Shown here in pieces: positions 1 to 35,969 of a stretch of 35,969 nucleotides of DNA. Origin of the DNA: Kofleriaceae bacterium (GTDB lineage: Bacteria; Myxococcota_A; Polyangia; Haliangiales; Haliangiaceae); contig JAGPCO010000037.1 in the NCBI GenBank assembly GCA_018058095.1, positions 20,649 through 56,617 of the forward strand, given 5' to 3'. Made by a program: the position numbers and the translations under genes. The notes below the pieces were generated by a model. It searched no databases. It was not told the origin of the DNA and saw nothing but the letters and a program-made list of their open reading frames with translations. How positions within the stretch are numbered: position 1 is the stretch's first letter; every line of letters begins with the position of its first letter.

Positions 1-144
1 AGCACCGGCTCGGTCGCGAGCACCGGCTCGGTCGCGAGCACCGGCTCGGTCGCGAGCACCGGCTCGGTCGCGAGCACCGGCTCGGTCGCGAGCACCGGCT
101 CGGTCGCGAGCACCGGCTCGGTCGCGAGCACCGGCTCGGTCGCG
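1..144. repeat. 18-bp tandem repeat, 8 perfect copies, coding for ATEPVL
   Basis: Eight identical copies of agcaccggctcggtcgcg run from the window edge to base 144. The unit is a multiple of three, so on the minus strand each copy adds one ATEPVL hexapeptide to the HTH protein. The array is cut by the edge, so the total copy number is unknown. Perfect identity at DNA level suggests recent expansion or slippage. Confidence 0.95.
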
Positions 145-635
145 AACTCCACGGTGGGCGCGGGCGCCGCTGGAGCGGTGACCTCGGCCGGCGGCGCGGC
201 CAGGCGCGCGAACGCGGCCGCGACCGCGCGGGGGGCGCCGGCGCTCGGAGCAGGCTGGCGCAGGAAGGACGGCGCCCCGACCTCAACCCGGACCACGCTC
301 GGGCTCGGGTGGCTGTCGGTGCTGGCGCCGGACGTGACGTCGGCGGCACACTCGGCCCACAGCACGAGCGCGGCCTTCTCGTCGGCGCCGACGCAGCGGG
401 CGTAGGAGCGGATGAACCCCCGCACGAAGACCTCGGCCGGGAGCTGGTCGAGGTTGCCGGCCTCGAGCCGCTCGAGCAGCCGGACCTGGATCTTGGTGGT
501 GCGCGCGACCTCGGCCAGGGTCAGGTTGCGGGCCTGGCGGGCGGCGCGCAGCCAGGCCGCGAAGACCATGCGGGGTCCACCGAACACCGCGGCGCGTGGG
601 GCGTCGGCGCGAGTCGGGTCGTGCGCCGCGGTCAT
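1..635 (-). CDS. RodZ-like helix-turn-helix protein (3' end outside window)
   Basis: Read leftward from ATG 635-633, the frame stays open to the window edge (about 211 codons seen). Residues about 23-90 form an HTH_25-type domain (WLRAARQARNLTLAEVAR, then TTKIQVRLLERLEAG, then QLPAEVFVRGFIRSYAR), as in the cytoplasmic N-terminus of RodZ. RodZ links MreB to the membrane. After an Ala/Pro-rich stretch, from about residue 165 the protein becomes perfect ATEPVL hexapeptide repeats. The transmembrane segment and periplasmic domain expected of RodZ are not in the window. The start overlaps the stop of the upstream TPR lipoprotein gene (ATGA), so the two are probably translationally coupled. The order PilF-type lipoprotein then RodZ-like protein matches that known in gammaproteobacteria. 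It is certain that this is an HTH_25 protein; the RodZ role is inferred. Confidence 0.8.
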   Translation of the reverse strand, partial: MTAAHDPTRADAPRAAVFGGPRMVFAAWLRAARQARNLTLAEVARTTKIQVRLLERLEAGNLDQLPAEVFVRGFIRSYARCVGADEKAALVLWAECAADVTSGASTDSHPSPSVVRVEVGAPSFLRQPAPSAGAPRAVAAAFARLAAPPAEVTAPAAPAPTVEFATEPVLATEPVLATEPVLATEPVLATEPVLATEPVLATEPVLATEPV

Positions 636-1486
636 GGCAGGAGGCTCCGGCACTGCGCGGCCAGGCAGCTGCCGCCGGCGCGCGCCACGCAGGCGTCGCG
701 GGCGCTGCGTGCGCCCTCTTGATCGCCGAGCTGCAGCTTGGTCTTCATGAGGTAGTAGCTGGCTTCCTGGGACCCGCAGTCAGGTTGCGCGCTCACCGTC
801 GCGAATTGCTCGGCGGCGTTTTCCCACTCTTCCCTGGCAAAGTAAACCCGACCCAGTCGATAAGTTGCGACACACATACCCGGCTGGAATTGCACCGCCT
901 GCCGCAGTTCCTTGGCCGCCTTGACGTAGTCGCCGCGCGAGAAGAACGCCCAGCCCAGGTGGGCCCGGGTCAGGCCGGGGTTGGTCAGGCGGACCGCGTT
1001 GGCCAGCGCCTGGCCCAGGTGCTCGATGGCCAGGTCGTGCGCGGTCAGCAGATTGTCGACGACGCCGAGGTTCGACCAGGCGTCGCCGAAGTCGGGCGCC
1101 AGGGTGACCGCCTTGGTGAAGTCGGCCCGGGCCTTGCCGAGGTGCTCGTCGCGCTCCTCTGACAGCGCGTCGGCGTCGACGCCGGTGAGGCAGGCGTCGA
1201 TCTCCAGCAGGCGGGTGGCGTTGAGGGCCCGGGACACCGCCGTCAGGCCGCGCACCCAGTACGCCTCTTCGTTGCTGGCCAGGTAGGCGATGGCCTTGTT
1301 GGCCTCGGCCTCGGCCGCCTCGAGCTCGCCCTTGCGCAGGAACTCCTTGGCCAGCTCGAGCCGGTTGGCGCTGCGCTTGGGGTCACCGTCGGGGCCCGGG
1401 CAGGCCGCCAGCCCACCCAACACGAGCGCCAGCACCAGCGCCGTCGGCGCGATGCGCGGTCCCGGGCGGGAGGGGGGGGCCGACAT
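632..1486 (-). CDS. TPR lipoprotein, PilF/Tgl-like type IV pilus pilotin candidate
   Basis: A 284-residue protein. The signal peptide has a hydrophobic run LVLALVLGGLAAC with the lipobox LAAC (Cys29), so it should be lipidated and membrane anchored. From about residue 40 onward it is made of TPR helices (for example AWSNLGVVDNLLTAHDLAIEHLGQAL written in pieces: AWSNLGVV, DLAIEHLGQAL; RAHLGWAFFSRGDYVKAAKEL; YRLGRVYFAREEWENAAEQF). Six-TPR lipoproteins of this size include PilF and the myxobacterial Tgl, which assemble the PilQ secretin. The TGA stop overlaps the ATG of a RodZ-like HTH gene, reproducing the conserved pilF-rodZ order. ATG 1486 was chosen because it begins the signal peptide and lies 7 nt after a good -10 box; upstream in-frame Mets would bury the signal sequence. 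Assignment to pilus biogenesis is inferred from architecture and neighbour. Confidence 0.85.
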   Translation of the reverse strand: MSAPPSRPGPRIAPTALVLALVLGGLAACPGPDGDPKRSANRLELAKEFLRKGELEAAEAEANKAIAYLASNEEAYWVRGLTAVSRALNATRLLEIDACLTGVDADALSEERDEHLGKARADFTKAVTLAPDFGDAWSNLGVVDNLLTAHDLAIEHLGQALANAVRLTNPGLTRAHLGWAFFSRGDYVKAAKELRQAVQFQPGMCVATYRLGRVYFAREEWENAAEQFATVSAQPDCGSQEASYYLMKTKLQLGDQEGARSARDACVARAGGSCLAAQCRSLLP

Positions 1487-1493
1487 GGCGCGG

Positions 1494-1522
1494 ACGCTAG
1501 CGTCGGCAGGGGGGGCTGTCAA
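1494..1522 (-). promoter_or_regulatory. sigma-70-type promoter of the TPR lipoprotein gene
   Basis: On the minus strand TTGACA (1522-1517), a 17-nt spacer and TAGCGT (1499-1494) lie 7 nt upstream of ATG 1486. A transcript starting about 7 nt after the -10 would begin at the start codon, i.e. be leaderless. Confidence 0.65.
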
Positions 1523-1601
1523 TGCCAGCCCGGCACCGCCCGGGCCTCGTAATGGACGGAGATCGCAAGGAGATCGGATCGCGTGGTACGACGAGGGCCT
1601 G

Positions 1602-2447
1602 ATGCCGCCCGGCCCGATCGAACCGACCCGCGTCCTGTCCTTCACCTCCGGTCCGCACACCCTGTACGGCGAGTACTTCGCCGCCGCTGGCAGCCCGAGC
1701 GGCGTGGTGGTCATGGTCCATGGCTACGCCGAGCACTGCGGTCGCTACCGCGAGGTGGCGGCGGTGCTGACGGGGGCCGGCTTCGCCGTGGTCGGGTTCG
1801 ACGTGCGTGGCCACGGCCGCTCGACCGGGCGGCGCGGCCACGTCGACCGCTTCGCCGAGTACCTCGACGACCTCGACGCGGCGATCGGCCAGGCCCGCGC
1901 CCTGGTCGGCCCCGACCTGCCGCTGGTGCTGGTGGCTCACTCGAACGGCTCCCTCATCACCCTGCGCGCGCTGGCCGAGCCGGCGCGCCGGCCGGCGGTG
2001 CGCGCGGCCATCGTGTCGTCGCCGTTCCTCGGGCTGCGGCTGAAGGTGCCCGGCCTCAAGATCGCGATGGCGCGGGTCGCCAGCCGGATCGCCCCGCGCC
2101 TGACGCTGCCCAACGCGCTCAAGGTCGAGGACCTCACCTCCGACGAGGGCAAGCAGGCCGAGCGGCGGGCCGACACGCTGTGCCACGAGGTCGCGACCGC
2201 GCGCTGGTTCACCGAGGCCAGCGCGGCCCAGGCCTACGTCGCGGCCCACCCGCAGTTCGGGGTGCCGACCACCTGGCTCATCGGCGGCGCCGATCCGATC
2301 GCCGATCCCACGGTCAGCCGCACCGTCGCCGCGGCCGCCTCGCCGCCGGCCCAGATCCACTTCCTCGACGGGCTTCGCCACGAGGTCTTCAACGAGCGCG
2401 AGCGCGACCGGGTGTTCGCGCTGCTGGTCGCGGCGCTGCCGCGCTGA
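1602..2447 (+). CDS. alpha/beta hydrolase, monoglyceride lipase / lysophospholipase type
   Basis: A 281-residue serine hydrolase of the Hydrolase_4 group, predicted cytoplasmic (no signal peptide). Family hallmarks are in order: oxyanion motif VHGYAEHCGRY (about 40-50), FDVRGHGRS (about 66-74), nucleophile elbow AHSNG with Ser114 (usual GHSMG), acid Asp231 in GGADPI, and His260 in RHEVFNE. The HG..EH.GRY and HE.FNE signatures are those of monoacylglycerol lipases, so lipid ester hydrolysis is the likely activity; the true substrate is unknown. ATG 1602 was chosen because it gives the family length and has GAGGG 6 nt upstream. It converges with the amidotransferase-like gene, with only about 43 nt between the two stops. 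Confidence 0.9.
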   Translation: MPPGPIEPTRVLSFTSGPHTLYGEYFAAAGSPSGVVVMVHGYAEHCGRYREVAAVLTGAGFAVVGFDVRGHGRSTGRRGHVDRFAEYLDDLDAAIGQARALVGPDLPLVLVAHSNGSLITLRALAEPARRPAVRAAIVSSPFLGLRLKVPGLKIAMARVASRIAPRLTLPNALKVEDLTSDEGKQAERRADTLCHEVATARWFTEASAAQAYVAAHPQFGVPTTWLIGGADPIADPTVSRTVAAAASPPAQIHFLDGLRHEVFNERERDRVFALLVAALPR

Positions 2448-2490
2448 ACGAGCGCGGTCAGAGGACCACCCCGACGCCGGGCGGCGCGGT

Positions 2491-3273
2491 TCACGGCGCG
2501 AGCGGCGCCAGGTCGACCCGGAGGTCGCGGCTGATCAGCGCGGCCTGCCCGAGCGGCAGCTCCTCGAAGCCCTCCCCCGGCGCGCTGCCGGGACCCGACA
2601 CCAGCAGCACGCCGCGGAAGCTATCGTCGCGCTCGGTCCGCTCGCCGCGCACCCACAGCCGGCGCAAGTACATCGGCTGATCGACCCGGGCCGCGACCAT
2701 GGTCCGGCCGTTGCCGACGATCAGGTTGCCGACGGCGCCGGCCAGCCCCGCCTCGGTCGCCTCGCGCGACACCAGCGCCAGCGCGGCCGCCACCGCCCGA
2801 CGGATCGTGCCGATCTGCAGGTTGGGATCATCGAGGCCGCCGGTGTCATGCAGCATGGCGAGCAGCAGGTGGAACCGCAGCTCCGCGCTCATGCGGCCCT
2901 TGAGGTTGCGCCGCATGTAGTCGGGCACGTGCTGGAGCAGGCGCGGCCAGATCGGCTCGAGCGACGCGCCCTCGTGGCCGACGAAGAGCCAGCGGCGGAA
3001 GCGGAACGGCGGCGTGTTGTCGGTGCCCGACACCCGGGCGTCGACGACCGCCTGCCCCATCGCCGTGTCGGTCCGGATCTCCTGCAGCGGGGCGAGCAGG
3101 TCGACCGGCTCGAGCGAGCTGCGCGGGGTGCGGACCAGGAGCGCCTCGCCGCCCTGGACGTAGCCGAGGCCCCAGCGGCTGACCGGTCCGGGGACGACCA
3201 GGGCCGAGCGCACCGGCGTCAACGCCTCGACCAGGCGCTGCGGCTGGTTGCACATGCAGGCGAACAACCTCAT
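2491..3273 (-). CDS. class II glutamine amidotransferase-like protein, probably inactive
   Basis: A 260-residue protein with the layout of the YafJ/GATase class II fold: N-terminal RLFACMCNQPQ, WGLGYVQGGE (compare the GWG[IL] motif), NTPPFRFRRWLFVGHEG (compare N-THPF-W-F-HNG), and SAELRFHLLL (compare DSE-F-LL). Active members need Cys as residue 2, exposed by Met removal, and Asn in HNG. Here residue 2 is Arg in the MRLF start and HNG has become HEG. A start at Met7 (ATG 3255) would give an N-terminal Cys (MCNQ) but would cut into the first strand. TATACT lies 11 nt upstream of ATG 3273 and there is no clear Shine-Dalgarno. Function is unknown; family membership is based on motif order. Confidence 0.75.
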   Translation of the reverse strand: MRLFACMCNQPQRLVEALTPVRSALVVPGPVSRWGLGYVQGGEALLVRTPRSSLEPVDLLAPLQEIRTDTAMGQAVVDARVSGTDNTPPFRFRRWLFVGHEGASLEPIWPRLLQHVPDYMRRNLKGRMSAELRFHLLLAMLHDTGGLDDPNLQIGTIRRAVAAALALVSREATEAGLAGAVGNLIVGNGRTMVAARVDQPMYLRRLWVRGERTERDDSFRGVLLVSGPGSAPGEGFEELPLGQAALISRDLRVDLAPLAP

Positions 3274-3454
3274 GACGGATGGAGAGTATAGGGCGCCGGT
3301 CCGACGCCGGCCAGGTGCCGGACCGGCAGGTGGAGATGGCGTTCGACGCCGGTCCAACGTGGCGGGATCCCTCGCTGATCGGCCCAAGCGGCGGGTGGGG
3401 ATCCGTTCCCGCCCAGGCAAGACCTAACGGCCGGCGCCGTGCGATCGGGGGGCA

Positions 3455-3496
3455 CAGGGCGCGAGGACCGCGCTGCGCGGCGTTCTCCGCGCTCTG
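3455..3496 (-). terminator. imperfect hairpin directly after the FHA-CpaF stop codon
   Basis: On the minus strand the TAG stop (3499-3497) is followed at once by a stem: 3455-3463 pairs with 3488-3496 (one G-T pair), then a mismatched stretch and an inner CGCG stem 3469-3472/3476-3479. It has the same architecture as the hairpin after the transglutaminase gene (19924-19970). There is no U-tract, so it may be an RNA 3'-end structure rather than a classical intrinsic terminator. Confidence 0.5.
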
Positions 3497-5683
<2,187 letters not shown>

Positions 5684-5750
5684 GGTCCCCCAAGGAGCGA
5701 CTGGACCGGGCCGCTGCGCGCGGTCCCAGCCAAGACCGAAGTCCGCGTAG

Positions 5751-5780
5751 ATCCTACTAACTCCCGGACGAGCGGGTCAA
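5751..5780 (-). promoter_or_regulatory. promoter of the FHA-CpaF gene
   Basis: TTGACC (5780-5775) and TAGGAT (5756-5751) are separated by 18 nt on the minus strand. This predicts a 5' UTR of about 60 nt with GGGGG before ATG 5683, unlike the leaderless-type promoters elsewhere in the window. Confidence 0.55.
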
Positions 5781-5832
5781 GCTTCTGGGCCGGGCGTCGG
5801 CGCCGGGTTGGCGATCAGCGACGATCACCCCG

Positions 5833-6045
5833 TCAGGTCGCGCCGGTGGGCGCCGCCGGCCCGGGGGTCGGAGCGGCCGCGGGTGCGCCCGCACCGCCGC
5901 CCCCTGCCCCGCCGGCGAGCCGGCGCAGCTCGTCGCCCCACAGGGCGGCCAGCCCGCCGATCAGCAGCGCGACCAGGGCCAGGGTGATGACCACGTCGGG
6001 CCAGCGGCCCGGCCGGCCACGCCCGGGGCGGGTCGTTTGCGCCAT
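5833..6045 (-). CDS. small single-pass membrane protein
   Basis: A 70-residue ORF with a basic N-terminus (QTTRPGRGRPGRW), one transmembrane helix (VVITLALVALLIGGLAALW, about 18-36), a short charged stretch and an Ala/Gly/Pro-rich tail. The positive-inside rule puts the N-terminus in the cytoplasm. It has no recognisable family. Support: the hydrophobic helix, and TAGCGT six nt upstream of ATG 6045 as at other genes here. It is divergent from the secreted-protein gene at 6081. The GC-rich tail could be chance, so confidence is moderate. Confidence 0.5.
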   Translation of the reverse strand: MAQTTRPGRGRPGRWPDVVITLALVALLIGGLAALWGDELRRLAGGAGGGGAGAPAAAPTPGPAAPTGAT

Positions 6046-6080
6046 GAATCAACGCTACCACGCCGACGTCTTGGGTCATC

Positions 6081-6755
6081 ATGGCCGTCATGCGTGTCCT
6101 CTCGGCCGGCCCGGCCGCCCTCGCCCTGGCGCTCCGCCTCGCCGTGCCGGCCGTCGCCGCCACCACGCTGGTGCTGGGCGCCGCCACCGCCGACGCCGCC
6201 CCCGCGGCCGGCAAGAAGGCCAAGCCCAAGGGCAGCAACAAGCGCTACCTGTTCTCGCCCGACAAGGTCGTGCTGTCGGCCAAGGCCGGCGACGAGGTTG
6301 GCAAGACGGCCCAGGCCCGGCTCGGGCCGCAGCTGGCCACCGCCATCGGCGAGCACCCGCGCCTGGTCGCGGTGCTGACCGGCGCACCCGACCCGAGCGC
6401 CGACCCCAAGGGCTTCGATCGCGCCCTCAAGGCGCAGAAGCTGGCCGGCGGCTACCGGGTCACGGTCGAGGTGACCGAGGCCAGCGAGGAGATCGAGGAG
6501 CTCGACGGCCGCCCCGGCCAGCTCCGCCTGGTCGTGCGCCTGAGCCTGCACATGTTCGGCGAGACGCTGCCGCGCCGGACCATGGGCTTCTCCGGTGAGG
6601 GCTCGGCCACCATCAAGGTCGACGTCGGCAAGAAGGTGCGCCCGCGCGATCGTGAGTACGCGTGGGACAGCGCCGGCGCCCAGGCCGTGCGCGACGCGCT
6701 GGCGGCGTCGCTCGACAAGCTCGGCGTGCCACTGCCGCCGCCGACGACAAAATAG
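6081..6755 (+). CDS. secreted protein of unknown function
   Basis: A 224-residue protein with a signal peptide (hydrophobic run ending ATADAAPA, cleavage about residue 40). A Lys-rich segment follows (GKKAKPKGSNKRYLF), then a compact alpha/beta domain that includes GYRVTVEVTEASEEIEEL and LRLVVRLSLHMFGETLP. No catalytic motif or known family was recognised. ATG 6081 is used; ATG 6090 (MRVLSAG) would also leave an intact signal peptide. Its 3' end overlaps the start of the following TIM-barrel gene by 94 nt, so the two are probably co-transcribed. Confidence 0.75.
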   Translation: MAVMRVLSAGPAALALALRLAVPAVAATTLVLGAATADAAPAAGKKAKPKGSNKRYLFSPDKVVLSAKAGDEVGKTAQARLGPQLATAIGEHPRLVAVLTGAPDPSADPKGFDRALKAQKLAGGYRVTVEVTEASEEIEELDGRPGQLRLVVRLSLHMFGETLPRRTMGFSGEGSATIKVDVGKKVRPRDREYAWDSAGAQAVRDALAASLDKLGVPLPPPTTK

Positions 6756-7726
6756 GCCCGGACGCGGGACGGCGCCCGCCGCCTCCGGGCCAGCCGCCGG
6801 CGCACCGGGCGGTCGCCCTCGGCCTGTGGGCCGACGGCGGGGGTGGCGCACGCCTGCGTGCCGCCGGCGAGCGGGCGCTGGCCGAGATCGCCCGGCTCGG
6901 CGCGACCGACGTGGTGCTGGTGATCGGCTGGCGCCAGCGCGACGTCACCAGCGTGGCGCTGGCGCCGGGCCCGGCCACCCCGAGCGACGCCGACGTCCAC
7001 GCGCTGGCGGCGGCGGCCACCGGCCTCGGGCTCGCGGTCACGCTGTTCCCCATCGTGCTGCTCGACGAGGTCGGGCCTGGCCGATGGCGCGGCACGCTGG
7101 CGCCGGCCGACGTCGACGCGTGGTGGGCCAGCTACGAGCGGTTCATCGACCACCACGCCGGGCTGGCCGCGGAGGTCGGCGCGGCCCGGCTGTCGGTCGG
7201 CAGCGAGCTCGGCAGCACCGAGGCGTGGCGCGACCGCTGGTTCCACCTCATCGGCCGGGTCCGCCGCCGCTTCACCGGGCAGCTCATCTACTCGGCCAAC
7301 TGGGACCACTACCGCGCCGTCAGCTTCGCGGCCCGGCTCGACGCCGTCGGCGTGACCGGCTACTTCGAGCTGACGCAGGATCGCGCCGCCAGCGAGGCCA
7401 CGCTGACGGCGGCGTGGGCGCCCATCCGGGCCGGCCTCGAGGCCCACGCGGCCACGCTCGGCAAGCCGCTGTGGCTGACCGAGCTCGGCTACCCCAGCCG
7501 CGACGGCGCCGCGACCCGGCCGTGGGACTACACCAGCAGCGGCCCGATCGATCTCGAGGAGCAGCGCCGGGCCCTGGCCGCGTTCGCCCGGGCCTGGGAC
7601 GGCAGCCCGCTGGCCGGCGTGGTCATCTGGGAGTGGAGCGGCGCGGGCGGCCCCGGCGACGGCGGCTACACCCCGCGCGGCAAGCCGGCCGAGGAGCTGC
7701 TCCGCGCCTGGTGGGCGCCGCGCTGA
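6662..7726 (+). CDS. GH113-like TIM-barrel glycoside hydrolase
   Basis: A protein of up to 354 residues. From about residue 50 it has a TIM-barrel pattern: TDVVLVIGW, LAVTLFPIVLL, ARLSVGSELGS with candidate acid/base Glu182, GQLIYSANW, LDAVGVTGYFEL, LWLTELGYPS with candidate nucleophile Glu274, and GVVIWEWS. The [GN]E and TE-GYPS pairing resembles GH113 beta-mannanases and related GTA_TIM domains. No signal peptide is present, so it should be cytoplasmic unless the start is wrong. The only ATG/GTG/TTG in frame before the conserved part is GTG 6662, which lies inside the previous gene and is preceded by an in-frame TGA at 6653. The true start may therefore be an unusual codon downstream. Substrate is unknown. 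Confidence 0.8.
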   Translation: MGQRRRPGRARRAGGVARQARRATAAADDKIGPDAGRRPPPPGQPPAHRAVALGLWADGGGGARLRAAGERALAEIARLGATDVVLVIGWRQRDVTSVALAPGPATPSDADVHALAAAATGLGLAVTLFPIVLLDEVGPGRWRGTLAPADVDAWWASYERFIDHHAGLAAEVGAARLSVGSELGSTEAWRDRWFHLIGRVRRRFTGQLIYSANWDHYRAVSFAARLDAVGVTGYFELTQDRAASEATLTAAWAPIRAGLEAHAATLGKPLWLTELGYPSRDGAATRPWDYTSSGPIDLEEQRRALAAFARAWDGSPLAGVVIWEWSGAGGPGDGGYTPRGKPAEELLRAWWAPR

Positions 7727-7796
7727 GTCCCACCACCTTCCCCTCCCCCGCCGATCCGCCGCACAGCGCTCGGTCTCGCCGCACGCTGGGTTGTCT

Positions 7797-7916
7797 CTAG
7801 CAGGCTGCTGAAGAAGCAGCCTGCCAGTCATTTTTCGATCTCGCACCCTGCTAAGAACACGGAGCCCGTCCCCGTCGGCAGGAGCCGCCGGCACGGGTTG
7901 TTCAGCAGCCTGCTAG
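7797..7916. mobile_element. 120-bp MITE-like palindromic element with 16-bp perfect terminal inverted repeats
   Basis: ctagcaggctgctgaa (7797-7812) is repeated as its exact reverse complement at 7901-7916. The interior has a second 9-bp hairpin at the left end and a GC-rich stem near 7865-7898, with no coding capacity. It lies between convergent genes and its right end supplies the TAG stop codon of lepB. The ends can be read as TA flanking a 14-bp inverted repeat, as in IS630/Tc1-type insertions at TA, but no transposase is present here. A bidirectional terminator is the alternative. Confidence 0.6.
7801..7835 (+). terminator. hairpin plus T-run after the TIM-barrel gene
   Basis: caggctgct (7801-7809) pairs perfectly with agcagcctg (7815-7823) around a 5-nt loop, and TTTTT follows at 7831-7835. 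It can act as an intrinsic terminator for the plus-strand gene ending at 7726. It is part of the inverted-repeat element. Confidence 0.55.
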
Positions 7917-9034
7917 TCGTGCACGAAGTCGCCCATGCGTCCGGCGCGGATCCCGCCGCCGAACCACCCGCCCGGGCCGAGCGACCACCACACGAACATC
8001 GCCTTGCCCTTGATGTTGGCGAGCGGCACTGGGCCCCAGAAGCGCGAATCGTGGCTGTTGGCGCGGTTGTCGCCCATGGCGAACACGTGCCCGGCCGGCA
8101 CCACGTAGTGAGCCTGCGGGCCGCACGCGTCGGCCGGCTGGGCGCCAGCGGCGACGGTGCGGACCAGCGGCGCCGGGACCGCCCGCATGCCCTTGCAGCT
8201 CGGCAGCTCGGGGTCGATCAGGACGGCCTGGCCGTGCTCGTCGCGCATCTTGTCGGCGATGAGGAGCGGGAAGTCGGTGTGCTCGCTCCAGGCCACGTAG
8301 CCGCCGCTGCCGTCGGCGGCGCGCCGGGCCTCTTTGCCCGGACGGCCCTCGTGCATGAGCACGTCGTAGCCGAACCCGCCGTGCTGCTCGTGGTAGCGGC
8401 TGCACGCCGCCTTCGACCAGGCCCCGGTCACCTCGTCCTGGTCGTCGTAGCTGCACGGGCCGGGCACCAGGGTCTGCGCCACCGCCGCGCCGTTGACGCG
8501 CAGGATGCCGCAGCGGACCTCGACGCTGTCACCGGCGACCGCGACCACCCGCTTGATGAAGTCCTTGTCCGGCTCGCACGGAAAGTTGAACACCACGATC
8601 TCGCCCCGGGCCGGACCACGCAGCGTGAACAGCCGGCGCTGCGTGTACGGGATACGCGGGCCGTACACCAGCTTGTTGACGAAGATGTGGTCGCCGATCT
8701 CGAGCGACGGGATCATCGACGCCGACGGGATCTTGAACGCCTCGACCACGAACGCCCGCAGCAGCAGGGCGATGACCACGGCCACCCCGATCGACTCGAT
8801 GTACTCGCGCGCGGTCGACTTGTTGTCGTCGGCGGCGGCGGCGTCGACCGCGGCGTCGAGCGCCGGCAGCGCGGCGCGCAGGGCGAGCCGGTCGCCCTGC
8901 GTCAACGCGGCCTCGACCGCGCGCACCGCCGCCTTGAGCTCGGCCTCGCGCTTGCCCCCGGCCAGGCCGCGCGCGGCCCGGATCAGGAGGCGGGCCTCCT
9001 TGTCGACGCGGCGATCGAGCGCGCTGGCCTTCAT
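7913..9034 (-). CDS. lepB: signal peptidase I
   Basis: A 373-residue S26 signal peptidase that cleaves signal peptides from exported proteins. A charged/Ala-rich N-terminus of about 78 residues comes before one transmembrane helix (SIGVAVVIALLLRAFVVEAF). Box B is IPSASMIPSL with catalytic Ser106, box C RGEIVVFNFP, box D DFIKRVVAVAGD with catalytic Lys161, and box E GHVFAMGDNRANSHDSRFWG. A larger insert with several Cys residues sits between boxes D and E. It starts 17 nt after lepA, and GAGGGG overlapping the lepA stop serves as Shine-Dalgarno. The TAG stop lies in the terminal repeat of the 120-bp palindromic element, so the last residues may differ from the ancestral C-terminus. Confidence 0.96.
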   Translation of the reverse strand: MKASALDRRVDKEARLLIRAARGLAGGKREAELKAAVRAVEAALTQGDRLALRAALPALDAAVDAAAADDNKSTAREYIESIGVAVVIALLLRAFVVEAFKIPSASMIPSLEIGDHIFVNKLVYGPRIPYTQRRLFTLRGPARGEIVVFNFPCEPDKDFIKRVVAVAGDSVEVRCGILRVNGAAVAQTLVPGPCSYDDQDEVTGAWSKAACSRYHEQHGGFGYDVLMHEGRPGKEARRAADGSGGYVAWSEHTDFPLLIADKMRDEHGQAVLIDPELPSCKGMRAVPAPLVRTVAAGAQPADACGPQAHYVVPAGHVFAMGDNRANSHDSRFWGPVPLANIKGKAMFVWWSLGPGGWFGGGIRAGRMGDFVHD

Positions 9035-9051
9035 CGGTGCGCCCGCGCCCC

Positions 9052-10857
<1,806 letters not shown>

Positions 10858-10943
10858 CGCGGAGACGGCGATGTAGCACAACGCCGCTGGACGCGACACC
10901 TGCCGGGCGCCACCGGCGTGTGCACCTCGGCGGCCGGGCTGGC

Positions 10944-11123
<180 letters not shown>

Positions 11124-11132
11124 GGCGCCGTG

Positions 11133-11161
11133 ACCATACGTGGCCATATGCCGGTGGTCAA
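11133..11161 (-). promoter_or_regulatory. promoter of the ribbon-helix-helix gene
   Basis: TTGACC (11161-11156), 17 nt, TATGGT (11138-11133), then 9 nt to GTG 11123. The position supports GTG 11123 as start and a near-leaderless mRNA. Confidence 0.6.
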
Positions 11162-11245
11162 TCTTCCGTCGAGTGGAGGATCCGCGGGCCTCACGTGGAG
11201 CCGGCCGGCCCGCGTGATCGATCCCCGATCCGGGCCGGCCTCGAC

Positions 11246-11274
11246 TTGCACCGCCCAAGGCGTCGTCGTACTCT
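11246..11274 (+). promoter_or_regulatory. promoter of the lipoprotein-cupin-kinase operon
   Basis: TTGCAC (11246-11251), 17 nt, TACTCT (11269-11274), then 8 nt to ATG 11283. No Shine-Dalgarno fits in the remaining leader. Confidence 0.55.
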
Positions 11275-11282
11275 CCGCCTGC

Positions 11283-12044
11283 ATGTCGAACCGTTCGAAA
11301 CTGCGTGAGGTTTTCCACTTCGTCGGCCGCGCTGGCGGGTTGGTCGGGCTGGCCGGGGTCGTGCTGGTCGCCGGCGCCTGCAAGGGCAAGAAGGACGTGG
11401 CGGCGCCCAAGGGCGGCGACACCTCGGCCTCGGTGCCCAAGGTCGATCCCACGCTGTGCGAGACGGCGGGCAAGAACGTCGTCACCTACGACCTCAACCG
11501 CGACAACCAGCCCGACGTCTGGCGGCTGTACAAGACCGAGGAAGAGGGCGGCACCAAGATCGAGTTCATGACCTGCAAGCAGGTCGACTTCGATCACGAC
11601 GGGCGCAAGGACTGGGTGGTCGGGTTCAACCGCAAGGGGACCCGCCTGTTCGAGAAGGTCGACATGGACTACGACGACAAGTTCGACCTGTCGGCCATCT
11701 TCGACCCCAAGACCGGGCTGATCGCCGAGGTCGAGCGCGACCGCGACTTCGACGGCAAGTACGATCTCAAGGAGATCTACGACAGCTCCGGTCAGCTGCA
11801 GTCGGTCCGCCACGACAAGGACGCCGACGGCGAGCCCGATCAGTGGGAGCAGTACAAGGACGGGGTGCTCATCACCATCCTGTTCGACGACAACTTCGAC
11901 GGCAAGGTCGACCGCCGCGAGGAGGTCCCCGGCGCCCGTCCCAAGATCCAGATGCCCGACACCGGGGTGGCCCCGGTCGAGCCGACCGAGGGCGAAGGCG
12001 CCGGCAGCGGCAGCGCCGCCCCGGCCCCCGGCGCCGGCAAGTAG
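11283..12044 (+). CDS. lipoprotein with DxDxDG calcium-binding-type repeats
   Basis: A 253-residue lipoprotein. The lipobox VAGAC gives Cys33, followed by a Lys-rich stretch. The body holds six acidic repeats of the EF-hand/thrombospondin-3 loop type: DLNRDNQPDVW, DFDHDGRKDWV, DMDYDDKFDLS, DRDFDGKYDLK, DKDADGEPDQW and DDNFDGKVDRR. Such loops usually bind Ca2+. The C-terminus is Pro/Gly/Ala-rich. It is the first gene of a tight cluster with a cupin and a receptor-like kinase (9-nt gap to the cupin). A sensor or envelope-structure role is possible but unproven. Confidence 0.85.
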   Translation: MSNRSKLREVFHFVGRAGGLVGLAGVVLVAGACKGKKDVAAPKGGDTSASVPKVDPTLCETAGKNVVTYDLNRDNQPDVWRLYKTEEEGGTKIEFMTCKQVDFDHDGRKDWVVGFNRKGTRLFEKVDMDYDDKFDLSAIFDPKTGLIAEVERDRDFDGKYDLKEIYDSSGQLQSVRHDKDADGEPDQWEQYKDGVLITILFDDNFDGKVDRREEVPGARPKIQMPDTGVAPVEPTEGEGAGSGSAAPAPGAGK

Positions 12045-12053
12045 CAGGGCGGC

Positions 12054-12401
12054 GTGAGCACACGCGTCGACAAGCCCTGGGGCCACGAGCTGATCTGGGC
12101 CCACACCGCGGCCTACGTCGGCAAGATCCTGCACGTCCGCGCCGGCGAGGCGCTGTCGCTGCAGTATCACCGCGTCAAGGACGAGACCATCATGGTCCTG
12201 CGCGGCCGGCTGCAGCTGATCCACTTCGCCGAGGGCGAGGCACCTCGCACCCTCGAGCTGCTGCCGCACCAGCCCTTCCACATCCGCCCGGGCCTGCGCC
12301 ATCGCATGATCGCGCTCGACGACACCGACGTGCTGGAGGTGTCGACCCCGGAGCTCGACGACGTGGTCCGCCTCGAGGACCGCTACGGCCGGACCCCTTG
12401 A
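12054..12401 (+). CDS. cupin, mannose-6-phosphate isomerase type II-like
   Basis: A 115-residue single-cupin protein starting at GTG 12054. The start KPWGHELIWA and the metal site Q37-x-H39...E44 (LQYHRVKDE) with His83 (GLRHRM) are those of the small type II phosphomannose isomerase family. These interconvert mannose-6-P and fructose-6-P or act as sugar-phosphate-binding cupins. It is cytoplasmic. Its TGA overlaps the ATG of the kinase gene (TGATG), which indicates translational coupling. Enzymatic activity cannot be proved from sequence because many stand-alone cupins of this type are uncharacterised. Confidence 0.85.
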   Translation: MSTRVDKPWGHELIWAHTAAYVGKILHVRAGEALSLQYHRVKDETIMVLRGRLQLIHFAEGEAPRTLELLPHQPFHIRPGLRHRMIALDDTDVLEVSTPELDDVVRLEDRYGRTP

Positions 12402-15400
12402 TGGATCGGCCCGCCGCCGCCGCGAGCGACCCGGGTCGAACCAGGCGGTGCCCGACCGCTGCGTGCCGGGTCGCGGCCCTGGCGCTCGGCCTGCTGCTCG
12501 TGCTGGTCGCGCCGCGGCCGGCCGCGGCCGACGGCGCCGGCATCCTGTTCGCGCCGACGTACGCCGACCCCGACCTGCGCGAGGAAGCCGGCGCGCTGTC
12601 GCTCCTGGTGCGCGGCGCCCTCGACGCCGACGGCACCGGCCTGGTCGCGCCGTACGAGCTGGTCCGGCGCGGCGTGGCGCCGAGCCTGGCTCGGGCCCGC
12701 GAGGTGGTGACGGCCGCGAAGGCCCGCTTCCTGGTCGTGTCGGATCTCGATCGGCTCGGCCCCACCCTGCTGGCCTCGGCCCACGTGCTCGACCACACCG
12801 GCTCGGTCGTGGCCAAGATCTCGGCGGTCGCGCCCGAGGGCGCGATCGACGAGCTGGCCGACGAGCTGGCGCGTGCGCTGGCGCCGCCGCTCGGGCTGCG
12901 CGCCGGCAAGATCCCCGACGTCGCCGTCGGCCAGCTCCGGCCCTTCTTCGAGGCCGAGCGCCAGCTGGCGGCGGGGCGACCGGCCGACGCGGCGCGGGCG
13001 CTGACCGGGGGCGAGTCCCTGGTGGCGCTGCGGGTGCCGGCGGCGGCCCAGCTGGCGCGGGTGGTGGCGGCCGACGCCAGCCTGGCCCTGCCCGACCGCG
13101 CCGCCGCCGCCGCCGTGGCCGGCACCCCGCGCGAGGTGTTCCTGCTCACCGGCGCCGACAAGACCCCGGCGGTGCGCGCGCTGCGGGCGCTGGCCCACGT
13201 CGAGCTGGCTGACGCCACCCGGGCCCGGGCCGAGCTGACCGGCATCCTGCTCGATCCCGCCACCGCGCTGGCGCGCGCCGCGCTCGGGCAGCTCGAGCAG
13301 CGCGCCGACCAGCGCGACGCCGCCATCCGCACCCTGCTGGCGTCGACGCCCAGCCCGGCCGCGCTGCGCTGGTTGTCGCGGCTGGCCCCGGGTGCGCTCG
13401 GGCCGGAGCTCGAGCGCGCCGTGCTGGCCGCGGCGGCTCGGACCCCGCAGCGCCGGTTCGTGGCCGCGCTCGGCCTGCGCGCGGCCGAGGCCGGGGTCGA
13501 GGTCGACGCCGCGCTGGCGCTCATCGCCGTGACCGAGCTCGACAAGACCGAGCGGGCCCGCCTGGGCAGCGCGCTCGGCCGGGCCAGCGGCGCCGAGGCC
13601 GACCGCCTGGTGTGTGAGCTGGCGATGGTGCGCGGGGACATCACCGCGGCCCAGGAGGCCGTCGCCCGCCTGGCCCGTTCCGGTGACCCGCGCGCGGCCC
13701 TGTACCGCGGCCGCGTCGCCTGGCAGATCGGCGACCTGGCGGTGGCCGCCGACGAGCTGTCCCACGCCGACGCCCCGCTCGAGGCAGCTCGTGTGCTGCT
13801 GGTCGCCGGCGATCCACGCGGCGCCGCGGCCGCGGTGGCCGGCGCCGGCGCCGATGGCTCGGCCTCGCGCATCGGTCGCCTGGTCAGCGCCGAGGTCGCG
13901 CTGGCCGAGGCACGCCCCGAGGCCGCGGTCGCCGCGCTGCGCGAGGCCGAAGCGCTCGCGCCGGGTTCGCGCGCGGTCCAGGCCCGGCTGGGCGACGCGC
14001 TCGACAAGTCGGGCGACGCCAGCGGCGCGGCCGAGGCGCGCGCGCGTGCGGTCGGCCTGGTCGAGCCGCCGGCCGGCTCGGTGCTGGCGGCGAGCGCGAC
14101 CTCGGCGGCGGTGGCCGGCGCGAGCGCCACGGCCGGCAGCGGCGCCGCGGGCAGCGGCGCGCCCGACGGTGCGGCGGCGGCGGCCGCGGCGCTGGCGGCG
14201 GCCGCCAGCAACCCCGAGCTGCTGCGCGTGCTGACCGACCTCCTCGGCAAGTTCCCGCAGGGCACGTTCATGCGCCAGGGTGTGGTGCTGGCGGCGTACG
14301 GCGGCGCCGACCCGTGGTGGAGCCTGCGCGTGGCCCGGCCCGAGGTCCTCGTCGCGCACCTGAGCAAGGTGCTCAGCGGCGCGCCGTTCGAGGCCCGGCT
14401 GCTCGGGCGTGGCCTGGCCCAGCCCGAGCCGGCCGAGCGGACCCGGCTGGCCGAGCTGGCCAGCGCCAGCAACGCCGCGCTGGTGGTCCTGTACAAGGTG
14501 CGCGCCTCGGGCGCGATCACGCTGCTGATGTTCGACGCCCGCAGCGGCCAGGCCATGGAGGCCAAGGGCCAGGCCGATCCCGACGCGGCCGGCCTGCGCC
14601 AGTGGAATCGCTGGCTGGTCGGGGCCGGCGCCGCCGTGCTCGGCCTGGCGCTGCTGTGGTTCCTCCTCGTCGTCATCCGCGGCCACGGCACCGTCGAGAT
14701 CCGCGTCGGCCTCGACCCGTCGGGCACCGACGAGGTGCTGTGCGTCGAGCTGTCGACCGGCAAGAGCCGGCCGCGCGTCGGTGACCCGCAGCGCTTCGTC
14801 AAGGAGCACCGCGCCGCCGGCCAGAAGGTCAGCAAGAACCGCATCACGCTGGCCAACGCCAGCAGCAAGCTGCGGGCCCAGGCCGGGACCTACTGGGTCC
14901 ACGTCTGGGGTGTGTACCAGCGGGCCGGACAGCCGCGCATGGTCGACGACCTCGCCTTCAGCCAGGAGATCGAGGTGATGCGGCGTGGCAACCACCGGGT
15001 CGACATCGATCTGGCCCCGCGCACCGCCGAGCTGCGCATCAAGGTGGTCGACGCCAAGGCCGGTGGCATCGCGGTGTGGCTCGACGCCTCGACCGTGCGC
15101 CTGTACACCAGCGACGCCGGCGAGGTGACCATGCAGGTCCCGCTCGGGGCGCACACCCTGCACTTCGACGCCGACGGGCTGCACGTCGAGAAGCAGCTCT
15201 CGATCGCCACGCCCAAGGTCGAGCAGCTGGAGGTCAACCTGATCCGCGAGCGACGCCTGGCCGACGTCTCGGGTGGCCTGACCCTGCAGAAGCAGGCGGT
15301 CACCACGTTCGGCCCGGCCCAGCCCAGCGGCCGCAGCTCGCGCGACCTCGAGCTGGCGACGGCGGCGCCGACGGTGCCGGAGCCCGCGGCGCGGCCCACC

Positions 15401-16354
15401 GACGGCGCGTGGGCCAGCCGTGACGAGGTGGCGATCGGCGGCGGCGGCGCGGGCGCGACCCAGGTGCTGCCGGCCGGCGGTCCCGGCATGGCGGTGACGG
15501 CCTCGCCCATCGGCGACCGCGCCGCGCCGATCGCGGGCACCCCCACCCCGGGCGAAGGCAGCCTGCTGCTCGGCCGGTACCGGATCAGCCGCATCCTCGG
15601 CCAGGGCGCGATGGGCGTGGTCTTCCGCGCCACCGACCAGAACCTCGAGCGCGAGGTGGCGGTCAAGGCGATGTCGCGCGACCTGCGCCGCAACCCCGAC
15701 GCCCTGCGCTTCTTCATCGAGGAGGCCAAGGCGCTGGCCCAGCTCAACCACCCGAACATCGTCTCGGTGTTCGACCAGACCCACGACGGCGACGAGACGT
15801 ACCTGATCATGGAGTTCGTCGACGGTCGAACCCTCGACGAGATCCTGCAGGAGCGCGGGCGCCTGCCGGTACCGACCGCGCTGGCGCTGATCGATCAGCT
15901 GTGCGCCGGGCTGGCCTACGTCCACAGCCGTCGGGTCATCCACCGCGACATCAAGCCGGCCAACATCTTCGTGTCGTCGGAGAAGGTGGTGAAGCTGGGT
16001 GACTTCGGCCTGGCCCGGGTCATGCGCGAGCTGTCGATCCGCCGGACCGAGATCCGCGGCACGCCGCTGTACATGGCGCCCGAGCAGATCACCGGCCAGA
16101 ACGTGACCCACCGGGTCGACCTGTACGCGGTCGGCTGCACCCTGTTCGAGCTGGTCACCGGCCGGCCGCCGTTCATCGAGGGCGAGATCCTCATCCACCA
16201 CCTCGCCACCCCGCCGCCGGTGCCGTCGTCGCTCGAGCCAAGCGTGCCGCCCGCGCTCGACGAGCTGATCCTGGCCTGCATCGAGAAGGAGCAGGACGCG
16301 CGGATCGAGTCGGCCGGCGCGATCCGGGATCGCATCCGCGCCATCGCACGCTAG
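12401..16354 (+). CDS. receptor-like Ser/Thr protein kinase with N-terminal exported TPR region and C-terminal kinase domain
   Basis: A 1317-residue protein. The N-terminus has a signal peptide or anchor (VAALALGLLLVLVAPRPAAA, about 23-42). Residues about 45-735 are Ala-rich with TPR-like helices and would lie outside the cytoplasm. A transmembrane helix follows at about 738-758 (GAGAAVLGLALLWFLLVVI). Next comes a beta-rich segment (VDIDLAPRTAELRIKVVD and after), a linker, and a kinase domain from about 1058 to the end: GQGAMGVV, VAVK, HRDIKPANI, DFGLA, APEQ. All catalytic residues are present. Most bacterial PknB-type kinases are the other way round, with the kinase first. It is coupled to the cupin gene by a 1-nt overlap. 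The stop TAG is followed directly by CCCGTG repeats. Confidence 0.9.
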   Translation: MDRPAAAASDPGRTRRCPTAACRVAALALGLLLVLVAPRPAAADGAGILFAPTYADPDLREEAGALSLLVRGALDADGTGLVAPYELVRRGVAPSLARAREVVTAAKARFLVVSDLDRLGPTLLASAHVLDHTGSVVAKISAVAPEGAIDELADELARALAPPLGLRAGKIPDVAVGQLRPFFEAERQLAAGRPADAARALTGGESLVALRVPAAAQLARVVAADASLALPDRAAAAAVAGTPREVFLLTGADKTPAVRALRALAHVELADATRARAELTGILLDPATALARAALGQLEQRADQRDAAIRTLLASTPSPAALRWLSRLAPGALGPELERAVLAAAARTPQRRFVAALGLRAAEAGVEVDAALALIAVTELDKTERARLGSALGRASGAEADRLVCELAMVRGDITAAQEAVARLARSGDPRAALYRGRVAWQIGDLAVAADELSHADAPLEAARVLLVAGDPRGAAAAVAGAGADGSASRIGRLVSAEVALAEARPEAAVAALREAEALAPGSRAVQARLGDALDKSGDASGAAEARARAVGLVEPPAGSVLAASATSAAVAGASATAGSGAAGSGAPDGAAAAAAALAAAASNPELLRVLTDLLGKFPQGTFMRQGVVLAAYGGADPWWSLRVARPEVLVAHLSKVLSGAPFEARLLGRGLAQPEPAERTRLAELASASNAALVVLYKVRASGAITLLMFDARSGQAMEAKGQADPDAAGLRQWNRWLVGAGAAVLGLALLWFLLVVIRGHGTVEIRVGLDPSGTDEVLCVELSTGKSRPRVGDPQRFVKEHRAAGQKVSKNRITLANASSKLRAQAGTYWVHVWGVYQRAGQPRMVDDLAFSQEIEVMRRGNHRVDIDLAPRTAELRIKVVDAKAGGIAVWLDASTVRLYTSDAGEVTMQVPLGAHTLHFDADGLHVEKQLSIATPKVEQLEVNLIRERRLADVSGGLTLQKQAVTTFGPAQPSGRSSRDLELATAAPTVPEPAARPTDGAWASRDEVAIGGGGAGATQVLPAGGPGMAVTASPIGDRAAPIAGTPTPGEGSLLLGRYRISRILGQGAMGVVFRATDQNLEREVAVKAMSRDLRRNPDALRFFIEEAKALAQLNHPNIVSVFDQTHDGDETYLIMEFVDGRTLDEILQERGRLPVPTALALIDQLCAGLAYVHSRRVIHRDIKPANIFVSSEKVVKLGDFGLARVMRELSIRRTEIRGTPLYMAPEQITGQNVTHRVDLYAVGCTLFELVTGRPPFIEGEILIHHLATPPPVPSSLEPSVPPALDELILACIEKEQDARIESAGAIRDRIRAIAR

Positions 16355-16396
16355 CCCGTGCCCGTGCCCGTGCCCGTGCCCGTGCCCGTGCCCGTG
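16355..16396. repeat. CCCGTG hexanucleotide repeat, 7 copies
   Basis: Seven perfect CCCGTG units follow the kinase TAG immediately and end in CCCGATCG. The gap lies between convergent genes. A sister array of four units sits at 19900-19923 in the opposite orientation, also ending in CCCGATCG. Confidence 0.9.
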
Positions 16397-16420
16397 CCCG
16401 ATCGGACGCAGGTCATGGCG

Positions 16421-19400
16421 CTAGCGCGCGCGCAGGCGCTGGCCGAGCGCCTGGCACACGGCCGGGCCGAGGCCGGGCACGTCGTCGAGCAGCTCGGCGA
16501 AGGCCACCCGCTCGAGGTGAGCGAGGCGGCCGGGGCCGGCGGCGCGGATCGCGCACGCCCATGGCCGTGGCGCCACCAGCGCCAGCTCGTCGACGACGTC
16601 GCCCGGGCCCCAGCGCCGACCATCGTCGCCGACCAGGGCGCCGTCGCCCACGATCAACAGGGCGTCGATGACCTCGCCGCTGGCCACCACCAGCGCGCCC
16701 GGTTCGAGTTCGGACCAGGTCACGGCGGCGGCGAGGTCGGCCAGCTGCCGGCTGGTGAGCGCTGACAGCAGCGGCACCTTGCCCAGCACGACCAGCGTCT
16801 CGATCCGGGTGGGCATGTCGTCGACGCCCTCATCATCGGTCACGCTCAGGCGGCGCAGCAAGGCCTCGGGGCCAGCCAGCTCGGCGGCCTGGCGGGCCGC
16901 GCTGGAGATGAGGGCGCGGTGGGCGGCGCGGGTCGCCGGGTCGAGCGCGCCCAGCAGCAGCGCCCGCGCCAGCGGATCCCCCGTCGCCAGCTCGGCGGCG
17001 ATGGCCTGATCGACCTCGACGACCCGGGCCGAGCCTCCACCGAGCAGCGCGGCGGTGGCGGCCAGGCGGGTCGGACGCAGGCTGCCGGCGATGACCTCGA
17101 GCGCCCGGGCTCGGGTCCTGGGCTCGACGCTGCGCCGCCAGGCCCGCGCCGCCGTCGCCAGCGCGGTGGCGCCGGTGCGGGCCGACCACAGCAGGATCAC
17201 GGTGTAGGCGATCTCGTCGGCGCGCTCGTGCAGGCGGCGCGGCAACCATGGTCGTCCCAGCGTCGCCAGCGCGGTGTGGTGGGCGCGCGCCTGCGCCAGC
17301 GCCGCGGCCTCGCGATCGATGAGGGCGTCGAGGTCGCCGCGGGTGACCGGCAGCTCGGCCAGCAGGCTGGCGGCGTGATCGCGGGCGGCGCGGCGGCCGT
17401 AGCTGGCGGTGGCCAGGAGCGGCCCGACCGCGGCCCGGCCGAGAGCGCGTACGGCCTGCCCCGCCGCCAGCCGCACCTCGTCGGCGCGGGCGCCGAGGGC
17501 GGCGCCGACCCGCGCCACCGTGGCCGGCTCGATGACCTGCCCGCGCGCCGCCAGCGCCGCCACCACCATCAGCGCGGCCGCCTGTTCTCCGGCCGAGGCG
17601 GTGGCCTCGGGGTCGAGCCACGCGTCGGCCACCGCCAGCAGCTCGGCCCGCAGCAGCGCCAGCTCGGCCCGCGCCGCCACGTCGACCACGGCGCCCCCGT
17701 CGCCGGACGCCGGGTCGCGGCCGGGGACGTGGCCGAGCTCGGCGCACAGCGCGACCAGGGCGCCGGCGTGGGTCTCGTCGTCGCCGCGGCGCCGGCGCAG
17801 CGCCCGCACCAGCAGGCGGGCCAGGCCGCGCCCGGCCTCGGTGCGCCCGCGCCGGCGCAGCTCGACCACCAGCTCGCGCAACACCACCACCCGCGCCGCC
17901 TGCGTCGGCGCGCGCAGGCCGTCGTCGAGGTCGGCCGCGAGGTCGTCGGCGTCGTCACCACCGGCGCGGGCGGCGGCGATCGCCCACGCCTCCGCCAGCT
18001 CGACCGACCCCGCCGGCGCCTCGGCGCCAGGCCCCGCCGGCGCCCCGGCGCCCAGGCGCGCCGCCACCAGCCCCGCCACCCGGATCACCTCCTCGCCGAC
18101 CCGGGCCGGCCAGGCCTCGAGCCGCGCGGCCCAGCCCGGGCCCAGGCCAGTCGCCGGCGCGGAGGCGCCGACGGTGAGCACGGTGGTGGCCGCGCTCGCC
18201 AGCGCCAGCACCATCGCCGGATCCGTGGCCGGCGCCTCGAGCAGCCCGGCCAGAGCGCGCACCAGGGCCGGGCCGGCGTCGAAGCCACGCTGGCCGTGGA
18301 TGGCCGCCAGCGCCGCGGCAGCACGATCGGGCGCCGGCCCATCGAGCTCACGCAGCAGCAGGCCGAGCGTGCGCCGATCGGCCGCCACCACCGGCGCCGC
18401 CGCCGCGCTGGTCGTGACCTGCGCCACCGCCAGCGCCGGCAGGCGTCGCCCGAGCCGGACCGCCCAGGCCCACCAGCCGGCGGCGAGCACCGCGGTGACG
18501 AGGAACAGCAGGCGCGGGGTCGCGACCAGGAGCGCGGCCAGGCCGGCCCCGAGCATCGCCCCGCCCCGCTTGGCGGCGCCGTCGATGACCGCGCCGACGC
18601 GGCCGCGCTGCGCCTCGGGCAGCAGCGCCAGCGCCATCTTCTCGGCCGGGGTCTCGACCGCGGCGTCGAGGATCTTGGCCTGGCCCTGGGCCACGACCGC
18701 CACCGCCAGCAGCGGGTCGATCGCCAGCGCCAGCGCCGCCAGCACCGCGCCAGCCGGCGCCACCTGCAGCGCGCGCCCGGTGCCGAGCCGGCCGAGCCAG
18801 CGCGGCGCCAGCACCAGCTGCACCACCACCGCGACGACGCCGACGATGGCGCGGCTGCCGGCCAGGAACGCGGCCAGGGCGTCGGCGTCGACGTAGTGAG
18901 CGTGCGCGGCGGCGCCGAGCGCGAAGAACATCAGCGACGCGAACGCGCCACCGAGCGCGACCAGGCCGGCCATCGCCGCCGCCAGCGGGAGGCGCGCGGT
19001 CATCGCCAGCCCGTCGGCCCAGCCGCGCCACGCCAGCCGCCAGCGTCCGGACGTGGCCGCCTGGTGGCGTGCCGGTTCGGCCGCGTCGGTCGCGACGCCA
19101 GCGGCGGGTGCCGACGCGGCGCGCCGCCCCGGGCCGAGCAGGCTGGGCCGGCCGAGCAGCCGGGTCGCGCCCCCGGTCATGGCCGGGACCAGCGCCGCCA
19201 CCCCGAGCAGCAGCAGCGCCGCCGCGCCCAGACAGGCCTCGGCCCCGCCGATGGCGGCCGCGGCCACCGCCAGCCCGCCACCGAGCGCGCCGCCGACGCC
19301 GCCGATCGCGGCCAGGCGGGGGATGGCGCGTGCGCTCTGGCCGGCGTCGAGCTGCTCGCCGAGCTGGACCCAGAACGCGAGCTCGAGCGTGGCCACGACC

Positions 19401-19738
19401 TGCTTGACCAGCACCACGCCGAGGCCGGCGCCGAGCGCGGGCGCGAGGCGGTCGGCCAGCACCAGCCCGACCAGCACGACCACCCCGGCCGCGACCAGGC
19501 CGAGCAGGACCCGGCCGCGATCGCCGCGATCGAGCCAGGCGCCGACCAGCGCCAGCACCGGCACCAGCAGCGCGCTCGACACCAGCAACGCCAGGCCGAA
19601 CTTCCCCGCGCCCCAGCGGGCCAGGAACATGGCGTCGGTCCCGGCGCTGGCCAGCACCGCGGCCGCGCTGACCGCGGCCAGCACGATCGCCGGGGCGCGG
19701 CGCGGCGATGGCGAGGGCGACGACGAGACAGGCACCAC
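16421..19738 (-). CDS. MFS/nucleotide-transporter-like membrane protein fused to HEAT repeats and a cNMP-binding domain
   Basis: A 1105-residue protein. Residues about 1-440 carry about 12 hydrophobic helices of the ATP:ADP antiporter/MFS type. Residues about 440-960 are Ala/Arg-rich helical repeats of HEAT/armadillo type. Residues about 985-1105 form a cyclic-nucleotide-binding-like jelly roll (LGKVPLLSALTSRQLADLA, ELEPGALVVASGE, GPGDVVDELALV). Known Npt1/Npt2-family proteins of myxobacteria share this composite design. The transported molecule is unknown, and the phosphate-binding cassette is divergent, so cNMP binding is uncertain. It starts with GTG 19738; GTG 19735 is equally possible, and TACCAT lies 5-8 nt upstream. 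It converges with the kinase gene. Confidence 0.85.
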   Translation of the reverse strand: MVPVSSSPSPSPRRAPAIVLAAVSAAAVLASAGTDAMFLARWGAGKFGLALLVSSALLVPVLALVGAWLDRGDRGRVLLGLVAAGVVVLVGLVLADRLAPALGAGLGVVLVKQVVATLELAFWVQLGEQLDAGQSARAIPRLAAIGGVGGALGGGLAVAAAAIGGAEACLGAAALLLLGVAALVPAMTGGATRLLGRPSLLGPGRRAASAPAAGVATDAAEPARHQAATSGRWRLAWRGWADGLAMTARLPLAAAMAGLVALGGAFASLMFFALGAAAHAHYVDADALAAFLAGSRAIVGVVAVVVQLVLAPRWLGRLGTGRALQVAPAGAVLAALALAIDPLLAVAVVAQGQAKILDAAVETPAEKMALALLPEAQRGRVGAVIDGAAKRGGAMLGAGLAALLVATPRLLFLVTAVLAAGWWAWAVRLGRRLPALAVAQVTTSAAAAPVVAADRRTLGLLLRELDGPAPDRAAAALAAIHGQRGFDAGPALVRALAGLLEAPATDPAMVLALASAATTVLTVGASAPATGLGPGWAARLEAWPARVGEEVIRVAGLVAARLGAGAPAGPGAEAPAGSVELAEAWAIAAARAGGDDADDLAADLDDGLRAPTQAARVVVLRELVVELRRRGRTEAGRGLARLLVRALRRRRGDDETHAGALVALCAELGHVPGRDPASGDGGAVVDVAARAELALLRAELLAVADAWLDPEATASAGEQAAALMVVAALAARGQVIEPATVARVGAALGARADEVRLAAGQAVRALGRAAVGPLLATASYGRRAARDHAASLLAELPVTRGDLDALIDREAAALAQARAHHTALATLGRPWLPRRLHERADEIAYTVILLWSARTGATALATAARAWRRSVEPRTRARALEVIAGSLRPTRLAATAALLGGGSARVVEVDQAIAAELATGDPLARALLLGALDPATRAAHRALISSAARQAAELAGPEALLRRLSVTDDEGVDDMPTRIETLVVLGKVPLLSALTSRQLADLAAAVTWSELEPGALVVASGEVIDALLIVGDGALVGDDGRRWGPGDVVDELALVAPRPWACAIRAAGPGRLAHLERVAFAELLDDVPGLGPAVCQALGQRLRAR

Positions 19739-19899
19739 CGACGATGGTAGTCGGTTGCGCCGGCGCGCGCTGGCCGTGCTCCGCTCTCGTTCCCGATGGG
19801 GCGTCAGCCCTCCGACCGGCGCGGTGGACCGCCTCGGCCGCCCGATCCAGCGTCGGCAGCGCGTCGGCAGGCTCGGCCGGCCCCGCCCGAGCGATCGGG

Positions 19900-19923
19900 C
19901 ACGGGCACGGGCACGGGCACGGG
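19900..19923. repeat. CACGGG (CCCGTG) hexanucleotide repeat, 4 copies
   Basis: Four units lie between cgatcggg (19892-19899) and the hairpin after the transglutaminase gene. It has the same unit and flank as the array at 16355-16396. Confidence 0.85.
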
Positions 19924-19970
19924 GCAGGACGCTGACAAACCCGGCTGCGCCGCGTTTGTCCGCGTCCTGC
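19924..19970 (-). terminator. long hairpin starting in the transglutaminase stop codon
   Basis: gcaggacgc (19924-19932) pairs with gcgtcctgc (19962-19970), and gacaaac (19934-19940) with gtttgtc (19954-19960). A 4-bp inner stem (19942-19945/19949-19952) closes on a 3-nt loop, with two single mismatches in total. The last G of the TAG stop (19972-19970) is the first paired base. No T-run follows; the CCCGTG array does. Confidence 0.65.
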
Positions 19971-21667
19971 TAGTCGGAGATGGCGGCGTTGAAGCGGGCG
20001 TCGTCGCGGGTCGACGCGTACACCTCGTACGCCTTGAGGTCGAGCGTGGCCGGCAGGTCGCACTCGATCGCGAACTCGCCGGTGCCGTCGGTGACCCCGC
20101 GCCCGACCAGGATGGAGTCGACGCCGCCCCGGCTGGCCAGGAACACGTCGATGGGGCGATCGGCCAGTGGCCGACCGCCGACGTCGACCAGGCCGCTCAC
20201 CGTCAAGCGCTCGCCGCGGTAGCCGACGTCGTCCCACCGGGTCACGACCACCCGCGGCGTCAGCTTGCGCGGATCGGCCACCCGCGGTGGCAGGCCCGGA
20301 TCCGGGCCGATCGGCCCGGCGCTGTCGTCGACCGGTGGGGCGTCGGCCGGGTCGAAGTCACCCGAGGCCGGGGTCTCGCCGGGCTTCTTGCGCCACTCGG
20401 CCAGCTGCTGGTCGGACAGGCCACGCACGTCGCCCTGCAGCGCCGAGTAGTTGGTGCCGCCTTGCAGGTACGGCTCGGGCTTGGCGAACGGGTCGTCGGC
20501 GCGCGGCACGTGCCGGCTCTTGCCGTCGGCGTTCTCGATCTCCATGCGCAGGGCGGCGCCGCCGAGGTCGATACGCTGCCAGCCACGCTCGGGGAACCAC
20601 ACCTCGACGAAGGCGTGCGCCTCGTTGTAGACGAACCGGGTCGGGATGCCGACCGCGTTGGCGGTGACCATGAACGCGAACGAGCGGTGCCGGCACACCC
20701 CGGCCTGGGAGTCGCACAGGTCGCGATAGATGTCGCCCGACGGGGTCGGCGCCGGCTTGGCCTCGAAGCCGCGGAAGTAGTGCACCAGGCGGTTGAACAC
20801 CACGCCCAGCTCCTGGTCGGGGTCGAGCGCGAGCTGGTCGAGCGTGCGCTGGGCCGCCTGCCGCACCCCGTCGGGCAGCGCCGGCCGCACCTCGGGCGGC
20901 GCCAGCGCGCTGACCCGGCGCGGGGTCAGGCGGGGGCCGGTCGGCAGCGCCGGCGCGAAGTACCGCCCGTCGGCGTCGGCGAAGAACACCAGGTGGTACT
21001 TGCCGGCCACGGCCGGATCGTCGGACCGGACGTAGAAGTTATCGCCGCCATCGCGCGAGAACGTGAGGCGGACCCCGGCCGGATCGGTCCGGTACGACAG
21101 GATGCGCATGTCCGGCGCCACGCTCGGCAGCGCGACGTCGGACCCGGGCGACAGCTCGACCCACAGGTCGCCCCAGAAGCGGTCGCGATCGAGCCGGGTC
21201 TGGCCGCCGACCGGGACGTCGGTGGTGGCCCGGCTGCGCAGCACCATGGTGTAGTCGGGCGTGACGGTGTCGTAGGTGCCGTTGCGCTTGAACGGGACGA
21301 CGTCGGGGTCGAACACCGACACGTAGTGCAGGGTCGGATCGGCGCTGGTGTTGAGGTCGGGCCGATCCTCGGTCCGGCGGTCGGTCGCCGCCCCGGCCCG
21401 CCCGTACACGGGCTCCTTGGCGCCCTGGCTGTCCATCTTCGGCTCGGCCAGGACCTTGTCCCCGGCCGCGAAGCCGGCCGGGTTGAGGCCCTCACCCGAC
21501 TCCCCCACCTGCGGCGTGCGCACCCCGTCGCCCGGCCCGGGCAGGTCCTCGTGCAGGACCCGGCCGCCGGTCGGCGCCTGGGCCACCGCCACCGTGACGG
21601 CGGCGCCGCCGAGGACGACGAGCACACCGGCCGGGAGGGCGAGGCGACGCATGTGGGAACTCGACAT
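19970..21667 (-). CDS. exported transglutaminase-like protein
   Basis: A 565-residue protein. The N-terminal signal or anchor is LALPAGVLVVLGGAAVTVAVAQA. A poorly conserved domain covers about 40-260. The transglutaminase-like core has the papain-type triad Cys325 (QAGVCRHRS), His351 (NEAHAFVEVW) and Asp367 (QRIDLGG). The C-terminal part (about 455-565) looks like an Ig/transthyretin-type beta domain (RLTVSGLVDVGGRPLADRP, GTGEFAIECDLPATL). Bacterial members are usually proteases or cross-linkers of cell-surface material. The start could also be ATG 21652 (MRRLALP), which would shorten only the n-region. It is followed by a hairpin that begins at its stop codon. Confidence 0.88.
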   Translation of the reverse strand: MSSSHMRRLALPAGVLVVLGGAAVTVAVAQAPTGGRVLHEDLPGPGDGVRTPQVGESGEGLNPAGFAAGDKVLAEPKMDSQGAKEPVYGRAGAATDRRTEDRPDLNTSADPTLHYVSVFDPDVVPFKRNGTYDTVTPDYTMVLRSRATTDVPVGGQTRLDRDRFWGDLWVELSPGSDVALPSVAPDMRILSYRTDPAGVRLTFSRDGGDNFYVRSDDPAVAGKYHLVFFADADGRYFAPALPTGPRLTPRRVSALAPPEVRPALPDGVRQAAQRTLDQLALDPDQELGVVFNRLVHYFRGFEAKPAPTPSGDIYRDLCDSQAGVCRHRSFAFMVTANAVGIPTRFVYNEAHAFVEVWFPERGWQRIDLGGAALRMEIENADGKSRHVPRADDPFAKPEPYLQGGTNYSALQGDVRGLSDQQLAEWRKKPGETPASGDFDPADAPPVDDSAGPIGPDPGLPPRVADPRKLTPRVVVTRWDDVGYRGERLTVSGLVDVGGRPLADRPIDVFLASRGGVDSILVGRGVTDGTGEFAIECDLPATLDLKAYEVYASTRDDARFNAAISD

Positions 21668-21765
21668 CGCGACCCGGCAAGGGTTGCACGCCCGGGCCGG
21701 CCAGGCCAGGCCAGCGGCCGGTCGTGGGCGGCGCAAGTCGGGCTCGTCTGACCACCACCCCGCGC

Positions 21766-21771
21766 TATACT
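21766..21771 (+). promoter_or_regulatory. -10 box for the polytopic membrane protein
   Basis: TATACT lies 6 nt upstream of ATG 21778, spaced as at other candidate leaderless genes. No convincing -35 box was found. Confidence 0.4.
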
Positions 21772-21777
21772 GGGGCC

Positions 21778-22569
21778 ATGAAGCGTTTCGTCGGTGAGCG
21801 TCGCGCCCTGTCGGCCGCAGTGCTGGCGTTCTTTGCGTTCCTCTACCTGCTGGTCGCGTTCTCGGCCGGGCCCCCGCTCGGCCGCATGTTCGGGGCGATC
21901 GCCGCCGTGTACGGGGTCGCCTTCTTCGGCCTGGTCGCCGGGTACTTCTGGGCCCGCTGGTTCGCCCTCGGCGTGGCCATCTTCGGCGTGATCCAGGGCG
22001 GGGTCGCGGTCTGGCAGCTCGGCGTCGACGTCTTGCCGCTGTTCTTGCTCGGGACCCACGCGGCCGCCGCCGGCGCGCTGTGGGGCTCCTCGATCGGCGA
22101 GCTGTTCGACGGCCGCACTGGCTGGCGCGAGCGCTGGAGCATGGACGAGGCGGCGGCCAACCGGCTCGGCAACGCCGTGACCCGGGCCGGCGTCAGCCTG
22201 CCCTTCGTGCTCATCTACGCCCTGGCGCCCAAGGCCGGCGCCGCCGCCCTCGCCGCCGGCGCCCTGGCGGTGGCCGGGACCTGGGGCCTGGCCCGCCTGC
22301 GTGGCTGGTCGGTGCTGGCGCTGCTCGGGGCCAGCGTCACCGCCGGCGTCGGGGCGATCATCGCCGTGACCTCGACCGGCGCCGCTGGGCCGGCCGGGCA
22401 CGGCTGCCACGCCGTGGCCACGACCGGCCTGACCGACGCGACCGCGTTCGGCCCGCTCGGCGTGACCGCGCCGGTGTGGCTGCTGGCCGGCGCCGGCGCC
22501 ATCCTCACCGCCGCCGCGCTGGCGCCGCTGGCCCGGCCCATCGTCGCCCGCCTGCTGGGCCGGACCTGA
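21778..22569 (+). CDS. polytopic membrane protein of unknown function
   Basis: A 263-residue protein with about eight hydrophobic helices (for example LAFFAFLYLLVAF, VYGVAFFGLVAGYF, LGVAIFGVIQGGVAVW, LFLLGTHAAAAGALW, WLLAGAGAILTAAAL). A short cytoplasmic-looking loop between helices 4 and 5 is rich in charges (DGRTGWRERWSMDEAAANRL). The lumenal GHGCHAVATTG segment between late helices has one Cys and two His. No family was recognised. Its promoter region is shared with the divergent transglutaminase gene. ATG 21778 is the first Met before the first helix. Confidence 0.8.
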   Translation: MKRFVGERRALSAAVLAFFAFLYLLVAFSAGPPLGRMFGAIAAVYGVAFFGLVAGYFWARWFALGVAIFGVIQGGVAVWQLGVDVLPLFLLGTHAAAAGALWGSSIGELFDGRTGWRERWSMDEAAANRLGNAVTRAGVSLPFVLIYALAPKAGAAALAAGALAVAGTWGLARLRGWSVLALLGASVTAGVGAIIAVTSTGAAGPAGHGCHAVATTGLTDATAFGPLGVTAPVWLLAGAGAILTAAALAPLARPIVARLLGRT

Positions 22570-22620
22570 GCCCAGCACGGGATCCGCGGCCGATGTCGCG
22601 CACACCGCGCCGGCGGCGCG

Positions 22621-22650
22621 TTGACGGGGCCAAAGCCGGGGCGATACCGT
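22621..22650 (+). promoter_or_regulatory. promoter of the paired TPR lipoprotein genes
   Basis: TTGACG (22621-22626), 18 nt, TACCGT (22645-22650), then 8 nt to ATG 22659. Confidence 0.55.
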
Positions 22651-22658
22651 CCCCGGCG

Positions 22659-23261
22659 ATGACCTCCCATCCCTACCGCGCCGTGGCCGGCGCCACGCGC
22701 GGCCGCGTGGCCCGCGCCCTGGTCTGCGCCCTGGCCGCCGCCGTGCTGGGCGGCGGGCTCACCGGCTGCCAACCGCTGTACAGCGGCAAGCCGGACCGCA
22801 TGCGCAACCCGGAGAAGAAGAAGGCGCCGGTCGAGGCCGAGGCGCCGGCCGCGCCCATCCCGTGGGACGAGGAGTGCAAGGCCGAGTTCTTCGCCAAGTC
22901 GACCGCGGTGCCCAGGCCGGCCGAGGCCCGCCCGCTGGTCGAGACCGGCAACACCGCGCTCGGCGGCGCCGACCGTGCGCCCGACCTCAAGGCCCGCGCC
23001 AACCTCATCATCGACGCCATCGGCCGCTACAAGGGCGCCCTGGCCAAGGACCCCTACAACGCCGAGGCCACCTACGGGCTCGCGGTGGCCTACACCAAGG
23101 CGCTCAAGAAGGGCTGCGCCCTGGCGCTGCTCAAGCGCCTGGCCGCCCTCGAGTCCAACCCGCGCTTCGCCGATGACGCCCGCCGCATGATCGACGCGGC
23201 GATGGCCGACACCTCGTTCAAGGCGTTCCGCAAGGACGCCGAAGGCGCGCTGGGGCGCTGA
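22659..23261 (+). CDS. TPR-containing lipoprotein (first of a paralogous pair)
   Basis: A 200-residue lipoprotein. The signal peptide ends in the lipobox LTGC (Cys37), followed by a Lys/Glu/Ala linker. The C-terminal half has a TPR-like hairpin (AIGRYKGALAKDPYNAEATYGLAVAYTKAL in pieces: RYKGALAKDPYNAEATY, GLAVAYTKALKKGC). It ends with LAALESNPRFADDARRMID. It shares the DPYN-ATY-LA-AY core and its spacing to a later Cys with the next gene, so the two are tandem paralogs. They are separated by 1 nt, which predicts coupled translation. Function is unknown; proteins of this shape often belong to cell-envelope complexes. Confidence 0.8.
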   Translation: MTSHPYRAVAGATRGRVARALVCALAAAVLGGGLTGCQPLYSGKPDRMRNPEKKKAPVEAEAPAAPIPWDEECKAEFFAKSTAVPRPAEARPLVETGNTALGGADRAPDLKARANLIIDAIGRYKGALAKDPYNAEATYGLAVAYTKALKKGCALALLKRLAALESNPRFADDARRMIDAAMADTSFKAFRKDAEGALGR

Positions 23262-23262
23262 C

Positions 23263-23895
23263 ATGGGCAAGGCGAGCCACCTCACCGCGGCCCTGTGGGT
23301 GCTGCTGCTCGGCTGCGGCGGCGGCGGCGAGCTGACCGCACCCCCGCCCCCGCTTCGGCCCAAGGCGATCCCGGTCGCGGCCGAGAAGGTCGCCGCCGCC
23401 AAGGACGACTGCGAGCCGACCGACGCCAACGACGAGGACCCGGCCAAGAGCTTCCAGCAGCGGTCGATCCCCGAGGCCGAGAAGCTGGCGCGCGAGGGTC
23501 AGGTCAAGCTGGCCTCGGCCGAGAGCAAGGAAGTCGACGCCGAGTACCGGGAGCAGCTCATCACCGAGGCGGTCGGCAAGTTCACCACCGCGCTCCTGGC
23601 CGACCCCTACAACATCAACGCCACCTACAACCTGGCCGCGGCGTACGCCCGCATCGGCCGGGTCCAGTGCTCCATCAACCTGCTGCGGCGCATGCTGCAG
23701 ATGCGCGAGCACCCGAGCCGGCAGGACTTCGTCGAGGACAAGCTCGACCGCCTGCTCGGCCGCAACAAGCAGAGCCTCGACCCCGACTTCAACGACATGC
23801 GCGACGACGTCCGCTTCCGCACGCTCATCGAGCGCATGTGCGAGCGGGACCGCGACCCGAACTGCGTGTTCGGCGGCGCCGCCCCGACGCGCTGA
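23263..23895 (+). CDS. TPR-containing lipoprotein (second of a paralogous pair)
   Basis: A 210-residue lipoprotein. The short signal LTAALWVLLLGC gives Cys18, followed by Gly/Pro-rich residues. A TPR-like region includes FTTALLADPYNINATYNLAA and AYARIGRVQCSINLLRRM, homologous to the previous gene. The C-terminus adds DPDFNDMRDDVRFRTLIERM and CERDRDPNCVFGGA. This last stretch is present again twice downstream as decayed tandem copies outside the gene. ATG 23263 lies 1 nt after the previous TGA. Function is unknown. Confidence 0.8.
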   Translation: MGKASHLTAALWVLLLGCGGGGELTAPPPPLRPKAIPVAAEKVAAAKDDCEPTDANDEDPAKSFQQRSIPEAEKLAREGQVKLASAESKEVDAEYREQLITEAVGKFTTALLADPYNINATYNLAAAYARIGRVQCSINLLRRMLQMREHPSRQDFVEDKLDRLLGRNKQSLDPDFNDMRDDVRFRTLIERMCERDRDPNCVFGGAAPTR

Positions 23896-24075
23896 GGCGG
23901 GGCTGGGGCGGGCCCGCACGCTCATCGAGCGCATGCGCAAGCGGGACCGCGACCCGAACTGCGTGTTTGGCGGCGCCGTCCCAGCGCGCTGAGGCGCGGC
24001 GGCGGGCGCGTGCGCTCCCTCGAGCGCATGTGCGACCGCGACCCGAACTGCGTGTTTGGCGGCGCCGTCCCAGCG
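23818..24075. repeat. tandem decayed copies of the lipoprotein gene 3' end
   Basis: Copy 1 (23818-23899) is the end of the lipoprotein gene. Copy 2 (23915-23996) repeats it at a period of 97 nt with a few substitutions, including the GCGCTGAGGCG around the stop. Copy 3 (24007-24075) has a 9-nt deletion and changes in the LIERM part. The peptide RDPNCVFGGA is conserved in all three, although copies 2 and 3 lack a start and a gene. Confidence 0.85.
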
Positions 24076-24254
24076 AGTTCGGCGGCGCCGCGCCGGCGCG
24101 CCGGGGCGCGGTGGCAGCGCGCGGGTCGCGCTCGCCGATGGGCCGGCCTCGTCGTCGGGGTCGATCGGCGGCGCAGGTGTCACGCCACGGCCCGAAACGA
24201 CCGCGGGCCACCAGGTCGCCCTGGCAGCCCGCGCTCACGGTCATGCCCCAGCGG
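23896..24254. other. 359-bp gap holding the 3'-end duplications
   Basis: It contains two degenerate copies of the upstream lipoprotein gene end, then about 180 bp of GC-rich sequence between convergent genes in which I see no convincing gene or clear terminator. Confidence 0.6.
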
Positions 24255-27200
24255 CTACTGGCAGGTGCCGGCGGTGCAGGTGGTGCCGGCCACACAGGTC
24301 AGAGCCCCGGCCGTGGCCAGCGGGCCGTCGCAGCGGCCGCCGCTGGCGATGGTGCCGGTCAGGTCGACGCTGTACGCCCCGGTCGCGGTCGACCAGCCAT
24401 CGACGGTCAGGTAGTACCGCCCGGCGGCCAGCGGCGTGCTGATGGTCATGATGTCGGAGTCGTTGCAGGCCACCGCCGGCACGCCGCAGGTCGAGTTGAA
24501 CAGCGCGTGGACGCTGTCCCAGCTGCCGCTCGGCTTGTCGAGCTCGATTCGCAGCGTGGCCATCGCCGGCAGATCGAGCTGATAGGTCCGGTCGGGCGCG
24601 GTGTTGCCCGAGAACGCACACGACGGGTGGACGTCGTCGACCTGGCCCACGGTCGTGCCTGCCGTCGCCGCGGCGACGATCGGGACGATGGGCTCGGACG
24701 AGACGCAGCTCTCGCTGTTCTGCGACGCCGCCACGCACTGCAGGTCGCTCGGCCAGTCGATGCGGCCGTCGCCGTCGTCGTCGAGGTTGTTCGAGCACAC
24801 CGGGCAGCCCGCGCCGCTCGGGCAGGTGTCGACCTCGGTGTCGTCGCTGCGGTTGTCGCAGCCCGGGTCCTCCGGGTAGCCGACCTCGCCGTCACCGTCC
24901 TGGTCGAGGTTGTCGGCGCACGCCGCCAGCTGACAGGTCCGGGCGCCGGCCGTGCCCTTACACGCGTAGTTGTCCTCGCACGCCAGCACGCCGGCGGTGA
25001 CCAGCGGGTGCTCGCACAAGCCGCCCGCGGCGATCTTGCCGGTGACGTCGAGGCTGAACGCGCCCGGCGTGGTCGACGCGCTCCAGGTGTCGACGTCGAT
25101 GTAGTACCGACCAGCCGCCACGTTGGTCTGGGTCAGGAGCGGGGCGTCGCTGCACGCCACCGGGGCGCCGCCACAGCTGGCGCCGTAGATGGCGTGGACG
25201 GTGTCGAAGCTGCCGCTCGGGAAGTCGACCTCGACCCGGAGCTCCTTGAGGGCCGGCACGTCGAGCTGGTACATGCGGTCGGGTCCGCTGCCGCTGCTCG
25301 ACGCGCAGGTCGGGTCGACGTCGTCGGTAGCGCCGACCAGCGTGCCGGTGGTGGCCGGACCGGTGATGGCGGTGACGCCCTCGGTCGCGCTGCAGCTCTC
25401 GGTCTGGCCCGAGGCCGCGCCGCACGAGACGTCGGCCGGGTAGTCGGTCTGACCGTCCATGTCGTTGTCCATGCCATCGGAGCAGACCGGGCAGCCCACG
25501 CCCGGGCAGGTGTCGGCCTCGGTCATGTCCTCGGGCGAGTCGCAGCCCGGATCGGTCGGATAGCCGACGTCACCGTCGCCGTCGTCGTCGACGCCGTTGT
25601 TGCACTGGGCCGTGCCGGTGCACACCCCGGTCACGCAGGCGTAGCCGGCGGCGCAGTCGATGGCGCCGGACGCGGCCAGGGCGCCGTCGCAGCGCCCACC
25701 CGCGGCGATGACGCCGCTGGTGGTGATGGTGTAGGTGGTCGCACCGGGAGGCGCCCCGTAGTCGGTGAACACCACCGCGTACGTGCCGGCGGTGACGTTG
25801 GTGAGGTTGATGGTGCCGGCCGAGAAGCCGTCGTCCTCGCACGCCAGTGCGGTGCCGGTGCAGCTCGACGGCAGTAGCGCGAGCGCGGTGTCGACGCCCA
25901 TGGCGTCGCTGGCGAGCACGAGCGAGGCCATGGTCGGGACGGTGAGGAAGTGGACCTTGTCGAGCGCGTCCGAGCCATCGCAGGAAAGGTCAAAGTCGTC
26001 GGTCGCCCCGACCAGGGTGCCGGCGGTGACCGAGCCGACGATCACGCCGATGGCGTCGTCCTCGATGCCGCATGCCTCGACCGGCTGCGAGGCCGACGAG
26101 CAGTCGGGGTCGGCCGGGTAGTCGATCATGCCGTCCATGTCGTTGTCACGGCCGTCGCCGCAGGCCGGGCAGTCGGCGCCGGCCGGGCAGTTGTCCATCT
26201 CGTCGTCGTCGGTCGGCGAGCCGCAGCCCGGATCGTTGGGATAGTCGATCTTGCCGTCGGCGTCGTCGTCGGCGCCGTCGCCGCACACCGGGTCGCGGCA
26301 GATCATCGCGCCGCCGCCGACCGGGGGCCGGCACGCCAGGCCCGGGCCACACTCGGTGCTGTCCATACAGGCGCTGCCGTCGCCGCCGAGCAGCTCGACG
26401 TTGAGCTGGAACTGGCCACCGACCATGCCGTTCTTGGCGTCGACGATGATGTAGTACACGCCCGGCTCGAGCAGGCGCTCGATGGTCGAGCCCATGCTGG
26501 TGCCGTCGTCGTCGTTGCAGGCCAGCTCGGTCGCGCTCATCATGCAGTCGCTGCGCAGGTACAGCACGGTGTCGATGGCGCTGCCGCCACCGGTGGTGGT
26601 GGCGCGCAGGAACTTGGGGGCGGCCAGGGCGAACTCGTAGGCGACCTCATCGCCGACGCCGCCGCAGGTGGCCGAGGCCAGGTCGGACATGCCGCCCATC
26701 GTCAGCATGCCGGTGACCTGGGTCCCGACCAGCGGGTTGACCATCACGCCGGCGCCGCAGGCGTTGGGGTTGGTCATGAACTCGCTGCCCTCGGCCGCCG
26801 AGGCGCAGCCGCTGTCGGCCGGGAAGTCGGTCAGGCCGTCGGCGTCGTCGTCCATGCCGTTGCTGCACGACGGGCAACCCGGGCCCGACGGGCAGTCGTC
26901 GGCCTCGTCGGTGTCCTGCGGCAGCGCGCAGCCCGGCTCCTCCGGGTAGTCGGCCTTGCCGTCGCCGTCGTTGTCGCGGCCATCCTGGCACTGCGCGATC
27001 TCGTCGTTGCTCTCGTCGGCGTCGTCGGCGCTGGCGCAGCCCGGGTCGGCCGGGAAGTCGGCCAGCCGGTCGCCGTCGTCGTCGAGGCCGTTGCGGCACA
27101 CGTCGCTCGGGCCGTCGTCGGCCTCGGCGTTGCCGTTGCGACAGCCCGGGTCGGCGTCGTCGACCAGGGTGTCATTGTCGTTGTCGCGGCCGTCGGTGCA

Positions 27201-27308
27201 GTCATCGACGCCGCCGCCGCCACCCGTATCGTCGCCGCCACAGGCGGTGAGGGTGACCGCGGACAGCGCCAGGCCGACGAGGAGCAGGTAACTACGGAGG
27301 CTGGACAT
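24255..27308 (-). CDS. large lipoprotein with ten Cys-flanked DxDxDG repeats and PPC-like domains
   Basis: A 1017-residue lipoprotein with lipobox LTAC (Cys23). It has ten repeats of the form C-x-[DN]-G-x-D-[ND]-D-x-D-x-x-x-D-[YFW]-P-x-[DE]-P-G-C (e.g. CQDGRDNDGDGKADYP). Each looks like a Ca2+-binding loop closed by a disulfide. Between them are about four jelly-roll segments of the bacterial pre-peptidase C-terminal (PPC) type (LDVPALKELRVEV, AAGRYYIDVD; LDLPAMATLRIEL, AAGRYYLTVDG). There is no catalytic domain. It is probably a long, Ca2+-stiffened cell-surface protein used for adhesion or structure (inference). ATG 27308 is set by the signal peptide and lies 8 nt after a -10 box. Confidence 0.9.
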   Translation of the reverse strand: MSSLRSYLLLVGLALSAVTLTACGGDDTGGGGGVDDCTDGRDNDNDTLVDDADPGCRNGNAEADDGPSDVCRNGLDDDGDRLADFPADPGCASADDADESNDEIAQCQDGRDNDGDGKADYPEEPGCALPQDTDEADDCPSGPGCPSCSNGMDDDADGLTDFPADSGCASAAEGSEFMTNPNACGAGVMVNPLVGTQVTGMLTMGGMSDLASATCGGVGDEVAYEFALAAPKFLRATTTGGGSAIDTVLYLRSDCMMSATELACNDDDGTSMGSTIERLLEPGVYYIIVDAKNGMVGGQFQLNVELLGGDGSACMDSTECGPGLACRPPVGGGAMICRDPVCGDGADDDADGKIDYPNDPGCGSPTDDDEMDNCPAGADCPACGDGRDNDMDGMIDYPADPDCSSASQPVEACGIEDDAIGVIVGSVTAGTLVGATDDFDLSCDGSDALDKVHFLTVPTMASLVLASDAMGVDTALALLPSSCTGTALACEDDGFSAGTINLTNVTAGTYAVVFTDYGAPPGATTYTITTSGVIAAGGRCDGALAASGAIDCAAGYACVTGVCTGTAQCNNGVDDDGDGDVGYPTDPGCDSPEDMTEADTCPGVGCPVCSDGMDNDMDGQTDYPADVSCGAASGQTESCSATEGVTAITGPATTGTLVGATDDVDPTCASSSGSGPDRMYQLDVPALKELRVEVDFPSGSFDTVHAIYGASCGGAPVACSDAPLLTQTNVAAGRYYIDVDTWSASTTPGAFSLDVTGKIAAGGLCEHPLVTAGVLACEDNYACKGTAGARTCQLAACADNLDQDGDGEVGYPEDPGCDNRSDDTEVDTCPSGAGCPVCSNNLDDDGDGRIDWPSDLQCVAASQNSESCVSSEPIVPIVAAATAGTTVGQVDDVHPSCAFSGNTAPDRTYQLDLPAMATLRIELDKPSGSWDSVHALFNSTCGVPAVACNDSDIMTISTPLAAGRYYLTVDGWSTATGAYSVDLTGTIASGGRCDGPLATAGALTCVAGTTCTAGTCQ

Positions 27309-27316
27309 CGAGGAGG

Positions 27317-27346
27317 TTCGTAGCCAATGGACACACCCGGGGTCAA
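27317..27346 (-). promoter_or_regulatory. promoter of the Cys/Asp-rich lipoprotein gene
   Basis: TTGACC (27346-27341), 18 nt, TACGAA (27322-27317), then 8 nt to ATG 27308. Confidence 0.55.
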
Positions 27347-27751
27347 GCCTGAAAGGTCGTTGCGATCCCGTAGGGTTCCACACCTGTGAGCGAAGTTACC
27401 GACCGGTCTGCACGTGCAACCCGAAGGCATCGGTGGCCACCGACGTGGCCAGATCCGGTGGGCACGCTGGACCGTGCGCGAGGCCACGCCGGTTCGTGGC
27501 GCCTCGCCCCGAACCGGGGTTACCCAGCGTCGACCACGAGTAGCGCCTGGGCCGGCTGGCGGCCTGGACGACGTTCGGCCACAGCGGCTAGCGGGACACC
27601 CGGTCAGACCAGGATGCCACCCCTCGTCGGCTCCGCTCGGATCAGGGGCTGTCCCCGAGCAGGGCCAGCCCTATCCACCATACGTCGTCCGTCCTCGCTT
27701 CGCTGTCTCGACGGGGGCCGCCTTCGGCGACCCTTCCGCTCTCGATCCGGA
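27347..27751. other. 405-bp gap with one GTAACCCCGGT core and small hairpins
   Basis: No credible gene was found; the overlapping ORFs are low-complexity shadows. It holds ACCGGGGTTAC at 27513-27523 (minus-strand GTAACCCCGGT) and a 7-bp hairpin ggccgcc/ggcgacc (with a G-T pair) near 27716-27732. The hairpin lies shortly after the methyltransferase stop and may end its transcript. Confidence 0.5.
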
Positions 27752-28993
<1,242 letters not shown>

Positions 28994-29298
28994 CCTACCG
29001 GGGTTACGGTGCGGCGCCTGCGCCGGATAGGGAGGTGGGGTGGCGGAGGCCGAGCGACGCTCGGGGAAGGACGGGTCACGCCAAGGCGCGCCGACCGGTC
29101 GCTGCGATGACGACGACGTGGCACGATCCGGAACCCCACGCTCCGGAACCCCGCGATCTCGGGTCGGCGCGCCGCGACCTGGCGGCGGCATGCCGCGAGC
29201 GTCGCGCCCGGCGGGTGGCCCGCCGCGATCAGGAGTCGAGGGCCGGCCAGGTGCCGGCCGCCCCGGGCGAGGGCCACGCCGCATGCCCGGCGGACGGC
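28994..29298. other. 305-bp gap with one GTAACCCCGGT core
   Basis: It contains ACCGGGGTTAC at 28997-29007 followed by a GCGGCGCCTG segment resembling the 21-bp repeat unit. A plus-strand ORF from GTG 29040 has GGAGG upstream but encodes Arg/Gly/Pro low-complexity sequence and is not called. Confidence 0.5.
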
Positions 29299-30123
29299 TC
29301 ACTTGACCAGTGTCAGCTCGGACACCGTGTACTGGTGGAAGTAGCTGTTTCGGAACTGGACCGGGCCGACGCCGTCGGCGAGCCAGATCCAGTTGACCCA
29401 GCCGGCCGGCATCTCGGCCGGGCGCTCGACGCCAGGCAGGATGACGCGGCCGGTGATCTCGATGGCCACGCCCAGGGCGGACCACGACTCGCCGCTGCCC
29501 ATCTTGGTGATGGTCTCCTTCTTCTGGATGACGAAGCGGCGCTCCATCTCCAGCTTGCCGTCGCCGAGCTCGGCCTGGATGCCCTCGCTCGGCACCCGCT
29601 TCCACGTAGCGGCGATGTCCTCGCGCCACTCGGGACCGACCAGCCCGCCCTTGCTGACCTGCCAGGTGGTGCCCTTGCGCTGCCACGAGGTGAGCTCGAT
29701 GCCGAAGTAGCCACCGGGCTCGGCCGCGAAGAGGATGGAGTCGGGCGTGATGTCGAACTTGCCGCTACCGCAGGTGATCGTTGGGTGCAGGATGCGACCG
29801 TCGACGTCCTCGTCGAGGGTGACCACCGTGGTGCCTCCCGCGCCGGGCGCGATCGCGGCCACCGTCAGCTTGACCTTCTGGGGCTGGGGCGGGATGAACC
29901 GCAACATCGCCTCGGGCGGCTGGGCCGGGGCGGCGGTCGGCACGAACGTCCAGCTGTTGCCAACGACCAGCGGGAAGCCCTTGAGGTCACATGCCGGCTT
30001 GGGCGGCTTGGCCTTGCCGCTGCGCTGGGCCAGGGCCGGGGCTACCCCGGTGGCGAGGTCGGTCACCACGGCGGCGGAGGCCAGGCCCAGGGTCGCGAGC
30101 GCGAGCGCGATGCGGACGGTCAT
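29299..30123 (-). CDS. secreted protein of unknown function
   Basis: A 274-residue protein with a signal peptide (MTVRIALALATLGLASAAVV, cleavage near ALAQ, about residue 33). The mature part begins KAKPPKPACDLKGFPLVVGNSWTF in pieces (PPKPACDL, FPLVVGNSWTF). That resembles secreted proteins with a G-x-x-W-x-[FY] beta domain measuring or binding a ligand. A single Cys pair (in PACDL and ITCGSG) may form a disulfide. No known family is assigned. ATG 30123 begins the signal peptide and lies 6 nt after TATCAA; an upstream in-frame ATG at 30159 would add an unlikely leader. Confidence 0.8.
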   Translation of the reverse strand: MTVRIALALATLGLASAAVVTDLATGVAPALAQRSGKAKPPKPACDLKGFPLVVGNSWTFVPTAAPAQPPEAMLRFIPPQPQKVKLTVAAIAPGAGGTTVVTLDEDVDGRILHPTITCGSGKFDITPDSILFAAEPGGYFGIELTSWQRKGTTWQVSKGGLVGPEWREDIAATWKRVPSEGIQAELGDGKLEMERRFVIQKKETITKMGSGESWSALGVAIEITGRVILPGVERPAEMPAGWVNWIWLADGVGPVQFRNSYFHQYTVSELTLVK

Positions 30124-30129
30124 GGGTCG

Positions 30130-30159
30130 TTGATACGGTAGGTTGGGGCTCGGCGGCAA
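30130..30159 (-). promoter_or_regulatory. promoter of the secreted-protein gene
   Basis: TTGCCG (30159-30154), 18 nt, TATCAA (30135-30130), then 6 nt to ATG 30123. Confidence 0.5.
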
Positions 30160-30209
30160 GCGGCAAGGCCGCTGGCGTCGATCGCACTCGCCCTCCCCCC
30201 GCCACCTGG

Positions 30210-30215
30210 TAGTCT
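30210..30215 (+). promoter_or_regulatory. -10 box for the split lipoprotein locus
   Basis: TAGTCT lies 6 nt upstream of ATG 30222. No -35 match was seen. Confidence 0.35.
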
Positions 30216-30221
30216 CGGGTC

Positions 30222-30398
30222 ATGTCGCACTCGCCCCGGTTCACGCGCGTGTTCCACCTGGCCCTGGCCCTGGCCCCGCTGTCCGCAGCGTGTGGAGACG
30301 ACGCGCCGGGCCACGACAACCCGCGACAGCTGTGGCTCGCCCTCGATGGTTCGGAGACGCAGGTCCGCCTGGTCGCGGCCGAACCAACCCCGTTTTGA
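30222..30398 (+). CDS. short lipoprotein, possibly the 5' part of a gene broken by an in-frame TGA
   Basis: Fifty-eight codons encode a signal sequence FHLALALAPLSAAC (lipobox SAAC, Cys24), a short acidic linker, and PRQLWLALDGSETQVRL ending EPTPF before TGA 30396-30398. The next ORF continues in the same frame three codons after the stop. Either this is a complete mini-lipoprotein or the N-terminal part of a longer exported protein interrupted by a nonsense change. Confidence 0.6.
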   Translation: MSHSPRFTRVFHLALALAPLSAACGDDAPGHDNPRQLWLALDGSETQVRLVAAEPTPF

Positions 30399-30407
30399 GC
30401 ACCTGGT

Positions 30408-30776
30408 GTGGGGGCCGGTGGTCCCCGTGAAGCGACGTTTGCGCTGATCGACGCCATCCCGGCTGGGACCTGGACCCTGGTGGCCGACGGCATCATCACG
30501 GCCTCGGTCGACGTAACGTTCGAGATCCTGTGGCGACGGGGGGCAACCGAGCAACCGATCGCCAGCTGGCAGCAGCACTTCGATCCGCGCGGCGGCGGCA
30601 ACTTCGACGCCCAGCCGTTCGAAGAGAGCGCGGCCGGCCCGGCGGTCGAGTACGCACCAGGCGACCTGCTGGTGTTGCGCTACGACGGTGAAGGCACCAA
30701 CGTCGGCATGGCGTACATCCCGAACGGCGATGGCGCCGAGGCGGCCGGCCGCATCCCGTACATCCGCCTGCCCTGA
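30408..30776 (+). CDS. beta-rich domain protein, in the same frame as the preceding mini-lipoprotein
   Basis: Starting at GTG 30408 it encodes 122 residues with no signal peptide of its own: IPAGTWTLVADGIIT, VDVTFEILWRRG, WQQHFDPRGGGNFDAQPFE, APGDLLVLRYDG, and AYIPNGDGAEAAGRIPYI. The pattern suggests a compact beta-sandwich that would normally be exported. Because it follows the mini-lipoprotein without a frame change and lacks export signals, it may be the rest of that protein, split by TGA 30396-30398. Function is unknown. Confidence 0.6.
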   Translation: MGAGGPREATFALIDAIPAGTWTLVADGIITASVDVTFEILWRRGATEQPIASWQQHFDPRGGGNFDAQPFEESAAGPAVEYAPGDLLVLRYDGEGTNVGMAYIPNGDGAEAAGRIPYIRLP

Positions 30777-31233
30777 CGCGCCTGCCCATAGCGCCGCGCG
30801 GGCCCCAAGGCCGGTGCGCCACGCCGTAACCCCGGTGCGCCGCGCCGTAACCCCGGTGCGCCGCGCCGTAACCCCGGTGCGCCACGCCGTAACCCCGGTG
30901 CGCCGCGCCGTAACCCCAGTGCGCCGCGCCGTAACCCCGGTGCGCCGTAACCCCGGTGCGCCACGCCGTAACCCCGGTGCGCCACGCCGTAGCCCAGATG
31001 CGCCCGGCCGCAAGCCCGGCGCACCTCGCCTCTCCCTTGCCGTACTCGGGGCACGGCCACAGGCCGGTGCGCCTCGCCTCAACCGGTGCACGGCCCTAAC
31101 CCCGGTGCGCCTCGCCTACCGTCGGTGCACGTAACCCCGGTGAGCCGTTGCCCTGCCCTCCAGCCCCCCGTGTCGCGGGACCGCACGTCCATACGACCCG
31201 CCGGCAGCCACGCTGCCACTGCGAGGTCACAGG
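30777..31233. other. 457-bp gap occupied by repeats
   Basis: It holds the 21-bp tandem array (30826-31030), then more scattered relatives of the unit: taaccccggt at 31097-31106 and gtaaccccggt at 31131-31141. The stop codon of the next gene lies in another copy (31235-31244). The frames are open because the unit is a multiple of three, but no gene is credible. Confidence 0.7.
30826..31030. repeat. 21-bp tandem array with core GTAACCCCGGT
   Basis: About ten units, each GTAACCCCGGTG followed by CGCC(G/A)CGCC. Units 1-4 and 7-8 are near identical (starts 30826, 30847, 30868, 30889, 30947, 30968). Unit 5 (30910) has one change in the core, unit 6 (30931) is 16 bp long, and units 9-10 (30989, 31010) are decayed. 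The edges degrade gradually, as in an array formed by slippage. Confidence 0.9.
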
Positions 31234-32370
31234 CTAACCCCGGTGAGCGAGCCAGATGATGCCGACGATTGCGGCGACGATTGCCAGGACCAGCAGCGTG
31301 ATCTTCACCCAGCTCCATGGCCGCTCGCCGGACACCTCACCGGTTCTCGCGTTGATCGACACCCGGAACACGCGATCCCGATAGCGGAAGGCCGACAGCC
31401 ACAGTGGAAGCAGCACGTGCTTGAAGGTGACGTGCTCGTGCCGCACCTTCATGCTGCCAATGCGCTGCTCGTCACCTCCGATATCGGCGCGGATGGCATC
31501 GCGAATGCGAGGTTCCATCCGCTGCTCGGCGCGCTGGAAGCCAGCCTCGAGGTCGACCCGATAGCGCTCGGCCATGAACCCTGCCAGGTACTTGCCGTCG
31601 AACGGGCGCAAGCTCCCAAGATCCCACGGCTCCAGCTTGTCGACTAGCGGACCGGGCAGCGATGGCGTGGCGCACACCAGGACATCGTCGAACTCCAGGT
31701 AGATCGTGCCGCTGGCGAACGACCAACGAGTTCGACGGACCTGGCGCGTGCGCTGATTGCCCTGCGCGTCGCGATACGACTCGCTCACGTAGTAGTAGTC
31801 GCCACGCTCGCCGCGGTATGCGGTGGTCGTGTCGGAGTCGTAGGTCCAGTACGGGAGATACACCCCATCCAGCCCCTCTCGCGCAGCACGACGCGTGAGA
31901 TCAGAGGGCGCAAACCAGCGCTTGCCCAGCCAGGCCACGAACAAGGAGCCGGCGCGATCGCGCGGTATCGCGAATGGCAGCACGGCGGTCGGGACGATGG
32001 AGTCCTCGCTCCGGCCGAGCTCGATCACGAGGGCGTGATCACAGAATGGGCAACGCTGGGCCTGTGCCGTGGTCACGGTCCGCGCCCCGCAGTTCTCGCA
32101 CTGGACCTCCCGGCCGCCGGCAGCCAGGTCGGCAGGAGCGCCACGCCGGACACTTGCCAGCGCCTCGTGCAAGTCATGCTCGTGAATGGGAACGTCGCTG
32201 GGCGGGATCGGCGCGCGGTTCCCGCAGTGGGCGCACACCAGGGCGTCAGCACCCGGTTCGAGGGTGGTGTCGGCATGGCAACGCGGACACGGGTACCGCT
32301 CGGCCCGACCAGCAACCGGGCCGGATGGCTCGAGGGGCGGAGGCGAGTCCGTGGCGGGGTCTTCGCTCAT
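31234..32370 (-). CDS. double zinc-ribbon membrane protein
   Basis: A 378-residue protein. After an acidic/Pro-rich N-terminus come two zinc ribbons: CPRCHADT with CAHCG (about 34-58) and CENCGART with CPFCDHAL (about 88-115). The middle part (SLFVAWLGKRWFAPSDL, GVYLPYWTYDSDT, LPLWLSAFRYRDRVFRVSINARTGEVSG) is typical of bacterial zinc-ribbon proteins of unknown role that share ribbons with primosomal proteins. One transmembrane helix lies at the C-terminus (VKITLLVLAIVAAIVGIIWL). The cytoplasmic ribbons are therefore tethered by their tail. ATG 32370 begins MSEDPATDSPP; TATGGG lies 6 nt upstream. The TAG stop sits inside a CACCGGGGTTA repeat copy. Confidence 0.85.
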   Translation of the reverse strand: MSEDPATDSPPPLEPSGPVAGRAERYPCPRCHADTTLEPGADALVCAHCGNRAPIPPSDVPIHEHDLHEALASVRRGAPADLAAGGREVQCENCGARTVTTAQAQRCPFCDHALVIELGRSEDSIVPTAVLPFAIPRDRAGSLFVAWLGKRWFAPSDLTRRAAREGLDGVYLPYWTYDSDTTTAYRGERGDYYYVSESYRDAQGNQRTRQVRRTRWSFASGTIYLEFDDVLVCATPSLPGPLVDKLEPWDLGSLRPFDGKYLAGFMAERYRVDLEAGFQRAEQRMEPRIRDAIRADIGGDEQRIGSMKVRHEHVTFKHVLLPLWLSAFRYRDRVFRVSINARTGEVSGERPWSWVKITLLVLAIVAAIVGIIWLAHRG

Positions 32371-32684
32371 GAAGAGCCCATACTTTCGCCCCAACCTCCC
32401 AGATAGTCGAGGTGGACCGTGCGCGCCCCCTCACCGGGGTTACCCACGTAACGCTCCCCAGCGCTGTCTCAACCGGGCATCTGGGTCACGCCCCGCCGGC
32501 GCTGGGCTCCGTCCCCCCCCCGGGGTAACCGCCGACCGCGGCCCAGCGCCTTGGACGCACGGTCTGGGCGCCCTGCGGCCGCGGCTCGGACGGCACTGCG
32601 TGCCGCATCCCGCTCGAGCGGGCGCGGCCAGGTGCCGCAGGCGCCTGAGGCGGTCGCCTCGACAGGGTGCGATACGATGTCCCC
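32371..32684. other. 314-bp divergent intergenic region
   Basis: It lies between two divergent genes and carries ACCGGGGTTAC at 32433-32443, a related CGGGGTAACC at 32521-32530 after a run of C residues, and the -10 boxes of both genes. No further gene is seen. Confidence 0.55.
32673..32678 (+). promoter_or_regulatory. -10 box for the diiron protein gene
   Basis: TACGAT lies exactly 6 nt upstream of ATG 32685. No clear -35 box was found. Confidence 0.4.
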
Positions 32685-33647
32685 ATGGATCTCGATCGCA
32701 TGCGAGACAAGTGCGTCCGCGGGCAATGGTCCATCGATGACCTCGACTGGTCTCTGCCGCCTCCAACCCTGCCCCCGGCCAAGGAGGAGGCCGTCGTGCA
32801 GGCCTTCGTCGACATGGCAGGCATCGAGCGCCTGGCAGGGGCCTTGTTCGCGGTCCAGCGTGACAAGACCGGTGACCCCATCCTTCGCGACATCTTCGCC
32901 AGCTTCGTCGTCGACGAGGAGCGTCACAGCGAGGTCGCCGCGCGCCTGGCGCGGCACTACGACGTGCGCCACCTGCGCCGGTATGAGGAGAGCGCCGCCC
33001 TGCGGCGATTCCGTCCGCACTTCCTCGACCTGGTCCGTGACAGCTCCCCCGAGATCGCCAATGCCTACATCACGGCGGGCGAGCTCATCCTCGACATCGC
33101 GCTGCTGCGGTCCATCGACGACTACGTCGGGGACGAGATGAGTCACCAGGCCATGGAACTCATCAACCGCGACGAGTCACGCCACATCGCGATCGACTTC
33201 CACATGACCGAGTTCTACACGTCCGACGCCCACCTGGCCGAGCTGGAACGCCGTCCTTCGCAGCCATGGCGGGTGCGGGCGCGAATGCTGTCAGGCCTCG
33301 CGAAGATGATGTGGCACGCCAAGCCGTTCTTCCAGGAGGTGTTCCTCCGGCCGATGGACGCCATGGACCCCGGCGGCCGACGGCTGCGCGAGGCGCTCAA
33401 GCGAATCCAGCTGGTGCTTCGCAAGCCCACGGTGGCGCGCGCGCCGTTCACCAAGCTGATGATCGCCGTGCAGGACCTGTACAACCATCCGAGGCTTGGA
33501 CCGCTGCTGGGACCGGCCTTGCTGCGAGTGCTCGGTGCTGACGACCGGGCCGCGCGCCGTCTCTTCACCGAAGGCGAGCTAGCGCGATCCCAGGCCATGA
33601 CGTTCGAACAGCTCGCCGAGGAGGCACTCGCCGCCAAGCTCGATTGA
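32685..33647 (+). CDS. ferritin-like diiron protein
   Basis: A 320-residue cytoplasmic protein with a complete four-helix diiron ligand set: Glu48 (GIERLAG), E78-x-x-H81 (DEERHSE), Glu133 (AGELILD) and E164-x-x-H167 (DESRHIA). This is the pattern of ferritin-like oxidases/oxygenases, including AurF-type N-oxygenases and ribonucleotide-reductase-like proteins. The C-terminal third is basic and helical (MLSGLAKMMWHAKPFF, LRKPTVARAPFTKLM). The substrate is unknown. It starts at ATG 32685, six nt after TACGAT; GTG 32667 upstream is less likely because the promoter would lie inside the gene. No reductase partner lies nearby. Confidence 0.85.
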   Translation: MDLDRMRDKCVRGQWSIDDLDWSLPPPTLPPAKEEAVVQAFVDMAGIERLAGALFAVQRDKTGDPILRDIFASFVVDEERHSEVAARLARHYDVRHLRRYEESAALRRFRPHFLDLVRDSSPEIANAYITAGELILDIALLRSIDDYVGDEMSHQAMELINRDESRHIAIDFHMTEFYTSDAHLAELERRPSQPWRVRARMLSGLAKMMWHAKPFFQEVFLRPMDAMDPGGRRLREALKRIQLVLRKPTVARAPFTKLMIAVQDLYNHPRLGPLLGPALLRVLGADDRAARRLFTEGELARSQAMTFEQLAEEALAAKLD

Positions 33648-33886
33648 GCGGGGCTACCGCGACCGGAACGCCAGCGGTGTCGCGGCAGCCGACCTGGGAG
33701 GCGGCGGTCATGCCCCCTGGGGCGACGGCGGTCGGCACCCTACTCGCTACGGCTGGCCGGCACAGCCTGACGTCGACGGCTCGCGACGCGCGGGGGGCGG
33801 GCAGGTTCGCGGGCAGGGGCGTCGGGCCAGCGCGCGGCGTCGCACGGAACTTCCGGCGCAGGCGGCACCGGCGACGGGCGATCCTC

Positions 33887-33892
33887 TAGACT
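33887..33892 (+). promoter_or_regulatory. -10 box for the exported dikinase-like gene
   Basis: TAGACT lies 6 nt upstream of ATG 33899. The GGAG between them could instead act as a short Shine-Dalgarno. Confidence 0.4.
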
Positions 33893-33898
33893 GGAGCC

Positions 33899-35893
33899 AT
33901 GCCTGCCGCACCTTGTGCCCGCCCGCCCGATCGCCCGCACCGTGGCCCGGTGCGTCCGGTCCCGTCGACTGCCCGCACGGCCGTCTGCCGCGTCATCTTG
34001 GCCCTGGCCCTCGGCGTGCTGGGACTGGCCGCCCCGGGGGCGGTGGCACGGGCCGACAGCCAGCGCTCCTGGATTCGCGCCATCCCTGACCAGGCGACGT
34101 GGGACCGCTACAGCAAGGAGCTCGGCGGCGACGAGTTCGGGAAGTTCATCATCGATGTGCGTTCGAATGACATCTACTTCATCGACGTCAACCTCTTCAA
34201 CCTCCACGCCGACTTCGTGCTCGGCGTGCTGCTCAAGCAGGCTTGGACCGCGGAGAACATCCGCGAGTACAACAAGAACTACGAACGCACCAAGCCACGC
34301 TTCATCCTCGGGTACCTGACCCACCATGCCAAGGTCGGGCGCTGGAGCTTCTCGTTCTGGGAGGGCGACCAGATCGACGTCGATGGAATCGTCCGGGTCA
34401 AGCGGCGACTCGACGAGGCGTTCTTCGTCAAGGCGGCCAATCTGCCGTTCCGGCCCGACTCCCCCATGCAGGAGAAGCTGCACAAGGCCGTCCGCGCCAA
34501 GGGCATTGGCACCGTCAGCAACGACGAACTCTACAAGACGGCGCCCTACCAGGCGTTCAACCGAGGCACTGCCACGGGCACGCTGCGGGTGGTCCGGCCG
34601 GGAACGGCGTACGAGTCGCTCGCGTTCGACCGCCATGACATCGTGCTCTTGCAGGAGAGCTACCCAGACATCACGCCGGTTGCCGGCATCCTGGCCACGA
34701 CGTTCTCGACGCCGCTGTCGCACGTCAACCTGCGCGCAGCGGCCTGGGGCATCCCCAACGCGGGCGACAAGCAAGCCCAGCGCAAGTACGCCGCGCTCGA
34801 TGGAAAGGTGGTGGTGTACACGGTCGAGGATCGCGGGGCCGAGGTGCGCATCGCGACCCCGGCCGAGGTCACGGCCTGGAAGCAACGCATCGAGACGGCG
34901 CGCAAGGTAGTGCTCCCGGCGGCCAACCTCGACAACCCACGGCTGGCCATGCTGACCCGCATTCGCGCCAAGGACGTGACCAGCTACGGCACCAAGACCG
35001 CCAACCTCGGCGAGATCCGCACCGCCAACCTCGACGTCAAGATTCCGGACGGCTTCGGCGTACCGTTCTTCTACTACGTGCGGCACCTCCGCCAGCACGG
35101 CCTCGATCGCGTGATCGAGGCTGTCCTGTCCGACCCGCGCTTTGGGTCCGACGCGAGCTGGCGGAAGCAAGCGCTCGAGGAGGTGCGCACCAAGATCGTC
35201 GCCGCGCCGATCGACCCGCGGGTGCTCGACATCCTGTACAAGCGGGTTCGAGTAGCGCTGGGGGGCAAGGGCGTCTTCGTGCGGTCCTCGACCAACGCGG
35301 AAGACCTGCCTGGCTTCAACGGAGCGGGGCTGTACGACACGGTCCCCAACGTCGTCGGCCGCGCCGCGCTCGGGGAGGCCGTCAAGACGGTGTGGGCCTC
35401 GTTGTGGAACCTGCGCGCCGTCGAGGAGCGGTCGTTGTTCGGCATCGACCACCGGCAGACCTACGCCGCGGTGATGATCCAGATCGGGGTCGACGCGACC
35501 GCGGCCGGGGTACTGGTGACGACCAACCTGTACGACCGCAGCGATGATGACGGCTTCACCATCAACGCGAAGTGGGGGCTCGGAATGCGCACGGTCGAGG
35601 GGCAGAAGGTGCCGGAGCAGATCATCTTCGACGCCACCAACGACGGCACCAAGATCATTAGCCGCTCGGATGAGGCGACCATGCTGGTCTTCGACGGCAA
35701 GGGAGGAATCGTCGAGCGTCCGGCCCCGGCGGGGACGGTCATCCTCACCGAGGCCAGGGCCAAGCGCCTGGTCACCGCCGTCCGCCAGTTCATGCCCTTG
35801 TTCCCGCCCGACAAGCCGCTCGACGTCGAGTGGGTCCTCGAAGGCGAGACCATCTGGATCGTGCAGGCCCGCCCGTTCGTCTCCGGTCGCTGA
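33899..35893 (+). CDS. exported PEP/pyruvate-binding-domain protein resembling glucan water dikinase
   Basis: A 664-residue protein. It has a long basic n-region, then a hydrophobic VILALALGVLGLAAPGAV and an ARA-DS cleavage site (about residue 52). Residues about 55-225 are unrecognised. A phosphohistidine (swivelling) domain follows with candidate His275 in STPLSHVNLRA...GIPN. The C-terminal ATP-grasp/PPDK_N nucleotide-binding domain has YGTKTANLGEI, RSSTNAEDLPGFNGAGLYD (462-480) and VEWVLEGETIWIVQARP. The LSHV-RA motif and His-domain-before-ATP-domain order resemble plant glucan water dikinases rather than PEP synthase. Export is surprising because dikinases need ATP. Either the signal is real and the domain does something else, or the N-terminus is misread; but the N-terminal 50 residues look like a genuine signal peptide. 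Confidence 0.85.
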   Translation: MPAAPCARPPDRPHRGPVRPVPSTARTAVCRVILALALGVLGLAAPGAVARADSQRSWIRAIPDQATWDRYSKELGGDEFGKFIIDVRSNDIYFIDVNLFNLHADFVLGVLLKQAWTAENIREYNKNYERTKPRFILGYLTHHAKVGRWSFSFWEGDQIDVDGIVRVKRRLDEAFFVKAANLPFRPDSPMQEKLHKAVRAKGIGTVSNDELYKTAPYQAFNRGTATGTLRVVRPGTAYESLAFDRHDIVLLQESYPDITPVAGILATTFSTPLSHVNLRAAAWGIPNAGDKQAQRKYAALDGKVVVYTVEDRGAEVRIATPAEVTAWKQRIETARKVVLPAANLDNPRLAMLTRIRAKDVTSYGTKTANLGEIRTANLDVKIPDGFGVPFFYYVRHLRQHGLDRVIEAVLSDPRFGSDASWRKQALEEVRTKIVAAPIDPRVLDILYKRVRVALGGKGVFVRSSTNAEDLPGFNGAGLYDTVPNVVGRAALGEAVKTVWASLWNLRAVEERSLFGIDHRQTYAAVMIQIGVDATAAGVLVTTNLYDRSDDDGFTINAKWGLGMRTVEGQKVPEQIIFDATNDGTKIISRSDEATMLVFDGKGGIVERPAPAGTVILTEARAKRLVTAVRQFMPLFPPDKPLDVEWVLEGETIWIVQARPFVSGR

Positions 35894-35928
35894 CGGTCGC
35901 CACCCCGCCCCACCGGCCGCCCCGCCCC

Positions 35929-35939
35929 ACCGGGGTTAC
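35929..35939. repeat. dispersed GTAACCCCGGT core copy
   Basis: ACCGGGGTTAC occurs 36 nt after the dikinase-like gene. It is the minus-strand form of the core found at 27513, 28997, 31131 and 32433 and in the 30.9-kb array. Confidence 0.8.
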
Positions 35940-35969
35940 CTTCGCGCGATCTCCTCAACGCAGGTGCAC

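Follow-up and report, generated by a model that had tools for sequence, protein, structure and literature searches.

In bacterial Ser/Thr kinases a kinase-first order is reported as usual in surveys (PMC2176072; PMC11032199), with added domains mostly placed C-terminally except for FHA and CHASE2 (PMC2176072). Cyanobacterial CHASE2 Ser/Thr kinases carry an N-terminal extracytoplasmic sensor before the kinase, built as a CHASE domain followed by three membrane regions (PMC2176072), and planctomycete TPR/WD40 kinases expose periplasmic TPR arrays from single-pass proteins in which the kinase comes first and the WD40 or TPR domains are C-terminal (PMC11032199). Eukaryotic type I receptor Ser/Thr and Tyr kinases are ordered as signal peptide, exported sensor, one helix and cytoplasmic kinase. 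The window analysed here, 35,969 nucleotides from a Kofleriaceae bacterium, encodes a 1317 aa protein predicted to have this last order (12401..16354, +). It shares a sensor-before-kinase arrangement with the CHASE2 kinases, but its sensor is unrelated and comes with a signal peptide and a single helix; assignment as a CHASE2 kinase was rejected, as the Pfam scan gave no CHASE2 match and there is one helix besides the export signal. With the planctomycete kinases it has periplasmic TPRs and a single membrane pass in common, yet its order is the opposite. The likeness to eukaryotic receptors is one of layout only: the kinase is of bacterial PknB type and the exported domains have bacterial envelope folds. 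We interpret the protein as a single-pass, receptor-type, envelope-sensing Ser/Thr kinase activated by PknB-like dimerisation, at a probability of about 0.62. The domain order and its conservation, the intact catalytic residues and the single-clade descent of the whole family are the parts of this reading that are demonstrated or strongly predicted.

The open reading frame runs from an ATG at 12401 to a stop at 16352-16354 and is assigned from its Pfam Pkinase match (2.3e-57) and its relatives. By hydropathy the protein has two strongly hydrophobic stretches and no more, at residues 19-39 and 741-761. The former is the core of a predicted signal peptide (residues 1-43; 12401..12529, +), preceded by Arg residues and followed by a signal-peptidase-like site, A41-A42-A43/D44, with cleavage likely after A41-A42-A43. 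The latter is a predicted single transmembrane helix (14621..14683, +) whose C-terminal end carries Arg760, invariant in 11 aligned relatives. Both elements were called from hydropathy and conservation. Because the kinase must face ATP, the orientation is fixed with the kinase inside, and the invariant Arg at the predicted cytoplasmic end of the helix was counted for the same orientation. In four aligned relatives with 36-43% identity a hydrophobic export signal again opens the protein, a single helix occupies the equivalent position and the kinase is C-terminal, so the layout is beyond chance. Prediction and conservation thus give a receptor-type (type I) arrangement of export signal, exported domain, one helix and cytoplasmic kinase. 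The kinase gene and its convergent neighbour are separated by a perfect hexamer array (GCCCGT, 7.8 copies; 16354-16400) that follows the kinase stop immediately; RNA folding of this stretch does not clearly surpass the expectation for its composition. The convergent gene (16421-19738, -) has by eye a transporter-like hydrophobic N-terminus; its central region is long, and a cyclic-nucleotide-binding domain lies at the C-terminus (Pfam 3.4e-07).

The exported part was modelled with AlphaFold from 12 aligned sequences (pLDDT 85.8, pTM 0.73). In the model its first domain, residues 43-171 (12527..12913, +), adopts the TolB N-terminal fold, aligning to TolB 3iax_A over 123 residues (Z 14.0, rmsd 2.6). 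A predicted TPR-type alpha solenoid follows, residues 172-552 (12914..14056, +), supported by a weak Pfam TPR_16 match, Foldseek matches to TPR solenoids and the model. Beyond an Ala/Gly/Ser-rich disordered linker, residues 553-602 (14057..14206, +; pLDDT ~25-36), the last exported domain, residues 605-729 (14213..14587, +), adopts the LpoB C-terminal fold in the model and aligns to LpoB 4q6l over 115 residues (Z 11.9, rmsd 2.9). Scanning the exported region in 12 relatives gave no Pfam TolB or LpoB family match, with only TPR above noise; TolB did not match in Pfam even at E 10, and phmmer of the exported region against the PDB returned no match. Since no sequence family backs a TolB or LpoB assignment, the modelled likeness is one of shared fold only. 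The protein was accordingly rejected as a TolB: the N-terminal fold alone is present, there is no Pfam match and a solenoid stands in place of the beta-propeller. It differs from TolB and LpoB further in that its exported domains are membrane-anchored and fused to a kinase. The folds of the two end domains nevertheless lend indirect, model-based support to an envelope-directed role. A literature search on TolB-type kinases found nothing on point.

Between helix and kinase lies a predicted cytoplasmic juxtamembrane beta module of two domains, residues 762-873 and 874-952 (14684..15256, +). Its comparison with the distant family by hhalign is strong (99.5%, E 3.3e-23) and model pLDDT across it is mostly 73-89, within a beta-plus-kinase model that is middling overall (pLDDT 67.5, pTM 0.36). 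No Pfam family reaches its cut-off on the module, and Pfam and PDB profile searches with it gave sub-threshold matches only. The best of these, 9k1u_D (E 0.022), is a fragment annotated as a Ser/Thr protein kinase that resembles the second beta domain, a match too weak for fold assignment. Fold searches with the beta-plus-kinase model were filled by kinases and barely probed the module. An unconserved disordered linker, residues 953-1056 (15257..15568, +; pLDDT mostly <50), connects it to the kinase.

The Hanks-type kinase domain occupies residues 1057-1310 (15569..16330, +) by Pfam and by structural and sequence comparison; the Pfam match spans 1063-1307 in the numbering of a query starting three residues early. 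All catalytic residues are present (K1089, E1108, HRD D1183, DFG D1201, APE E1228), and membership of the Hanks-type Ser/Thr kinases follows from the Pfam score, the full motif set and a PknB Z of 20. PknB is the nearest solved kinase (PDB PknB E ~7e-51). The PknB/StkP-type kinases of NF033483 likewise have the closest kinase domain (match residues 1053-1315) and a single helix in common, but here the order is reversed, with the exported part first and the kinase last, and PASTA is lacking. A PASTA kinase (PknB/Stk1) identity was rejected: NF033483 scores 306.7 bits against a cut-off of 450 with only model positions 2-268 matched, and the Pfam scan of the kinase protein found no PASTA. R1059, L1082 and D1125 correspond by alignment to PknB R10, L33 and D76, which carry the back-to-back dimer contact in PknB; L33D and D76A PknB mutant entries among the fold-search matches agree with this. 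All three positions are conserved in 22/22 family members as against 11/69 other kinases of the genome, which makes PknB-type back-to-back activation of the family kinases a reasonable supposition from sequence. T1216 and T1221, both in the activation segment, do not vary among family members.

How unusual the domain order is can be judged from the organism's own kinome, which holds at least 154 Pkinase matches. A kinome of this size, together with the high G+C, would suit a myxobacterium-like member of the Myxococcota. Among 72 of these, mostly chosen by similarity to this kinase, membrane segments follow the kinase in 54, precede it in 6 and are absent from 12. The contrast with the usual kinase-first order drawn in the earlier note therefore holds, as does its account of an export signal, an exported region of ~690 residues, a single transmembrane helix and a kinase at the C-terminus, which hydropathy, Pfam and relatives all predict. 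Among the six proteins with segments before the kinase, a sizeable exported domain flanked by two hydrophobic segments occurs only here and in L130; the other four comprise three polytopic proteins and one whose sole segment is short and N-terminal. L130 (G000:C69, ~27853-28836) has about 200 residues between its two segments and a C-terminal kinase, and falls outside the family clade. In L119, L129 and L136, also of this genome, the kinase is likewise C-terminal and is preceded by multiple predicted membrane segments; the tree joins L119 with L136 and places L129 elsewhere. With a few such kinases in the same genome and the cyanobacterial CHASE2 precedent, the reversed topology is not unique. 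The earlier description of the exported region as TPR-like stands for the solenoid, but leaves out the TolB-N-like and LpoB-like domains that the model adds, and the two-part beta module was absent from that description.

Searching with the part before the kinase recovered relatives in 13/35 genomes of the same order, and further genomes of the phylum sample match over the helix and beta module only. These distant members have a C-terminal kinase, an extra cytoplasmic TPR stretch after the beta module and an exported part that is short or long. Profile comparison links the long exported parts of the near and distant branches (97.9%, E 4.8e-13), a score that TPRs and an Ala-rich stretch may inflate. 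In the kinase tree, 12 near and 10 distant members form one clade (support 99/99) apart from 69 other genome kinases, and a profile of the distant branch finds many more members in another class. At 25 follow-up loci drawn with the helix and beta profile, some of which coincide with genes of the ten distant members, the helix precedes the beta module in 25/25; the kinase follows it in 24/25 and precedes it in none. The 25th locus is cut by a contig end, and all 24 complete ORFs keep the order of helix and kinase. A whole-kinase scan of genome contigs gave one kinase-only match and none on the exported region, and viral contigs gave no match. The family is apparently undescribed and occurs in several lineages of one bacterial phylum. 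Its patchy distribution in the order means that it is not an essential envelope part. At L072:5235-8141 (G299) a member has the exported part, helix and both beta domains, with no kinase domain in frame or in other frames of at least 250 aa at that locus. This is possibly a kinase-less receptor, and it indicates that a role for the exported part need not involve a kinase. At L054, L055, L056, L057 and L076, in five genomes of a single genus, the receptor kinase has as its neighbour a transmembrane kinase that is kinase-first and belongs to another clade.

In a receptor mechanism, a Sec signal would send the TolB-N-like, TPR and LpoB-like region into the periplasm, and the helix would stop transfer so that the beta module and kinase remain cytoplasmic. 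The exported region may then bind an envelope component, either a protein or a cell-wall partner; TolB- and LpoB-like folds bind such partners elsewhere. Binding would alter the dimer state across the helix, with the beta module serving as a rigid relay or docking platform; in the distant branch it is followed by the extra cytoplasmic TPRs. The kinase domains would pair back to back through R1059, L1082 and D1125 of their N-lobes, as in PknB, and place phosphates on T1216 and/or T1221 of the activation loop; once active, they would phosphorylate cytoplasmic targets.

An alternative is that the N-terminal hydrophobic segment is no working export signal and that the N-terminal region is cytoplasmic. 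The n-region is indeed long (~20 residues) and the hydrophobic core short, but a single remaining helix would place the kinase and the N-terminal region on opposite sides, with the kinase in the ATP-free periplasm; export-signal-like starts are moreover kept in divergent relatives, and the TolB and LpoB folds are periplasmic. We regard this alternative as very improbable. The same low standing is given to the proposal of the earlier note that lipoprotein, cupin and kinase constitute one envelope-sensing signalling unit. The lipoprotein with DxDxD-type repeats (11283-12044, +) and the mannose-6-phosphate-isomerase-type cupin (12054-12401, +) do share the kinase's strand with tight spacing, and in this genome the kinase ATG overlaps the cupin stop (TGATG). 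However, the block that is conserved, in 9/9 relatives' loci, is that of lepA (9052-10899, -), lipoprotein and cupin (window 9052-12401), with the lipoprotein between lepA and cupin. The lipoprotein occurs in 30/35 genomes of the order, most of them without a detected kinase, and in ten other related kinase loci, with several kb of flank read, neither lipoprotein nor cupin is near the kinase. The block's conservation and these ten loci identify the kinase as a local neighbour here rather than part of a conserved unit, and the trio as a conserved unit is largely refuted. No conserved kinase neighbour is common to the genera examined in other genomes.

It is also conceivable, although unlikely, that the main task of the exported part is structural, as a partner of envelope machinery such as Tol-Pal or wall synthesis, and that the kinase is recruited to it; the protein would then regulate envelope assembly instead of sensing outside signals. 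TolB-N and LpoB folds and TPR solenoids are protein-protein interaction modules of the envelope, and the G299 member without a kinase fits such a role, as does the coupling of LpoB-PBP1B with Tol in E. coli (PMC4458516). The patchy distribution speaks against an assembly role, and distant members with very short exported parts still keep the helix, beta module and kinase. Strong conservation of the kinase and of its dimer residues further suggests that the function under conservation is a regulated kinase output.

A broader proposal, which we put at slightly under an even chance, is that this is an undescribed, single-origin family of bacterial type I receptor kinases spanning two or more classes within one phylum. 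One helix and a new cytoplasmic beta module would wire its periplasmic modules, of Tol-Pal and wall-synthesis fold types, to a kinase of PknB type, and Ser/Thr phosphorylation would thereby read the state of the envelope directly. The findings suggest an independent origin, in a bacterial lineage of PknB type, of the receptor order known from animals and plants, with retention across classes. To our knowledge, almost no ligands are known for the kinases of bacteria whose Ser/Thr kinomes are very large. The family described here, well bounded and with an exported part of TolB- and LpoB-like folds that is modelled with confidence, supplies a concrete hypothesis, open to testing, about what a kinase of this sort may sense.
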